From NCBI GenBank assembly GCA_025934735.1, contig JAICWP010000009.1:135640-199639 (forward strand): DNA of 64,000 bases, written 5' to 3'. Source of the stretch: Terriglobales bacterium (GTDB lineage: Bacteria > Acidobacteriota > Terriglobia > Terriglobales > Acidobacteriaceae). The position numbers and the translations under genes are program-made. Below the pieces are notes generated by a model that saw only the letters and a list, made by a program, of their open reading frames with translations, did no database searches and had not been told where the DNA came from. Positions 1 through 64,000 of this stretch are shown here, piece by piece. The stretch's first letter is position 1. Each line of letters begins with the position of its first letter.

Positions 1-1
1 G

Positions 2-2920
2 ACCGTCACCCGGCCGGTTGAGGAGGCGGTCAACAGCGTCCTGGGTTTGCAGCTGGTGCAGTCCATTACCAGCCGCGGCTCGGCGGAAATTGACCTCTAC
101 TTCGACTGGAACGTGGATATGTTCCAGACTCTGGAGCGGGTGAATTCAGCCATGGCGCGGGCACGCTCCGCGCTGCCGTCGACCGCCGAAATTCGCGTAG
201 ACCGGCTCACCTTCGCCAGCTTTCCCATCATGGGCTACAGCCTTACTTCCCACGCGGTGCCGCAAACTCAGCTGTGGGAGCTGGCCACCTACAACCTGAA
301 GCCGCGGCTGAACCGTCTGGAGGGCGTTTCCAGCGTTGTGGTTCAGGGAGGGCAGGAGCCCGAGTTCCACATCATTCCTGATCCCACCAAGCTTCTGGCG
401 GCGGGAGTAACGGTTACCGACCTGCTCAATGCGGTGCAGCAGACCAACCTGGTGGATTCGCCCGGCCTGCTGGAACAGAACCACCAGCTGTACCTGGGCC
501 TGATCAGCGGGCAAGTGCGCGACCCGGCGCAGATTGGCAGCATCGTGGTCAAAAATACCCCGGCGGGAGTTCCGGTGCGCATTGGCGACCTGGCCCGGGT
601 GGAGCCGAGTGTCCGGCCCCTGTACACCATTGTGACCGCCAATGGGCAACCGGCGGTGCTGATCAATATGTACCGCCAGCCCGACAGCAGCACGGTGAAG
701 GTGGCCGACGAAGTACACGGCGAGATAGAGCAAATTCGCAAAGAGCTGCCCCGCGGTGTTGACATTCAGCCCTTCTACGACCAGTCAGAAATTGTGGTCG
801 CCTCCATCAAGAGCGTGCGCGACGCGATTTTGCTGGGCTTGATTCTGGCCTCCATCATCCTGGTGCTCTTCTTGCGCGATTGGGGAACCTCCATCGTGGC
901 CGGACTGGTGATTCCGGTCACGCTGATGGTGACCTTCATTTTCCTGAAAATACTGGGGCAGAGCTTCAACCTGATGACCCTGGGCGGGCTGGCGGCGGCG
1001 GTCGGGCTGGTGATTGATGATGCCATCGTAGTGGTGGAAAACATCGTGCTCCATCGCGATGCGGGGCAGACTCGGCTGGCGGCCATCCGTAGCGCCCTTC
1101 AGGAGATTTCCACCCCGCTGGTGGGCTCCACCATCACGCCCATTGTGGTGTTCCTGCCGTTGATTTCCATCACCGGGGTGACCGGAACTTTCTTCCGTGC
1201 GCTGGCGGTGACCGTCTCCGTCTCATTGCTGACCTCTCTGGCCCTGGCGCTGACTTGGACGCCAAACCTGAGCCAGTACTTCATTCGCGGTCATCATGAA
1301 AACCAGACCGGCAACGGCGAGAGTGACGCTTTCAGCGCTGAGCGGCTGCTGGCGGCGGAAGAGGCTACCATGCGCGGGACCTTTGGCCGCATCATCGCAT
1401 TTTACGAGCGCTGGCTGCGGCGGGCCCTGCAACATCCGTGGTGGCTGCTGGGGTTGAGCTTAGCGCTGATTATTGTTGCCGCCGCCAGCTTTTACGGTTT
1501 AGGCACAGACCTGCTGCCGGAAATGGATGAAGGCGCCTTTGTGCTGGACTACACCATGCCCGCGGGCAGTTCGCTGCAGGAGACCAACCGGGTGGTCACC
1601 CACCTGGAGCAGATGCTGCACGCCATTCCGGAAGTGGAAGGCACCTCGCGGCGCACCGGCTTGCAACTGGGACTGGCGGCGGTAACCGAAGCGAACACCG
1701 GCGACATTTCCGTCAAGCTCAAGAACAAGCGTGACCGCGGCATTGAAGAGATCATTGCTGAGATGCGTTCCAAAGTAGCCCAGCAGGAACCGGGCATAGA
1801 TGTGGAATTCGTTCAAACGCTGCAAGATATGATCGGCGACCTGACCGGCGCTCCCGAGCCCATCCAGATCAAGCTCTTTTCCCCGGACGCGGCGCTGCTG
1901 CAGCAATGGGCGCCCAAGGTGGCGGACGCCATCCAGAAGGTGAAGGGAGTGGTGGACGTGGCCGGAATTGAGAACACCATCAGCGGGCCGGCGGTGATGT
2001 TCCAGGTGGATCCGGCGGTGGCGGCGCGCGCCGGCTTTACCCCGCAGGAGGTGGCCACGGATGCTTCCGCCGTTCTGGAAGGCGAGCCCGCCCAGACACC
2101 CGTGGTGGCGAACGACCGTGCCTATACCATTCGGGTGCGCTTTCCGGCAGCTGACCGGGCGTCGCTGGACGCGATGAAAAACACGCTGCTGGTGAGCAGC
2201 ACCGGCAAGACCGCAACCCTGGGCTCGCTGGCGACACTTACCGATCTGCCTGGGCAGACGGAGGTCCGCCGCGAGAACCTGCAGCGCGATGTGGCCGTCA
2301 CAGCCCGGCTGGAAGGAGTCGACTTGGGCAGCGGTGTGCAGGCGGTGAAGAAAACGGTTGCCGGGCTGCACCTGCCCGCCAGCATCCGCGTGGTCTATGG
2401 CGGCACCTACCAGGAGCAGCAGAAATCTTTTAGCGACCTGGCACTGGTGCTGGCGCTGGCTATTGTGCTGGTGTTTATTGTCCTGCTATTCGAGTTTCGC
2501 AGCTTCTCGGCGCCAGTGGCCATTTTGGCCTCCGCCCTGCTCTCTACGTCGGGCGTGGTCTTGGCGCTGCTGATCACCGGCACAAGATTCAATATTGCGT
2601 CTTTTATGGGCTTAATTATGGTGGTTGGCATCGTGGCCAAAAATGGCATCCTGTTGCTGGATGCCGACCAGCACTTCCGCGCCGCGGGCATGGACGTTTT
2701 GGAATCGGTGGTGCAGGCGGGCCGGCGGCGGCTGCGGCCCATTCTGATGACCGCACTGGCTACCATGGCTGGCATGTTGCCGCTGGCTCTGGCCTGGGGC
2801 GCGGGTTCGCAGATGCTGCAACCGCTAGCCATCGCGGTGCTCGGCGGCATTACCATTTCCATGGTGCTCAGCCTGATCATTACCCCCGCTGTGCACTTCT
2901 ACTTGAGCCGTGAATCGTGA
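2..2920 (+). CDS. RND efflux transporter permease (5' truncated)
   Basis: Inner-membrane proton-driven pump subunit of the AcrB/HAE1 type; it would work with a periplasmic adaptor and outer-membrane channel that are not seen next to it here. The reading frame is open from base 2, before any start codon, and those first codons (TVTRPVEEAVNSVLG) match the usual N-terminal porter region. The gene therefore begins upstream and about 80 residues are missing. TM4 carries the acidic pair in VIDDAIVVVEN near 1012-1035. TM10 carries the proton-relay lysine in GIVAKNGILLLD near 2629-2660. Two blocks of transmembrane helices flank large porter loops, as in a normal permease. Substrate cannot be assigned. 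Confidence 0.93.
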   Translation, partial: TVTRPVEEAVNSVLGLQLVQSITSRGSAEIDLYFDWNVDMFQTLERVNSAMARARSALPSTAEIRVDRLTFASFPIMGYSLTSHAVPQTQLWELATYNLKPRLNRLEGVSSVVVQGGQEPEFHIIPDPTKLLAAGVTVTDLLNAVQQTNLVDSPGLLEQNHQLYLGLISGQVRDPAQIGSIVVKNTPAGVPVRIGDLARVEPSVRPLYTIVTANGQPAVLINMYRQPDSSTVKVADEVHGEIEQIRKELPRGVDIQPFYDQSEIVVASIKSVRDAILLGLILASIILVLFLRDWGTSIVAGLVIPVTLMVTFIFLKILGQSFNLMTLGGLAAAVGLVIDDAIVVVENIVLHRDAGQTRLAAIRSALQEISTPLVGSTITPIVVFLPLISITGVTGTFFRALAVTVSVSLLTSLALALTWTPNLSQYFIRGHHENQTGNGESDAFSAERLLAAEEATMRGTFGRIIAFYERWLRRALQHPWWLLGLSLALIIVAAASFYGLGTDLLPEMDEGAFVLDYTMPAGSSLQETNRVVTHLEQMLHAIPEVEGTSRRTGLQLGLAAVTEANTGDISVKLKNKRDRGIEEIIAEMRSKVAQQEPGIDVEFVQTLQDMIGDLTGAPEPIQIKLFSPDAALLQQWAPKVADAIQKVKGVVDVAGIENTISGPAVMFQVDPAVAARAGFTPQEVATDASAVLEGEPAQTPVVANDRAYTIRVRFPAADRASLDAMKNTLLVSSTGKTATLGSLATLTDLPGQTEVRRENLQRDVAVTARLEGVDLGSGVQAVKKTVAGLHLPASIRVVYGGTYQEQQKSFSDLALVLALAIVLVFIVLLFEFRSFSAPVAILASALLSTSGVVLALLITGTRFNIASFMGLIMVVGIVAKNGILLLDADQHFRAAGMDVLESVVQAGRRRLRPILMTALATMAGMLPLALAWGAGSQMLQPLAIAVLGGITISMVLSLIITPAVHFYLSRES

Positions 2921-3001
2921 TCTGCGGCCCAGCCAGAGCCGGCTGACCCCTGTTTCTCCCGACATGACAGAACTACGTCTGGTGCACGATAATTAACAAG
3001 G

Positions 3002-3469
3002 TTGCATCCCCAGTCCCTTCGGGAAAGGACGCGAATAGAGTTGGAGCAGGTTGAGCAGGCAGAAGCGAGCACCACCACCGCCGGTGTGCCTGGCATCCCG
3101 GTGGCCTCGCTCTGGCGGACTGTCGGCAATTACATCTTCTGGAACTACAAGCGGGGAAGCATTCACTATGACATCATGGTGACGCTCATCCTGCTCTTTA
3201 TCTTCGTCACCCCGTTCTTCGTCAATTTCAAAGACAAACCAGTCGAGCACACTTCGCATCTTAGAGTAGTACTTGTCACTCCCGATGGGCTGAATGGTTT
3301 TCTTTACCAGGTGCCGGCAGACGAGGTTTCCGGCACCAGCGATGCCGCCATTCGGGAAGAACTGCTGCGAATTGTTGAACCCATCGCCGGTGAGGCCAGC
3401 ATCTCTAAATATGAAAGGGCTCGCGATGCATCGGGGCAGCCGGTGTACAAGGTTTGGGTGAAGAAGTAG
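3002..3469 (+). CDS. Hypothetical single-pass membrane protein
   Basis: Unrecognised protein of up to 155 aa. One hydrophobic segment of about 20 residues (MVTLILLFIFVTPFFVNF, near residues 59-77) follows a charged, Trp/Tyr-rich stretch (YIFWNYKRGSIHYD); the C-terminal half is soluble, ends KVWVKK and resembles a small periplasmic domain. The listed start is TTG; another in-frame TTG lies at 3041, so the N-terminus is unsettled. It follows the RND permease by 80 bp and precedes the LolA-like gene on the same strand, so the three may be co-transcribed. This layout suggests an envelope role, which is inference only. Confidence 0.6.
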   Translation: MHPQSLRERTRIELEQVEQAEASTTTAGVPGIPVASLWRTVGNYIFWNYKRGSIHYDIMVTLILLFIFVTPFFVNFKDKPVEHTSHLRVVLVTPDGLNGFLYQVPADEVSGTSDAAIREELLRIVEPIAGEASISKYERARDASGQPVYKVWVKK

Positions 3470-3511
3470 TTCCCATTAGCGAGTGCGTTCCAGTTAATTT
3501 TTGAAGAATTG

Positions 3512-4222
3512 ATGAAACAGCTACTTAAGAGCGGGGTATGCGTGTTTGCCGTGCTCCTGGGCGTCGCTCTGGCTCAGAATAATCCGCCGGCGGCCGGCAA
3601 CGATTCCTCCCAGGACCTGAATGCCATTCTCACCCGCATGGACCAGACGGCGAAGGCATTCAAAACCGCGCAGGCGGAGTTCGTTTTCGAGCAGTTCCAG
3701 AAAGTGGTAAACGAAACCGACACCCAGAAGGGCAAGATTTACTTCCGCCGCACCAAGTCAGGCGTGGAAATGGCGGCGCAAATCACCGAGCCTGCTAAAA
3801 AATACGTGATTTTCGATGACGGCAAACTCCGCATGTACCAGCCCAACATTGACCAGGAGACGGTGTACAACACGGGCAAGAACAGGGCCGATATCGAAAG
3901 CTTCATGGTATTGGGTTTTGGCGGCGGAGGTCACGATCTGCTCAAGTCTTTCAATGTGCGCTCTCTGGGCACGGAGGAAGCGCAAGGCGTGAAGGCGGCC
4001 AAGCTGGAACTGGTGCCCAAGTCGGTGAAGTTGCGCAACACTTTTGCTCAGATTCTGCTCTGGATTGATCCCGCCCGCGGAGTTTCGGTGCAGCAGGAAT
4101 TTATCGAGCCCTCCGGCGATTACCGACTCGACAAGTTCTTCAATATCGAAAGCAACGCCAAGCTACCCAATGACGTTTTCAAGCTGAAAACCACCGACAA
4201 AACCAAGGTGATTTCGCCCTAA
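3512..4222 (+). CDS. LolA-like outer-membrane lipoprotein-sorting protein
   Basis: Exported protein of 236 aa with a signal peptide (MKQLLKSGVCVFAVLLGVAL, cleavage after ALA-Q). The mature part has the periplasmic LolA/LolB fold pattern: early helices (LTRMDQTAKAFKTAQAEFVF), then amphipathic strands with KGKIYFRR, a FDDGKLRMYQP turn and a final DYRLDKFFNIE strand. LolA-family proteins carry lipoproteins or other lipids across the periplasm. An in-frame TTG lies directly before the ATG, and I prefer the ATG at 3512. Acidobacterial genomes hold several such paralogs, so this need not be the housekeeping LolA. Confidence 0.75.
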   Translation: MKQLLKSGVCVFAVLLGVALAQNNPPAAGNDSSQDLNAILTRMDQTAKAFKTAQAEFVFEQFQKVVNETDTQKGKIYFRRTKSGVEMAAQITEPAKKYVIFDDGKLRMYQPNIDQETVYNTGKNRADIESFMVLGFGGGGHDLLKSFNVRSLGTEEAQGVKAAKLELVPKSVKLRNTFAQILLWIDPARGVSVQQEFIEPSGDYRLDKFFNIESNAKLPNDVFKLKTTDKTKVISP

Positions 4223-4231
4223 CGTCTTCTT

Positions 4232-4252
4232 CGCGCGGTAGTTGCGCGTTTT
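4232..4252 (+). terminator. Weak putative intrinsic terminator after the LolA-like gene
   Basis: CGCGC (4232-4236) pairs with GCGCG (4244-4248) around a 7-nt loop and is followed by TTTT, 10 bp past the stop codon. The stem is only 5 bp and the T run is short, so function is uncertain. Confidence 0.35.
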
Positions 4253-4411
4253 GGCGATCGAACGACGAGAGCTATGTTCCTGCAAGCATCTCACGCCCAA
4301 AGTGCTCAATAAATACATTGGAGCCGGGGAGCACCCGGGCTATACTCTAAAAATTGTGTGGCGCATCCAAGTCTGCTGGGAGCGCCGATCTTTAAGGCAC
4401 TGATTCTTATC

Positions 4412-4627
4412 ATGGCAAAAGTCTTTACCATTCCCGTACGGCCCAACCCCATTAGCCGTAAGCCGGAACGCAAGCCCGATCCGCGTTACGTCGAAGGCCA
4501 GCGCCTGCTGGTGCAGGCATTGAAGTACCTGGCGCAGTCAGACCCGCAGGGCAACCGGTCAGCCATCGAACTGCTCTCCGAACATTTCCGCACTCGCTTC
4601 CGGATGAGCGATTCGCCCTTGCAATAG
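4412..4627 (+). CDS. Small hypothetical protein
   Basis: A 71-aa basic, soluble protein starting MAKVFTIPVRPNPISRKPER. The frame is open upstream to a GTG at 4358, but that extension (MAHPSLLGAPIFKAL) looks non-coding and no strong ribosome-binding site precedes it, so I place the start at the internal ATG. The middle (YVEGQRLLVQALKYLAQSD) is helical and the rest is charged. No family recognised. It is isolated between the LolA-like gene and the histidine kinase. Confidence 0.5.
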   Translation: MAKVFTIPVRPNPISRKPERKPDPRYVEGQRLLVQALKYLAQSDPQGNRSAIELLSEHFRTRFRMSDSPLQ

Positions 4628-4769
4628 CAAGCTGCCCCTCACTGCAGCGTTAGCCAACTACCTGCACTTTAGGGCTGTGGGGAGAACTTCGGTTACGTCC
4701 GTAACTTTCTGATAACACAGGTAGAACGTACCATCTGGGTGGCTTCGGCGACCTGGAGGACGTATCCGC

Positions 4770-7274
4770 ATGGGTGAAAAGATCACCCGTCAGGCAGGAA
4801 GAAATCGTTCCAAATCCCCCGTGCACGGGTCCGTGGGCACCTTGTCGCCCAAAAATGGCGACCTTGCCGTGAGCCTGCGCACGCTGGAGCCGGAAGCCGA
4901 CCTGCAGGTTCAAAAAGCCTATCTGGACCAGCTCTTTCAGAGCGCGCCGGAAGGCATCGCCATCCTCGACCCGAACTACCACGTCACCCACGTCAACGCC
5001 GAATTTACCCGCATGTTTGGCTACACCCAGGAAGAAGCGCGTGGCCGGAAGTTGGGCCAGATCATTGTGCCGGCGGGGCTCGATGCCGAAATCGATTTCA
5101 TCCATGGCGCCATCACCAAGGGACAGAAGATCAGCCTGGAAAGCAAGCGAATGCGCAAGGACGGCGCCGTGGTGGACGTCTCCATCGTGGGCATGCCGGT
5201 GAAGGCTCGCGGCGGGCACGTTGCTGTTTATGCGATTTTTCGGGACATCAGCGAGCGCAAGCAGGCGGAAGCCTTGCAGTCGGCGCTGTACCGGATCGCC
5301 AAAATCACCAGTTCCGCTGGAGACTTACAGGACTTTTATGCCGCCATCCACGGAATTGTCGGCGAGCTGATGTATGCCCGCAACTTCTACATCGCCCTTT
5401 ACGACACCGATAGCAAGCTGCTCAGCTTCCCCTACTTTGTGGACGAAGTAGACCCCATGCCGGCCCCCAAGCCCCTGGGCAAGGGACTCACCGAATATGT
5501 GCTGCGTGCGGGCGAGCCCCTGCTGGCCACGCCCGAAGTTTTTGACCACCTTGTGCGCCAGGGCAAGGCGGAATGCATCGGCGCCCCCTCCCTGGACTGG
5601 CTGGGGGTGCCGCTGAAAACCGGCGACACGGCAATAGGCGTGCTCGTGGTGCAGAGTTACAGCGAAAATGTGCGCTTCGGTGCGAAAGAGAAGGAAATTC
5701 TGACCTTCGTCTCGCAGCACCTGGCCACCGCCATCGAGCACAAGCGGCACGAGCAGGCGCTGCGGGGGTCGGAAGCGCGCTACCGCTCGCTGGTGCAGAG
5801 CGCGGTGTATGGCATCTACCGCTCTACCCTGGAAGGCCGCTTCCTGGACGTGAATCCGGCGCTGATCTCGATGCTTGGCTACAACGGGGCGGCAGAACTG
5901 CTGGCGCTCGATCCGGAAAAGGACCTGTATGTCCGCGGCGAAGACCGGTTGCACTTGCGCCAGGAATACGAGCAGCACGGTCAGCTGGATAACATCGAGG
6001 TAAAGTGGCGGCGCAAGGATGGCAGGGCTATTACGGTGCGGCTGAGCGGCCGGGCGGTGAACCAGGAGAGCGAAGAGGAAGTACTGGAGATCATCGCGGA
6101 AGACGTCACCGAGCGCCGGATTTTGGAAGACCAGCTGCGGCAGGCGCAAAAGATGGAGGCGGTGGGCAGGCTGGCCGGCGGCGTGGCCCATGACTTCAAT
6201 AATCTGTTGATGGTGATTAGCGGGTACACCTATGTGCTGCTGAATCAGTTAGGCGCCGGTGATCCCCGGCGCAAGAAAGCAGAGGCCATTCAGGAGGCAA
6301 CCGAACGCGCCGCGGCCTTGACCCGCCAACTGCTGGCCTTCGGCCGCAAACAGGTGTTGGAGCTGAAAGTCATTGACCTGAACGGTGTAGTGGCCGACAT
6401 CAGCAAGCTGCTGCGGCCCCTGATCGGGGAAGACGTGGAGGTGGCAATCGCGTGCGATCCCAAGCTGGGCCGGACCAAGGCTGACCCAGGACAGGTGGAA
6501 CAAGTAATCATGAACCTGGCGGTCAATGCCCGCGACGCCATGCCCGGGGGCGGCAAGCTCATCATCGAAACCCGCAACGTTGATTTGGACGGGCATTATC
6601 AGCGGGCCCATGCCACGGTGAAGCCGGGGCGCTACGTCATGCTGGCGGTCAGCGACACCGGCTGCGGCATGGACGCGGATACGCAATCGCGCATCTTCGA
6701 ACCGTTTTTTACCACCAAAGAAAAGGGCAAAGGCACCGGGCTCGGCCTGTCCACCGTGTACGGGATCGTTAAGCAAAGCGGTGGCTACATTTTCGCCTAC
6801 AGCGAGCCGGGCCGAGGCACAAGCTTCAAGATCTACTTTCCGCGGGTGGAGGAACCAGCCTCGGCGGATAGCGTACCGGTCCGGCGCGCTCGTATCGGCT
6901 TCCGAGGCTCGGAAAGCGTCCTTTTGGTAGAAGATGAGGAATCAGTACGGGAGCTCATCGCGGAGGCGCTGAAAGCACAAGGCTACAACGTGCTCATGGC
7001 GGGCAACGGGCAGGAGGCGCTCGCCCTCGCCGCACCGGCGAATTGTCGCATCGAGCTGATGATTACCGACGTGGTTATGCCCGGCATGAGCGGCCGCGAG
7101 TTGGCCACGCGCATGCTCCAGAGCCGTCCGGGCTTGCGGGTCCTGTTTCTCTCCGGCTACACCGAGGACGCTATCGTCCACCACGGGGTACTCGATCCCG
7201 GCACCGCCTTCCTGCAGAAACCGCTCAGCCTGGACGCGCTGGCCTGTAAAGTGCGCGAAGTACTCGATTCATAA
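4770..7274 (+). CDS. Hybrid sensor histidine kinase (PAS-GAF-PAS-HisKA-HATPase-REC)
   Basis: Signal-transducing kinase of 834 aa. Domains in order: a PAS domain (about 45-165, with [15 protein letters not shown]-like core text and a PAC end at [11 protein letters not shown]); a GAF domain (about 175-330); a second PAS (about 340-460); HisKA with phospho-acceptor His474 in GGVAHDFNN; HATPase_c with N box [10 protein letters not shown] and G boxes DTGCGMD and GTGLGLS; and a C-terminal receiver whose phospho-acceptor is Asp767 in [11 protein letters not shown]. No transmembrane segment is visible, so it is probably cytoplasmic and senses small ligands or redox state through PAS/GAF. A receiver at the C-terminus implies a phosphorelay or a diffusible partner; no cognate regulator is adjacent. 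Confidence 0.93.
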
Positions 7275-7339
7275 ACGGGAACTTCGCGGTTGGGTCGGAG
7301 GAATGTGCGACCGCCGCCTTGTGCTATCGTTTTCGCATC

Positions 7340-9250
7340 ATGTCCCACAGAATTGGCCTTATCTGCCTATCCGTTGTCCTCCTTGTATCTCCTGGCTTAG
7401 CAAAAGAAAAGTACCTGAAACCGGGGCCAGTGAAACTCGACCATGATGGCGAAAAATGGGCGGAGAAGACGCTCAAGAAAATGTCAGTGGAGGAGAAGGT
7501 TGGACAGCTGTTCATGGTGTGGGCGCGGGCCAAGTTCCTGAATCTGAACGGTCCCGAATACGCGCAGTATCACCAGATATTGCAGAAGTACCATGTGGGC
7601 GGCTTTGCCCTGACAGTTCCGGCTGAGGGCGCATTCGTTTATTACAACCAGCCCTATGAGGCGGCCATGCTGGTAAACCAGTTGCAGCGCGAATCCAAAC
7701 TGCCGCTGATTTTTGCCGCCGACTTCGAGCGCGGCGTCTCCATGCGGCTTTACGGCAGCACCGTGTTCCCGCACGCCATGGCTTTTGCCGCTGCCGGCAA
7801 CACCGATTACGCCAAAAAATTCGGCGAAATCACGGCACAGGAGGCGCGCGCCGTGGGCGTGGAGTGGAACTTTTTCCCCGATGCCGACGTGAACTCCAAC
7901 CCTGCCAATCCCATCATCAACACCCGCTCCTTCGGCGAGGATCCGCAGGAAGTGGGCAAGATGGTGACCGCCTACATTGAGGGAGCCAAGGGCAACGGCA
8001 TGCTGGCCACGGCCAAGCACTTCCCCGGCCACGGCGATACAGCCACGGACTCCCACCTCGGCGTGGCCAAGGTGACCGGTGACCGGCAGCGCCTGAACTC
8101 GGTGGAACTGCCGCCGTTTGAGGCTGCCATCAAGGCTGGGGTGGATTCCATCATGGTGGCCCACGTGACCGTGCCCGCGCTGGAGCCTGACCCCAACCGC
8201 GTGGCCACCACTTCGCCGGCAATCGTGACTGGGCTGCTCAAGCAGCAACTGGGCTTCAAGGGCTTGGTGGTAACCGACGCACTCGACATGGGCGGACTGA
8301 CCCGGTTGTACCAGAACGACATCGGACGGGCAGCGGTCGAGTCTTTCAAAGCCGGTAATGACATGCTGCTCATCCCCGCCGACCTGGACGCTTCCTACCA
8401 GGCCATGCTGAAGGCGGTGAAGAGCGGAGAGATTCCCGAGTCGCGCGTGGACGAGTCAGTGCTAAAAATCCTGAAGGCCAAGGCGTCGGTGGGGTTGAAC
8501 AAGGCTCGCCTGGTGGATATTGACGACCTGGGTAAGGTCATAGGCAAGCCGGAAAACCTCGCTTTCGGGCAGCAAGTTGCCGATCAGGCCCTTACCCTGG
8601 TCCGGGACAACGGCAGGGTATTACCCGTACAACCCCTGCCTATCCAGGGAACCATTGGCCCCGGGCTTCCGTATCAACCCACAGTGGAGGTGACCAACCG
8701 CCTTGTTGTGGTGGTCTTCTGCGATGACCTGCGCATGGACCCAGGACACGAGTTGGTGCGCCAGATTCGGGAACGGCGGCCGGACGCCAACGTCCTCTAC
8801 GTGGATACGCGCACCGCGGCGGCTATGACCAATCAGGTGCTGTCGGCGGTGCAGGATGCGGAAAAAGTAGTGGCAGCAGTATATGAGATTCCTACCGCGG
8901 GCAAAGCGGTGCAGGTGGCCGGTCAGATGCAGAACACGGTAGGACTGAGCGACGCGCGCGGCGACCTGCTGGGAAAGATTTTGCAGGTCGCAGGTCCCAA
9001 GACGATGGTAGTGGCGGTGGGCAATCCCTACGTGGCCGCTGATTTTCCGCAGATAGAAAATTATTTGTGCACCTTCTCCAATGCCAGCGTCAGTGAGGAC
9101 AGCGCGGCGAAGGCGCTGTTTGGCGAAATCCCGGTGCACGGACATTTGCCGGTCACCATTCCCCAAGTGGCGCAGCGCGGGGCGGGCCTGGAGAAAGCGG
9201 AAGCGGTCACGGTTACAGGAGGCAGTCATGTTGTCCCAACTCATCCGTAA
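7340..9250 (+). CDS. nagZ: GH3 beta-N-acetylhexosaminidase (NagZ-like)
   Basis: Glycoside hydrolase family 3 enzyme of 636 aa that removes terminal beta-N-acetylglucosamine, typically from peptidoglycan fragments or chitooligosaccharides. It carries the NagZ signature AKHFPGHGDTATDSH, and the family's catalytic Asp in VVTDALDMGGL. An N-terminal signal sequence (IGLICLSVVLLVSPGLA) points to export, unlike cytoplasmic NagZ of enterobacteria. The extra C-terminal domain (after about residue 390) corresponds to the second GH3 domain of long members. I chose the ATG at 7340 over the upstream TTG at 7319. Its 3' end overlaps the next lipoprotein gene by 23 bp, implying translational coupling. Confidence 0.88.
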   Translation: MSHRIGLICLSVVLLVSPGLAKEKYLKPGPVKLDHDGEKWAEKTLKKMSVEEKVGQLFMVWARAKFLNLNGPEYAQYHQILQKYHVGGFALTVPAEGAFVYYNQPYEAAMLVNQLQRESKLPLIFAADFERGVSMRLYGSTVFPHAMAFAAAGNTDYAKKFGEITAQEARAVGVEWNFFPDADVNSNPANPIINTRSFGEDPQEVGKMVTAYIEGAKGNGMLATAKHFPGHGDTATDSHLGVAKVTGDRQRLNSVELPPFEAAIKAGVDSIMVAHVTVPALEPDPNRVATTSPAIVTGLLKQQLGFKGLVVTDALDMGGLTRLYQNDIGRAAVESFKAGNDMLLIPADLDASYQAMLKAVKSGEIPESRVDESVLKILKAKASVGLNKARLVDIDDLGKVIGKPENLAFGQQVADQALTLVRDNGRVLPVQPLPIQGTIGPGLPYQPTVEVTNRLVVVVFCDDLRMDPGHELVRQIRERRPDANVLYVDTRTAAAMTNQVLSAVQDAEKVVAAVYEIPTAGKAVQVAGQMQNTVGLSDARGDLLGKILQVAGPKTMVVAVGNPYVAADFPQIENYLCTFSNASVSEDSAAKALFGEIPVHGHLPVTIPQVAQRGAGLEKAEAVTVTGGSHVVPTHP

Positions 9251-9809
9251 AGCAGCGTGGGTGGCCGTTGCGGCGTCAGTCATTGGGCTGGCCGCCTGCA
9301 GCCTGAAGGTGGACGACAAGGGCGAGAACAAGAATGTGGATATCCGCACCCCTCTGGGCGCGCTGCAGGTGCGCACCAATCCCACCCCGGCGCAGATCGG
9401 CCTGGGTGTTTATCCCGGGGCCAAGCCCAAGGTGAAAGGCGACGACCACAATGCCGCTAACGTGAACATCTCCAGCTCCATGTTCGGAGTGAAGGTGCTG
9501 GTGATCGGCTATCACAGCGAGGATTCGCCGGATAAAGTCATTGCCTACTATAAAAAAGATCTGCGCAAGTACGGCAATGTGCTGGAATGCAAAGGGCATG
9601 GCCACAATACCGACATGGAACTCGGCCATGATTCCGAGCGGAAGCCCAAGCCTCTCACCTGCGGCGACGACAAGGGCGATGGAAAGAGCGTGGAACTCAA
9701 AGCCGGCATGAGCGACAACTTCCACCTGGTGGCAGTCGAGCCCAAGGACAACGGTAGCGACTTCGCCATTGTCTATGTGGCCACCCGCGGCGAATCGCAA
9801 CCGATGTAA
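9228..9809 (+). CDS. Putative exported lipoprotein of unknown function
   Basis: A 193-aa protein with a lipoprotein signal peptide and lipobox GLAAC. The start ATG is set by a strong AGGAGG about 5 bases upstream, inside the 3' end of the GH3 gene. The mature part has a charged linker (VDDKGENKNVDIRT), a segment reading IGLGVYPGAKPK, and a strand-rich domain with IAYYKKDLRKYGNVLEC. This layout resembles acidobacterial lipoproteins of unknown role in which 'yPGA' precedes a transporter-like beta domain. Overlap with the hexosaminidase gene suggests a shared envelope or peptidoglycan-recycling context, by inference. Confidence 0.75.
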   Translation: MLSQLIRKAAWVAVAASVIGLAACSLKVDDKGENKNVDIRTPLGALQVRTNPTPAQIGLGVYPGAKPKVKGDDHNAANVNISSSMFGVKVLVIGYHSEDSPDKVIAYYKKDLRKYGNVLECKGHGHNTDMELGHDSERKPKPLTCGDDKGDGKSVELKAGMSDNFHLVAVEPKDNGSDFAIVYVATRGESQPM

Positions 9810-9844
9810 AAGCGGGAGTCAGGAGACTTCTGCCCCGCTTTCTT
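9809..9844 (+). terminator. Putative intrinsic terminator
   Basis: AAAGCGGG (9809-9816) pairs with CCCGCTTT (9834-9841) directly at the stop codon of the lipoprotein gene, with a smaller AGTC/GACT pairing inside the loop and T-rich sequence after it. Confidence 0.55.
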
Positions 9845-9879
9845 GCATCTCCCTTCGCACGCCTGCTAGCTTGGAAATT

Positions 9880-10566
9880 ATGGAGCATGCCTGCCACAGG
9901 TGCGGGAAGGCAGTGGAGGATGGAATCCCCTTCTGTCCCCAGTGTGGCGCGCCGCAAATCCGGGTTATGACCGCGTCCCCGCCATCGTCTGGACGCTCAG
10001 CATCGAGCACGGTGCTGGAGGGCCGGTCCGAGCAACCGGCAACGCTGCCGAGTCTGCGACCAGCGGGATTGTCACGCGCCTGGCGCGCGGCTAACCTGGC
10101 GGCTGGACTGGGAGCCCTGGCATGCCTGATCGTTGCCGTTTTAACCGGGCTGCCGCAGGTGGGTTTCCTGCTTTGGATGCTGGGTGGCGGCATGCTGGCG
10201 GTTATGATCTACCGCCGCCGGCAACACCTGGGGCCGATGACTGCGGCGCTGGGAGCGCGCTTGGGGGCGATGACGGGGCTGATGGGCTTCGTCATCTTCG
10301 GCCTGCTCTCCCTGGTGCAGATGCTGGCCATGCGCGGCACGGGACAGCTGCAGGCAGCTCTGGAGCAAGCCTTGAAAGCCTCGGCTGCGCGCAGCGGCAA
10401 TCCTGAGGCGCAGCAGATGGTGCAGCAGTTCCTGACCCCGCAAGGCATGCGCACCCTTCTGGTGCTCGGTATCCTGCTGATGTTGGTGTTGTTTTTGGCG
10501 CTATCCAGTGTCGGTGGTGCGATCGCCGCTGTCCTTTCTGGCAAAAAAGAGACGCGTTCGCTGTAG
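9880..10566 (+). CDS. Zinc-ribbon membrane protein
   Basis: A 228-aa protein whose first 25 residues form a zinc ribbon (CHRCG at 5-9 and CPQCG at 19-23), followed by a Ser/Pro-rich linker and about four hydrophobic helices (NLAAGLGALACLIVAVLTG, VGFLLWMLGGGMLAVMIY, GAMTGLMGFVIFGLLSLVQM and a last one near TLLVLGILLMLVLFLALSS). The zinc ribbon would face the cytoplasm. Upstream frame-open sequence (from 9769) overlaps the preceding gene and terminator and is not coding-like. Function unknown; proteins of this layout are common near acidobacterial housekeeping genes. Confidence 0.75.
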   Translation: MEHACHRCGKAVEDGIPFCPQCGAPQIRVMTASPPSSGRSASSTVLEGRSEQPATLPSLRPAGLSRAWRAANLAAGLGALACLIVAVLTGLPQVGFLLWMLGGGMLAVMIYRRRQHLGPMTAALGARLGAMTGLMGFVIFGLLSLVQMLAMRGTGQLQAALEQALKASAARSGNPEAQQMVQQFLTPQGMRTLLVLGILLMLVLFLALSSVGGAIAAVLSGKKETRSL

Positions 10567-10635
10567 CCGGAGCGGCGGTTGCGGGTTTTCCCGTCCTTGT
10601 GCTGCGGCCACGCCACCGCGTATCATGCCGCTTCG

Positions 10636-11211
10636 ATGACTGCTCAACCGGTACCTCGCCCGCCCAAGCTGCGCCAGAAGGCGCAATTGATGTCCGCCTC
10701 GGAAATTGAGCGCACCTTGGTGCGTCTGGCCCATGAGATTGTCGAAAAGAACAATGGCGTCGAGGACTTGGCCCTGGTAGGCATCCGCCGCCGTGGAGTG
10801 CCCCTGGCGGAGCGCCTGGGCAAGCTGATTGCACGCATTGAAGACAAGCCTGTGCCGGTGGGCAGTTTGGATATCACGCTCTACCGCGACGACCTCTCCA
10901 CCATTAATCACAAGCCGGTGGTGCAGCAGAAAGAGTTGGAGTTTTCCGCCACCGGCAAACATGTGGTCCTGGTCGACGATGTTCTGTACACCGGCCGGAC
11001 TACGCGTGCGGCCATGGACGCGCTGTTTGTGCACGGGCGTCCCCGGCGGGTGCAGTTGTGTGTGCTGATTGACCGCGGCCACCGCGAGCTGCCCATCGAG
11101 GCCACCTATGTGGGCCGGATGGTGCAGACCACCGATAACGAGATAATCGAAGTCAAGCTCAAGGAAGTGGACGACGCCGAGAAGGTGTTGCTGGTGGAGC
11201 GGGAGGACTGA
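10636..11211 (+). CDS. pyrR: PyrR bifunctional pyrimidine regulator / uracil phosphoribosyltransferase
   Basis: 191-aa protein of the PRPP-binding type I phosphoribosyltransferase fold. The PRPP loop VLVDDVLYTGRTTRAAMD (about 111-128) is the PyrR/Upp signature, and GIRRRGVPLAERL is the upstream conserved segment. PyrR senses UMP/UTP and can attenuate pyr transcripts by binding RNA, besides making UMP from uracil. It is the first gene of a pyrR-pyrB-pyrC set on one strand, as in many bacteria, which supports the regulatory role. I could not find a convincing terminator/antiterminator pair in its short leader (10567-10635). The start is the ATG after GCCGCTTCG; the frame-open upstream codons look untranslated. 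Confidence 0.93.
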   Translation: MTAQPVPRPPKLRQKAQLMSASEIERTLVRLAHEIVEKNNGVEDLALVGIRRRGVPLAERLGKLIARIEDKPVPVGSLDITLYRDDLSTINHKPVVQQKELEFSATGKHVVLVDDVLYTGRTTRAAMDALFVHGRPRRVQLCVLIDRGHRELPIEATYVGRMVQTTDNEIIEVKLKEVDDAEKVLLVERED

Positions 11212-11254
11212 TGCCAGCTTGCCGGGCGCGCGGCGGAGGGCAGGGTCGCTGGGC

Positions 11255-12169
11255 ATGAGTGCGTTTGCGCGCGGCTCGCTTCTGGGCATCGAACACCTGC
11301 AGGCGGAAGAGATTACGGGCCTGCTGCAGCTGGCGCGGCGCATGCAGCGGGGCCAGCCTCGGCCCGTGTTGCGGGGCAAAACCGTCGGTCTGGTCTTCTA
11401 CGAAGCTTCCACCCGCACCCGCACCTCCTTCGAAATGGCGGCCAAGAAGCTGGGCGCCCTTACCCTGCTGGTGCACGCCAGCGGCTCGAGTATCGAAAAG
11501 GGCGAGTCGCTGCTGGATACCGGCTACACCTTGCGCGCCGTGGGCTGTGATGCCTTGGTTTTCCGCCATCCCAATGCAGGCGCGCCGCATCTGATTGCCG
11601 CCCACCTCGACGTACCCATCATCAATGCCGGCGACGGCATGCACGAGCACCCCTCGCAGGCGCTGTTGGATGCCTACACGATCCTGCAGCACATGAAAGA
11701 TTTGCGCGGCAAGCACATGGCCATTGTGGGCGACATTTACCACAGCCGGGTGGCGCGCTCCAACATTCACCTGCTGAGCAAGTTCGGAGTGCAACTCACC
11801 CTCTGCGGTCCGCCGGAATTTGTGCCCGAGACCGCGGCCACGCTGGCCAAAGGCCTGCGCATCGCCCGCCATCTGGAAGAGGCAATCCGCGGCGCTGACG
11901 TGATCATGCTGCTGCGAGTACAAAAGGAGCGTCTGGCTGAGATGCAGTTCGATGTGGGCGAATACATCGCCAGGTATCAGCTGACTTCGGCTCGGTTGCG
12001 GTTGGCCAAACCGGGAGCTCTGGTGATGCATCCGGGGCCGATTATCCGCGGCATGGAGCTGAGCAGCGAGGTGGCCGATGCTCCGCAGGCGGTGATCCGC
12101 GAAGAGGTGCGCAATGGGGTCTTGGTGCGCATGGCCATCCTGGCGCGGGCGCTGGGGAAGAGCAAATGA
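11255..12169 (+). CDS. pyrB: Aspartate carbamoyltransferase catalytic subunit
   Basis: Second step of UMP synthesis: carbamoyl phosphate plus aspartate gives carbamoyl-aspartate. The protein is 304 aa, normal for PyrB. The carbamoyl-phosphate signature STRTRTSFE lies at about 52-60, and HEHPSQALLDAYTI is the second conserved block. No regulatory PyrI gene is adjacent, so it is likely an unregulated trimer or works with PyrC, as in other bacteria with linked pyrB-pyrC. It begins 43 bp after pyrR; an in-frame TTG at 11219 is possible but less likely. Confidence 0.95.
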   Translation: MSAFARGSLLGIEHLQAEEITGLLQLARRMQRGQPRPVLRGKTVGLVFYEASTRTRTSFEMAAKKLGALTLLVHASGSSIEKGESLLDTGYTLRAVGCDALVFRHPNAGAPHLIAAHLDVPIINAGDGMHEHPSQALLDAYTILQHMKDLRGKHMAIVGDIYHSRVARSNIHLLSKFGVQLTLCGPPEFVPETAATLAKGLRIARHLEEAIRGADVIMLLRVQKERLAEMQFDVGEYIARYQLTSARLRLAKPGALVMHPGPIIRGMELSSEVADAPQAVIREEVRNGVLVRMAILARALGKSK

Positions 12170-12227
12170 TCAACGCTGAGGGCGCAGAGAAAACCGGCCA
12201 TGGATTTTGCAGGTAACCTTTGCTGTC

Positions 12228-12329
12228 GTCATGCTGAGGGACTTCAGGCCCGAAGCATCTCGCGTGCAGCAGTAAGGCCTTTCGGCACTACACGCGAGAT
12301 CTTTCGCGACTGAAGTCGCTCAGGATGAG
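12228..12329. repeat. Inverted repeat with 39-bp arms between pyrB and pyrC
   Basis: Left arm 12228-12266 and right arm 12291-12329 are near-perfect reverse complements (both read CTGAG.GACTTCAG and CATCTCGCGTG-like cores), separated by 24 bp. As RNA it would form a very long hairpin. The layout is that of a miniature, REP-like palindromic element; elements with core text close to CTCAGGATGA are, as I recall, widespread in acidobacterial intergenic regions. It sits inside what would otherwise be a continuous pyr operon and has no T run, so it may stabilise or attenuate the transcript rather than end it. Confidence 0.8.
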
Positions 12330-12396
12330 TTCAGCCAAAATTTTGCTGACTTGGTTTAATCCCTGTTTATCCGAGGAGAAGAAGTAAGCGAACAAA

Positions 12397-13704
12397 GTGT
12401 CAAAAGGAAATAGCAAGCCGGGCTCGCTGCTCGTCCGTGGCGGGCGAGTGATTGATCCGCTGGCGCGAGTGGATGCCGAACTTGACCTGTTGCTGCGCGA
12501 CGGGCGCGTGGCCGAGGTGTCGCCACCGAAGAAAATCCGCGGCTCAGCCGATGAGACTTTCGACGCGCGGGGACTCATTGTTGCCCCTGGATTCATTGAT
12601 CTGCACGTCCACCTGCGCGAACCGGGGCAAGCTTATAAAGAAACCATTGCGACCGGGACAGCCGCCGCGGCGGCGGGCGGCTTCACCTCGGTTTGCGCTA
12701 TGCCCAACACCGTGCCGGTGAACGATTCCCCGGAAATTACCGCGTGGATTTTGCAGCCGGAGCGTGGGGCGGTGGTCAATGTGTTTCCCATCGCTGCGGC
12801 TACGCGCGGCAGCCTGGGCGAGCACCTGACGGATTTCCGCGCATTGCAGCGGGCGGGAGCGGTGGCGTTTACCGACGATGGCAAGCCCATCCTGAATCCC
12901 GGACTGATGCAGGAGGCCCTGCGGCTTTCCTCCGAGTTGCACGTTCCAGTAATCCAGCACGCCGAAGATACGCGGCAGACTGGCGGCTGTTCCATGCACG
13001 AAGGCCCCACTGCGTTTCGCCTGGGATTGCGGGGCATGACCGCGGAAGCCGAAGCCAGCGTGATCGAGCGCGACGTGCAGGCGGCGCAAGCCACGGGAGG
13101 CCATTACCACGTGGCCCATCTCTCCACGGCGGAGTCCCTGAAGGCAGTGCGCCGGGGCAAGCGCGCCCACGTGCAGATAACCTGCGAGACCACACCGCAC
13201 CACTTCGCCCTCACGGACGAAGATGTCGGCGAGTACAACACCAATTTCAAAATGAATCCACCGCTGCGCTCGGCCGCCGATCGGGAAGCCTTGCAGGTGG
13301 CACTGGCTGATGGCACTGTGGACGCCATCGCCACTGACCATGCTCCTCATGCGCTGCACGAAAAGCAGGTGGAGTTCGAGCGCGCCGCCTTCGGCATTAT
13401 TGGGCTGGAAACCGCAGTTGGTTTGGTCATCACCAAGCTGCACCGCGAGCGCGCAGTTCCGCTGAGCCGGATTGTGGAGCTGTTTTCCAGTGGGCCGGCC
13501 CGCGTGATCGGGCTGAAGTCGCGGGGCAGCCTGCAGCGCGGCTATCACGCGGACGTGACCATCTTTGATCCCAAGGCACGCTGGACGTACGACGTGCGCA
13601 AGTCGCGTTCCCTCGCGCGCAATAGCCCGTTTGATGGCTGTCACCTGACAGGACGGGTATTGGCGACCATCATCGGCGGAAGAATGGTTTACAAGCAGAG
13701 TTAA
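12397..13704 (+). CDS. pyrC: Dihydroorotase
   Basis: Zinc amidohydrolase (class I) of 435 aa that cyclises carbamoyl-aspartate to dihydroorotate. The metal-binding HxH is at His70 and His72 in DLHVHLREPG, and the catalytic/metal Asp314 is in ATDHAPH. The active-site residues are present, so this is probably an active enzyme rather than a PyrB-stabilising pseudo-dihydroorotase. The GTG start at 12397 gives the conserved N-terminus LLVRGGRVIDP. It lies 227 bp after pyrB, separated by the palindromic repeat. Confidence 0.95.
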   Translation: MSKGNSKPGSLLVRGGRVIDPLARVDAELDLLLRDGRVAEVSPPKKIRGSADETFDARGLIVAPGFIDLHVHLREPGQAYKETIATGTAAAAAGGFTSVCAMPNTVPVNDSPEITAWILQPERGAVVNVFPIAAATRGSLGEHLTDFRALQRAGAVAFTDDGKPILNPGLMQEALRLSSELHVPVIQHAEDTRQTGGCSMHEGPTAFRLGLRGMTAEAEASVIERDVQAAQATGGHYHVAHLSTAESLKAVRRGKRAHVQITCETTPHHFALTDEDVGEYNTNFKMNPPLRSAADREALQVALADGTVDAIATDHAPHALHEKQVEFERAAFGIIGLETAVGLVITKLHRERAVPLSRIVELFSSGPARVIGLKSRGSLQRGYHADVTIFDPKARWTYDVRKSRSLARNSPFDGCHLTGRVLATIIGGRMVYKQS

Positions 13705-14087
13705 CAGGTGCTTGTTTTTTCCAACGAGCTGTGGAAAAGCTTGTGGATTCGCCGACCGGCTGTCCTGCAGGGTACCTGAATTCATCAACTTACAAAGAGT
13801 GCAACACGGCTGGAGCATGGCCTAAACGTTGTAGATGCAATGCCTTAGGATTGTAGCTGGAATTGGCGCTCAGGATGGCTGAGAGCTAGAAAATTCCGGG
13901 CAACCAAGCACTTTTGCACAGATTTGGACGAAGCCAAAACCGCCGAGGACGCCAGGCATGCTGAGAAGATTGATCTATAAGGCTAGGCGACAGCAGCTTC
14001 GTCTTGCAGGAATCGCTCAAATTAACTCCGCAGCACCTGCCCGATTTTGAATTAATGCATCGGCGTCCTTAGCGTCCTCTGTGGTTT
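13705..14087. other. Convergent intergenic region between pyrC and dnaB
   Basis: No coding potential was found. Near 13936-13961 and 14064-14089 two related segments (text like GAGGACGCC and GCGTCCTCTGTGG on opposite strands) form an imperfect inverted pair. The short motif GTCCTCTGTG recurs in other gaps of this window (near 19117), as expected for a dispersed intergenic repeat. No clear intrinsic terminator. Confidence 0.5.
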
Positions 14088-15446
14088 TCATTCGCTGGCG
14101 CGGGACTCGAAGCGGGTGCTGCGCTTGATAAATGCCAAATCCACTTTGCCGGTGGGACCGTTGCGCTGCTTGGCGATGATGAGTTCGGCCAAGCCGTCCA
14201 GGTCGGGATCATCCTGTTTATAGACTTCTTCGCGAAAGATGAAGGCCACCACGTCGGCGTCTTGCTCAATAGAGCCCGATTCGCGGAGGTCGGCGAGTTG
14301 CGGCCGGTGGTCGCCGCCGCGGCTTTCGGGAGCTCGGCTGAGCTGGGATAAGGCGATTACGGGCACGCGCAGTTCCTTGGCCAGGCCCTTCAGCCCCCGG
14401 GAAATGGCGGAGACTTCCTGGGTGCGGTTCTCAAACCGTCGCCCGCCCAAGCCGCCGCCCGACATGAGCTGCAGGTAGTCCACGATGATCAGGTCGAGCC
14501 GGCCCTGCGACTGCTGCAGGCGGCGCGCCTTGGCACGCATTTCTGAAAGCGAGATGCCGGGCGTGTCGTCAATGTAGATGGGCGACTCGCTCAATTCGCC
14601 CAAAGCCGTCACCAGCTTGGCATAATCTTCCCGGCCCAAAAAGCCGGTGCGCATTTTGTGCGAGTCCACCCGCGCATGGGAGCAGAGCAGGCGGAGCAGC
14701 AGCGACTCGCGCGACATTTCCAGCGAGAACATGCCCACCACCTTCTTGTCGCGCACGGCGGCGTTCTCGGCGATGTTCATGGCGAAGGCGGTCTTGCCCA
14801 TGGAAGGGCGGGCGGCGATGATGACCAGGTCCGAAGGCTGCAGGCCGCTGGTCATGTTGTCGAAATCCACGAAGTGGGTTTCCAGGCCGGTGATGCGCTG
14901 CCCGCGCTCGTAAAGTGCGTCGAGAGAGCCGAAGGATTCCTTTACGATTTCGCGGATATCGAGGAAGCCGCGGCCGATGCGGTTCTCGGAAAGCTGGAAG
15001 ATGGCGGCTTCGGCGGCATCGAGAATTTCTTCCGCCGGGTCGGACTGCTCGGCGGCCCGGGCGATGGCGGTATTGGCGGCGTGAATCAGGCCGCGCAGCA
15101 GCGCCTTGTCGCGCACAATCTTGACGTAGTGCTCGATGTTGGGACGGCGGGGCAGCCCGTCAGTGAGCGAAGTGATGTAGGCGACGCCCCCTATCGCTTC
15201 CACTTCGCGGCGGCGCGCCAGCTCTTCGGTGAGCGTCACCGTGTCAATGGGCCGGGAGGTTTCCGCCAGATCCACCATGCGGGAGTAAATGCGGCGGTGG
15301 GCGTCGAGAGCGAAATCGTCCGGGCGCAGGTGTTCGGCTGCCTGGTTATAAGCGAAGTTGTCGAGCAGGATGGCGCCGAGGATGGAGCGCTCGGCATCCA
15401 CGCTGGCGGGCAGCGTGCTTTCCAGGGTGTAATCAGCGGTCGCCAT
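14088..15446 (-). CDS. dnaB: Replicative DNA helicase
   Basis: Hexameric 5'-to-3' helicase of the replication fork, 452 aa, normal length. The N-terminal DnaB domain (about 10-110, starting SVDAERSILGAILLDN) precedes the RecA-like ATPase with Walker A ARPSMGKTA (212-220) and Walker B LIIVDYLQLM. The conserved ADLRESGSIEQDADVV block near the end is intact. No intein or insertion is visible. It is separated from other replication genes. Confidence 0.97.
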   Translation of the reverse strand: MATADYTLESTLPASVDAERSILGAILLDNFAYNQAAEHLRPDDFALDAHRRIYSRMVDLAETSRPIDTVTLTEELARRREVEAIGGVAYITSLTDGLPRRPNIEHYVKIVRDKALLRGLIHAANTAIARAAEQSDPAEEILDAAEAAIFQLSENRIGRGFLDIREIVKESFGSLDALYERGQRITGLETHFVDFDNMTSGLQPSDLVIIAARPSMGKTAFAMNIAENAAVRDKKVVGMFSLEMSRESLLLRLLCSHARVDSHKMRTGFLGREDYAKLVTALGELSESPIYIDDTPGISLSEMRAKARRLQQSQGRLDLIIVDYLQLMSGGGLGGRRFENRTQEVSAISRGLKGLAKELRVPVIALSQLSRAPESRGGDHRPQLADLRESGSIEQDADVVAFIFREEVYKQDDPDLDGLAELIIAKQRNGPTGKVDLAFIKRSTRFESRASE

Positions 15447-15593
15447 GATGTGGAGTCGGTTTGACGAATGTAGCGCGGAAAGCCGTTGTGCGCGCTTGTG
15501 AATTGCGGACGCGGAATGCGGAAATCGAGGATGAAATCTGCGCTTTCACGCCAGGCTCTCGGGGAGTTATTATGCGGCGAATAAAAAGCGAAG

Positions 15594-16841
15594 TCAACGC
15601 TGCGTGCGGAAATGCGGCAGTAGCTCACACCGCGGCGCGTCAGGCGAAACTGCAACAGCGGAAGGAACAGGATGTGGCGTGGTAACCGAGAGCCCAATGC
15701 AGTACAGCAACAACCACATCGGAGAAGTCCACAGCAGGTAGGCGTCATGCGGCCGCCACAGGCTGACCAACAGCACGGCAGCGTTGGCGGCTAGGTAAAT
15801 TCCCAATCCAGTCCAGCGCAGCCAGAGCGGCTGCTCCCGCATGCGGCCGGCGATCTGCAGGAATGCGGGCAGCAGCACAATCTCATCGTAGCTCCAGCCG
15901 TACGGGCTGGTGATAAAGGAAACCAGGGCGAGCAGCGCGAAGTAATGTTCCCAGTGGCTTTCCTGATGGCGCGCCAGCGCATAGGCCAGAAACGCAAAAC
16001 CGGGGAGACAGGGCGCAAACTGCAGCCAGTGATGCTGGTCTCCGAAGGCCATCCGCAGCAATCCCCCAAAATTCGGGGCATAGCTGGCGAGCATGGGAAA
16101 TGCGTGAATGGCGCTGACGTACTCCTGCAGCACCGCTGGCTGCAAGAGCAGAGGGATGGCAAGCAGGACAGCGGTCCCGCTCAGCAAGCCGAGGAGGAGC
16201 CGAAAGCGGCGGTGGCGGACGATGTCCCAGCCTAGCAGCAATAAAACCAGCCACAGCAGGTGAGGCTTTAGCAGCCACAGGGTAGCGGAAGCGCCGGCGA
16301 GGAAAGGCCGTTGCGCCCGCTGGAAGGCGAGAAAGCCGGCAATTCCCAGCAGCATGAAGGGCGTGAGGTGGCCGGCACGCAGGTTGATGAGTCCGGGAAC
16401 GAATGTGGCGGCCAGAATCAGAGGCACGTAGCCCTGGCCGGAGGCGGAAAAAACCCTCCAAAGGATGCTGGCGGAAAAAAGAATCAGAAAAGCATTTAAG
16501 GCCAGCCACAGCAGCGAAGCTATCTGGTAAGGCAAGAGCGCAAAGGGCAGCACTAGGCTGAGCGCCCAGGGCGGGTTCCACATCATGATGGCGTCTTGCT
16601 GAGTAAAGCCCACCGAAGTCTGTAAAGCACGCAGGGCGGCGGGAGAATAAGGATTGCGGCCTGCCAGCAGCAACCGGCCCGCGGCCCAATACTCGCCGAA
16701 GTCAGACAGGCTGAACTGCCTGAGGTCCCCACGCAATGCCTGCCACCCGAGCAGCAAAGCAACCAGCAGGAGCAGGGTCCTGAACAGGCGTTTTCGCAAC
16801 TGTGGCCGGGAGCGAGCCAGTACTGGTTGGGGCACAGACAT
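15594..16841 (-). CDS. GT87-type membrane glycosyltransferase (DUF2029)
   Basis: A 415-aa polytopic protein with about ten hydrophobic segments. The N-terminal sequence FSLSDFGEYWAAGRLLLAGRNPYS is the hallmark of the glycosyltransferase-87 / DUF2029 family (polyprenyl-phosphate-sugar mannosyltransferases). The acidic residue in DFGEYW is the likely catalytic site by comparison with GT-C enzymes. I start it at the ATG at 16841 (MSVPQPVL); the frame is open further upstream but that extension is Pro/Arg/Cys-rich and unlike protein. The role here (cell-wall or membrane glycan) is inferred. Confidence 0.82.
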   Translation of the reverse strand: MSVPQPVLARSRPQLRKRLFRTLLLLVALLLGWQALRGDLRQFSLSDFGEYWAAGRLLLAGRNPYSPAALRALQTSVGFTQQDAIMMWNPPWALSLVLPFALLPYQIASLLWLALNAFLILFSASILWRVFSASGQGYVPLILAATFVPGLINLRAGHLTPFMLLGIAGFLAFQRAQRPFLAGASATLWLLKPHLLWLVLLLLGWDIVRHRRFRLLLGLLSGTAVLLAIPLLLQPAVLQEYVSAIHAFPMLASYAPNFGGLLRMAFGDQHHWLQFAPCLPGFAFLAYALARHQESHWEHYFALLALVSFITSPYGWSYDEIVLLPAFLQIAGRMREQPLWLRWTGLGIYLAANAAVLLVSLWRPHDAYLLWTSPMWLLLYCIGLSVTTPHPVPSAVAVSPDAPRCELLPHFRTQR

Positions 16842-17127
16842 ACAGGTGAGTTGCAGCGATTGTATTCGCTTGGAGTCGTTCTTCGAATCAAAATCGCCTC
16901 CGATCAGGCCTGTGTTTTCGCCTGCGGAGGTTTTCCGCAAGCGTCCACAAAAATCCCAACATACGCACAGGTTCTGCACAAAGCGGGCGGGTTTTATTGT
17001 TGCGGGCGCATTGGAGCTTTGGCAAAGTGCAGGCAATGCAGACGTGAGATGTCCTGAACGTTGTGCCAGAGCGTCGCAGAAAGCCAGCGGTTCCCGGCGG
17101 TTCCACGAGGGTTGAATTGCCGGTGGG

Positions 17128-17412
17128 TTCTTAGATGGACCCGGGCGTTGCGGCTCCTGAAGTCCTGGTAACGGGACTGAACGGTTGGCAGAGCGGCCCG
17201 CGGGCTGGTAACCCGCGGACAGGTACGAGGCAGCCGGCATCCGCTGCGAATGCCGGCCCGGCAGCGTACACCTGAGCGCGCGAGCGCGCAGGAGAAACCT
17301 GGCAGAACGCGGACAGCACAACGGTGCGGTGACGGCCCCGCTGGGGTGCCGCAGGACGTTTCACCCAAACAGTATGGCCCGGGTGGCTGGCCCGGGCCAT
17401 ATTTGTTTTTAT
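17128..17412 (+). ncRNA. Presumptive structured RNA gene with intrinsic terminator
   Basis: A non-coding stretch rich in well-formed helices. AGTCCT/GGGACT closes a GGTAAC loop (17161-17178). CCGCGGG/CCCGCGG (17198-17218) closes a CTGGTAA loop, so both loops carry CTGGTAAC-like text. CAGGTACG (17220-17227) pairs with CGTACACCTG (17265-17274), and GCCGGCAT/ATGCCGGC (17233-17257) nests inside it. Two further GC hairpins follow (17276-17289, 17325-17353). It ends in a perfect 11-bp stem, TATGGCCCGGG (17373-17383) with CCCGGGCCATA (17391-17401), and a T run to 17410. The 5' end is a guess. I cannot match it to a known RNA family. Confidence 0.55.
17373..17410 (+). terminator. Strong intrinsic terminator of the structured RNA
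   Basis: Perfect 11-bp stem (17373-17383 with 17391-17401), 7-nt loop, followed by TTTGTTTTT. It lies 70 bp beyond the 3' end of a minus-strand gene and reads on the plus strand, so it belongs to the presumptive RNA gene and not to a protein gene. Confidence 0.85.
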
Positions 17413-17477
17413 TCACCACTAGCAGTTCGTCCGCCGCGGATTCACGCGGATGAACGCGCAGATCAGATCCCGAGACG

Positions 17478-18005
17478 CTACTGGGGCACGGTCTTCAGAT
17501 ACTCCCGCGGGATGGGATTATCAGCACGTTCGCTGTCCCACGAAATCGTGAGAATCCACCAGCGCGTCCCATCGTTGAGCAATTCCACGCTGTTGATGCC
17601 GCGCTCGAAGGGCTGCTCCTTGGGCTCGTGACGCGAGGCATAGGTGGTGAAGACGTGGGCAATGTTGCCGAACTGTTCGGTGCGGCGGGCAAGCTCCGAC
17701 TCATAAAACGCGTGCTGCTGAAAATAAGCCCCGGCGCCGCGAACGTAATCATCGGGAGTCATCACCTTATGAAGGGTTTGTCCGTCCTTGTGCAGTACGG
17801 TGGCCAGCGTGGCCTCCGGAAGAAACAGGGAATGAAACCGGGCCCAGTCGCGCGTCCCTGCGGGACCGGAGATCACGTCGTACATGGCGTGAATAATGGA
17901 ATCAATGGATTTTCCGTCCGGGGAGGAGGGAGCAGCCGGCTTGGCGGCAGGATTCTGCCCGGCCACGGAGAGTGAGAGGATTAGAACCGCGAAAAGAACT
18001 TTCAC
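17478..18005 (-). CDS. Exported SnoaL/NTF2-like protein
   Basis: A 175-aa protein with a signal peptide (MKVLFAVLILSLSVAGQ) and a low-complexity Ala/Pro linker. The mature domain reads like an NTF2-fold protein (SnoaL/DUF4440 class): IHAMYDVISGPAGTRDWARFHSLFLPEATL at the start, VRGAGAYFQQHAFYE in the middle, and the strand pair VFTTYASRH and TRWWILTISWDSE at the end. Many such proteins are non-enzymatic or of unknown activity. It is followed, 72 bp upstream on the same strand, by a membrane protein gene. Confidence 0.75.
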   Translation of the reverse strand: MKVLFAVLILSLSVAGQNPAAKPAAPSSPDGKSIDSIIHAMYDVISGPAGTRDWARFHSLFLPEATLATVLHKDGQTLHKVMTPDDYVRGAGAYFQQHAFYESELARRTEQFGNIAHVFTTYASRHEPKEQPFERGINSVELLNDGTRWWILTISWDSERADNPIPREYLKTVPQ

Positions 18006-18077
18006 AAGGGGCTCCGTTCAGAGTGTGAGCGCAAAGGGTGACGATAGCAGAGCCCGCCGGGCGAGACAACGCGAGGC

Positions 18078-19025
18078 TTAGCGATCTTGGCTGGCCCCGG
18101 GCAGACCCGAGTTCAGAGCCGCAGCTGCCGGCCTGGTCACCAGCCAGGACGCGGTCACATACATGACAAAGCATTCCACGGCGAACGGCAGAAATCCCAG
18201 ATAGCCAGGCGCCGGCATTTCGAAAATCTTCCACTGCTGAAACATGGGAAATACGTAATGCCACTTGGCTGCCGCCCAGTAATTCCAGAACTCCCACAGC
18301 CAGCCGCAAATGAATCCGGAAATCAACAGGGAGTAGAACCGGCTGCGCCGGCCGGCGGCAAAATCGCCCACAATCGAGCGCAGGCCAAGATAGTGATTGA
18401 TGGGATCGAGCAGGAAGATGAATCCCACCCACACCAGTGCGAACAGGTAAGCAGCCGTGGCTTGCGGCAGCACCAGCGGCAGGAGCAGGCAGGCAACTCC
18501 AAATATCACGAAGGCAGCCTGTAGCCGAGGCGAAAAGCGGAAGGGAACGGCGGGCCGAAACCAGCCGAAAGCTTCCACCAAGTCGGCCGTTTCCAGAATG
18601 CCGGGAGTGATGGTGGCAAAGGAGCAGCCATAGCCGAGCAGGGCCGGTGCCCGGCTCATCGGCACGCCCACGTATGTCCAGTTACCCAGGCGCAGGTTAT
18701 AGCCCTCGAAAATCAGCCACAAGGGAACGGAAAGCAGCGCCATCGTGGCGAATTCGGCAGGATGATCGTGCAGGCGGGAGTGGCCGGTAATAGCCTTCAC
18801 GGCGGCGTCGCCGAGCAGGATGTAAGCCGTCCACGCAATCGGCGTGAAGAATGTGGCTACCGGCTCAAAATGGTGAAACATCAGCCATTCGGCGATAACC
18901 AGCAAAGACACTCCGATCCAGCCGTAGCCTGGCAGAGGAGCCCGCCGGTGACGCAGGAACTCGATGACGAGGACGGTGGCGGTAACGCCGGTGATGAAAA
19001 TACCCAGGGCCGTCATTGTCTCCAT
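18078..19025 (-). CDS. Polytopic membrane protein, unknown function
   Basis: A 315-aa protein with eight or nine hydrophobic segments. Notable are the Trp-rich stretches SGFICGWLWEFWNYWAAAKW and YGWIGVSLLVIAEWLMFHHFEP, and a cluster of His/Asp residues around LLDPINHYLGLRS. I do not recognise a family; such proteins occur as orphans in Acidobacteria. It may be co-transcribed with the downstream NTF2-like gene. Confidence 0.7.
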   Translation of the reverse strand: METMTALGIFITGVTATVLVIEFLRHRRAPLPGYGWIGVSLLVIAEWLMFHHFEPVATFFTPIAWTAYILLGDAAVKAITGHSRLHDHPAEFATMALLSVPLWLIFEGYNLRLGNWTYVGVPMSRAPALLGYGCSFATITPGILETADLVEAFGWFRPAVPFRFSPRLQAAFVIFGVACLLLPLVLPQATAAYLFALVWVGFIFLLDPINHYLGLRSIVGDFAAGRRSRFYSLLISGFICGWLWEFWNYWAAAKWHYVFPMFQQWKIFEMPAPGYLGFLPFAVECFVMYVTASWLVTRPAAAALNSGLPGASQDR

Positions 19026-19296
19026 ACTATCGCGGGCGGGACTCTCCGCGATTCGTGCGGGATTCCAGGTTTCCTGCGAAAACCGCCTCCCTGAAAGATT
19101 TTCCTCCGTTACCTTCGTGTCCTCTGTGATGGATGGGCCTGCCGGCGCTCACAACGAGCGGTGATTCGCCTCACAGATGGGCACTGTCCGAGCTAGTCAC
19201 AATGATTCGAGGGGCGGACTGTCCTGCTCCCGGCTTGGTAGAATTTGGAATCAGCCTTTGGCACCCGGGGTCGGGTGTCGGCGGCGAGGAGAAACA

Positions 19297-20604
19297 ATGG
19301 CGAACAATACGCTCACAGTAACCGATAACCGGACCGGAACCAGCTACACGCTGCCGATCGAACACGGGACCATTCGGACAATGGATCTGCGGCAGATCAA
19401 GACCGGTCCCGAAGATTTCGGGCTGATGGGCTATGACCCGGCCTTCACCAACACCGCTTCATGCCGCAGCAGCGTCACCTACATTGATGGCGATCGGGGC
19501 ATCCTGCGCTACCGCGGCTACCCCATTGAGGTGCTGGCCGAGCACTGCAGTTTTCTGGAGGTCGCCTACCTGCTGGTCTGGGGCGAGTTGCCGACGCAAG
19601 CGCAGATGAATGATTGGGTCTACCAGATCACCCACCACACCATGGTGCACGAAACGGTGAAGAAGCTCCTGGAGGGTTTCCGCTACAACGCCCATCCCAT
19701 GGGCATGTTCGTGAGCACGGTGGCGGCGCTCTCCACCCTTTATCCCGAGGCCAAGCATGTGGAGGACGCGGAAATTCGCAAGCACCAGATGTTTCGCCTT
19801 ATAGGCAAGGTGCCCACCATCGCGGCGTACTGTTATCGGCACAGCAAGGGCTATCCCTACGTCTATCCCGATAATGACCTGAGCTATACCGGGAACTTCA
19901 TGAACATGCTGTGGCGGATGATGGAGCCGAAGTACGTGGCGAATCCGGTGCTGGAGCGGGCTCTGGACATCCTGTTCATCCTGCATGCCGACCATGAGCA
20001 GAACTGCAGCGCCAATGCCATGCGCTCCGTTGGCAGCGCGCTCACCGATCCTTACCTGACCACGGCGGCAGCCGCTTCGGCATTGGCTGGCCCGCTGCAC
20101 GGGGGAGCCAACGAAGCCGTGCTTCGCATGCTGGACGAGATCGGCTCGAAACAGAACGTGCCCGCTTACATCAAGCGCATCAAGGAAGGGCACAGTAAGC
20201 TGATGGGCTTCGGCCATCGGGTCTACAAGAATTACGATCCGCGGGCCAAGATCATCAAATGGACGGCGGAGCGCGTCTTTGAGGCCACCGGCCGCAATAC
20301 CAAGCTGGACATCGCGCTCGAACTGGAGCGGATCGCGCTGGAAGATGAATACTTCGTCAAGCGCAAGCTCTACCCCAACGTGGATTTTTATTCCGGCATC
20401 ATTTACCAGGCCATGGGCTTCCTGCCGGAGATGTTCACGGTGATGTTCGCCATCCCGCGCACGGCCGGCTGGCTGGCGCAGTGGAACGAGATGCTGACGG
20501 ATCCGGAGCAGAAGATTGCACGCCCGCGGCAGGTTTACACCGGCGAGCAGGAACGCGCCTTCGTGCCTCTGGAAAAGCGCGGGGCGGTGGCCACCGCGCG
20601 CTAG
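19297..20604 (+). CDS. gltA: Citrate synthase
   Basis: Type I citrate synthase of 435 aa, condensing acetyl-CoA and oxaloacetate at the entry of the TCA cycle. The catalytic triad is visible: His268 in GPLHGGANE, His307 in GFGHRVYK and Asp363 in NVDFYSG. The ATG at 19297 follows GGCGAGGAGAAACA, a good ribosome-binding site; the frame-open upstream 40 codons are untranslated. The long N-terminal beta domain (residues 1-60) matches the hexameric, NADH-sensitive type. It stands alone. Confidence 0.96.
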   Translation: MANNTLTVTDNRTGTSYTLPIEHGTIRTMDLRQIKTGPEDFGLMGYDPAFTNTASCRSSVTYIDGDRGILRYRGYPIEVLAEHCSFLEVAYLLVWGELPTQAQMNDWVYQITHHTMVHETVKKLLEGFRYNAHPMGMFVSTVAALSTLYPEAKHVEDAEIRKHQMFRLIGKVPTIAAYCYRHSKGYPYVYPDNDLSYTGNFMNMLWRMMEPKYVANPVLERALDILFILHADHEQNCSANAMRSVGSALTDPYLTTAAAASALAGPLHGGANEAVLRMLDEIGSKQNVPAYIKRIKEGHSKLMGFGHRVYKNYDPRAKIIKWTAERVFEATGRNTKLDIALELERIALEDEYFVKRKLYPNVDFYSGIIYQAMGFLPEMFTVMFAIPRTAGWLAQWNEMLTDPEQKIARPRQVYTGEQERAFVPLEKRGAVATAR

Positions 20605-20662
20605 CCAAGGTTATCGCAAGAGCGAGACAAGGCGGATTCATCGCTCCGTAACCAGAGAAATC

Positions 20663-22390
20663 TTATTTGAGTTTACCTGCCTTCGCCTCTTCAAGAATGG
20701 CGACGACTGCTGGATTGTTATATTGACGGGCTACCTCGAGGGCAGTCTTACCTTCCTTATTGCGAACATTAATATCGGCGCCGTGCTGCAGGAGCGTGCG
20801 TGTCAGTTCGGGTGAGGAGGCACTGAATAAAGGAGTCCATCCTTTGAAATTGGCAGCATTCACATCGGCTCCGTGCTGAATGAGAAGGAGAGCGATATCG
20901 GGACTCCACGCGTTCTTAATAAGAGCTGTGTTGCCCTCGTCGTCGCGGGCGTCCACCCCGGCTCCGGCAGCAAGTAGACGGCGTACCACCTCGACGCGAT
21001 TAACGGACTTCCGTTCATCTGTTTTCCAGGAGTCGACGGCTGCAATCAGGGCCGTACGGCCTTCAAATCCCCGCGCCGAGATGTCGGGACGATAGTTGAG
21101 GATAGCCCGGAGTACGGCAGGATTGCCTGAGGCGGCCGCGGCAACTGTTGGGGGCTCCAGCATAGGTGGTTTGCTCGAGGAGATATGGGCGTCGACATTA
21201 GCCCCGTATTGAAGCAGGAGCTTAACCGCGTCCAGTTTTCCCGCAGCGGCGGCATTGCTCAGGCCCGCGGATAGCGCGGCGGGATCAGTTGCGGAACCGG
21301 CTTGCAAAATGTCGTGCAACATCTGCAGATCGCCATGGAAGGCCGCCACTTCTAGCGGGGAAGATCCGTTGTAATTATGGCCGTTGAGGGGAGCCCCAGC
21401 GGCAATGAGATCCCTCACCGCATCTTGAGAGCCGTAATAAGCGATGCGGGCCAGCGTGTCGGCAGCCTCTGGCGACTTGAAATCCCACTCTTCGGCGGCG
21501 AGGGCGGGGAAACTTGCCGAATCTCCCTTGGTCCAGCGGGCGCTGTCCGCGAGACTATCAATGGTTTTTTCGAGTTGGTCCACGGCAGTCGGCATTCCCA
21601 CTTGAATCCCACCGTAATCAATGACCTTCTTAGAGCGACCATCCAGCGCGAGCGAGGTTGTATAGGTTGGCCCATCAGTTGCGCCGAGGATGTAATCGTC
21701 GCGCAGAGCGAAGTAGTCGGCTTGACGGAAGGCATCGAAGATGCCGGCCACGGCCTGTTCGGAAATGGAGCCCCGATGCTGGCCAGTAACGGCGACAGAG
21801 GAGTGGCCGTCGTACAGAACCGTGCCGTCGCCATGCACCTCGATGGAGTAGGCGGGGCACATGCCTAGACAGCCGGTGCGCTGCAAGGTCATGCGCAGCG
21901 ACTTCCAATCCTTAATTTGTGGGAAGTCAACGTGGCGTATCGGTATCTCATCCGCGGGAATCAGGAGAACACTCTCTTCAAAAGTAGCAGTCACCGCACG
22001 CCCGTTGCGTAAGAAGGGCTGATACCGCAATGCCAGCACCTCCGCTTCCGCGCGCGCGACAGCATCCTTCAGCGCTATGAACAACGCCTTGGGCGTATCT
22101 GGTTCGTCGGGATCGAGGTCACCCTCCACTTCGGCGGACTGTACCGTGCCATCTGGAGCGACGATGACCCTCACAGGGAGTGGGATACGCACTCGTTTTT
22201 CTGCGGGTAAACCGTCCAGGCGGACTGCGACCGGGTCCAACTTGCCCACGCGGTGGGCGGCAACCTCTTCTGCCAGAATCTCAAGAGGCGGAGGTGAACC
22301 AGTTTGCGAAAGACCGATCTCTGGACCCAAAACTGATCCGAGTGAAACGAAGAGAATACCGATAAAAAGCCGATTACGATTCAGCACCAT
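20663..22390 (-). CDS. Exported DUF6438-ankyrin repeat protein
   Basis: Exported protein of about 575 aa with a signal peptide (FIGILFVSLGSVLGP). An N-terminal part ends in a TonB-like C-terminal motif region (about 40-140). The middle holds the DUF6438 block, with KSLRMTLQRTGCLGMCPAY and EVHGDGTVLYDG (about 160-270). The C-terminal half is a row of six or so ankyrin repeats, such as LLQYGANVDAH, LIQHGADVNAANFKG and LLQHGADINVRNKEG. Ankyrin repeats bind proteins; here they would act outside the cytoplasm. I start it at MVLNRNRL (22390); an upstream ATG at 22423 is possible. Confidence 0.8.
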   Translation of the reverse strand: MVLNRNRLFIGILFVSLGSVLGPEIGLSQTGSPPPLEILAEEVAAHRVGKLDPVAVRLDGLPAEKRVRIPLPVRVIVAPDGTVQSAEVEGDLDPDEPDTPKALFIALKDAVARAEAEVLALRYQPFLRNGRAVTATFEESVLLIPADEIPIRHVDFPQIKDWKSLRMTLQRTGCLGMCPAYSIEVHGDGTVLYDGHSSVAVTGQHRGSISEQAVAGIFDAFRQADYFALRDDYILGATDGPTYTTSLALDGRSKKVIDYGGIQVGMPTAVDQLEKTIDSLADSARWTKGDSASFPALAAEEWDFKSPEAADTLARIAYYGSQDAVRDLIAAGAPLNGHNYNGSSPLEVAAFHGDLQMLHDILQAGSATDPAALSAGLSNAAAAGKLDAVKLLLQYGANVDAHISSSKPPMLEPPTVAAAASGNPAVLRAILNYRPDISARGFEGRTALIAAVDSWKTDERKSVNRVEVVRRLLAAGAGVDARDDEGNTALIKNAWSPDIALLLIQHGADVNAANFKGWTPLFSASSPELTRTLLQHGADINVRNKEGKTALEVARQYNNPAVVAILEEAKAGKLK

Positions 22391-22718
22391 AACCCTCGCC
22401 ACTTCTCCGGTGAAAAACGACATATCGGTTCCAACACCAAAACGGCTCGCCTACATTACTCCGGAGCGGTGTTGCAGAACAATTGCGAAAACTGCGCCCG
22501 TTCCACTTCCTAAGCTGGCTTAATCGACCCCGAGCACCAGGAGAGAGTTCCCAAGAAAGGCGGGTAGAGGTGCCTTGTTGTTGCGTTCCGAGTTGATTCG
22601 CCTAGGTTCATTCTGCCTGCGGGACCAATTCGGAAACGGGCTGAGGGGACGGCATTACCGAAGTGACGGCTATCACTGAGGCGAGCGGGCGAAAAGCGTA
22701 CATTTTTCAACAGGATCC

Positions 22719-24737
22719 TTGCTGGGGAGAGGGGGCAGCCTGCCGCAACAGACCCAAAACGCAGCAGTTACGTCGGCAGCGCCGGCACCATCGAAGCCGC
22801 ACGCGGCATCTCATCGGCCCTCGCCGGCAGCTTCGCCCCCAGCTCCACCAGCAACATTCCGCTCCCGGGAAACCTTCATTGCGCTGCTGGCGACGGCAGC
22901 CATCGCAACCCATTTTGCGCTGCATTACCTGGCGGGAGCGCGGGCGGAAATCTACAACCTGCCGCTCTATCTCACCCTGGCCATTGGCGGCGTGCCGCTG
23001 CTAGTGGGCTTGGTGAGGCGTCTGCTGAAGGCGGAGTTTGGCTCTGACCTGCTGGCGGGAATTTCGATTCTCAGTTCGGTGCTGCTGGGGCAGTACCTGG
23101 TGGGCTCCATCATCGTACTCATGCTGTCGGGCGGGGCGGCGCTGGAGCAGTTTGCCACCCGGCGCGCATCCTCCGTGCTGGACGCGCTGGCCAAGCGCAT
23201 GCCACTGGTCGCACACCGAAAGAACGATGGCGCAATCGCGGATGCAGATCTGCAGCAGATTGCCATTGGCGACCTGCTGGTGGTGTTTCCGCACGAGATC
23301 TGCCCGGTGGACGGGGCGGTGGTGGAAGGCCACGGCGTAATGGACGAGTCGTACCTGACGGGCGAGCCCTATCAGATGTCGAAGACGCCGGGTTCGAAGG
23401 TGCTGTCGGGCGCCATCAATGGAGATACCGCGCTGACTATTCAGGCGGAGGCGCTGCCGGTGGACTCGCGCTACGCCAAGATCATGCGTGTCATGCACGA
23501 AACGGAACAGAAGCGGCCACAGCTGCGGCGATTGGGTGACAAGTTGGGAGCGTGGTACACGCCGGTCGCGGTGGCCGTCGCCGGGGCAGCCTGGGCAGCC
23601 ACGGGCGATCCCATGCGCTTCCTGGCAGTGGTGGTAATCGCTACGCCGTGCCCGCTGCTGATTTCTATCCCCGTGGCGGTGATCGGCGCCATCTCGCTGG
23701 CGGCGCGCCACGGCATCATCATCAAAAATCCGGCGGTGCTGGAGCAGATTTCCACCTGCCGCACGCTGATCTTCGATAAAACGGGAACCCTCACCTATGG
23801 CAAGCCATCGCTCACGGAGGTGATTCCAGCGCCCGGATTTAATAGCGAGAGTGTGCTGCAGGATGCGGCCAGCCTGGAGCAGTACTCCAAACACCCGCTG
23901 GCCTCCGCCATTGTGGTGGCGGCACAGGGCGCCAGGCTGGCGCTGCAAGCGGTGAGCCACGTCAGCGAACGCCCGGGAGAAGGCCTGGAGGGAGTGGTGG
24001 CGGGCCACGTGGTGCGCATTACCGGCCGCAACAAAGTAGCCGAACGGAACCTGGCGCTGCCCCCGATTGTGAGCGGGCTGGAGTGCCTGGTGTTCGTGGA
24101 CGGCAGATATGCCGCCACGTTCCGATTTCACGACGCGCCGCGCAGCGAAAGCCGTTCGTTTGTGGATCATCTGAAGCCTAAGCACGCGGTAGAAAAAGTG
24201 ATGCTGGTCTCCGGCGACCGCGAATCCGAAGTGCGCTACCTGGCCGAGGAGGTAGGCATCCCCGAGGTTCATGCCAGCCAGGCCCCGGAACAGAAGGTGG
24301 CAATCGTGGAGCTCGAAACGGCTCGCGGGCGCACGCTCTTCCTCGGCGATGGCATCAATGATGCGCCGGCGCTGATGGCCGCCACCGTGGGCGTGGCTTT
24401 CGGGCCGAATAGCGACATCACTTCCGAGGCCGCCGACGCGGTGATCATGACTACGTCGCTGGTCAAAGTGGATGAGCTGTTCCACATCAGCGACCGCATG
24501 CGGACCATTGCCCTGCAGAGCGCGCTGGGCGGGATGGCGCTGAGCATCGTGGGCATGATTGCCGCGGCCGCCGGATACCTGCCCGCTCTGGAAGGAGCGA
24601 TCGCGCAGGAGGTTATTGACCTGCTGGCGGTGCTTAACGCGGTTCGGGTGGCGCTGCCCACGCAAACCATGTCGGATTTTGAGGCGGCGGGCTCTTTCGG
24701 CAGTTCGGCGCAAAACCATATCGGGGGCGGCGCCTGA
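22719..24737 (+). CDS. P1B-type heavy-metal ATPase
   Basis: Ion-pumping P-type ATPase of 672 aa. The phosphorylation site is Asp353 in [11 protein letters not shown]; the hinge [11 protein letters not shown] and the dephosphorylation TGEP loop are intact. The TM6 ion-binding motif reads Thr309-Pro-Cys311-Pro-Leu (TPCPL) rather than the CPC of Cu or Zn pumps, a variant seen in a subgroup of metal ATPases whose ion is not firmly known. There is no N-terminal metal-binding domain; the first 45 residues are Ala/Pro-rich. TTG at 22719 is the only plausible start after the in-frame stop at 22677. The gene is followed 18 bp later by a membrane protein. Confidence 0.88.
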
Positions 24738-24755
24738 GGACGGGGACGATAGGCC

Positions 24756-25430
24756 ATGGAAGGAATCTGGCTGGTGTTTCTGGTGGTGCTGGCGCTGAAC
24801 TTGCTGCCGGCGTTCGCTCCGCCCACCTGGATGGCGCTCTCCTTCTTCAGCTACAAATTTCCTGAAAACGATATCGCCATGCTCGCCCTGGTGGGTGCCA
24901 CAGCCGCCACCCTGGGCAGAGTCATTCTGGCAAAATTTGCCCGCAGCATTGTGCGCGGCAAGCTGCTGAGCCAGGACACTCGCGAGAACATTGACGCCAT
25001 CAGGGACAGCCTGCAAGAGCGGCGGGCCTGGACCGCGGGCGCCTGCCTGTTCTATGCCTTCAGCCCGCTGCCTTCGAATTACCTGTTCATCGCCTATGGG
25101 CTGACCACGCTGGAACTGCGGGTGCTGGCCCTGCCCTTTTTCCTGGGACGGCTCATCGGCTACAACTTCTGGGCGCACCTGGGCTCGGCGGCAGCGCACA
25201 AGCTCGCCATCGAGGCGCCGGAAACCTACATGAGCGCCTATTTCATTTTGGTGCAGGTGTCATGCCTGGCCCTCATCTACTTATTTACGCGCCTCGACTG
25301 GCGGTCTCTGCTGCAAGAGCGCAAGCTGCGCTGGGCGCGGAAAAAGAGTTCGCAGCGCTCAGCAACCAGCGTCCAGCAACCAGTCGTGGGAGCCGGGTAC
25401 AGGGTGCCGAGTGACAAACGCAGCGGCTGA
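24756..25430 (+). CDS. Polytopic membrane protein next to the metal ATPase
   Basis: A 224-aa protein with about five hydrophobic segments (LVFLVVLALNLLPAFAPP, IAMLALVGATAATLGRVILA, WTAGACLFYAFSPLPSNYLF and others), weakly like VTT/DedA-type membrane proteins with a conserved Pro-rich turn (FSPLPSNYLFIAYGL). It follows the P-type ATPase gene by 18 bp, so they are almost certainly one operon; a partner in metal transport or membrane homeostasis is inferred. Confidence 0.72.
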   Translation: MEGIWLVFLVVLALNLLPAFAPPTWMALSFFSYKFPENDIAMLALVGATAATLGRVILAKFARSIVRGKLLSQDTRENIDAIRDSLQERRAWTAGACLFYAFSPLPSNYLFIAYGLTTLELRVLALPFFLGRLIGYNFWAHLGSAAAHKLAIEAPETYMSAYFILVQVSCLALIYLFTRLDWRSLLQERKLRWARKKSSQRSATSVQQPVVGAGYRVPSDKRSG

Positions 25431-25605
25431 AATCAGCCACTCATCAGAAACGATCTCACAGACTTTCGTCTGATATTTTCGGACGGACTATCCGTTGATG
25501 CTTGCTGCCATCTCCGCCCGAGTTTGCCGTACTCGGCGCCAGGCCATAGAATTGAAAAGGCGAGGCGGGGATTAGCTCCGCTTTGCGCTTCCCTACACCA
25601 GCGCC

Positions 25606-25695
25606 GGAGAGATGGCCGAGTGGCTGAAGGCGCACGCTTGGAAAGCGTGTATACGGGAAACCGTATCGTGGGTTCGAATCCCACTCTCTCCGCCA
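25606..25695 (+). tRNA. tRNA-Ser (anticodon GGA)
   Basis: Full cloverleaf: acceptor stem GGAGAGA (25606-25612) with TCTCTCC (25685-25691), discriminator G and encoded CCA. The anticodon stem is CACGC/GCGTG with loop TTGGAAA, and the long variable arm TACGG-GAAA-CCGTA is typical of type II tRNAs. T loop GTTCGAATC is present. Reads UCC (and UCU) codons. Confidence 0.97.
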
Positions 25696-26071
25696 TGTTA
25701 TTCAAAATAAGCCCAGTTGCCTAGGCTCATAAACCCACTCTCAGGGCCTGCCTTCGTCTTTGGAATGAGCACCTTGCAGTTTTGCAAGACATGAGTGGGT
25801 GCCGTTAAGGCTAAAACGGCTAAAACCGACTGATTGGAATCAGTTTTTTTCGAATCGGCCGCAGGAGTTCTGCAGATCCAAGTCCGCATCCCCATTCGCC
25901 CGTGAGTTTCTGAAATCGATTCACACAACCCGACTTCCCGTTACCCATCATTGTTCGGTGAAGTGCATTGGGATCTATCACTCGTCGCGCGGGCGTAAGG
26001 GTTCGGAGATCAGGGAGCAAAACTGGCATCGCGAGAATGGCCATTGACATCCATCTAAAATACACTACCAT
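25696..26071. other. Intergenic region after tRNA-Ser
   Basis: No gene-like frame was found. It contains the terminator hairpin at 25829-25850 and otherwise unremarkable sequence up to the regulator gene at 26072. A lower GC content than the flanks is apparent by eye. Confidence 0.5.
25829..25850 (+). terminator. Intrinsic terminator downstream of tRNA-Ser
   Basis: ACTGAT-TGGA-ATCAGT is a perfect 6-bp hairpin with a 4-nt loop, followed by seven T residues. It lies 134 bp beyond the tRNA and could end its transcript; no other plus-strand gene lies in between. Confidence 0.75.
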
Positions 26072-26431
26072 ATGGTTGTGGATGATCGGTTGGGTACGAC
26101 ATTTGCGGCTTTGTCTGATCCGACCCGGCGGGCGATGGTCGAACGACTCTCCCGCGGGCCTGCCTCAGTGCACGGCTTGACGGAACCGTTTGCACTGTCG
26201 CAGCAGATGATTTCAAAACATATCGCCTATCTGGTGCGGGCGCGGCTTGTGACCAAGACCAAGCGCGGACGAGAGAGTATCTGCACGCTCAGGCCACAGG
26301 CGATCAAGACTGTCAGCGACTGGGCGATCAGCTATCGCCAGTTCTGGGAAGAGAGTTTCGACAAGCTGGACGAAGTTGTGAAACGAATGAAAAAAGAGGA
26401 GGTCAGAGATGACAAACAGCACGGTGAATGA
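26072..26431 (+). CDS. ArsR-family transcriptional regulator
   Basis: A 119-aa winged-helix protein with the ArsR-type layout: FAALSDPTRRAMVERLSRGPAS, then the recognition helix in ALSQQMISKHIAYLVRARLV and wing TKRGRESICTLRP. No metal-binding Cys pair is visible, so it is the SdpR/HTH-5-like group that is encoded with an SRPBCC partner and not a metal sensor. It overlaps the next gene by 23 bp, which indicates coupled expression. Confidence 0.88.
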   Translation: MVVDDRLGTTFAALSDPTRRAMVERLSRGPASVHGLTEPFALSQQMISKHIAYLVRARLVTKTKRGRESICTLRPQAIKTVSDWAISYRQFWEESFDKLDEVVKRMKKEEVRDDKQHGE

Positions 26432-26918
26432 GACAGAGCGGATGGTTGTGACCAGAGTTTTTGATGCCCCACGCGAACTGGTCTGGAAGGCGTGGACGGA
26501 CCCGAAATATGTGATGCAGTGGTGGGGGCCGAAGGGATTCACTTCGCCTTCTTGCGAGATCGATTTTCGCGTGGGAGGAAAGTATCTCTGCTGCATGCGA
26601 TTTCCGGATGGGCAGGAGTTCTGGAATGCTGGTGAATATCGTGAGATTGTTCCGTACGAGAAGATCGTTTCGACAATGTACTTTGCCGACTCGAAGGGAA
26701 ACAGGGTTAACCCTGCTCAATTAGGAATCGAACATGAGGCCATCGACGATTCGCCCGACGTGATTCTTTTTGAGGACATTGGAAACGGCCAGACGAAACT
26801 CACCTTCATTGGAAATGAGACCATGCAGAGCGCAAGCCAGAGCGGCCAGCTGGAGGGCTGGAAGCAGATACTCGATAAGCTTGCTGCAGTGGTTGAGGGA
26901 CTGGCGCAGGCGAAATAA
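26409..26918 (+). CDS. SRPBCC (AHSA1-like) domain protein
   Basis: A 169-aa protein of the START/AHSA1 superfamily, with the typical opening VTRVFDAPRELVWKAWTDP and WWGPKGFTSP. These proteins bind hydrophobic ligands in a deep cavity. The ArsR-AHSA1 gene pair is a recurrent bacterial module in which the ligand-binding protein is thought to work with, or be controlled by, the adjacent regulator. Its physiological ligand is unknown. Confidence 0.9.
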   Translation: MTNSTVNETERMVVTRVFDAPRELVWKAWTDPKYVMQWWGPKGFTSPSCEIDFRVGGKYLCCMRFPDGQEFWNAGEYREIVPYEKIVSTMYFADSKGNRVNPAQLGIEHEAIDDSPDVILFEDIGNGQTKLTFIGNETMQSASQSGQLEGWKQILDKLAAVVEGLAQAK

Positions 26919-27155
26919 GAAGTTGAAGCTTTGATGATCGTCATGCGCGAGCAACTGAACGTAAAGCAAAGGTAGGCTTATCTGGGAGACCCCGGCTAAG
27001 GGCGGCGGCGCAGGCTTAGTTGGAACCTGCTTCTCGTCACTTGGCCGGATCGCCTTTCCGGGCAAGGACTTCCGTCTCGCCGCAAAAACCGACCACTAGC
27101 CACGGAGATTGAGAGTACTCCGGAGTCCGGAATGCAGAAGTCCACGCTGTTCCAC

Positions 27156-27184
27156 AAAAAAACCCCGGCCATCTCGGGCCGGGG
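27156..27184 (-). terminator. Intrinsic terminator of the minus-strand TonB receptor
   Basis: On the minus strand CCCCGGCC (27184-27177) pairs with GGCCGGGG (27170-27163) around a 6-nt loop and is followed by seven T residues, 23 bp beyond the receptor's stop codon. Confidence 0.9.
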
Positions 27185-27207
27185 TGTCTGGTAAAGCACG
27201 CAGCGGG

Positions 27208-30200
27208 CTAAAAGTAGAACTTCATGCCCAGTTGCAGGATGCGCGGGTTGTGGGCGGCCAGAATGCTGAAGAAGTCGGAGCCGCCGAAGCCGTTGGTTCC
27301 GGAGGAGGCGCCGGCGGATGCGGCCGACCCTCCTTCCCCGGCAATCGGCGCCCACTGCGTGTGATTGAACACGTTGAACGCTTCGGCCCGGAACTCAAAC
27401 CCAGCCCGCTCGTTCAGGGCAAAGCGCTTGAATAACGCCATGTCGAAGTTGGTGCGATGCAGGTTGCTCATCAGGTTCCGGCCGGAGTCGCCATAGGTCA
27501 GCCCGCGCGGCGCGGCGAAGGCGGCCGGATTGCCAGCCAGCCCGCGAGGCACATTGGAATTGGGGTTGCCGACCAGGTCCGGGTAAGAGCCGGTGCCAAT
27601 CCCATTGGCCACCCCCGCGTTGTCGGAGTAATTGCCGTTGTTGACCACGCTGTACGGCGTGCCGGTCTGAAAGCTGGCAATGCCGGAAAACTGCCATCCG
27701 CCCAGCAAAGTGTGCGTCAAACCCGCCTCCCTGAAAATTGGCAGGTCATACACGTATCCAACGTTCAGCATATGGCGGAGATCGAAGTTGGAACTCGCCC
27801 GGCTGGCGCTGGGATTGTAGAAGTTGACTAGCCCGTAATCCCACCGGTCGGAAGAATCGTCAATGGAATGGCTGTAGGTGTAAGCCGCGGTGAGCTGCAG
27901 CCCGCCTACATTCCTCCGCAACGAAGCCTGCAGCGCGTGGTAAATGGAGGAAGACATGTTGTCCAGCCGGGTAATGGTGTTAATCCCGATATAAGGCCGG
28001 TAGGGAGTGGCATCATTGCCGCAGGCGGTTTGCAGGTTGACGGCCGCTTGTCCGCTGATGAAGCGCCCGTTAACCATGCCGCTCACGTTGGGGAACCCGA
28101 TGTTCTGCAGCGAGGCACAATCGCCTTCACTGATGGGCTGGCCGGGACGGTAAGGATTCAGAGCGGGAACCAGTGGTGGCAGTTGGTTCATGTCAATCTG
28201 GCGGTTCAGGTGCGTGCCTTTGCTGCCTACATAAGACACTGTCGCCAGAGTGCTCTTCGCCACCTCGTGCTGCACGTCCAGGTGCCACTGTTGGATGTAA
28301 GGCCACTGGACGCTCTTGGGCACCGACATGAAGCTCATGGGGAACTCAACCGTTCCGCCCCCGCCGAGGTTCTCATAGCCGGAGATGTTGTACTGGTTGG
28401 CTGTTCTGACCCGGGGAGAAGATTGGCCGCAGCACATCATGCCCTCGATGTTGCCCTCGTTGCCGTTGGTGTGCTCCCAAAAAATGCCGTAGCCGCCGCG
28501 AATGGCAGTCTTGCCCTTGCCGAACGGGTCCCAGGCAAAACCAATGCGAGGAGCTGGATTGAACAGGTGGCCCTTCATGCATCCCACGGGTATTCCGTTC
28601 ACCCCGCACTGCACCAGGCCATTGAAAGGATCGCCCGTGCCGGGAATCAAGGCGCCGGCAAAACCGGTGACTGAGCCGTCCACGTCAATCAGGGGCGTGT
28701 TGGCCAAACTAAACGCGGCTGGGTCCCAGTTGTAGCCGTGGTTGTATTTTTCGCGGTACAAGCCGAACAGGCTCATGCGCAGGCCGAGGTTCAGGGTCAG
28801 CCTGTCGGTGATCCGCCAGTCATCTTGCACATAGGGTTCAAAGATCTTGTAGCGATAGTAGTACTTCAGTTGATTGCTGCCCTGCGAGTAGCTGGCAACT
28901 TCGCCCATCAGCAGGTCGGCGAAGGCGTTTCCCGTGGAAACCGGAGAGGAGATGTCGAATCCCAAGGAGCCGTTGATCAGAGCGCTGCTCAGTTCGTTCT
29001 TCTGCGCCGCCACAAAGTAGGCGCCGAACTGCAGATTATGCCGGCCCAGCATCTTGCTGACGTTGTCGCGAAAGGTGTAGGTCGGGTTGGAGTTGTAGAG
29101 ACCTTCCGGCCACTCCCCATCCGGTTCCTGGCTGAAGCCGCCGCCGTACACTTCGCCGCCGGTCAGGGTGATGGCTGGCAGTTTGCCGCCAAAGCCGTTG
29201 TTGAACAGGTAGCCCATTGGCAGGTTGGCCGGACGCTGCCAGGCAAGAGGATTCGGGGTGCCCATGGACTTGAAGGCGATGTGATCAGTGGTGTAGCTGA
29301 AGGTGAATTCGTTTACCAGGGTTGGTGTCGGATTCGCCATCAGGCGCGCCACCAGGCTGACTCCCGGCCCTTTGAAACTGGTCTGTACGGTGGGGAAGCT
29401 GCTGCCCGTCCAGATGGGGGTATCCGTCACCGTATTCCAAGAGTCGTGGATGTAGCGGAACATGCCGCGCAGCTTAGGGCTGAAGTTGTGGTCAATCCGA
29501 ATCAGTTCTTCACGCCAATTCGTGGGCAGGGTCACCGATCCGGTGAAATAGTTGTCCGCCGTGGTGGGCACCGGAATTAGGGGCAACAGGGCGTTGCCCG
29601 CGGGATTCACCGGTACCTGGTTGAGGATGCCATTGCTCATATACGGGCTGTAGGTTCCGTCTGCATTGGCCATGCCCGGACAATCCGGGAACTGGTCACG
29701 CGCGAAAGGCGTGTTGCTCGACGGGCATAGCTCGCTGAAATTGCCGGCGCGTTGCGCGTTGGAAGGGACTAACTGATTGAACACCTGGCTGGGAACTCGA
29801 TCCCGGCGCCACTCCTGCGACCAGAAGAAGAAAGTCTTCTGCTTGTCTTTGTTGTAAATACCGGGAATGTAGACCGGCCCGCCCAGCGTGTAGCCGAAAT
29901 CGTTCTTCTTGTAGGCAGGGACGGTCTGCTCGAAGTAGTTGCGCGCGTTGAAGGCATCATTGCGCACAAATTCGTACAGGTTGCCGTGGAAGGCATTGCT
30001 GCCGGACTTGGTTTCCACCTGCACGGTGCCGGAGCCGCTGCGGCCGTACTGGGCTCCGTAATTTGATGTCAGCACGCGGAATTCGGCGATGGCGTCTATG
30101 CTGGGGTAAACGTTCAGCGTGACGTTGCTGCCATTGTCCATGTTGTCGCCGCCATCCAGTTCCCAGTTGTTGTACTCGGTGCGTCCGCCGTTGATGCTGA

Positions 30201-30741
30201 ACGCAATGTTGCCGTTGACGCCGACTGTGCCCTCATCCTGTCCCGACTGGTTGTTGACGCCCGGAATCAGGGTGGCGAGCTGCACAAAATTTCGTCCGTT
30301 CAGCTGCAATTGTGTGATTTCTTTTCCTCCAACCACGCCGGCCAGGTCGGATGATTGCGTCTCCACCTGGGCGACGGTCGAACCCTCGACGGTGACCTCG
30401 CTGGTCACCGCGCCTACTTGCAGGGTCACGTCAACTCTCGCCTTTTCCGCCACTTGCAGCATGACCCGCCGGGCCTGAAATTTCTTAAAACCCGGGGCGC
30501 TGACCATCAGGTCGTAAGTCCCACTGCCCAGGCTGGCCACCAGGTAGTTGCCTTCGGCATTGGTGACAGTCGTAAAGTGAGTGCGGGTCGCGGTGTCAGT
30601 CACCACCACCTCAGCGCCCTGGATAACCGCGCCGGTGCTGTCGTGTACGGTGCCGGTGATCAGGCCGGTTGCCTGTCCCAATGCACCGCACGAAAAACAC
30701 AGAAGGAAAAGCAGGGTAAGAGCTTTAGTAAGAGTACGCAT
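27208..30741 (-). CDS. TonB-dependent receptor, Oar-like (receptor A)
   Basis: Outer-membrane receptor of 1177 aa that would take up a large or scarce ligand using TonB energy. A signal peptide (MRTLTKALTLLFLLCFSCG) precedes a CarboxypepD-like domain (about 24-105, ITGTVHDSTGAVIQGAEVVV), a plug with the signature LNGRNFVQLATLIPGV, and a long beta-barrel ending QLGMKFYF, whose final Phe fits the BAM signal. Acidobacteria often encode dozens of such receptors, usually without an adjacent TonB. It is divergent from receptor B and has its own terminator. The ligand is unknown. Confidence 0.92.
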   Translation of the reverse strand: MRTLTKALTLLFLLCFSCGALGQATGLITGTVHDSTGAVIQGAEVVVTDTATRTHFTTVTNAEGNYLVASLGSGTYDLMVSAPGFKKFQARRVMLQVAEKARVDVTLQVGAVTSEVTVEGSTVAQVETQSSDLAGVVGGKEITQLQLNGRNFVQLATLIPGVNNQSGQDEGTVGVNGNIAFSINGGRTEYNNWELDGGDNMDNGSNVTLNVYPSIDAIAEFRVLTSNYGAQYGRSGSGTVQVETKSGSNAFHGNLYEFVRNDAFNARNYFEQTVPAYKKNDFGYTLGGPVYIPGIYNKDKQKTFFFWSQEWRRDRVPSQVFNQLVPSNAQRAGNFSELCPSSNTPFARDQFPDCPGMANADGTYSPYMSNGILNQVPVNPAGNALLPLIPVPTTADNYFTGSVTLPTNWREELIRIDHNFSPKLRGMFRYIHDSWNTVTDTPIWTGSSFPTVQTSFKGPGVSLVARLMANPTPTLVNEFTFSYTTDHIAFKSMGTPNPLAWQRPANLPMGYLFNNGFGGKLPAITLTGGEVYGGGFSQEPDGEWPEGLYNSNPTYTFRDNVSKMLGRHNLQFGAYFVAAQKNELSSALINGSLGFDISSPVSTGNAFADLLMGEVASYSQGSNQLKYYYRYKIFEPYVQDDWRITDRLTLNLGLRMSLFGLYREKYNHGYNWDPAAFSLANTPLIDVDGSVTGFAGALIPGTGDPFNGLVQCGVNGIPVGCMKGHLFNPAPRIGFAWDPFGKGKTAIRGGYGIFWEHTNGNEGNIEGMMCCGQSSPRVRTANQYNISGYENLGGGGTVEFPMSFMSVPKSVQWPYIQQWHLDVQHEVAKSTLATVSYVGSKGTHLNRQIDMNQLPPLVPALNPYRPGQPISEGDCASLQNIGFPNVSGMVNGRFISGQAAVNLQTACGNDATPYRPYIGINTITRLDNMSSSIYHALQASLRRNVGGLQLTAAYTYSHSIDDSSDRWDYGLVNFYNPSASRASSNFDLRHMLNVGYVYDLPIFREAGLTHTLLGGWQFSGIASFQTGTPYSVVNNGNYSDNAGVANGIGTGSYPDLVGNPNSNVPRGLAGNPAAFAAPRGLTYGDSGRNLMSNLHRTNFDMALFKRFALNERAGFEFRAEAFNVFNHTQWAPIAGEGGSAASAGASSGTNGFGGSDFFSILAAHNPRILQLGMKFYF

Positions 30742-31065
30742 GAGTGCCTCCGCTGATCGCCGATCCCCTGTGCGAACGGCCGCTTGTGCTCGAAGAGCAG
30801 CTTAATTGGCTAAGCCGGTGCCCGGACGAGCGTTTTTCGCAACTGGGTAGTGCCACGTTTGCTTCAGTTGTGCTTAACACACCATTACAGGGCAGTCGTC
30901 CAGGAGGTTCGGTGACGGGGCTCACACGAGGGTGGTTTTACGGGAGAAGCGGTTCCATCTTGGGAAAGGAATGTGGATCTGCGTCCCAGAATGGGAGGCA
31001 GGGCTGGGAAATGGTCAAGCCAAAGCCGCCGGGTGGTGAACAGGGCAGAAACCAGCCTCGTCCAA

Positions 31066-31076
31066 AGGTCAGACCA
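31066..31076. promoter_or_regulatory. Palindromic operator candidate GGTC-A-GACC (site 1)
   Basis: Perfect 4+4 palindrome around one base, extended as AGGTCAGACCA. It lies 62 bp upstream of the -35 box of the receptor B promoter. It has the form of FadR-family GntR operators (T.GT...AC.A) and matches sites 2 and 3 in this window. Confidence 0.5.
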
Positions 31077-31121
31077 AAAGACCAATTGTCATATGCGGGA
31101 AAAGAAGCGCCATTTGGGCGC

Positions 31122-31136
31122 AAATGTAAAACATTT
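31122..31136. promoter_or_regulatory. Inverted repeat at the receptor B promoter
   Basis: AAATGTAAAACATTT, a perfect 6+6 dyad with a 3-base centre, ending one base upstream of the -35 box TTGACT. Spacing and symmetry suit a dimeric regulator different from the GGTC-N-GACC binder. No candidate protein can be named. Confidence 0.45.
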
Positions 31137-31137
31137 C

Positions 31138-31167
31138 TTGACTCTGCAATCCGTAGGATGGTATAGC
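31138..31167 (+). promoter_or_regulatory. Sigma-70-like promoter of TonB receptor B
   Basis: TTGACT (31138-31143) and TATAGC (31162-31167) with an 18-bp spacer. The expected start of transcription is about 25 bp before the ATG at 31200, giving a short leader with AGGGAGG as ribosome-binding site. Confidence 0.55.
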
Positions 31168-31199
31168 AGCCGGACCAGTTGTTGAAAGGGAGGTCGCCA

Positions 31200-34100
31200 A
31201 TGGCTGATTCGACGGCAGAACTGCTTCTTGCTGGACCCCGGCATGGGATGAGAACTCTTTGTGCCGCTGCAGTAGCGATGGCTGTATTGCTGGTCTGTCT
31301 CCCCCTCTTCGGCCAGACCGACCGAGGGCGAATTCTGGGCAATGTGCATGATTCCACGGGCGCTATGCTTGTGGGCGCCAAGGTGACCATCACCGACACG
31401 CAACGAGGTATTTCGCGAGACTTGACGACGGACAGCGCGGGCGCTTTCCAGGCTCCTGGCCTGCTCCCAGGCACCTACAAAATTCGGGTGGCATCCCAGG
31501 GCTTCAAAACCGAGGAGCGGCAGAACATCCTCATTGAAGTCGGCCAGGACGTGCGGGTGGATTTCGGCCTGCAACCCGGACAAGCCAGCGAGACCGTGAC
31601 GGTCAGCTCCGAAGTGCCGCTGGTTAACACCATTAATGCCACTCTGGGCGGCACGGTGGATAACAAAACCATTAACGACTTGCCCCTGAATGGCCGCAAC
31701 TATCAGAATTTGTTGTCGTTACGCCCCGGCGTGGTGGTTTACGCGGGTGGCGGCCCCTGGACCCAGGTGGCCAACGGCATTCGCCCTGAGGATACGGGAT
31801 ATGTCATTGACGGGGTGAGCGATGACGAAGCGTTCATGGGTTTGAGCATCACCAATGCTGCGGCCGTCGCGGGCGACGCAGCCACCCTATTGCCCATTGA
31901 CGCTATCCAAGAGTTCAACGTGGAGGAGAACCCCTCCGCTGAATTCGGCTGGAAACCCGGCGCTATCACCAGTGTCGGTCTCAAGTCGGGCACCAATCAA
32001 CTGCACGGCACCGCTTACGGCTTCGGCCGCTCCGACTCCTTCGACGCCCGCAACTTCTTCAACCGGGTTCCGGATGCCAAGACGCCTGTCAGCCTGGAGC
32101 AATTCGGTGGCACGCTGGGCGGTCACATCGTGAAAGACAAGCTGTTCTACTTCGGAGCCTACGAAGGACAGCGCTATACCGTCGGTAATTCGGACGCCTA
32201 CAACCTGCCGACCACCGCCTCGCTGGCTACGCCGTCCAATCCGGCCGGTGACCCCACCATCAGCATTCCCGACGCGGAACGCGCTATCGGAATGGCTAAT
32301 GTCAGCCAGTTAAGCCTGAACCTTTTGCCCTTCTGGGGTGCGAATAACACCAATTCCTCCGCGATTACGCGCGGTTTTCCCAACGACAACACTTCCAACA
32401 ACGCGCTGGGAAAAATTGATTACCACCTCAACCAGAAGCATACCTTGAGCGGTTCGTATTTCTTCGGCAATGATTCCATCGCGGCGGAAGACTCGCCCGA
32501 AACCCAGCCGTTTTTCCTGACTAAGATCCACTCCCGGGCTCAAACCATGGCGGCGCACGAGACTTGGGTGGCGAATTCCCACATCGTCAATGACGTCCGC
32601 TTCGGCTACACCCGGTACACCTTGAGCATCGCCCCCCTCGACCAAAACAAGCCGGCCACCAGCTATGGCATCAATACCGGTGTCACTAACCCCGTTCTGG
32701 GTGGCATGCCCAACATCCGCATTGCTGGGTTCACCGAACTGGGCGGGTTCCCCAGCTTCCCCAAGTACGTGGGCCCGGATACGACGCTTTCCTTCCTGGA
32801 TAACGTCTCTTACCTTCGTGGCAAGCATGCCTGGAAATTTGGCGGAGAGGTGAGGGACTTGCGCGTGCATCAGGGCACGTGGCGCAAGGGCCGCGGCGAA
32901 TTCCGCTTCGGCTCGCTGGAGGACTTCCTCATGGGGAACCCCAGCAAGGTTACTCTCCTGGCCGGCGTTCCTACCCGTGAGTTGTCGCAGTGGGGCTATT
33001 CCGGCTTTGCCCAGGATGACTGGCGGGTTACCCCGAAACTGACGATTAACCTGGGGCTGCGCTACGAGTACAATGCGCCTCCCACTGAGGCCCACAATCT
33101 GCTCGGCAACTGGGAGCCGGGAGTAGGTCTGGAGCAGGTGGGGAAGAATATCAGCTCGATTTATCACGGTGATCACACCAACTTCTCGCCGCGCATCGGC
33201 ATGGCTTGGGATGTGAGCGGAAATGGCACGACCGTGGTTCGCGCCGGGGGCAGCATTCTTTACGACGTGCTGACCATGAACACGTTCCTCTCCCAGCAAA
33301 ACACGCAGAACTCCATCACCCTGGGCCTGGGCGTAATTCCCACCGGGGCGCCTCTGGTGGTCAACGGAGTGACCCAGCCCGGCGTGGGCACGATTACAGC
33401 CAGTGCCGTTACCATTCCCGGATCGTCGCTGAACTGGAACGGTTCGTCGGTGGGCGGAGCCCCCATTTTGCCCAGCAACGTCACGCAGTTCCTGCTGTGC
33501 GGCGATGGATTGGGCAACGATCCTGGGCCGTGCGACATTCTGGCGATGGATCGCAACTATCACAGTCCCTGGGTCAGCAATTGGACCTTGGGCATTGAAC
33601 ATGCCTTCAGTGGCAACATTTCCTGGGATGTTTCCTATGTTGGCAATCACGGCTCAAAGCTGACCGGTATTTATGACATCAACCAGGTCAATCCTCAATC
33701 GGCGGCCGAAATTGCCTGCGGTCATTGCGAAGCGAATCGTCCCTTTAGCACCCAGTATCCCTACCTTGGGTTCATCAACTTCATGAGCAACGTTTACAGG
33801 TCAAATTACAACGGCCTGCAAACCACTCTGAACGCGCGCAACGTTCACGGCCTAACACTCATTGCGGGATACACCTATTCCCACGCCTTGGACAATATGT
33901 CCTACAACTGGAACCAGTACCTGCCGCAAAACAGCAGCAATCCTGCGGCAGAGTACGGCAGCAGCGACTTCGACATGGCGCACCGCTTCACCTTGTCCAT
34001 GACCTACGCCCTGCCCAGCAAGAAATCGCCACTGCAGTTGTTGGAAGGCTGGCAGGTGAACTCCATCATCACCTTGCAGAGTGGGGTGCCCTGGAACACG

Positions 34101-34682
34101 TTCGACTCCTCTAACGACCTCAGTGCCACCGGCGAGTTCGCCGATCGCTGGAATTTCTCCGGCAACCCAGCCGATTTCAAGTCCGGCGGCTCTAATCCCA
34201 TTCCTTGCTTCGGGTTTGGAGGAACCACGGGTTGTACCCCGACCATCCCTGGAGCTTGCATGCAAGCCGCCACTGCAATGGGGCCTGGGGCGGTCGCCTC
34301 GCTTAACAACCTGGGCTGCTACAAGGTGGGGAATTCGGTCATGACTCCGCCGGCCCTGGGCACTTTCGGCAACCTGGGTCGCAACGTATTCCGCGACACT
34401 GGCTTCCGCAATCTGGACTTGTCCATTGCGAAGAATTTCCGCTTCAAAGAACGCTTGACGGCGCAGTTCCGGGCGGAGTTCTTTAACATCCTCAACCATC
34501 CCAACTTCGCCAATCCCTGGGGTGGCACCAGTGGTTGGGGACCCTCCAACGGTTTCTCCGATCCTTCCTTCCCGGGTGCCTTCGGCTGTGGCTGCGCTAC
34601 GCCAGACACGGCCGCTGTGAACCCGGTTCTGGGTTCGGGAAGCGCGCGCGCCATCCAGCTCGGCTTGAAGATGATCTTCTAG
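31200..34682 (+). CDS. TonB-dependent receptor, Oar-like (receptor B)
   Basis: 1160-aa outer-membrane receptor. A hydrophobic export segment near residues 25-45 (AAVAMAVLLVCLPLFGQ) precedes a CarboxypepD-like domain (ILGNVHDSTGAMLVGAKVTI), a plug with LNGRNYQNLLSLRPGVV, and a beta-barrel ending QLGLKMIF. A Cys-rich patch (IPCFGFGGTTGCTPTIPGAC, about 1000-1020) is a barrel-loop insert common in this family. I use the ATG at 31200; an upstream TTG at 31179 is possible. A terminator follows, then the GntR gene on the same strand. Together with the operator this suggests ligand-responsive expression. Confidence 0.92.
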   Translation: MADSTAELLLAGPRHGMRTLCAAAVAMAVLLVCLPLFGQTDRGRILGNVHDSTGAMLVGAKVTITDTQRGISRDLTTDSAGAFQAPGLLPGTYKIRVASQGFKTEERQNILIEVGQDVRVDFGLQPGQASETVTVSSEVPLVNTINATLGGTVDNKTINDLPLNGRNYQNLLSLRPGVVVYAGGGPWTQVANGIRPEDTGYVIDGVSDDEAFMGLSITNAAAVAGDAATLLPIDAIQEFNVEENPSAEFGWKPGAITSVGLKSGTNQLHGTAYGFGRSDSFDARNFFNRVPDAKTPVSLEQFGGTLGGHIVKDKLFYFGAYEGQRYTVGNSDAYNLPTTASLATPSNPAGDPTISIPDAERAIGMANVSQLSLNLLPFWGANNTNSSAITRGFPNDNTSNNALGKIDYHLNQKHTLSGSYFFGNDSIAAEDSPETQPFFLTKIHSRAQTMAAHETWVANSHIVNDVRFGYTRYTLSIAPLDQNKPATSYGINTGVTNPVLGGMPNIRIAGFTELGGFPSFPKYVGPDTTLSFLDNVSYLRGKHAWKFGGEVRDLRVHQGTWRKGRGEFRFGSLEDFLMGNPSKVTLLAGVPTRELSQWGYSGFAQDDWRVTPKLTINLGLRYEYNAPPTEAHNLLGNWEPGVGLEQVGKNISSIYHGDHTNFSPRIGMAWDVSGNGTTVVRAGGSILYDVLTMNTFLSQQNTQNSITLGLGVIPTGAPLVVNGVTQPGVGTITASAVTIPGSSLNWNGSSVGGAPILPSNVTQFLLCGDGLGNDPGPCDILAMDRNYHSPWVSNWTLGIEHAFSGNISWDVSYVGNHGSKLTGIYDINQVNPQSAAEIACGHCEANRPFSTQYPYLGFINFMSNVYRSNYNGLQTTLNARNVHGLTLIAGYTYSHALDNMSYNWNQYLPQNSSNPAAEYGSSDFDMAHRFTLSMTYALPSKKSPLQLLEGWQVNSIITLQSGVPWNTFDSSNDLSATGEFADRWNFSGNPADFKSGGSNPIPCFGFGGTTGCTPTIPGACMQAATAMGPGAVASLNNLGCYKVGNSVMTPPALGTFGNLGRNVFRDTGFRNLDLSIAKNFRFKERLTAQFRAEFFNILNHPNFANPWGGTSGWGPSNGFSDPSFPGAFGCGCATPDTAAVNPVLGSGSARAIQLGLKMIF

Positions 34683-34704
34683 CCGCAGTCGGAGCGAAAC
34701 ACAA

Positions 34705-34736
34705 CGAGGGCCGGACGCAAGTTCGGCCCTCGTTTT
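34705..34736 (+). terminator. Intrinsic terminator of TonB receptor B
   Basis: CGAGGGCCG (34705-34713) pairs with CGGCCCTCG (34724-34732) and is followed by TTTT, 22 bp beyond the receptor's stop codon. It separates receptor B from the GntR gene. Confidence 0.85.
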
Positions 34737-34821
34737 ATCCCGGGCCGATTGCCGCCCGCGCCAGTCAGGCAAACCAGAAGCACTGCGGCTCAGTTCCATA
34801 GCAGCCGGAGCGAGGGGAGTT

Positions 34822-35508
34822 GTGGCTAAAGGAACCCAGACGCCGCGCCGCTACGAACGCGTTGTGCAGCAGATTGAGCAGTGGATTCTCGAAGGCAGTA
34901 TGAAACCCGGGGATCAGTTGCCCGGCGAACACGTTCTGGCGCAGCAGTTCGGGGTGAGCCGCACCGCGGTGCGGGAAGCCGCCAAGACGCTGCGGGAAAA
35001 AGGGCTGATTGAGCCGTGCTCCGGGCGCGGGACCTTTGTCACCCACGGCATGTCGCAGGTCATGCGGCAATCGCTTGACCTGGTGGCCAAAATGGGGCAG
35101 TTGGACGGGAGTGTCCACCTGGGTGAGGTACGCAATATCCTGGAGCCCCAGATCGCGGCCCTTGCCGCTACGCGCGTCGAGGCGCACCACTTGCGCAGCC
35201 TGAGCGAGGCCTTCCACGCCATGGATCAGAACCTGGATAATCCAGACGGCTATATTGAAGCCGATTTGGACTTTCACCTGGCGCTAGCAGAGGCGGCGGG
35301 CAACCCTCTGGTTCTTTCGCTGTTCGATTCCATTGTCGGCCTGCTGCGGGAAGAGCGTATGCGGCTGTTCCAGGTAAAAGGCGCTCCGGAGCGCAGCCAG
35401 CGGCACCACAAGTGCATTCTGGAAGCGTTGGAGCGCCGCGACCCGGATGCTGCGCGTGAGGCGATGCGCGCCCACCTGCAGGACGTCCGCAAATACTCAT
35501 CGCAATAA
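34822..35508 (+). CDS. FCD-type GntR transcriptional regulator (FadR subfamily)
   Basis: A 228-aa regulator. The N-terminal winged helix (about 8-75) has LPGEHVLAQQFGVSRTAVRE and the wing GRGTFVTHG. The C-terminal FCD domain keeps the metal/ligand residues: Asp and His in EADLDFHLALAEAAGN, then HHKCILEALERRD and the final MRAHL. FCD regulators sense small organic acids and bind TGGTNNNACCA-like palindromes. The GTG start follows GAGGGGAG. Nearby copies of GGTC-N-GACC (31067, 41542, 57820) are its best candidate sites; the pairing is inference. Confidence 0.9.
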   Translation: MAKGTQTPRRYERVVQQIEQWILEGSMKPGDQLPGEHVLAQQFGVSRTAVREAAKTLREKGLIEPCSGRGTFVTHGMSQVMRQSLDLVAKMGQLDGSVHLGEVRNILEPQIAALAATRVEAHHLRSLSEAFHAMDQNLDNPDGYIEADLDFHLALAEAAGNPLVLSLFDSIVGLLREERMRLFQVKGAPERSQRHHKCILEALERRDPDAAREAMRAHLQDVRKYSSQ

Positions 35509-35540
35509 GCGATTGGAACAGTGGCTGAGAGGAAGATCAC

Positions 35541-36440
35541 ATGCACAGTTACGCCCGGAGTACGCCGAGCCGTAGAGGCAGTCGAACAGCAAGATCGGCA
35601 ATGCTGGCTTTCACCCTGGTGCTTTCCGCCATCACAACAATGGCGGTTCCCTCCGCGTCTGCGGCGGATGAGCAGGCGGTACGGCAAGCCGACCACGCCT
35701 TCGTCACTGCCATGAATAAGTGGAACAAGGCAGCCTTGAGCGGGCTGATGGCGAACGGGTTCTCCTGGACGGACGCCACCGGCCGCACCCTCGACCAGCA
35801 GCAATTCCTACAAGGCCCAGCCCAGAGTGCCCCACCGGGAGCTGAAACCAAACTGCACGACTACGCCACCGTGATGTTCATCACCGGCGCGCAAAAAACG
35901 CCTGGGGCGCACGTGCGTTTCGTCCGGGTGTGGGTGCAGGACGCGGGCCAGTGGCACATTCTACTGGGCCAGCAGACCAACATTGAGGGCGGCACCAAGC
36001 AGGAGCAGGCCACCGTTCCGGCGGGGACGCCCTGCGACAACCCTTGCAAGACAGTGCCTTACCACGGAACTCCGGAACAGCAGCAGGTGGTGGAATCTTG
36101 GCAGGGGCTGGAGACGGCAGTGAACGCGCGGAACGCGGACGACTGGGCCCGGCATGTGGGCGATGAGTTCGTTTTCAACGTCAAGGAAAACGGCAATCCG
36201 CTCACCAAGGCCGACCGCGTGGCCACCATCCGCAAGCAGTCCTCGAGCGGTACCGTGACCGATATCGGCGCGGTCGTGCCCAACTCCATGGATGTGCGGG
36301 TGTTCGGTACCACGGCGGTTATGCGCGATACGCAGCAGCCCACGGTGCACGCCAAACCGTATCGCGCCATGCGCATCTGGGTGAAGCGGGACGGCCGCTG
36401 GCAGCTGGTCTACAGCCAGCAGACGACCATTGAGAAATGA
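35541..36440 (+). CDS. Exported tandem DUF4440 (NTF2-like) protein, copy 1
   Basis: A 299-aa exported protein: a signal peptide (FTLVLSAITTMAVPSASA) then two NTF2-like DUF4440 domains (about 45-145 and 175-299), joined by a linker with Cys-x3-Cys in CDNPCKTVPY. Each domain opens QAVxxADHAFV / VESWQGLETAVNARN and ends RFVRVWVQDAGQWHILL / MRIWVKRDGRWQLVYSQQT. The conserved Cys pair could form a disulfide in the periplasm. A paralog with the same linker lies at 54563. The activity is unknown. It follows the GntR gene by 32 bp on the same strand. Confidence 0.85.
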   Translation: MHSYARSTPSRRGSRTARSAMLAFTLVLSAITTMAVPSASAADEQAVRQADHAFVTAMNKWNKAALSGLMANGFSWTDATGRTLDQQQFLQGPAQSAPPGAETKLHDYATVMFITGAQKTPGAHVRFVRVWVQDAGQWHILLGQQTNIEGGTKQEQATVPAGTPCDNPCKTVPYHGTPEQQQVVESWQGLETAVNARNADDWARHVGDEFVFNVKENGNPLTKADRVATIRKQSSSGTVTDIGAVVPNSMDVRVFGTTAVMRDTQQPTVHAKPYRAMRIWVKRDGRWQLVYSQQTTIEK

Positions 36441-37460
36441 TTACGGCGTTTTCATGTATCGGTCGAAATAGGCGATAGCATCTTTCACAGCTTGCATCTG
36501 GATGGGATCGGGGGCGTAGACTTTTTCCGCATTGCGCTTCACGAAGATGAAGCCGTGCTCATCGTGATCGTAAGACTTCCACTGCACATCTTTGCCGGCC
36601 TCGCGCAGCAGTTCGTAGTTGAGGCGGAAAACGTCCTGGTGGTGGTCGCGGTCGCGGCCCTCGATGAAGATTGGTGTGGTGATCGCGTTGATGCGCTTCA
36701 TGGCCACCGACATGTCAAGCTGCTTCCGCGCTTCGGCGGTAGCCCTGCGCTGCATTTCTTCGGTGTTCACCGTCAGCGTTTCCGGCGGGCGAGGAGTACC
36801 CGGCGCGGGGGGCCGCTTGGCCAGGTAATCCATGGAAGCCGGCTCGCTGGCGATGCCCGCGCGCAAGCCGTGGTACTCGCTGGCAATCTTCATCAGCATT
36901 TCACCGCCATGGCTCAGGCCCAGGTAGCCCACACGATTGGGGTCCACGTAGGGAAGCGTCTTCACGAACTTGATGATGGAGATGGCATCTTCATATTCCA
37001 GGGGCCCGCGGCTGAGAATCTGACGGCCCTCCTGCTTGCCTTCGACCAGCGGTTTGCCGTAGGTATCCTCCACCTCGGCGCGGTAGCGCATCCAGGCCAC
37101 CGCGTATCCGGCTTTTAGAAACTGCTCCAGAGTCCAGCTGCCGTTCTGCGTCCACTCACGAATCCAGCGCACCCCCATTCCGCCATTCATGTGCGCGAAC
37201 AGAACGACAGGGAAGGGGCCGTTGCCCGGAGGCTTGCGTAAACCGATGGGAGCGTAGAGCCCATCCACAATTTCGACGTAGATGATGTGCAGGGGGAACT
37301 CCGACCCTTCTACCGGCTCGACGATTTCGGTGACCGGGCTGGGCACCGGCTTGGTGAAGTAGATGTGGTCGGGATCAATGCTGGCATTTTTGCCCTGCTG
37401 AGCAAAAGCAGTGGCGGCGAGCAGGGCCGTGGCCGCGAGAAGCAGAATCATTACCCGCAC
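36441..37460 (-). CDS. Exported alpha/beta hydrolase
   Basis: A 339-aa protein with a signal peptide (MILLLAATALLAATAFAQQ). The nucleophile elbow is GLSHGGEM, the acid is in EGRDRDHHQ, and the base is in YDHDEHGF, giving a full Ser-Asp-His triad of the dienelactone-hydrolase / S9-like type. It would hydrolyse an ester or peptide bond in the periplasm. It is the last gene of the minus-strand flavoenzyme operon (26 bp after the flavoenzyme stop), and its stop codon abuts that of the convergent DUF4440 gene. Confidence 0.85.
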   Translation of the reverse strand: MRVMILLLAATALLAATAFAQQGKNASIDPDHIYFTKPVPSPVTEIVEPVEGSEFPLHIIYVEIVDGLYAPIGLRKPPGNGPFPVVLFAHMNGGMGVRWIREWTQNGSWTLEQFLKAGYAVAWMRYRAEVEDTYGKPLVEGKQEGRQILSRGPLEYEDAISIIKFVKTLPYVDPNRVGYLGLSHGGEMLMKIASEYHGLRAGIASEPASMDYLAKRPPAPGTPRPPETLTVNTEEMQRRATAEARKQLDMSVAMKRINAITTPIFIEGRDRDHHQDVFRLNYELLREAGKDVQWKSYDHDEHGFIFVKRNAEKVYAPDPIQMQAVKDAIAYFDRYMKTP

Positions 37461-37486
37461 GAAACCTCCTGAAGCGTTTACCGCCG

Positions 37487-39163
37487 TTAGGCTTTCTTGC
37501 TCACCACCGCCTCAATGCTGGTGCCGAAATCCTTCAGCATTACGACGGCGGCGTTGCGTCCGGGGGCGCCGCTCACCGAGCCGCCGGGATAGGTGCAGGC
37601 GCCAGTCTGGTAGAGCCCGGGAATGGGCATGCGGTGCTGCGCCCAGCCCGGCATGGGGCGCATGGGACCGGTTTGCGCCGCATTCTGCGCTCCCGCGTGG
37701 GCGCTGCCGTGCCAGAAATGCGGGTTCATGCGCTCGAAATCTATGGGGCTTTCGATAAATTCGCCCAGGAACTTGTCGGGCGTCAGGCTGGGACAGAAGC
37801 GCCGCAGTTGCTTGAGATTGGCTTCCGCCACCTGCTTCTTGATCTCGTCCCAGTGCTGCGGGCCTTGCTTGATGTCGTAGGGATACCAGGTGACCAGCTT
37901 GAGCGTGTGCATCCCGGCCGGGGCGCGGCTGGGGTCGGCGAGGGTGCAGCAAATGCAGTGCATGGGCGGATCTTCCATATTCACGTTGCCGCACGCGTCA
38001 TCCAGCGCTACCCGCAGGGCGCGCTCGGGCGAGACCAGCAGGCCAGTTTCCGCCGGCGAAATGGTGCCTCCGCCTTGCAGCGGGAACACGGGCGGCGCGC
38101 TGGTGGCGTAGTGGCTGACGAACATGGCCTCCTCCGCCTGCCAGGTATCCACGCCATCGAGGAAGTCTTGCGGCCAGAGTTCGTGCGGCGCCATATCCAC
38201 CAGGTGCTTAATGTGTAAGGTGGAAACCACCGCCTTGTCGGCGCGGTAAGAAGTGCCGTCGCCGCATTCCACCCCCACGCAGCGGCCGTTTTCAATGATG
38301 AAACGTTCCACCCACTTGTTGGGCAGAATCACCCCGTTGTGGGCTTCGATGTAGCGGCCCAGAGCCTCAGCCAATTTTCCTGAGCCGCCCTTGGGCATGG
38401 GTCGCCCGGAATGTTGCTGGCCGAAGGCCGTGTAGGCCACGCGACCGCTGACCGGCGCGTCGGGTGCTTCCGAGGTGATGTGCGCCAGGAACACCATGAA
38501 GGCGCGGGAGTGCTCATCTTCAAAATTCGCTTTGATGATTTCCCAGGCCGACATGGCCAGGCGGCGCTGCCACAGTCGCCCTCGGGGATGGGCGGCCAGG
38601 CGCTCCGGAAGCGATGGCCCAAAGCCGATGGGAGTAAACGTGGATTCCCGAAACATGGGCGCCACGGAATTGAATTCCTCATACATGCGGCGGTAAGCGG
38701 CGGCGTCCTTCTTGGAGAATTTGGCAAACTCGGCGATGGTGCGCTCCACATCGCGCCACTGGGTGATGTGGCTGCCATCCAGAAATGCCATGTGCATGAT
38801 GGGATCAGGGTCAATGTATTGCAGCCCGTAGTCGCGCAGCGGAATTTCGTTGTTGCGCAGCATGGGGTTGGACTGGATGAAATATTGGGCGGTGGAGCAG
38901 ACGTCATCCTGGAATCCGCGCAGGGTTAGTTCCGCGGTCTTGACCCCTCCGCCGATGGTGGGCCGGCCTTCAAGCACAACACAGCGGTAGCCCGCCTTGG
39001 CCAGATAGGCGGCAGTAATCAGGCTGTTGTGGCCCGCGCCGGCCACGACAATGTCGAAACGCTGGCTGCCGGGGCCCTGCTGGCCCATGGCTGCAAGAGG
39101 CTTGAGGACCAGAGGCGCGACCGCCGCCCCTTTGAGAAAACCGCGCCGCGTCATATCGCTCAT
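37487..39163 (-). CDS. Tat-exported FAD oxidoreductase (PYROXD2/phytoene-desaturase-like), copy 1
   Basis: A 558-aa flavoprotein. The N-terminus MSDMTRRGFLKGAAV is a twin-arginine signal, so it is exported folded with its cofactor. The dinucleotide fold starts FDIVVAGAGHNSLITAAYLA, and the C-terminal FAD clamp reads YPGGSVSGAPGRNAA; both match the PYROXD2 branch of the phytoene desaturase superfamily and argue against true carotenoid enzymes, which lack a Tat signal. It likely oxidises a hydrophobic or alicyclic substrate. The start at 39163 follows the cytochrome stop by 8 bp. Confidence 0.88.
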   Translation of the reverse strand: MSDMTRRGFLKGAAVAPLVLKPLAAMGQQGPGSQRFDIVVAGAGHNSLITAAYLAKAGYRCVVLEGRPTIGGGVKTAELTLRGFQDDVCSTAQYFIQSNPMLRNNEIPLRDYGLQYIDPDPIMHMAFLDGSHITQWRDVERTIAEFAKFSKKDAAAYRRMYEEFNSVAPMFRESTFTPIGFGPSLPERLAAHPRGRLWQRRLAMSAWEIIKANFEDEHSRAFMVFLAHITSEAPDAPVSGRVAYTAFGQQHSGRPMPKGGSGKLAEALGRYIEAHNGVILPNKWVERFIIENGRCVGVECGDGTSYRADKAVVSTLHIKHLVDMAPHELWPQDFLDGVDTWQAEEAMFVSHYATSAPPVFPLQGGGTISPAETGLLVSPERALRVALDDACGNVNMEDPPMHCICCTLADPSRAPAGMHTLKLVTWYPYDIKQGPQHWDEIKKQVAEANLKQLRRFCPSLTPDKFLGEFIESPIDFERMNPHFWHGSAHAGAQNAAQTGPMRPMPGWAQHRMPIPGLYQTGACTYPGGSVSGAPGRNAAVVMLKDFGTSIEAVVSKKA

Positions 39164-39171
39164 GAGGTCTC

Positions 39172-39786
39172 CTATCGTTGGGTGGACTTGGTCGCGGCCG
39201 CGCCAGCAGGCTGCCCGACCTGCTGCTGAAGCGAGGGCGCGGAGTGGCAGGTGCTGCACACCGTCTTGGCGTGGTTCTTCTCGTGGCAGGAGATGCACAC
39301 GCCCATGGTGGTCACGCTGGTTTTCTCATACATCGCCGGCATTTCTTGCACCGGGCCGTGGCAGTTCTGGCATTTCAGGCCCGCGGCAAGATGAAAACGA
39401 TGGCCCCATTTCACTCCGGGCAGCACCTTGTAGACGCGTACCCAGGGGATGGCCTGATGAGTGCTGTCGTACTCCGCCAGCTTCTTGATGGCGGGCGAAT
39501 CAGTGGCTACGGATTGATGGCAGGTCATGCAGGTGGCCGTCGCGGGGTAGGTCATCATGGTGCCCGGGTCGGGGTTGGTGTGGCAAAACTGGCAACCGAT
39601 TTTCAGTGCCAGGTGAGTCTTGTGGCTATAGGGCAGCGGTTGGGTGGGCGCGGCCGGATGCAGCGGGTTGTCGGGCACCAGTTGCGGGGGATATGCCGGT
39701 GCGCTCTGTGCCGGCATCTTTACGCCCGTGAAAACCACGACCGCCAATGCCGCGACCAACAGCGCAGAAGTTGGGCTAAGTCTCAC
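39172..39786 (-). CDS. Exported pentaheme cytochrome c (class III / c7-like)
   Basis: A 204-aa protein with a hydrophobic signal or anchor (LLVAALAVVVFTGV) and five CxxCH heme motifs: CQFCH (65-69), CMTCH (86-90), CQNCH (139-143), CISCH (164-168) and CSTCH (177-181). Extra His residues in SHKTHLALK and WGHRFHLAAG can serve as distal ligands, giving bis-His hemes. I set the start at the GTG at 39786, placed 6 bases after GGAGGT. It lies between two flavoenzyme genes, with 8 and 19 bp gaps, so it is very probably their periplasmic electron acceptor. Confidence 0.92.
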   Translation of the reverse strand: MRLSPTSALLVAALAVVVFTGVKMPAQSAPAYPPQLVPDNPLHPAAPTQPLPYSHKTHLALKIGCQFCHTNPDPGTMMTYPATATCMTCHQSVATDSPAIKKLAEYDSTHQAIPWVRVYKVLPGVKWGHRFHLAAGLKCQNCHGPVQEMPAMYEKTSVTTMGVCISCHEKNHAKTVCSTCHSAPSLQQQVGQPAGAAATKSTQR

Positions 39787-39805
39787 GACCGCACCTCCGA
39801 TTCTC

Positions 39806-41476
39806 CTAGGCTTTCCTGCTGACCACCTCTTCAATGCTGGTGCCGAAATCCTTCAGCATGACCACGGCCGCATTTCGGCCCGGGGCGCCGGTCACGGAAC
39901 CGCCGGGATGCGTGGTGGCGCCGGTCTGGTAGAGGCCGGGAATAGGCATGCGGTGCTGTGCCCAGCCCAGCATGGGGCGCATGGGTCCGGACTGCGCGGC
40001 ATCCATTCTGCCGCCGTGGGCGCTACCATGCCAGAAGTGCGGATTCATGCGCTCGATGTCGACCGGACTGGTGAGAAAGCGCGCCAGAATCTTGTCGTTG
40101 GTCAGGTTGGGCGAGAAGCGCCGCAGATAATTCAGGTGGGCTTGGTCCACCTGGTGCTTAATTTCGTCCCAGTGCTGCGGCCCTTCCTTCAGATTGTAAG
40201 GCTGGAAACCAATGATCTTGAGCGTGTGCATGCCCGGCGGCGTGCGCGAAGGATCGGCCACGCTGCAGCAGATGACCTGCAGGGGAGGCTGGTCGAGGTT
40301 GACCACGCCCGCAGTGTCATCGAAGCCAAATCGCAGCGCGCGGTCGGCGTTGGCGATCACACCCGCTTCGGTGGGCGTAAGGCTGCCGCCCTGAACCGCA
40401 TAGGTGGGCGCCACCGAGGTGGCGTAATGGCTGACGAACATGGTGCGCTCGCCTTGCCAGGTGTCCACCCCATCCAGGAAGTCCTGGCCCCAGAGCTGGG
40501 CCGGCGCCATCTTCACCAGGTGCTTAATGTGGATGGTAGAGAGCACGGCCTTAGAGGCGCGGTAGGAGCTGCCGTCATCGCACTCCACCCCGGCGCAGCG
40601 CCCGTTCTCGACAATGAAACTGCGCACCCATTTGTTGGTAAGAATCACGCCATTGTGCGCCTCAATGAAGCGCGCCAGGGCTTGGGTCAGCATTCCTGAG
40701 CCACCCTTGGGTAATGGGCGGCCGCCGTGCTGCTGGCCGGCAAAGCCATAGGCAAACCGTCCGGTCGCGGGATCGATGGGCGCTTCCGAGGAAAGGTGGC
40801 CCATGAACAGCAAGGCGGCGCGGGAGTGGTCGTCCTCAAAATTATCGCGGATGATCTCCCAGGCTGACATGGCCAGGCGGCGCTGCCACAGCTTGCCACG
40901 CGGGACTTTGGCCAGAAGCTCGCTCAGGGACGGCCCGAAGCCGATTGGGTTAAAGCTGGTGGCTCCAAATACCGCCTTTACCGAGTCGAATTCGGCCAGC
41001 ATGCGCCGGTAGGCGGCAGCATCCTTTTTGGAGAATTTGCCGAAGTCGGCGGCGGTGCGGTCGGGGTCGCGCCATTGGGTGAGATAGGTGCCGTCGCCGA
41101 ACACCACGTGAAAGATGGGATCGGGCGTGATGTACTCCAGACCATATTCTCCCAAGTGGAGCTCATCATTGCGCAGCAGGGGATTGGCCTGGATGCCGCT
41201 GTGGGCGGTGGAGCAGACGTCGTCATGGAAGCCGCGCAAGGTTAGCTGCGCGGTTTTGACTCCGCCACCCACTGTGGGCCGTCCTTCCAGCACGAGGCAG
41301 CGGTAGCCCGCCTTCGCCAGATAGGCGGCGGTGATCAGGCTATTGTGGCCGGCGCCGGCAACCACAATGTCGAAATGCTCAGCCGGAACGGCCTGCGAGT
41401 GCAGCGAAAGCGGGCCCAGTGCCAAAGGCGCAAGAGCCGCGCCCTTCATGAAACCGCGCCGGGTAATGGCGCACAT
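39806..41476 (-). CDS. Tat-exported FAD oxidoreductase (PYROXD2/phytoene-desaturase-like), copy 2
   Basis: A 556-aa paralog of the flavoenzyme at 37487, aligning end to end: twin-arginine MCAITRRGFMKGAAL, nucleotide fold FDIVVAGAGHNSLITAAYLA, shared blocks AHNGVIL.NKWV and GSGxLxxALxR, and C-terminal PGGSVTGAPGRNAA. It is the first gene of the operon. Differences between the copies concentrate in the middle, so they may act on different positions of one substrate or form a heterodimer. The start ATG follows AAAGGAGGCG, a strong ribosome-binding site. Confidence 0.88.
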   Translation of the reverse strand: MCAITRRGFMKGAALAPLALGPLSLHSQAVPAEHFDIVVAGAGHNSLITAAYLAKAGYRCLVLEGRPTVGGGVKTAQLTLRGFHDDVCSTAHSGIQANPLLRNDELHLGEYGLEYITPDPIFHVVFGDGTYLTQWRDPDRTAADFGKFSKKDAAAYRRMLAEFDSVKAVFGATSFNPIGFGPSLSELLAKVPRGKLWQRRLAMSAWEIIRDNFEDDHSRAALLFMGHLSSEAPIDPATGRFAYGFAGQQHGGRPLPKGGSGMLTQALARFIEAHNGVILTNKWVRSFIVENGRCAGVECDDGSSYRASKAVLSTIHIKHLVKMAPAQLWGQDFLDGVDTWQGERTMFVSHYATSVAPTYAVQGGSLTPTEAGVIANADRALRFGFDDTAGVVNLDQPPLQVICCSVADPSRTPPGMHTLKIIGFQPYNLKEGPQHWDEIKHQVDQAHLNYLRRFSPNLTNDKILARFLTSPVDIERMNPHFWHGSAHGGRMDAAQSGPMRPMLGWAQHRMPIPGLYQTGATTHPGGSVTGAPGRNAAVVMLKDFGTSIEEVVSRKA

Positions 41477-41540
41477 GCCACGCCTCCTTTATTACGGGAC
41501 TGCGTTGTGTACCAGTAAGCGGCGCATCGTACCACAGAAT

Positions 41541-41551
41541 TGGTCCGACCA
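41541..41551. promoter_or_regulatory. Palindromic operator candidate TGGTC-C-GACCA (site 2)
   Basis: Perfect 5+5 palindrome around one base, 65 bp upstream of the first flavoenzyme start codon on the minus strand. It is the best match in the window to the FadR-family consensus TGGTNNNACCA. Sites 1 and 3 share the GGTC-N-GACC core. Confidence 0.6.
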
Positions 41552-41587
41552 CCATACAGCTTCCTGCCTCGTCCTCCGCAGCTTCTC

Positions 41588-42754
41588 CTACGCGCTCTGG
41601 TACAGCTTGGTCATCACGAATTCGCGATGTCCCAGTGCTTCGGCGCAGGTCAGGCGGCCGTTGCAGGTGCGCAGCATGACATCAATCAGGCGGTCGCCGG
41701 CCTCGTCCAGGTTCATTTCGCGGCGCAGCAGGCCGGAGACGTCCAGGTCAACGTGCTCGCGCATGGTGCGCGCGGTGCGGGGATTGGCCGTGAGCTTGAT
41801 GACCGGTTCGATAGGATTGCCGATGATGTTGCCTTGCCCGGTGGGGAACAGGTGGACCACAAATCCCGCGGCAGCCTGCAAGGTCACGCACTCCGCAGCC
41901 GCGGACGAGGTATCCATGTAGTAGAGGCCGGGACCTTTCCCGGGCGCTTCCGCGGGTTTCAGGACATCAATAAACTTGGTTTTCTTACCGATCTTCTGCA
42001 GGTTGCCGAATGCTTTCTCCTCAATCGTGGTGAGGCCGCCGGCAATGTTGCCCTTAGTAGGCTGCGACTCCGAGAGGTCGCTGGTCTTGTGCCGTTCAAT
42101 GACCTCTTGATAGGCGTTGAACACCTGCATGAATTTGTCGCCTACCTGTTTGCTCGCGGCGCGGCTGGCACACACCACTTCGGCGCCAGTGAGTTCGGAA
42201 GTCTCTCCGAAGCAGTTGGTGACGTGCAGCGGGTCCAGCTTGTCAATCAGATTGCCGACCGTTGGACAGGAGCCCAGGCCGGAAGTGGTGTCGCTCTCGC
42301 CGCACTTGGTGGAGACAAACAGATCTTCCATAGAGCAGCGCTCGCGCTGTTTTTCCGTCGCCCATTGCACGAACTCCTGCGCCTTGCGCGAAGCGGCGGC
42401 GATGGTGCTGAGATCGCCGTTGGTTTCGATGGAGAAGCCGGCCACGGGCTTGCCGGTGGCGGCAATGCCTTCCACCACCCGGCCGGTCCAGCCCGGCTCA
42501 ATGCCGATGACCACGCAGGCGGCCACATTAGGATTGCAGCCGGTGCCGATCAGGGTGCGGAAATGCAGTTCCAGGTCCTCGCCGAATTGCAACCGCCCGT
42601 AAGCATGCGGCAAGGCCAGCGTGCCTTTAATGTTATTGGCCACGGCTTCCGCCGCCGCATTGGACAAGTCGTCCAGCGGCAGAATAATTACATGATTGCG
42701 AATTCCCACCCGCCCATTCTCGCGGCGATATCCGTAGAACTCGTAACGTGCCAT
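41588..42754 (-). CDS. UxaA-family dehydratase, large subunit
   Basis: A 388-aa enzyme of the altronate/galactarate dehydratase family (UxaA C-terminal, SuyB-like). Conserved cues are [14 protein letters not shown] at the start, GTGCNPNVA, the Cys-rich [19 protein letters not shown] (iron/Fe-S ligands by family) and late [12 protein letters not shown]. Family members remove water from sugar acids, or sulfite from sulfolactate; split large and small subunits are typical of SuyAB and some dehydratases. ATG 42754 lies 2 bp past the small-subunit stop and follows AGAGGTGG, so I prefer it to the GTG at 42763. Confidence 0.88.
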
Positions 42755-42756
42755 TC

Positions 42757-43041
42757 TCACCACCTCTTGGTTTTCAGGTTGTGGACGTGAACGTGGCGTC
42801 CTCTGCCAATGTCAGCCACGGCTCGGCCCACGTCGTGGCCGTACTTAAGGACGGTGTCGCCCGACTTGACGTCGCGCAGCGCGATCTTGTGCCCGAGCGG
42901 GACCGGGTCCAGCGACTTGAGCGTGATGGTCTCATCCGTCTCCATCACCCATCCCGTCAGGTCCTTGCCCGGCTGCACGTCTTCGACAACGACCACGCCG
43001 ACCGTGTCAGCCTTATCGTGGACGATGAAAGAGGTGGTCAT
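42757..43041 (-). CDS. UxaA-family dehydratase, small (SAF domain) subunit
   Basis: A 94-aa SAF-domain protein, the counterpart of the N-terminal domain of UxaA or of SuyA (starting [21 protein letters not shown], with [23 protein letters not shown] at the end). In fused homologs it precedes the large domain; here the two are separate genes next to each other. It lies 36 bp downstream of the GntR gene, so gntR and both subunits form an operon. Confidence 0.88.
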
Positions 43042-43076
43042 CCTGTGTTCTCCTTAACTATTACGAAATGTAACGA

Positions 43077-43820
43077 TTACGGAGCGTGCTGAGCGGCGGC
43101 CGCCGGAGCGGAATTGGCCAGCAGGCGAATGATTTCGGCCGCGGCCCTCGTGACCTCGTCGCGCATGATCTTTTCTGCCTGCTCGGCGTCGCGAGCTTTG
43201 ATGGCGGCCACCACCGCGCGCAATCCCTTGATGCTCTCCTGGGAACGGCGGGGCGAGCGCCGCGGGTGTGCCAACCCAAGAGCGCGCCAGCGCCGGATGC
43301 GCGCGTGCAGGGTGGCGATCATGGACGACAAGGTCTCGCTGCCTGCGCCTTCGAACAGCACGTCGTAGAAGCGGTTCTTCGCTCCCAACAGGACCTCGGG
43401 GGCGGAGGCCTTGTAGGCCGCGGCGGTAACGGTAAGCGCGGTTTGGAGCTTGCGGAACTGCGCCTCATCGGCGTTTTCCACGAACAGGCGGGCAGCCAGC
43501 CCTTCCAGCACGGCGCGAATGGAATACAAGTCCTTGGCTTCCACCAGGGTCAGTTCGCGCACCACCGGCCCCTTGTTGGGAATCATGGCCACCAGGCCTT
43601 CCGATTCCAGCTGGCGCAGCGCCTCGCGAATCACCGTGCGCGAAACGCCCATCATCGCGATCAACTCGCGCTCCACCAGCCGCGCGCCCGGGCCCAGCCG
43701 GCCGCTGATAATCGAGTGGCGCAGCTCGTCCACCACCTGGCGGCGCAAAGGGGCGGCCGCGCGGGGGATCGCGGAAAGGGCGGCGCCGTTGGGCGGAACC
43801 CGGCTTGACGGAGAAGTCAT
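43077..43820 (-). CDS. GntR regulator with degenerate FCD domain
   Basis: A 247-aa regulator with winged helix RQVVDELRHSIISGRLGPG, recognition region MMGVSRTVIREALRQLESEGL, and a C-terminal FCD-type helical bundle (about 100-245). Usual FCD metal ligands appear lost: the D..FH motif is NRFYDVLF and no late His pair is visible, so it may bind an effector without metal. It leads the UxaA operon and is divergent from the dehydrogenase operon, with the palindrome at 43824-43838 between them. I start at MTSPSS (43820); the upstream codons would run into that palindrome. Confidence 0.85.
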   Translation of the reverse strand: MTSPSSRVPPNGAALSAIPRAAAPLRRQVVDELRHSIISGRLGPGARLVERELIAMMGVSRTVIREALRQLESEGLVAMIPNKGPVVRELTLVEAKDLYSIRAVLEGLAARLFVENADEAQFRKLQTALTVTAAAYKASAPEVLLGAKNRFYDVLFEGAGSETLSSMIATLHARIRRWRALGLAHPRRSPRRSQESIKGLRAVVAAIKARDAEQAEKIMRDEVTRAAAEIIRLLANSAPAAAAQHAP

Positions 43821-43823
43821 ACT

Positions 43824-43838
43824 GTAATACCGTACTAC
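43824..43838. promoter_or_regulatory. Operator candidate GTAATAC-C-GTACTAC
   Basis: Imperfect inverted repeat (6 of 7 bases match between arms) just 4 bp upstream of the gntR start and 70 bp upstream of the divergent dehydrogenase start. It differs from the GGTC-N-GACC sites, so the likely binder is the adjacent GntR, acting on both divergent operons. Confidence 0.55.
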
Positions 43839-43907
43839 CACTAGCATTCCTTTTTACAACGCGAGCCGCTTCAGGGTCAAGAAATTCCACTCGGGGAAGA
43901 TGCTGCC

Positions 43908-44996
43908 ATGAGCGTAGAGCCGGTCAAAGTCGGCATCATCGGGCTGGGACGCTGGGCCAAGGTCCTGACCCGCGCCGCCGCCAAATCCGACAAGCTGAAA
44001 ATTGTTGCCGCCTATAGCCGCTCCGAAGAGAAGCGCCAGAACTTCGCGCGTGAGATGGGAGTGCCCGCCGTTGCCGACCTCAAGACCATGCTGTCGTCGC
44101 CCGAGATCAAGGGCGCCATTCTCACTGTGCCCAATGAGCAGCACCTGCCGGTAGCACTGGAAGTGGCCAAGGCGGGCAAGCACGTGTACACGGAAAAGCC
44201 CATTGCCAGCACGCTGGAAGAGGGCTTGCAGATCGCCGCCCTGGAAAAGCAGTATGGCATCACCGTCACCGTGGGCCACAGCGCGCGCCTGATGGCTGGC
44301 GTACGCGCTATTCGTGAGGCCATTGACCGCGGCGAACTGGGCCGCGTCGCTTTCCTCGAGGCCAACTTCTCCAACGAGCGTGCCCTGGAACTTACGCCCA
44401 ACACGTGGCGCTGGTATAAGGACCGGGCGCCGGGCGGGCCGTTATCGCAACTCGCTATCCATCAGTTCGACCTGCTGCACTACCTGGGCGGCGAAATTCA
44501 GGAAGTCGGCTCCATGTCCTCCAAGCTTTCTCCCGTGGGCGCCGAGGTGGATGACCAGTCCATGACCCTGCTTAAGTTCACCGATGGCAAGGTTGGCTAC
44601 GTGGGCTCGTGCTGGACTTCGCCCGGCGTGTTTGCTGTGCGCGTGTTCGGATCCAAGGGCCTGATGCATTATGAAATTGATTTCGGCACCTGGGACTCGC
44701 CTGACAAGTTGCACGTCACTTCCACGCTCTACATCCAGCGCGGCAAGGACGGGTATGGCAAACGCGAAGAGCTGAAAGTTCCGCCCAGTGACATGTTCCG
44801 CGCCGAGCTGGAGATGTTCGCGGAAAGCTGTCGCACCGGCAAATCCGGCGAACTGAGCGCGCAAAACGGCAATGTTGCCGTGGCCGTGGTGTATGCCGCG
44901 CTGCGCTCCATTGAGAACCACGGCCGCTACACCCGGATTGCGGATGTCATGCAGGAAGCACGCGAGCGCCTGGCTGAGAGGAGCGCCATTGCCTAG
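43908..44996 (+). CDS. Gfo/Idh/MocA-family NAD(P) oxidoreductase
   Basis: A 362-aa dehydrogenase. The N-terminal Rossmann fold opens VKVGIIGLGRWAKVLTRAA; the EKP motif VYTEKPIAST places the catalytic Lys at 97; the C-terminal domain carries LAIHQFDLLHYLGGE, whose His belongs to the family's substrate site. Members oxidise the hydroxyl of sugars, inositols or sugar acids. First gene of a five-gene operon divergent from gntR-UxaA, so it probably feeds or follows the dehydratase in one pathway. Confidence 0.88.
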   Translation: MSVEPVKVGIIGLGRWAKVLTRAAAKSDKLKIVAAYSRSEEKRQNFAREMGVPAVADLKTMLSSPEIKGAILTVPNEQHLPVALEVAKAGKHVYTEKPIASTLEEGLQIAALEKQYGITVTVGHSARLMAGVRAIREAIDRGELGRVAFLEANFSNERALELTPNTWRWYKDRAPGGPLSQLAIHQFDLLHYLGGEIQEVGSMSSKLSPVGAEVDDQSMTLLKFTDGKVGYVGSCWTSPGVFAVRVFGSKGLMHYEIDFGTWDSPDKLHVTSTLYIQRGKDGYGKREELKVPPSDMFRAELEMFAESCRTGKSGELSAQNGNVAVAVVYAALRSIENHGRYTRIADVMQEARERLAERSAIA

Positions 44997-45780
44997 CCGC
45001 TATTTCGTGGAGCTGACGCAGCCGGAAATCGCAGCCCACTTCAAGAAGAATCCGCTGGTGATTCTGGCGGCCGGAAGCGTGGAGCAGCACGGTCCCCACC
45101 TGCCCACCGGCACCGATATGTACGCGGTGAATGGAATTGCGGAAGCGGTGGCGGAGCGCCTGGATGGCCTGGTGCTGCCGGGAAGCATGGTTGGCGTCAC
45201 GCCCTTGCACATGCCCTATGAGGGCACCATCACGCTGACTCCGGAGACGTACCTGCGCGTGATAACGGAAACCTGCGCCTCCACCGCAAAACACGGGGCG
45301 AAATACCTGCTGATCATCAACTGGCACGAAGGCAATATTCCTTCTCTCGCCATCGCGGCGGAGGCCCTGCACCGCGAGCACGGCATGACCGTGGTGACAG
45401 CGCAGGCCTGCTATGTGGCCGCGGACCTGTTTGGCCCGGAGTGCAACGGACTTACCCATGGCGGCGAAATCGAAGCGCTGGCCGTGCTGGCGCGACGGCC
45501 GGAACTGGTGCACCTGGATCGCATTGACAACTCCTCCGAGCAGACGCACGCCAGCAAGATGGATAAGCTGCGGCGCACCCGCAGCTATCAGCCCGTGCTC
45601 ACCGACGTCCGCTCCATCGCGCCTACCGGCTGGTATGGCAGCCCGCAGCCGGCCACGGCCGAGAAGGGTGTGCGCATGGTGCGCGCCATCGCCGACGCCA
45701 TCGCCAAAGAAGTAACGCAAATCTTCCGGCAACTTGACGCGGTGCAGGGCGGGGTGGGCGAGATTAAAAAATTGCACTAG
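44989..45780 (+). CDS. Creatininase-family amidohydrolase
   Basis: A 263-aa metal-dependent hydrolase. Family ligands appear in AAGSVEQHGPHLPTGTD (Glu, His, Asp) and in INWHEGN and THGGEIEAL. Creatininase homologs open cyclic amides or lactone-like rings, or act in cofactor maturation. I set the start at TTG 44989, overlapping the preceding stop by 8 bp, with GAGAGGAG before it; the longer frame is antisense-like. Ring opening of the oxidised product of the previous enzyme is a reasonable guess. Confidence 0.8.
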   Translation: MPSRYFVELTQPEIAAHFKKNPLVILAAGSVEQHGPHLPTGTDMYAVNGIAEAVAERLDGLVLPGSMVGVTPLHMPYEGTITLTPETYLRVITETCASTAKHGAKYLLIINWHEGNIPSLAIAAEALHREHGMTVVTAQACYVAADLFGPECNGLTHGGEIEALAVLARRPELVHLDRIDNSSEQTHASKMDKLRRTRSYQPVLTDVRSIAPTGWYGSPQPATAEKGVRMVRAIADAIAKEVTQIFRQLDAVQGGVGEIKKLH

Positions 45781-45791
45781 GTGGGCTGAGG

Positions 45792-46172
45792 ATGGCGCGA
45801 GTCTGCACGCAGGCGGAGGCAAAACGGCTGGGCTTGCCCGGACGCACCGCGCTGGAGCTTGTTTCCGGCGAAAAGGGCGCGCGGGCGGTCACGCTGCGCC
45901 TGGTGGAAATACCGGTTCCAGCGCCCGGCGAAACGCCGCGTGCGCCGCATCATCACAGCGATTTCGAAGAGTGTATTTACGTGTTGGCAGGCCGGGGCAC
46001 CACGTTTGCGGATAGCGGCACGTATCAGTTGCAGGCCGGAGACGCGCTTCTGGTTCCTCCTGGGGAGAAGCACGTAACCCGCAATACCGAAAGCGAGCCG
46101 CTGGTGCTGTTGTGTTTTTTTCCGGTGGCTGATATCGCCGGCGGAACCAGGGAACCAGGGGTTCGATCCTAG
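45792..46172 (+). CDS. Cupin-domain protein
   Basis: A 126-aa single-domain cupin. Motif 1 reads APHHHSDFEECIYVLAGRGT-like (His, His, Glu ligands) and motif 2 GDALLVPPGEKHVTRN contributes the last His. Small cupins in sugar-acid clusters act as isomerases, epimerases or metal-dependent lyases. It lies 11 bp after the creatininase gene, inside the operon. Confidence 0.85.
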   Translation: MARVCTQAEAKRLGLPGRTALELVSGEKGARAVTLRLVEIPVPAPGETPRAPHHHSDFEECIYVLAGRGTTFADSGTYQLQAGDALLVPPGEKHVTRNTESEPLVLLCFFPVADIAGGTREPGVRS

Positions 46173-46191
46173 ACGGTACAGGGGCCATCGA

Positions 46192-47166
46192 ATGGATGTG
46201 GTATGTCTACGGCCAGAATCTGATTTCGCGCGGGTGGGGGCAATGCCGCCGCCCTCGCTCGCCGTGGTTTATCGCGCCCCCGACAGTTGCGACGTAGGCA
46301 AAATAGTGAAGCAGGCCCGTGCTCTCGTGATTCCTGCTGTGGGACCGCGCCTTGCCCCCGCATTGTTTGAAGGCAGCAAGCTGGAACTTGTGCAGGTAAC
46401 CGGCGCCGGGCTGGATCGGTTGGACCAGGCGACGCTGAAGCGCCTCGGCATCCCCGTCGCTAACGTGCCTGCGGCGAGCAATCATGCGGTCGCGGAATAT
46501 GCCGTTGCAGCTGCCATTGTGTTATTGCGACGCTTGGCCTGGGCGGATAGCGAAGTTCGCAAGGGCGCGTATAGCCAGTGCCGCGAAACTCTGGTCGCCG
46601 CCAACCTGAGCGGGCTGGAAGGATTGCTGGTGGGCGTGGTGGGCCTGGGCACGATCGGTTTGGCGGCCGCAACCGCATTTCACAAGATGGGCTGCCGGAT
46701 CTGCTATTACGATCCCGCACCCCGCGACCGCGCTGCGGCAGAGGTGCTGAACGCACGCCAGGTATCCTTGCGCGAATTGCTGGAGACGGCGGATGTAATC
46801 AGCCTGCACGTGCCTTTGCTGCCCGAAACTAAAGGCATGATCGGCGAGCGGCAACTCGCGTCCATGAAGCATGGCGCGGTCCTGGTGCAAGCCTCGCGCG
46901 GCGGAGTGGTGGACGAACTGGCGCTGGCCGGCCATTTGCGCTCTGGCCACCTGGGTGGCGCCGCAGTGGACGTTTACTCCGGCGAACCGCCCGCAACTGA
47001 CAGTCCGCTGCTCGCGCTGGCAGCCGAGGGTTGCGAACGCCTGTGGCTCACGCCGCATATTGCCGGGGTCACGCGCCAGGCATCCGAGGTGCTGTTTCGG
47101 ACGGCATGGTCGAATGTGGAACGCGTATTAATTGCACGTCAGCCACCATTGAATCGTGTGTACTGA
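46192..47166 (+). CDS. D-isomer 2-hydroxyacid dehydrogenase
   Basis: A 324-aa NAD-linked dehydrogenase that interconverts 2-oxo and D-2-hydroxy acids. The NAD fold opens GLLVGVVGLGTIGLAAATAF; the catalytic Arg is in VQASRGGVVDEL; the Glu is in the following VDVYSGEPP region; the His is in WLTPHIAGVTRQ. It follows the cupin by 19 bp. It could reduce the 2-oxo acid released by the UxaA dehydratase. Confidence 0.88.
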   Translation: MDVVCLRPESDFARVGAMPPPSLAVVYRAPDSCDVGKIVKQARALVIPAVGPRLAPALFEGSKLELVQVTGAGLDRLDQATLKRLGIPVANVPAASNHAVAEYAVAAAIVLLRRLAWADSEVRKGAYSQCRETLVAANLSGLEGLLVGVVGLGTIGLAAATAFHKMGCRICYYDPAPRDRAAAEVLNARQVSLRELLETADVISLHVPLLPETKGMIGERQLASMKHGAVLVQASRGGVVDELALAGHLRSGHLGGAAVDVYSGEPPATDSPLLALAAEGCERLWLTPHIAGVTRQASEVLFRTAWSNVERVLIARQPPLNRVY

Positions 47167-47200
47167 GAGCTGAGGGACAAAGCAGGAGTTAACAGCGCAT

Positions 47201-48508
47201 ATGCCGCGGCGCCGACGCTGGTACACCACCCTTTACGTGCAGGTGATCATTGCCATCCTGCTGGGGATCGCGCTGGGACACCTGTTCCCCAAGGCAGGAA
47301 TTGCCTGCAAGCCCCTGGGTGACGCCTTCATTGATCTCATTCGCATGATGATCGCGCCCGTGGTGTTCTGCACCGTCGTGCAAGGCATCGCCTCGATGAG
47401 CGACCTGAAGAAGGTGGGCCGCATCGGGGTGAAGGCGCTGGTGTACTTTGAGGTGGTTTCCACCTTCGCGCTTGCTATCGGCCTGGTCATCGGGCACGTG
47501 CTGCACCCGGGGGCCGGTTTCAATGTTGACGCTGCCACGCTCGATCCCAAAGCGGTAGCCGCTTATGCCGGGCATGCCGGCGAAGTGGGCATTATTGCGC
47601 GGCTCATGGCCGCCATTCCCAAGACCTTCGTGGACGCCTTTGTTCACGGCGACGTGCTGCAGGTTCTTGTGGTTTCCGTCCTGACCGGCTTCGCCATTGC
47701 TCTCATGGGGCCCGCCGGGACCAAGGTAACCCGGGCGGTTGAGGCTGCCGGAAAGGTTTTTTTCGGCATCGTGCGGATTATCGTGAAGGCCGCTCCCATC
47801 GGCGCCTTCGGGGCTATGGCATTCACGGTTGGACGGTATCGCATCAGTTCGTTATCGAACCTGGCGGCGCTGATCGGCACCTTCTATCTGACCAGCGCCG
47901 TCTTCGTGCTGCTGGTGCTGGGCATCGTCAGCCGCCTCACCGGCTTTTCCATCCTGCGCTTCCTGGCCTACATAAAGGATGAGTTGCTGATCGTGCTGGG
48001 CACCAGTTCCTCCGAGACCGTGCTGCCCGACATGATGCAGAAACTGGAACGGTTGGGCGCTTCCGCCTCGGTGGTGGGCCTGGTGTTTCCCACCGGATAC
48101 AGCTTCAACACCGACGGCACGAATATATATATGACTCTCTCGGTCTTGTTCCTGGCGCAGGCGACCAACACTCACATGACCCTGGTGCAGGAGCTGGGAA
48201 TTTTGCTGTTCGCCATGATTGCCTCCAAGGGCGGATCCGGCGTGACCGGCAACGGGTTCGTTACGCTGGCGGCTACCCTTGCCGCGGTGCCTTCTATTCC
48301 CATTCAGGCGCTGGCGCTTTTGCTGGGCGTGGATAAATTCATGAGCGAATGTAGGGCGCTGACCAACGTTGTAGGCAATGGCGTAGCCACGCTGGTGGTC
48401 AGCCGCTGGGAGGGCGAGTTGAGCGCGGCCGATCTGCGGGAAAGCATGGCTGTCCCCGCTCCGGCAGCAAGTACGCAGCCTGAACACGTGCGTGCCGCCG
48501 GCAGCTAA
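47201..48508 (+). CDS. Dicarboxylate/amino acid:cation symporter (DAACS family)
   Basis: A 435-aa secondary transporter of the DctA/GltP fold with eight membrane helices plus the two hairpin loops. Family motifs are present: [12 protein letters not shown] (hairpin 1) and [13 protein letters not shown] (TM7). It would import C4-dicarboxylates or related carboxylates using a cation gradient, and closes the five-gene operon, so the pathway substrate or a by-product is probably a carboxylate. Next to it lies the RND pump operon after a 140-bp gap. Confidence 0.92.
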
Positions 48509-48648
48509 GGGTGGCAGGGTGCGCGCCGGTTGACGCGCGAAGGCGCAGTTGGCTGCTGGTGATACAAATCTTTACATCGGCCCATATACGCCGTTAGTAC
48601 AATCGAAACGCCGTTTGCTCGTGGCCGTGAGCGGGTTCCGGATTACCC

Positions 48649-51600
48649 ATGTGGATTGTACGCATCGCGCTGAACCGGCCCTATACTTTCATCGTATTGG
48701 CGCTGGTTGTCATCTTTATCTTCCCCTTTGTACTGCTGCGTACGCCGATTGACATCCTTCCCGAAATCAACATTCCGGTCATCACCATCGTATGGAACTA
48801 CAACGGCTTGCCGCCGGTGGAAATGGAACACCGCATCGTCTCCAGCTATGAGCGCTCGCTTACCACCACGGTGGATAACATCGAGCACATTGAATCGCAG
48901 ACCGTGGTCGGGCGGTCCTTCGTTAAAGTCTTCTTTCAGCCAGGCGCGAACATTCAGACGGCGCTCTCGCAAGTGACCTCCATTTCGCAGACCGTCCTGC
49001 ACCAGATGCCGCCGGGCACCAATCCGCCGCTCGTCATCATTTACTCGGCATCCACCGTGCCCGTGTTGCAGCTGGGGCTGAAAGGCGAAGGCCTTTCCGA
49101 GCAGCAGTTGAATGACTACGGCCAGAACTTCATTCGTAACCGCATGGCCACGGTGCCGGGCGCGGCGATTACGTTTCCCTATGGCGGCAAGCAGCGCCTG
49201 GTAGCGGTGAATGTTGATATTCCCGCGCTGCAGTCCAAAGGTCTTTCGCCGGTGGACGTCATTAATGCGGTGAATGCGCAGAACCTGATCTTGCCTTCCG
49301 GCACCGTCAAACTCGGCTCCACCGAGTACAACGTGGAGATGAACGGCACGCCGCAGACCATCGCGGAACTGAACAGCCTGCCCATTAAGACGGTAAACGG
49401 GGCAACCATCTACCTGCGCGATGTGGCTTACGTCAGCGACGGTTTCTCGCCGCAAACCAATATTGTCCGTATGGACGGCCAGCGCGGCGTGCTGCTCAGC
49501 ATTTACAAGACCGGCGGCACCTCTACTCTCGACATTGTTTCGCGCGTCTACGGCATGCTGCCGGTCATCGCCAGCAGCTTGCCCCGCCAGTTGGTAATGA
49601 CGCCGCTGTTCGATCAGTCCATCTTCGTGCGTGCCGCCGTGCAGGGAGTGATCCGCGAAGCCCTAATTGCCGCCTGCATGACCGCGCTCATGATCCTGCT
49701 GTTTCTGGGAAACTGGCGCAGCACGCTGATCATCGCGGTTTCCATCCCGCTGTCCATTCTGGTTTCCATCTGTGTCCTGAGCGCGTTAGGCGAGAGCATC
49801 AACATCATGACCCTGGGCGGGCTGGCCCTTGCCGTGGGCATCCTGGTGGACGACGCCACGGTGGAAATAGAAAACATCAACCGCAACCTGGCTCAGGGCA
49901 AGGAAACCGTGCGCGCCATTCTGGACGGCGCGCAACAGATCGCGGTCCCGGCTTTCGTTTCCACGCTGTGCATCTGCATCGTGTTTGTGCCCATGTTTTT
50001 CCTCACTGGCGTGGCCAAGTTCTTGTTTGTGCCGCTGGCCGAAGCCGTGGTCTTCGCCATGCTGGCGTCGTATCTGCTTTCTCGAACCCTTGTGCCCACG
50101 CTGGCCAGGTACCTGCTCCGCGGCCATGGCGGGGAAGAGTTCGCCACCGGCACCGACGTTTTCTCCCGGCTGCAGCGGCGCTTTGCCCACGGTTTTGACC
50201 GCATGCGCTCCGGTTACCGCGGCTGGCTGGAGTTCACGCTCGAACATGCCCGGATGTTCGTGCTGGTCTTCGTGGGATTCTGCCTGGCTTCGGTGCCCAT
50301 TATTTTCTTCGTCGGACGCGATTTTTTCCCCAGCGTGGACGCCGGCCTCATCCGCTTGCACCTGCGCGGGCCGGTGGCGCAGCGGGTGGAGGAAACGGCT
50401 CGCGAGTGCGATCAGGTGGATAACCTCATCCGGCAAGTGATTCCGCCGGAAGACCTGGCCAACGTGCTGGACAATGTCGGCCTGCCCTACAGCGCCATCA
50501 ATATGTCCTACAGCAACTCGGGGACTATCGGCACCTCCGACGCCGAAATTCTCATGTCGCTGCGGCCGGAACACCGTTTTCCGACGGTGCACTACATTGA
50601 CGAATTGCGGGCGCGTTTGCCCGCGACGTTTCCTGGCACCCAGTTTTTCTTCCAGCCCGCGGATATCGTCAGCCAGATTCTGAATTTCGGCGTGCCTGCT
50701 CCCATTGACATCCAGTTGATCGGCCCCAATCGCAGCGCCAATTACGCGCTGGCCCAGCAAATCGCAAACCGCATCCAGCACGTTCCCGGCGCGGTGGACG
50801 TTCACGTTCACCAGGTGCTCTTGCAGCCTACCCTGTTCCTGAATGTAAACCGTACCCGTGCGCAATCGGTCGGGCTTTCCCAGGCCGATGTCGCCCAGAG
50901 CCTGCTCCTTACTTTGAGTTCGAGTTTCCAGACTGCGCCTTCGTTCTGGGTGAACCCCAATACGGGAATCGAATACAACGTGGCGGTGCAGGTGCCGCAG
51001 TACAAAGTGGATTCCATGCAAGCGCTGGAAAACATTCCGGTGCGCTCCCCCGGCGCTGCCCAGTCCCAGGTACTGGGTAATTTGGTGCGGACCAGCCTGC
51101 AGGCCGAGCCCGTGGTTGTGTCGCATTACGATGCGCAGCCCATGATTGATGTGTTTGCTTCCGTGGAGCGGCGCGATTTGGGCGGCGTCGCGGCCGACGT
51201 GCAGAACATTCTCAACGACTACCGCCACCGCCTGCCCCGCGGCACGCAGCTTGAGGTTCGCGGCCAGGTAGACACCATGACTTCCTCCTTTGTCGGACTG
51301 GCGGCGGGAGTTCTGGTCGCGATTGTGCTCGTCTACCTGCTGATCGTGCTGAACTTCCAATCCTGGCTGGATCCGTTCATTATTATTACGGCGCTTCCGG
51401 GCGCGTTGGCGGGAATCCTCTGGATGCTGCTGGTCACGCGCACTACCCTGAGCGTGCCCTCGCTCACCGGCACCATCATGTGCATGGGTGTGGCCACGGC
51501 CAACAGCATCCTCATGGTTTCGTTTGCCCGCGAGCGCATGCGGGAAGGGTCGAACGCCACAGCGGCGGCCCTGGAAGCGGGCTACATCCGCATCCGACCG

Positions 51601-51840
51601 GTGCTCATGACCGCCCTGGCGATGATTATCGGCATGTTGCCCATGGCGCTGGGCCTGGGCGAAGGCGGCGAGCAGAACGCGCCTCTCGGCCGCGCCGTCA
51701 TCGGCGGCCTGATCATAGCGACCTTTGCTACTCTGTTCTTCGTGCCCTGTGTGTTCTCCATCGTGCACCGCCGCACCCGCCCGGGAGCGCGGCTGAGCGC
51801 GGCAGGAGCGGCGGACCTGGCGCCGGAAGAGAACTACTGA
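48649..51840 (+). CDS. RND efflux transporter permease
   Basis: A 1063-aa inner-membrane pump with twelve membrane helices, first gene of a complete tripartite system. TM4 keeps the proton-relay acidic pair Asp401-Asp402 in VDDATVEIEN. TM10, however, reads GVATANSILMVSFA (947-960), so the usual relay lysine (AcrB Lys940) is replaced by Ala951. Proton coupling may thus follow a different route. Substrates cannot be predicted; organic compounds imported by the neighbouring receptors are one candidate. Confidence 0.93.
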   Translation: MWIVRIALNRPYTFIVLALVVIFIFPFVLLRTPIDILPEINIPVITIVWNYNGLPPVEMEHRIVSSYERSLTTTVDNIEHIESQTVVGRSFVKVFFQPGANIQTALSQVTSISQTVLHQMPPGTNPPLVIIYSASTVPVLQLGLKGEGLSEQQLNDYGQNFIRNRMATVPGAAITFPYGGKQRLVAVNVDIPALQSKGLSPVDVINAVNAQNLILPSGTVKLGSTEYNVEMNGTPQTIAELNSLPIKTVNGATIYLRDVAYVSDGFSPQTNIVRMDGQRGVLLSIYKTGGTSTLDIVSRVYGMLPVIASSLPRQLVMTPLFDQSIFVRAAVQGVIREALIAACMTALMILLFLGNWRSTLIIAVSIPLSILVSICVLSALGESINIMTLGGLALAVGILVDDATVEIENINRNLAQGKETVRAILDGAQQIAVPAFVSTLCICIVFVPMFFLTGVAKFLFVPLAEAVVFAMLASYLLSRTLVPTLARYLLRGHGGEEFATGTDVFSRLQRRFAHGFDRMRSGYRGWLEFTLEHARMFVLVFVGFCLASVPIIFFVGRDFFPSVDAGLIRLHLRGPVAQRVEETARECDQVDNLIRQVIPPEDLANVLDNVGLPYSAINMSYSNSGTIGTSDAEILMSLRPEHRFPTVHYIDELRARLPATFPGTQFFFQPADIVSQILNFGVPAPIDIQLIGPNRSANYALAQQIANRIQHVPGAVDVHVHQVLLQPTLFLNVNRTRAQSVGLSQADVAQSLLLTLSSSFQTAPSFWVNPNTGIEYNVAVQVPQYKVDSMQALENIPVRSPGAAQSQVLGNLVRTSLQAEPVVVSHYDAQPMIDVFASVERRDLGGVAADVQNILNDYRHRLPRGTQLEVRGQVDTMTSSFVGLAAGVLVAIVLVYLLIVLNFQSWLDPFIIITALPGALAGILWMLLVTRTTLSVPSLTGTIMCMGVATANSILMVSFARERMREGSNATAAALEAGYIRIRPVLMTALAMIIGMLPMALGLGEGGEQNAPLGRAVIGGLIIATFATLFFVPCVFSIVHRRTRPGARLSAAGAADLAPEENY

Positions 51841-51845
51841 AGACC

Positions 51846-53066
51846 ATGGACCACACGGTAAAGGATCTGCGACACGAGCAAGCGGTTGGCCGGGAGAACA
51901 GAGCCCGCCGCGCCCTGGGCGTATTGGTCATTACCGCTCTGGTGTTGCTCGCCGTGGCCCTCTACAGCATCGCCCAGCGGCGAGCCGAGCGGCGCGTATT
52001 GGCCAAGCAGACGGAGCAGAGGGCGGTCCCTTACGTCTCCGTCATTCACCCCACGGCGGTCAGCGGAGAATCCGAACTGGTGTTGCCGGCCACCATCGAA
52101 GCCTACGTGCAGTCGCCCATCTACGCGCGCACCAACGGATATCTCAAGGCCTGGTACAAGGACATGGGCAGCCGGGTTAAAAAGGGCGAACTGCTGGCGG
52201 AAATTGACACTCCGGAAGTTGATCAGCAGTTGGCCCAGGCTCGCGCCGATCTTGCCACCGCCAAGGCCAATGCCCAGCTTGCCGCCATTACGGCGGAGAG
52301 ATATCAGGGGCTGCTCAAGACCGATTCCGTCTCCAAGCAGGAGGTGGACAATGCCATTGGCGACAATGCGGCCAAGCAGGCGGCGGTACAGTCGGCGGAA
52401 GCCAACGTGAGGCGCTTGGCGGAAATGGAATCTTTCAAGCGCGTCTACGCTCCCTTTGCCGGGGTGATCACGCGCCGCAACGTTGATATCGGTTACCTCA
52501 TTAACGCCGGCGGTGGCGGCAGCGGCAATCGCGAGCTGTTTGACTTGGCTCAAACCGACCCTTTGCGGGTGTACGTTTCGGTGCCGCAATCTGACGGCGC
52601 GCTCATGCGACGAGGATTGCAAGCCTGCCTGCAGCTGGCCGAAAGTCCTGGTGAAAATTTCTGCGGCCAGGTAGCGCGGACGGCCGACGCCATTGATCCG
52701 GGCACGCGAACACTGCTAACCGAGGTGGACGTTCCTAATCCCACCGGCGCCCTGATGCCGGGAGCCTATGCCGAAGTTCATTTCGCGGCGGAATCGGCCG
52801 CCAAGCGCCTCAGCCTTCCCATCAATGCTCTGCTGTTCCGGCCGCAAGGCACCCTGGCCGCGGTGGTCGGCCCCGACAGCCGGATCCGCTTGCAGAGGCT
52901 CACCATTGGCCGGGATTTCGGCAACAGCGTGGAAGTGCTGGAAGGGCTGACTCCGGCGGATGCCGTGGTCGTCAACCCGCCGGATGCGCTCGAGGACGGC
53001 GAGAACGTGGTGGTGAGGAACTCCCAGCCCGTGTCCCGCCATGCGGCTCAGGACAGCAGGAAATGA
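51846..53066 (+). CDS. RND periplasmic adaptor subunit (membrane fusion protein)
   Basis: A 406-aa adaptor with one N-terminal membrane helix (GVLVITALVLLAVALYSI) that anchors it to the inner membrane. The lipoyl domain opens VQSPIYARTNGYLKAWYKDMG and closes near GVITRRNVDIGYLI, with an alpha-helical hairpin (QARADLATAKANAQLAA) between. It starts 5 bp after the permease stop. It bridges the permease and the outer-membrane factor encoded next. Confidence 0.92.
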   Translation: MDHTVKDLRHEQAVGRENRARRALGVLVITALVLLAVALYSIAQRRAERRVLAKQTEQRAVPYVSVIHPTAVSGESELVLPATIEAYVQSPIYARTNGYLKAWYKDMGSRVKKGELLAEIDTPEVDQQLAQARADLATAKANAQLAAITAERYQGLLKTDSVSKQEVDNAIGDNAAKQAAVQSAEANVRRLAEMESFKRVYAPFAGVITRRNVDIGYLINAGGGGSGNRELFDLAQTDPLRVYVSVPQSDGALMRRGLQACLQLAESPGENFCGQVARTADAIDPGTRTLLTEVDVPNPTGALMPGAYAEVHFAAESAAKRLSLPINALLFRPQGTLAAVVGPDSRIRLQRLTIGRDFGNSVEVLEGLTPADAVVVNPPDALEDGENVVVRNSQPVSRHAAQDSRK

Positions 53067-54562
53067 ACGTGACCGCCAAGTCGCATGCCTGCGTGAACCC
53101 AGCTTTCGCGATGGTCTGCGCAGCGCTGCTGGTGTTTCTATCCGTTGGCTGCACCATCGGCCCGCGTTACTCGCGCCCCACCACGCCAGTGCTGCCCGCC
53201 TACAAGGAAGCCGGCGCCTGGAAGCAGGCGCAGCCCAGCGAACAGGCTTTGGGTGGGAACTGGTGGACCCTGTTCAATGATCCGCAGCTCAACGCGCTGG
53301 AGCAACAGGTCAACGTTTCCAACCAGAACCTGAAAGCGGCGGAAGCGCAATTCCGTCAGGCTCGCGCTCTCCTGCGCTACTATCGCGCGGATTATTATCC
53401 CTCAATAACCGGCGGAGCCTCCGCCACTCGCGCCCACACTTCGGATAATCGGCAGCCGCACAGCACTACTCTCTCCGGCAGAACTTTCACCGATTTGATG
53501 CTGCCGGTCACGCTCTCCTATCAGGCAGATGTGTGGGGCCGGGTGCGGAGCACGGTGGAGGCCAGCCGGGAGCAGGCGCAGGCCAGCGCCGCCGATTTGG
53601 CCGCGGTCAACCTGGCTATACACGCTGACCTGGCACTGTATTACTTCCAGGCGCGCAGCCTCGATGCCGAGGAGCAGCTTCTGAACTCCACGGTGGCCGA
53701 CTACCAGCGCGCCCTGCAGCTTACGAAAAATCGCTACCAGGGAGGGCTCGCTTCTGGCTTAGACGTGCAACAGGCCGAAGCGCAACTGCAGGCCACCCGG
53801 GCCCAAGCCATTGATGTCGGTGTTTTACGCGCGCAGTACGAGCATGCCGTGGCGACCCTCGTCGGCACTCCCGCGCCTGCTTTCACTCTGCCGCCTTTGC
53901 CGCTCAGCACGCCGCCTCCTCCCATCCCCGCGGGCCTGCCCTCGGAATTGCTGGAACGGCGTCCCGATATTGCCGCCGCTGAGCGCCGTGCGGCGGCAGC
54001 TAACTCCCAGGTGGGAATCGCCACCAGCGCTTACTATCCGGTGCTCAACCTGGCGTCATCGGCCGGTTTTGAAAGCGGAACCATCACCACCCTCATTTCC
54101 GGGCCCAGCCTCTTCTGGTCTGCCGGGCCTGCGGCCGCGGCCACTCTCTTCGACGTGGGCCGCCGACGCGCCGTTTCCGAGCAGGCGCGCGCGGCTTATG
54201 ACCAGGCGGTGGCAAACTATCGCGAAACCGTGCTCGCCGGCTTTCAGCAGGTGGAGGATGAGCTGAATGCCGTTTCGCTTTTGGAGCAGGAAGGGCAGGT
54301 TCAAGGCGAAGCCGTCGCCGCCGCGCAGAAAGCGCTGGCCACGGCTACCAATCGTTATAAGGGCGGAGTCACCAGCTACCTGGAAGTGATTACCGCGCAG
54401 AATGTTGCTCTCACCAACGAAGTCAGCGCCGTCAATATTCTGGGACGCAGGATGTCCGCTACCGTTCTGCTCATCCAGGCTCTGGGCGGAGGCTGGAACG
54501 CCTCCAGCCTGCCCAGCATGGTTTCATCACAAAAGTCCGGCGTTGTTCAGACTGCCCCCTGA
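53063..54562 (+). CDS. RND outer-membrane factor (NodT/TolC-like lipoprotein)
   Basis: A 499-aa outer-membrane efflux channel. It carries a lipobox (LSVGC), the NodT opening GPRYSRPTTPVLPAYKE, two long coiled-coil repeats (LEQQVNVSNQNLKAAEAQFR and its partner near 430) and ends in a Pro-rich tail. Its start overlaps the adaptor's stop (ATGA), so the tripartite set is translationally coupled. It is convergent with the DUF4440 operon, the two stops being adjacent. Confidence 0.92.
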   Translation: MNVTAKSHACVNPAFAMVCAALLVFLSVGCTIGPRYSRPTTPVLPAYKEAGAWKQAQPSEQALGGNWWTLFNDPQLNALEQQVNVSNQNLKAAEAQFRQARALLRYYRADYYPSITGGASATRAHTSDNRQPHSTTLSGRTFTDLMLPVTLSYQADVWGRVRSTVEASREQAQASAADLAAVNLAIHADLALYYFQARSLDAEEQLLNSTVADYQRALQLTKNRYQGGLASGLDVQQAEAQLQATRAQAIDVGVLRAQYEHAVATLVGTPAPAFTLPPLPLSTPPPPIPAGLPSELLERRPDIAAAERRAAAANSQVGIATSAYYPVLNLASSAGFESGTITTLISGPSLFWSAGPAAAATLFDVGRRRAVSEQARAAYDQAVANYRETVLAGFQQVEDELNAVSLLEQEGQVQGEAVAAAQKALATATNRYKGGVTSYLEVITAQNVALTNEVSAVNILGRRMSATVLLIQALGGGWNASSLPSMVSSQKSGVVQTAP

Positions 54563-55438
54563 TTAACTTTGCGAGCCTTTCGCACCAGCTGCCGCACCCT
54601 GCACCGCGGTTTGCTGGCTGTACGCCAGTTTCCAGTTCCCGTCGCGCTTGATCCAGATGCGGGTTACGCGGGTAGGTTTGCCGCTCGGCGATTGATGTAG
54701 CGCGCTCATCACTACCGTGTCGCCAAAGTCGAACATGCGCGCCGAAACCAGGGGTGCCGGCGCCGAACTCGTCCCGTTTGCCTTCTGCTTGTCAAGAATG
54801 GCCATGCGATCTTTTCGGTCGAGCGGATGATCGTTCCCGGAGCTTACCAGCATGAACTCGTCGGCCACGTGCGGACCCCAGTTCTGCGATTCATGGTTGG
54901 TGACTGCGGTCTCCAGTGCTTGCCAGGAGGCAATCACGCCCCGTTCCGCCGCGTTCTTGGGCTTGTAGGGAATGGTCTTGCAGGGGTTCACACATTCCGT
55001 GCCGTGTTTCGCAGCGGTGCCGACGTGGCCTGCTGGCGCCAGCGTGGCTGCGTGGGAGACCAGCAGACGCCAGCCCGCCGGCCGCTTCACCCACACCCGT
55101 AAAACGTGAGTTTTTCCGCTCACCGCGGTGATTTCTCCCACTTCGTCAAACGTGGTTTCTTTTACCTCGGCGTCAGAGGGATTGCCGCCGGCCATCGCCG
55201 ATAACTCGCTCAGTGCGGCTGACTTGCCCACGGTCTTGCCCTGCGTATCCGTCCACATGAATTCAGCATCGAGCAGCTTGCCGGCTTCCGCCTTATTGCT
55301 TTTGGCCAGCGCCTCCACCAGGGCGTGGTCCGCATCTATCACCGCCTGATTGGTCTCCGCGGCAAATGCCCGTCCGGGACCGAACCCTGCCATCGCCGAA
55401 ATACCCAAAATTAATGCAATTCTGACCAGCCGTTTCAT
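54563..55438 (-). CDS. Exported tandem DUF4440 (NTF2-like) protein, copy 2
   Basis: A 291-aa paralog of the protein at 35541: signal peptide (MKRLVRIALILGISAMAGFG), two NTF2-like domains, and the same Cys-containing linker, TECVNPCKTIPY against TPCDNPCKTVPY. Domain ends HVLRVWVKRPAGWRLLVSH and RVTRIWIKRDGNWKLAYSQQ match copy 1. It is the last gene of the DHPON-hydrolase/NMT1 operon, 35 bp after the NMT1 stop. Two such genes in one island, both next to exported hydrolases, argue for a shared role. Confidence 0.85.
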   Translation of the reverse strand: MKRLVRIALILGISAMAGFGPGRAFAAETNQAVIDADHALVEALAKSNKAEAGKLLDAEFMWTDTQGKTVGKSAALSELSAMAGGNPSDAEVKETTFDEVGEITAVSGKTHVLRVWVKRPAGWRLLVSHAATLAPAGHVGTAAKHGTECVNPCKTIPYKPKNAAERGVIASWQALETAVTNHESQNWGPHVADEFMLVSSGNDHPLDRKDRMAILDKQKANGTSSAPAPLVSARMFDFGDTVVMSALHQSPSGKPTRVTRIWIKRDGNWKLAYSQQTAVQGAAAGAKGSQS

Positions 55439-55473
55439 GCACTGCCTCCTCGATAATTGCCCATTCGCCTGCC

Positions 55474-56466
55474 TTACTTCCTGCCGGCATTTTTCAGCAG
55501 GGATAATGCCTTTTTGTAATAAACGCCGTCGTAGTACTTGCCGGGCGCAGGCGGATGCCCGTTCCACTCGTGCTCCACCTCAGCCCGTAGCTTGAGCGTG
55601 TTCTTGAAGGCAGCCGGATCAAAGCGCGCGTCCGGTTCGTATCCGCCCGCCCCGGTCATGTCGGCGTAGGTCTCGGCCGCCACTTCAGGCGGCAGATGCG
55701 AGCCAGTCATCAGCAAGTTGATGACCTCTTGCTTATTCTTGCGATTGAGCAGCCAGCGCTGAGCCTCGATGTAAGCCGCCAGGTATCGCTCCAGCACGTC
55801 GGCATGTTCGCGCGCCCACTGGCGGAGCACAAAAGCGCCAAATCCCTGGTACGGCCCGATAAATTGCAGCGTAGAACCAAGGCTCACGAAGCCTTCGCGC
55901 TTGGCCACGATGGAACTCGGCGGGCCCAGCATGGTGCCGGCGTACTGCTTGTTTGCCCGCATCGCCTTCAGACGAAGAGGCGTGGCGCCCAGTGCCTTCA
56001 GGGTGAAGTCGCGGCCCGCTTCCAATCCGCTGAGCAGCAGAATTTTCTTCAGCTGCAGCGCGTAGGCCGTATTCACCGCATCCACCAGCAGGATGCGGTC
56101 GCGCAGATCCGCAACTGTTTTTACATCCGGCTGGACAATAAGGTCGTTGGTAGCGCCGTCGCCGCCCATCACGATGGCCACGTCTGCGCCCGAGTTTTCC
56201 ACCATGAACACCGCGTTGTCTACGGCGGCGTGCCCCACATCAGCCTTGCCGCTGGCCAGCATGGCGCGCAAAACATCTGAGCTGTCGGCGTGCTCTTCCT
56301 GCAATTCGATGCCGTGCTTGGCGAAGTAGCCATTCCTCTGGGCCACCACAATTGGCAGGGAAGGAAACAGCGTGACCACGCGAACCGGGGTCATGGCGGG
56401 TGCCTGGGCTAACGCCCCGCAGGCCACGGCGATCATTAAGGCTACCAAGCGGCACAATGCGCGCAT
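55474..56466 (-). CDS. NMT1/THI5-like periplasmic binding protein
   Basis: A 330-aa solute-binding protein with a signal peptide (LCRLVALMIAVACGALAQ). The fold is that of NMT1/SsuA-type receptors: FPSLPIVVAQRNGYFAKHGI, then ASGKADVGHAAVDNAVFMVE, and LGPPSSIVAKREGF. Relatives bind pyrimidine precursors, sulfonates or aromatic acids for ABC import. No ABC permease or ATPase is encoded nearby, so it is an orphan that may work as a sensor or with a distant transporter. It starts 3 bp after the hydrolase stop. Confidence 0.85.
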   Translation of the reverse strand: MRALCRLVALMIAVACGALAQAPAMTPVRVVTLFPSLPIVVAQRNGYFAKHGIELQEEHADSSDVLRAMLASGKADVGHAAVDNAVFMVENSGADVAIVMGGDGATNDLIVQPDVKTVADLRDRILLVDAVNTAYALQLKKILLLSGLEAGRDFTLKALGATPLRLKAMRANKQYAGTMLGPPSSIVAKREGFVSLGSTLQFIGPYQGFGAFVLRQWAREHADVLERYLAAYIEAQRWLLNRKNKQEVINLLMTGSHLPPEVAAETYADMTGAGGYEPDARFDPAAFKNTLKLRAEVEHEWNGHPPAPGKYYDGVYYKKALSLLKNAGRK

Positions 56467-56469
56467 GTG

Positions 56470-57711
56470 TTATGTCCTGAGCAGGTGGGTCTTCAGCCAG
56501 TTCGCCACCAGTTTGTCCCCGTTCGGATCTCCGCCCATGTGGCCGCTCTCGGGATAGGTGCGGGCAGACTTGGGCTCGCCGTTCTCCAAAAGCAGATACA
56601 GATCGCGGATCGTGATCCACGGATCTTTCTCCCCATTCACCACCAGCAGCGGCGCGCAAGATTTATCGAGCCAGCCTTGCGCCTGCAGCGAAACCGTGGG
56701 CGCCTGCCGCCGCAATTCGTCCAGATCGCGGACGTGGTGAGCGTAAATCATCGAATCCAGAAGTGACCACAGATATAACCGGTCCTGCTGCAGGTGCTCA
56801 AACCACTCCCGCTGGAAGGTGTAGTGCGCCGGGCCGCCCCAATCCACCGCCGCCCGCAGCCGCTTGCTCTCCACATAGGCCATTTTGGCGCCCCAGTATC
56901 CGCCATAGCTGCGCCCAATAATTCCCATGCGCGTTCCGTCCACATCTTTGCGCGTCAGCAGGTAGTCAATGACGGCGCTGTAGAAGCGGTGCGCGTCGGG
57001 CGTGTACCACAGCGGGCATTCGCCATTGCCGGGCATGTCGGTGGAGAAGGCGGCCAAGCCAGCCTCGAGCAGATCAGAAGTTTCGCGCTCTTCTTTGTAA
57101 ACGTCTATGCCCCCCGTCGCAATGACTACCGGAGGTTGGGACGCCCCGTTCGGCAGCCGCAGGTAGCCGATGATCTCCTGGCCTTCAAAGGGTATCGCCA
57201 CCCGCTCCAGCGGCGGATCAAAATAGCGCGCCGCTTTCAGATAGTTCTCAATGCACTTGTGGTAGGCGGCTTGCTTGGCGGGGTGGTTGATAACCGGAAA
57301 CTTGGCAATTCCGTAGTACATGGAAGCCTTCTGATAGGCCTCTCTGACCTCAGCGGTCTTGCCTTGCGCTTCGGCTTGCGCCCCCTGCCGCTCCCAGGGT
57401 TCGGCCAGGCGAGTCCACGCCGCCGCCCACGGTTCCGGGGCTAGGTCCGGCAGAGAACTGAACACCGCCTTCGCCTGTTCCGGGTCGGCCCCCCGCTTGA
57501 TGAACTGCCCGAGCCGAAACTTGGCGCCCACGGTGTAGCGGGGATTGGTAAGCAGATTGGCCCCTTCCATTGGAGCCGTGACTGCCGAATCAGCGCCGGC
57601 AGAAGCGCTCACCCTCTCCGCTGGAAAAACAGTACCCGCTCCCAGCATGGCCCAGGCGGCGCCGCCGGCGGTGGTGCGAAAAAATTGTCGTCGTGTGGGG
57701 TGCTTCGCCAT
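56470..57711 (-). CDS. Tat-exported alpha/beta hydrolase (DHPON-hydrolase-like)
   Basis: A 413-aa hydrolase. The Tat signal reads KHPTRRQFFRTTAGGAAW. A helical domain (about 70-160) precedes the alpha/beta fold with PPLERVAIPFEGQEIIGYLR and nucleophile elbow GRSYGGYW. This layout matches 2,6-dihydroxypseudooxynicotine hydrolase-like enzymes, which cleave carbon-carbon bonds of diketo aromatic compounds; ester hydrolysis is an alternative. I start at MAKHPTRR (57711), since the longer frame runs through the promoter and palindrome. It is the first gene of the operon. Confidence 0.85.
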   Translation of the reverse strand: MAKHPTRRQFFRTTAGGAAWAMLGAGTVFPAERVSASAGADSAVTAPMEGANLLTNPRYTVGAKFRLGQFIKRGADPEQAKAVFSSLPDLAPEPWAAAWTRLAEPWERQGAQAEAQGKTAEVREAYQKASMYYGIAKFPVINHPAKQAAYHKCIENYLKAARYFDPPLERVAIPFEGQEIIGYLRLPNGASQPPVVIATGGIDVYKEERETSDLLEAGLAAFSTDMPGNGECPLWYTPDAHRFYSAVIDYLLTRKDVDGTRMGIIGRSYGGYWGAKMAYVESKRLRAAVDWGGPAHYTFQREWFEHLQQDRLYLWSLLDSMIYAHHVRDLDELRRQAPTVSLQAQGWLDKSCAPLLVVNGEKDPWITIRDLYLLLENGEPKSARTYPESGHMGGDPNGDKLVANWLKTHLLRT

Positions 57712-57812
57712 TCCGGTGAACGCCGTTGTTAGGTTTGCCCCTTCCCGCTTGGCGGAAGGAAGGCATGCTGTTTGCCAGCCAGGAATCTCCGCTGGCGGCC
57801 CGGGTACGTTCC

Positions 57813-57842
57813 ATAGTACGGTCGGACCGCAATTGACTCCAA
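57813..57842 (-). promoter_or_regulatory. Promoter of the hydrolase/NMT1/DUF4440 operon
   Basis: On the minus strand TTGGAG (57842-57837), an 18-bp spacer and TACTAT (57818-57813) form a sigma-70-like promoter about 100 bp upstream of the hydrolase start. The palindrome of site 3 fills the spacer next to the -10 box. Confidence 0.5.
57819..57829. promoter_or_regulatory. Palindromic operator candidate CGGTC-G-GACCG (site 3)
   Basis: Perfect 5+5 palindrome around one base, sharing the GGTC-N-GACC core with sites 1 and 2. It lies between the -35 and -10 boxes of the minus-strand operon, the classic place for a repressor. Confidence 0.55.
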
Positions 57843-57994
57843 AACTGGTTCGACAGCTGTACCACTGGACGGCTTCAGCGTCAAGAAAATTACGCCGCCA
57901 GGCCCGCTCAGGCGAAGGATTGTTGCTTTTTGCCGCAGCCTGATATTTATCGTTTGACGACCTGGTTGGATTTTCCGCGCACAAAACAGCCCAT

Positions 57995-58013
57995 CCTTAA
58001 GCTTTCCTTAAGG
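57995..58013. repeat. Inverted repeat CCTTAAG-CTTTC-CTTAAGG
   Basis: Perfect 7-bp arms and 5-bp spacer in the region between the hydrolase operon and receptor C. Could be a binding site or a small hairpin; no T run follows. Confidence 0.45.
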
Positions 58014-58290
58014 TACATGCGATATGTTTTCGCACTGTGCTGCTGGCTAGGTGTGGGGAAAGTCGGCAGAGATCTTTCCGTATTGCGAAAATTGTTAACT
58101 GATGACAATTATTTTCTTGCTTGCTGCGGCAAGTCGGCAGTAGCATCCGCGCACATTCATCGTGAGCAGCGTGTTTTCCCACGCTTCTCACATAGAAGTC
58201 TTCTTACCGGGTACTTCATTCATCCGCTCTTTTCTGGTTTGGTTTTCGGCCCGCGTTCATTCTCGTTCAGCTCGAATGCACGAAAGTAAA

Positions 58291-58330
58291 ACAGAGTGCG
58301 GACCCACACCAGTGTGGGTTTTCGCTCTGT
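58291..58330 (+). promoter_or_regulatory. Leader hairpin of TonB receptor C
   Basis: A two-part stem: ACAGAG (58291-58296) pairs with CTCTGT (58325-58330), and CCCACAC (58303-58309) with GTGTGGG (58312-58318), followed internally by TTTT. It lies 43 bp upstream of the start codon, so it may act on message stability or as a weak attenuator. Confidence 0.5.
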
Positions 58331-58373
58331 CCATGCCGGTCGGCCCATGCCGCCGTGAAAGGGAGGGATCTAC

Positions 58374-61300
58374 ATGTACGCTGCGAAGATTCGCTGGAGC
58401 TTGTTGCTGCTGGTAATCATTGCGGTGGCCGCGCTTCCCGTGCGTGCACAAGTGGCGGGGGCAACTTTGTCGGGAACCGTGACAGACTCTTCCGGCGCGG
58501 TCATCGTGAATGCCCAGGTTGCGGTGAAGAATCTGGCCACTGGCGTGGTGCAGTCCACTACCACCAACACCGACGGCTTCTACAACGTTCCTAATCTGCT
58601 GCCCGGCAACTACCAGGTCACCTTCGTGGCCAAAGGCTTCGCCAGCAAAGCGGCGGCCGCCACCTTGACTGTCGGCGCCAAGCAGATCTTGAGCCTGTCG
58701 CTGGCCGTGGGCGAAACCCAGCAGCGGGTGGACGTTACTGAAACCGCTCCCAGCGTTGACCTCGCCACCTCCACCATCAGTGGCGATGTGGTTGGATCGG
58801 AGGTTCGCGAACTCCCCCTGAACGGCCGCGACTGGGGCTCTTTGGCTACTCTGCAGCCGGGAGTGGCCACGGTGCGCACCCAGGAGGCTGTCACCCAGGT
58901 TGGTTCCCATGCCCGCGGCCTGGGCATGCAGATGACCATTGATGGCAGCCGCCCCACGCAGAACACCTACCGGTTGAATGGCATCATCATCAATGACTAT
59001 TCCAACGCCGGTCCCGGCAGCGTGCTTGGCCAGAACCTGGGCGTGGATGCCATCCAGGAATTCTCAGTTCTCACCAGCAACTACTCGTCCGAGTATGGTT
59101 TCACTTCCGGCGGCGTCATCAACGCCATCACCCGCTCCGGCACCAGCCAGTTCCACGGCAGCGCCTACGAGTTCATGCGCAATAGCGCTCTGGATGCGGC
59201 AAACTTCTTCGAAAACAACAACAACCTGCCCAAGGCAGCGTTCCGTCGCAACCAGTTCGGCGCCTCTGCCGGCGGGCCCGTCTGGAAGGACAAGGTCTTC
59301 ATCTTTGGCGACTACGAGGGTCTGCGCCAAAGCAAGGGCATCACTCATGTGGCCCACACGCCTTCAGCGGCCGCGCGCCTCGGCCACATTCACGACGATA
59401 ACGGCAATCCCATCACCGTGCCGGTGGACCCCACAATAGCCAAGTTTTTTACTTTTTATCCGCTCCCCAATTCCGGCCTGATCGGTCCGGGAGATACCGG
59501 CAACTATGCCTTTTCCGGCGCGCAGATCGTCCCTGAGAATTACTTCACCACTCGTGCCGACGTTAAGCTTTCCGACAAGGACAGCTTGAACTCCAGTTAC
59601 TACTACGACCGTTCCACCTTTACCCAACCCGATGGAACGAATCAGGTCATGGACCAGTTTGCCGTTGGCCGCCAGGGCGGCTCCCTGGAAGACACGCACA
59701 TTTTCAGCCCGCAAATGGGCAACACCATCCGTCTGGGCTACAACCGCAGCTACGGCGACGGTCAATTGACTCCCAACGCGATCAATCCGGCAGCCGCCGA
59801 CCACTCGTTTGGCATCCTGCCCACGCTGTACGCACCGCGCATCACCGTGCCCGGGCTTACTCCATTCCGCGGCGGCTTGCGCGGCCAGTCGGTTCAGAAT
59901 TACCTGATGCAAAGCTTCCAGGTGTATGACGACGCGGTGCGCACCGTGGGCACCCACAACATCAAGTTCGGCGGCATGATCGTCCGCATGCACGAAGACC
60001 TGTTCGCCCCCTTTATTGAAGATGGCACCGTTACCTTCAAGAGCATGTCTGATTTTATTCAGAATGTGCCCTTCAGATTCAGTGGCCCACCCGACATCTC
60101 GGCTATTTCTACTCACTACAACCGCGACTGGATCCTGGGCGCCTACCTGCAGGACGACTGGCATCTCCGCTCCAACCTGACTCTGAACCTGGGAGTGCGT
60201 TACGAAATGTCCACCATTCCCACGGAGAAGAACGGCAATATCGCCAACTTGCAGACCATCGAAACCAATCCGGCGACCGGTCCTTTCTATCACACCTATT
60301 TCCAGCGCAACCCCACGCTCAAGAATTTTGAGCCGCGAATCGGCTTTGCCTGGGACCCGTTCCATAACCAGAAGACCGCCATCCGCGGTGGCTTCGGGTT
60401 GTTCGATGCCCTCCCGTTGCCTTACGAGCTGGTCATCAACAACGCCCAAACATCGCCCTTCCACGTGACCGCTACGGTTACCAATCCGGGACAGGGCTCG
60501 TTCCCTGGGGGTATCGCCTCGCAGCTCAGCAATCCGCCCGTCGCCAGCCAGGTCTGGAACTACGTCCAGCCTGACCTCAAGCGCAACTACATTTATCAGT
60601 GGAACCTGAACGTTCAAAGGCAGCTGCCCGGCAATACGGCTGTGACGGTCGCCTATGCCGGTTCGCGCGGCGTGCATAACCCGTTCCAGGAAGACGACAT
60701 CAACACCGTCTTTCCCTATCACGTCGGCGATCGCTGGGTGTTCCCTAATCCCATCTGCTCCGGGCCCACGCCCAACGCTACTTGTCTGACCCAGGGCGGT
60801 GCCGGCCTAGTCCCCGGGCACCCGATTAACACTAATGTCAACGCCATCCAGAGCACGCTCTGGACCAGCCTCTCCTACTACAACTCGCTGCAGGTGCGCC
60901 TGACCAAGGACATGAGCCATGGCCTGCAAGCCATGACCTCCTTTACCTGGAGCAAGACCATGGACACCTCGTCCGGCAGTTTCGCCGGCGACAATTTCGC
61001 GGCTGATCTGAGCCCGACCACGCCCTGGTGGGACCTGAAGCTCGTCCGCGGCCTCTCCGATTTCAATGTTGGGCGCAACCTGGTGGTGAACTTGCTTTAC
61101 CAGGTTCCTACTCCTCATGCGTTCGCTGGACCAGCAGGCTGGGCCTTACGGGGATGGCAGTTGGGAACCATCTTTGAGGCCAGCGACGGCGTTCCCATCT
61201 GGCCGCTGAATGGCGTCGAAGGCGACCCCATGGGTCAGTTGAACTCGGAGCCGATTGGCATTCCCGACCGCATCTACGGCGGACCTTGCAGTACGGCGGT

Positions 61301-61694
61301 TAATGTGGGCAATCCTAATCAGTACATCAATCCCAATTGCCTGACCATTGCCCAAGCGCCCAGCCAGAGCTTCTACAACACTTATTGCGACAAGTCGCAC
61401 GCCTTCCCGCGCTGCGACAATCTGGTGGGTACTGAGGCGCGCAATTCCATCATTGGACCGGGACTGGTCAACCTCGACTTCTCCATGGTCAAGAACAATC
61501 ACATCCGGGAAAACCTGAATGTGCAGTTCCGCGCCGAGTTCTTCAACGTCATCAATCACGCGAACTTTGCTCCACCCGTGGACAATATGGAGGCTTTCGA
61601 CGCCAGCGGCGCGCCCGTCCCGGGCTTCGGCCAGATTGACTCGACGCAGACCCCGGGACGTGAAATTCAGTTCGCAATCAAGGTCATGTGGTAG
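58374..61694 (+). CDS. TonB-dependent receptor, Oar-like (receptor C)
   Basis: 1106-aa outer-membrane receptor: signal peptide (IRWSLLLLVIIAVAALPVRA), CarboxypepD-like domain (LSGTVTDSSGAVIVNAQVAV, about 30-110), plug with LNGRDWGSLATLQPGVA and a beta-barrel ending QFAIKVMW. A hairpin without a T run follows the stop (61709-61735), then the acylase gene on the same strand. It is the partner of the divergent hydrolase operon, so receptor and exported hydrolases probably act on the same compound or its family. Confidence 0.92.
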   Translation: MYAAKIRWSLLLLVIIAVAALPVRAQVAGATLSGTVTDSSGAVIVNAQVAVKNLATGVVQSTTTNTDGFYNVPNLLPGNYQVTFVAKGFASKAAAATLTVGAKQILSLSLAVGETQQRVDVTETAPSVDLATSTISGDVVGSEVRELPLNGRDWGSLATLQPGVATVRTQEAVTQVGSHARGLGMQMTIDGSRPTQNTYRLNGIIINDYSNAGPGSVLGQNLGVDAIQEFSVLTSNYSSEYGFTSGGVINAITRSGTSQFHGSAYEFMRNSALDAANFFENNNNLPKAAFRRNQFGASAGGPVWKDKVFIFGDYEGLRQSKGITHVAHTPSAAARLGHIHDDNGNPITVPVDPTIAKFFTFYPLPNSGLIGPGDTGNYAFSGAQIVPENYFTTRADVKLSDKDSLNSSYYYDRSTFTQPDGTNQVMDQFAVGRQGGSLEDTHIFSPQMGNTIRLGYNRSYGDGQLTPNAINPAAADHSFGILPTLYAPRITVPGLTPFRGGLRGQSVQNYLMQSFQVYDDAVRTVGTHNIKFGGMIVRMHEDLFAPFIEDGTVTFKSMSDFIQNVPFRFSGPPDISAISTHYNRDWILGAYLQDDWHLRSNLTLNLGVRYEMSTIPTEKNGNIANLQTIETNPATGPFYHTYFQRNPTLKNFEPRIGFAWDPFHNQKTAIRGGFGLFDALPLPYELVINNAQTSPFHVTATVTNPGQGSFPGGIASQLSNPPVASQVWNYVQPDLKRNYIYQWNLNVQRQLPGNTAVTVAYAGSRGVHNPFQEDDINTVFPYHVGDRWVFPNPICSGPTPNATCLTQGGAGLVPGHPINTNVNAIQSTLWTSLSYYNSLQVRLTKDMSHGLQAMTSFTWSKTMDTSSGSFAGDNFAADLSPTTPWWDLKLVRGLSDFNVGRNLVVNLLYQVPTPHAFAGPAGWALRGWQLGTIFEASDGVPIWPLNGVEGDPMGQLNSEPIGIPDRIYGGPCSTAVNVGNPNQYINPNCLTIAQAPSQSFYNTYCDKSHAFPRCDNLVGTEARNSIIGPGLVNLDFSMVKNNHIRENLNVQFRAEFFNVINHANFAPPVDNMEAFDASGAPVPGFGQIDSTQTPGREIQFAIKVMW

Positions 61695-61708
61695 TCGCAA
61701 TCAATTGC

Positions 61709-61735
61709 GGGAACCAGGCTTACCGCCTGGTTCCC
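61709..61735 (+). terminator. Hairpin after TonB receptor C
   Basis: GGGAACCAGG (61709-61718) pairs with CCTGGTTCCC (61726-61735), a perfect 10-bp stem with a 7-nt loop. Only a weak T content follows, so it may be a terminator or a message-end stabiliser, with partial read-through into the acylase gene. Confidence 0.6.
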
Positions 61736-61786
61736 ACATTGTGAGCCACCGGCGCTAGCTGAGGGCAGGGAGGAAATGCGGCAGCG

Positions 61787-64000
61787 ATGAAAACTTGGGC
61801 CCTGGGGAAAGTTGTTTTGGGCTTTCTGTGTCTTGCCCCCCTGGCGTATTCGATCACCCATTCCGCCTCGGTCGGCCGCGAGCAATCAGCCGGCAGTGAA
61901 TCTTCTATGCAGGCGAGGGCGCAATCCGCCCTCTCCACCATCAGCGGCAGGCTAAAGATCGCGGGGCTGCAGCACCCGGTTAAGGTGCTGCGAGATCGTT
62001 GGGGCGTGCCCCACATCTACGCCCAGAACCAGCACGACCTGTTTTTCGCTCAGGGGTTCGTGACCGCCCAGGATCGCCTGTTTCAAATGGAACTCTGGAA
62101 GCGCGTGGGCCAGGGACGGCTCGCCGAGGTGCTCGGCCCGGACTATTTGCAACGCGACATCAATGCCCGTTTGCTGGCCTACCGCGGCTCCATGACCGAC
62201 GAAAACGCTAGCTATGCTCCCGATGCCAGGGAAATCCTGGAAGCGTTCACTCAGGGTGTTAATGCGGAGATCGTGCGCCGCCTGACGCCCGGCGGTCCCG
62301 GCCTGCCTCTGGAATTCCAACTTGCCGGATTCAAGCCCGAGCCGTGGAAGCCGGAAGACTGCCTGACCCGCATGGCCGGCTTTCCCATGACCCGCAACTC
62401 GGTGGCGGAACTTCTCCACGCCAAGCTCGTGACCCTGATTGGCGCGAAGAAAGCCTCGGAGTTGCTCGGCCTTGACCCGCCAGTGGTGCTCGACCCTGCT
62501 CCCGGCGAAGATCTTTCCAACTTGTCTCCGGAACTTCTGCGCAACCTGCAGGGCAGCGACAGTTCCATGGCCCTGGTGCCGCAGTTGGCCGCCGATTCCC
62601 GCCTGCTCGACGTGCCCGCAACCGACAATTGGGCCAGTAACAACTGGGTGGTCTCCGGCAAGTTGACTGCCTCCGGGCGTCCTCTGCTGTGCAACGATCC
62701 CCACCGCACCATAGATAAGGTTCCCTCCTTGCGGTACGTTGTGCACCTGGTGGCCCCAGGTTGGGACGTAATTGGCGCCACTGAGCCCGGTTCGCCCGGC
62801 ATTGAAGACGGCCACAACCAGCGCATCGCCTGGGGCTGGACCATCTTCGGCATGGACCAGCAGGATTTGTACCTGGAGAAACTCGATCCCAACAATCCCC
62901 TGCGCTACAAAACCGAAAACGGCTGGCAGCCCATGCAGGTGGAGAAGGCCACGTTCCACGTGAAGGGCCAGCCCGATGTGACGGTGGACCTGAAGTTCAC
63001 GCGGCACGGCCCGGTGCTCTGGGAAGATGTGCCCACGCATCGTGCTCTCGCCTTGCGCTGGATTGGCGCTGAACCCGGTACCGCCGGCTATCTCGCCTGC
63101 CTCACCCTCGACCGGGCGCAGAACTGGCAGCAGTTTGAATCCGCAGCTCAGCGCTGGAAGCTTCCCACCCACAACATCGTTTACGCCGATGTGGAGGGCA
63201 ATATCGGCGAGCACTCCGTCGGCATGGAGCCCATCCGCAAGAACTTCACCGGAACCATGCCTATGCCCGGTCACGGCGGCTACGAGTGGGCAGGATGGGT
63301 GCCCTTGCGGGAACTCCCCCATCAGTTCAATCCCCAGCGCGGTTTTGCGGTCACCGCCAACCAGCGAATGATTCCCGAGAATTTTCCTTATAAGGTCGGA
63401 TTTGAATGGGCGGAGCCTTACCGTGCCAATCGCATTACCGAGGTGCTGAGCGGCGACGCTGGCAGCGGCCACAAGATCACCCTGGAAGACATGGAGCGCC
63501 TGCAGGCCGACGTCACCTCTCTCCCTGCCCGCGAACTGTTGCGCCTTTTACCGGCGGCGATCGGCAATTCCGACGACCCGGTCGCGAAATTGCTTCTTAA
63601 ATGGAACGCCGTTGTGGACCGCGACTCGGCGGCCGCAGCGCTCTATGAGTTCTGGCAGGGTGAGATCGAAAATCAAATGCTGCACCGTCTCGCGCCGGAA
63701 AACGCCTGGCCGGCGCTGCGCGGGCACATTCCGCTCACTGTCATGCTCCCGCATCTGCAGAATCCAGATGCCGCGACCTTTGGCGCCAATCCGGTCGCGG
63801 CTCGCAATGAACTGCTGCGCGATGCGCTCCACGTTGCCGCCGACCACCTGAAGTCGCTGCAAGGGCCGGATCCCTCAGCTTGGTCCTGGGGACGCCTGCA
63901 CACCGTCACTTTCCACCACGTGCTGGAATTGTTGCCGAACGGCAAATCGCTGTTTGACGTGGGCCCTGTGCCTCGTCCCGGCGATTCCTATACGGTGAAC
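61787..64000 (+). CDS. Penicillin acylase family hydrolase (3' truncated by window)
   Basis: N-terminal-nucleophile amidase, 738 codons seen and open at the window edge. A signal peptide (VVLGFLCLAPLAYS) is followed by the alpha chain with VLRDRWGVPHIYAQNQ and GFVTAQDRLFQMELWKR. The nucleophile is Ser284 in WASNNWVVSG, where self-cleavage would expose the beta chain. GIEDGHNQRIAWGWT and FAVTANQRM are further family blocks. Such enzymes hydrolyse amides of acyl chains, including penicillins and N-acyl homoserine lactones. An end near 800 residues would be normal. Its place after receptor C suggests a periplasmic step on imported amides. Confidence 0.9.
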   Translation, partial: MKTWALGKVVLGFLCLAPLAYSITHSASVGREQSAGSESSMQARAQSALSTISGRLKIAGLQHPVKVLRDRWGVPHIYAQNQHDLFFAQGFVTAQDRLFQMELWKRVGQGRLAEVLGPDYLQRDINARLLAYRGSMTDENASYAPDAREILEAFTQGVNAEIVRRLTPGGPGLPLEFQLAGFKPEPWKPEDCLTRMAGFPMTRNSVAELLHAKLVTLIGAKKASELLGLDPPVVLDPAPGEDLSNLSPELLRNLQGSDSSMALVPQLAADSRLLDVPATDNWASNNWVVSGKLTASGRPLLCNDPHRTIDKVPSLRYVVHLVAPGWDVIGATEPGSPGIEDGHNQRIAWGWTIFGMDQQDLYLEKLDPNNPLRYKTENGWQPMQVEKATFHVKGQPDVTVDLKFTRHGPVLWEDVPTHRALALRWIGAEPGTAGYLACLTLDRAQNWQQFESAAQRWKLPTHNIVYADVEGNIGEHSVGMEPIRKNFTGTMPMPGHGGYEWAGWVPLRELPHQFNPQRGFAVTANQRMIPENFPYKVGFEWAEPYRANRITEVLSGDAGSGHKITLEDMERLQADVTSLPARELLRLLPAAIGNSDDPVAKLLLKWNAVVDRDSAAAALYEFWQGEIENQMLHRLAPENAWPALRGHIPLTVMLPHLQNPDAATFGANPVAARNELLRDALHVAADHLKSLQGPDPSAWSWGRLHTVTFHHVLELLPNGKSLFDVGPVPRPGDSYTVN

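Follow-up and report, generated by a model that had tools for sequence, protein, structure and literature searches.

A predicted periplasmic module of twin-arginine flavoenzymes and a pentaheme cytochrome in a Terriglobales bacterium

Genes at the locus

The window analyzed here, a 64,000-nucleotide stretch of DNA from a Terriglobales bacterium, carries two flavoenzyme genes that enclose the gene of a pentaheme c-type cytochrome. Read along the minus strand, flavoenzyme B is followed after 19 bp by the cytochrome and, after a further 8 bp, by flavoenzyme A. This order and both gap lengths, as given in the original prediction, proved exact when the coordinates were rechecked. The module and its surroundings comprise the following features.

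39806..41476, minus strand: flavoenzyme B, 556 aa; twin-arginine (Tat) signal TRRGFMKG, FAD motif GAGHNS, Amino_oxidase/CrtI-like fold
39172..39786, minus strand: pentaheme c-type cytochrome, 204 aa; GTG start, ActA-like, Sec-type signal (by inspection)
37487..39163, minus strand: flavoenzyme A, 558 aa; Tat signal TRRGFLKG, sister of flavoenzyme B
36441..37460, minus strand: secreted alpha/beta-hydrolase (DLH/Peptidase_S9-like), 26 bp downstream of flavoenzyme A
41588..42763, minus strand: UxaA-like protein (altronate/galactarate dehydratase C-terminal part), 111 bp upstream; module membership uncertain
42757..43041, minus strand: SAF-domain subunit of a split UxaA-like dehydratase; module membership uncertain
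34822..35508, plus strand: GntR/FCD regulator; several genomes of family f91 have relatives (about 55-70%) close to the module
43908..48508, plus strand: GFO/IDH/MocA, creatininase-fold, D-2-hydroxyacid dehydrogenase, and DctA genes; genome G405 carries homologs (66-80%) close to its module

As the alpha/beta-hydrolase gene starts only 26 bp past flavoenzyme A, it is probably the fourth gene of an operon; homologs of 38-39% are found near the module at four other loci. No UxaA-like gene lies beside the module in the neighborhoods of other genomes compared.

Family, fold, and export of the flavoenzymes

Flavoenzymes A and B are 69% identical. The twin-arginine signals that had been reported for both are borne out by the NCBIfam Tat model TIGR01409, which scores flavoenzyme B at 24.1 bits and flavoenzyme A at 18.1 bits against a cut-off of 16.7. 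Of 15 aligned relatives, 13 are matched by this model at E<=0.1; signal peptides are called here from the motif and this one HMM. Both proteins exceed the gathering cut-off of Pfam Amino_oxidase (PF01593; 49.6 and 53.3 bits versus 19.8). The closest NCBIfam names are those of carotenoid enzymes, and both models score far under their cut-offs: 236.9 and 239.4 bits versus 1000 for the CrtO beta-carotene ketolase (NF045689), and 94.4 and 100.8 bits versus 238.1 for the CrtI phytoene desaturase family (TIGR02734).

An AlphaFold2 model of flavoenzyme B, built from a final input of 51 diverse sequences, reached a pLDDT of 90.7, with values under 50 confined to the first 32 residues; an earlier input of 15 close relatives had given 61.5. 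Foldseek ranks a carotenoid desaturase (4rep) first for this model, followed by CrtI (4dgk), two archaeal oxidoreductases, and then NicA2. Among PDB sequence matches of the flavoenzyme at E<=0.001 there is no NicA2 or Pnao chain. The module enzymes share fold and FAD-binding architecture with carotenoid desaturases and CrtO, but differ from them in being exported, linked to a cytochrome, and below all curated cut-offs.

In the phylogeny, flavoenzymes A and B are sisters (support, 98/88); they stem from a lineage-specific duplication, which makes the exact sandwich a local variant. We had considered the gene order of the window as ancestral and dropped this idea, as relatives mostly show one Tat flavoenzyme followed by the cytochrome and A and B are sisters. 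A second sandwich of two Tat flavoenzymes around a cytochrome occurs only in G405 among the sampled loci.

A stand-alone ActA-like cytochrome

The five CxxCH motifs attributed to the cytochrome are present by count, as they are in all 39 module cytochromes counted. Its matches among solved structures are to ActA of alternative complex III, in four chains (8k9e, 6f0k, 6lod, and 6btm), with E=7.6e-29 for 8k9e and E=9.2e-21 for 6f0k. The five-heme domain is shared with ActA, and the alignment spans most of the heme region. Unlike ActA of the complex, however, the module cytochrome stands alone, with no ActB or ActC gene beside it among the window gene families checked. The QrcA menaquinone reductase subunit model (NF041781) gives 62.1 bits versus a cut-off of 180. 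The genome has its own ActA on contig C44, together with ActB-like and NrfD-like genes and with 36% identity to the module cytochrome. The 39 cytochromes linked to flavoenzymes all fall into a single clade (support, 99/94), which is present in 98% of bootstrap trees.

Conservation of the flavoenzyme-cytochrome pair

A pattern-based scan of 84,980 species genomes, which reaches close relatives only, returned 12 close flavoenzyme relatives, all from Acidobacteria, and one Actinocorallia protein at 28%. A pentaheme cytochrome gene lies 3' of the Tat flavoenzyme in 12 of the 12 close relatives and also at one more distant locus. When 399 genomes of the class were searched with a profile, 36 gave matches, some of them not Tat-bearing: the genome of the window itself and 35 from family f91. 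Two further matching genomes, from two further families, were found in a phylum-wide sample. Apart from this genome, the family to which the window belongs gave no match at the threshold of the 399-genome search, which fits horizontal gain of the module or its loss in the others.

The neighborhoods of 40 loci were compared, 34 with a Tat flavoenzyme and 6 with Tat-less homologs only. The cytochrome is present at 29 of the 34 Acidobacteriota loci with a Tat-bearing homolog and at none of the 6 with Tat-less homologs. At each of the 29, the gene immediately 5' of the cytochrome is a Tat copy, even where the same operon holds a Tat-less paralog. Four Tat loci (L086, L088, L092, and L095) have no cytochrome close by and carry one elsewhere in the genome; the fifth exception ends at a contig end. 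These counts are inflated by relatedness, many of the sampled genomes being close kin, and do not represent independent events. With dozens of genomes showing the pair, chance is not the explanation. Co-occurrence in other genomes, which the original prediction had proposed as a check, is therefore found, and homologs that always lack both cytochrome and Tat signal, which it had named as evidence against itself, are not what we observe.

Two observations stand beside these counts. The Tat flavoenzymes of L086, L088, and L092 could possibly share a cytochrome in trans. At another locus (L033, 6354-9544, contig C10 of genome G000), tandem Tat-less CrtI-like genes, ~28% identical to flavoenzyme A, have no cytochrome nearby.

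Partners of the wider cytochrome family

With the cytochrome as query, 148 of the 399 class genomes gave matches, and the high-scoring ones (E<1e-52) fall in flavoenzyme-bearing genomes only. Seven high-scoring cytochromes that were found by this search alone also adjoin a flavoenzyme. Outside the flavoenzyme group, 33 loci were inspected, with partners counted on the same strand. A GMC oxidoreductase is the partner at 14 of these, usually with a gluconate-2-dehydrogenase subunit 3; other partners are spermidine-dehydrogenase-like proteins (three loci; E=1e-132 against SpdH), an FMN-dependent dehydrogenase and a PQQ dehydrogenase (one locus each), and GSDH (three loci, an assignment that, like that of FGE below, derives from one Pfam-tested protein and look-alike N-termini). 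The sister cytochromes of the module clade are those beside SpdH-like flavoenzymes with a Tat motif, at three loci. Given these partners, a role as acceptor for dehydrogenases is the simplest common denominator.

At six loci of a further family, f97, an ActA-like cytochrome gene adjoins an FGE-sulfatase-like gene; no dehydrogenase was recognized at these loci, and an ispC-like gene lies on the other side in most. A few of the 33 loci have no assigned partner.

Proposed function and known counterparts

When these results are taken together, we consider it likely, on the grounds of sequence comparison, that the products of the three genes make up a flavin dehydrogenase system of the periplasm in which electrons pass to the pentaheme cytochrome. 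Both flavoenzymes would fold with FAD in the cytoplasm before Tat export, while the cytochrome would be exported through Sec and loaded with five hemes. In the periplasm, each flavoenzyme would take two electrons from an organic substrate and hand them singly to the pentaheme cytochrome instead of reducing O2, and the cytochrome would deliver them to the respiratory chain. We infer the localization, the direction of electron flow, the acceptor role of the cytochrome, and the electron transfer from flavoenzyme to cytochrome. The genome carries TatC, cytochrome c assembly proteins, and alternative complex III. Among the points against this model, the flavoenzyme branch is structurally nearer to carotenoid desaturases than to amine dehydrogenases.

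A characterized system shows the same arrangement. In Pseudomonas putida S16, cycN lies between nicA2 and pnao, NicA2 and Pnao are Tat-exported, and CycN is their cytochrome c acceptor, with electron transfer having been measured in this system (PMC12224317). As at our locus, two Tat flavoenzymes of amine oxidoreductase fold flank the gene of an exported c-type cytochrome (PMC12224317, PMC9396064). Among NicA2-related flavoenzymes, a Tat signal and an adjacent cytochrome gene were shown by experiment to predict cytochrome-using dehydrogenases (PMC12224317). The module flavoenzymes have the Tat signal and, next to them, a cytochrome c gene whose product bears a Sec signal (by inspection), and they fall outside the NicA2-related sequence clades. 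They differ from the S16 system in that they belong to a CrtO/CrtI-like branch and in that the acceptor is five-heme and ActA-like. Spermidine dehydrogenase (SpdH; PDB 7d9f-7d9j) offers a second comparison, as SpdH-like Tat flavoenzymes of Acidobacteriota also adjoin an ActA-like pentaheme cytochrome; the module flavoenzymes are, however, a different flavoenzyme family.

The original prediction had spoken of a novel electron route in which an exported oxidase passes electrons to c-type hemes. A periplasmic module whose exported flavoenzyme would donate electrons to c-type hemes is well supported by the pairing, the single cytochrome clade, and the dehydrogenase partners of the sister cytochromes. 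The route itself has support in outline but is not novel in principle, since NicA2-CycN-Pnao forms the same sandwich (PMC12224317). The word oxidase is probably wrong, because an enzyme coupled to a cytochrome is a dehydrogenase. With the logic already known, what is new is the enzyme branch, which is CrtO/CrtI-like, and the five-heme ActA-like acceptor. Full-text literature searches, whose coverage excludes most subscription papers, returned no description of the module.

In a broader proposal, to which we give about even chances, the ActA-type pentaheme cytochrome is a plug-in acceptor on many unrelated periplasmic dehydrogenases of Acidobacteriota (CrtO-like, SpdH, GMC, FMN, PQQ, GSDH, and perhaps Mo-hydroxylases), and the CrtO/CrtI-like branch is an exported, cytochrome-coupled dehydrogenase of some carbon compound. 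If so, cytochrome-coupled flavin dehydrogenases also arose away from the NicA2-like branch, within a superfamily that takes its name from carotenoid enzymes, and abundant soil bacteria have turned a cytochrome domain of a respiratory complex into a free-standing acceptor for many oxidations in the periplasm. A Tat signal with an ActA-like neighbor could then serve as a genome-based rule for finding uncharacterized dehydrogenases and supply candidates for substrate screening.

Alternative readings

It is conceivable, and in our view unlikely, that the flavoenzymes are periplasmic oxidases using O2 and that the cytochrome serves another enzyme, such as a periplasmic Mo-hydroxylase. Homologs of the Mo-hydroxylase large subunit are found at 17 of the 34 Tat loci, some of these matches being only about 30% identical, and the few Tat flavoenzymes with no cytochrome nearby, noted above, would also fit. 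As such a homolog is near 16 of the 29 cytochrome-bearing loci, the cytochrome could serve the Mo-hydroxylase as well or instead, and the same cytochrome may serve both enzymes. Against the oxidase reading, the other 13 of the 29 have no Mo gene nearby, whereas the Tat flavoenzyme always adjoins the cytochrome; the window has no Mo-hydroxylase beside the module, the nearest in the genome being 32% identical and on other contigs; and most of the Tat flavoenzymes that have been tested and are encoded beside a cytochrome are dehydrogenases (PMC12224317). A Mo-hydroxylase as obligatory partner was dropped for its absence from those 13 loci and the lack of a close copy in the window's genome. In many relatives, the Mo-hydroxylase large subunit and a [2Fe-2S] subunit come after the cytochrome; the large subunit at L010 (8793-10952) and its relatives carry a Tat-like RRDFFK motif.

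The flow of electrons could also be reversed, with the cytochrome donating to the exported flavoenzymes and these reducing an external acceptor in the manner of fumarate reductase. Saturases occur alongside desaturases in the CrtI-like superfamily, and pairs of flavoprotein and multiheme cytochrome of the fumarate reductase kind run reductively, which would favor such a direction. We nevertheless regard it as unlikely, as related cytochromes pair with dehydrogenase families (SpdH, GMC, FMN_dh, PQQ, and GSDH) and no quinol-oxidizing partner gene was recognized beside the module in the neighborhoods compared.

That the flavoenzymes are a CrtO ketolase or CrtI desaturase that, once exported, acts on carotenoids of the envelope, as their top NCBIfam names (CrtO and CrtI family) and top fold match, a carotenoid desaturase, might suggest, is very hard to reconcile with scores far under the curated cut-offs (237 vs 1000 and 94 vs 238) and with recognized neighbors that are not carotenoid genes; the family names reflect fold ancestry.

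Neighboring genes and the possible substrate

The setting looks catabolic, given the hydrolase, the GntR/FCD regulators, DctA, and the dehydratase-like genes, and our best guess is that the substrate is an organic compound handled by the catabolic cluster. An assignment of the substrate from the neighbors failed, as these vary between genomes and include DctA, 2-oxoacid dehydrogenase E1/E2, M24, UxaA-like, GFO, and creatininase-fold genes. DctA is near the module at 11 loci, and 2-oxoacid dehydrogenase E1/E2 together with an M24 protein at 12 (counted by E1-beta); the M24 protein is DddP-like, with 111 bits versus a cut-off of 600. In the window, the UxaA-like dehydratase (41588-43041) is split into SAF-domain and C-terminal proteins whose genes overlap by 7 bp, and a GntR/FCD regulator adjoins it.

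The genes at 43908..48508 are a possible pathway context of the module. In G405, one 58 kb contig (C91) joins a flavoenzyme/cytochrome module to homologs of the window genes, so that the region in its entirety could represent a catabolic cluster common to both; these homologs comprise GFO (80%), creatininase-fold (72%), D-2-hydroxyacid dehydrogenase (66%), DctA (68%), and GntR (67%) proteins.
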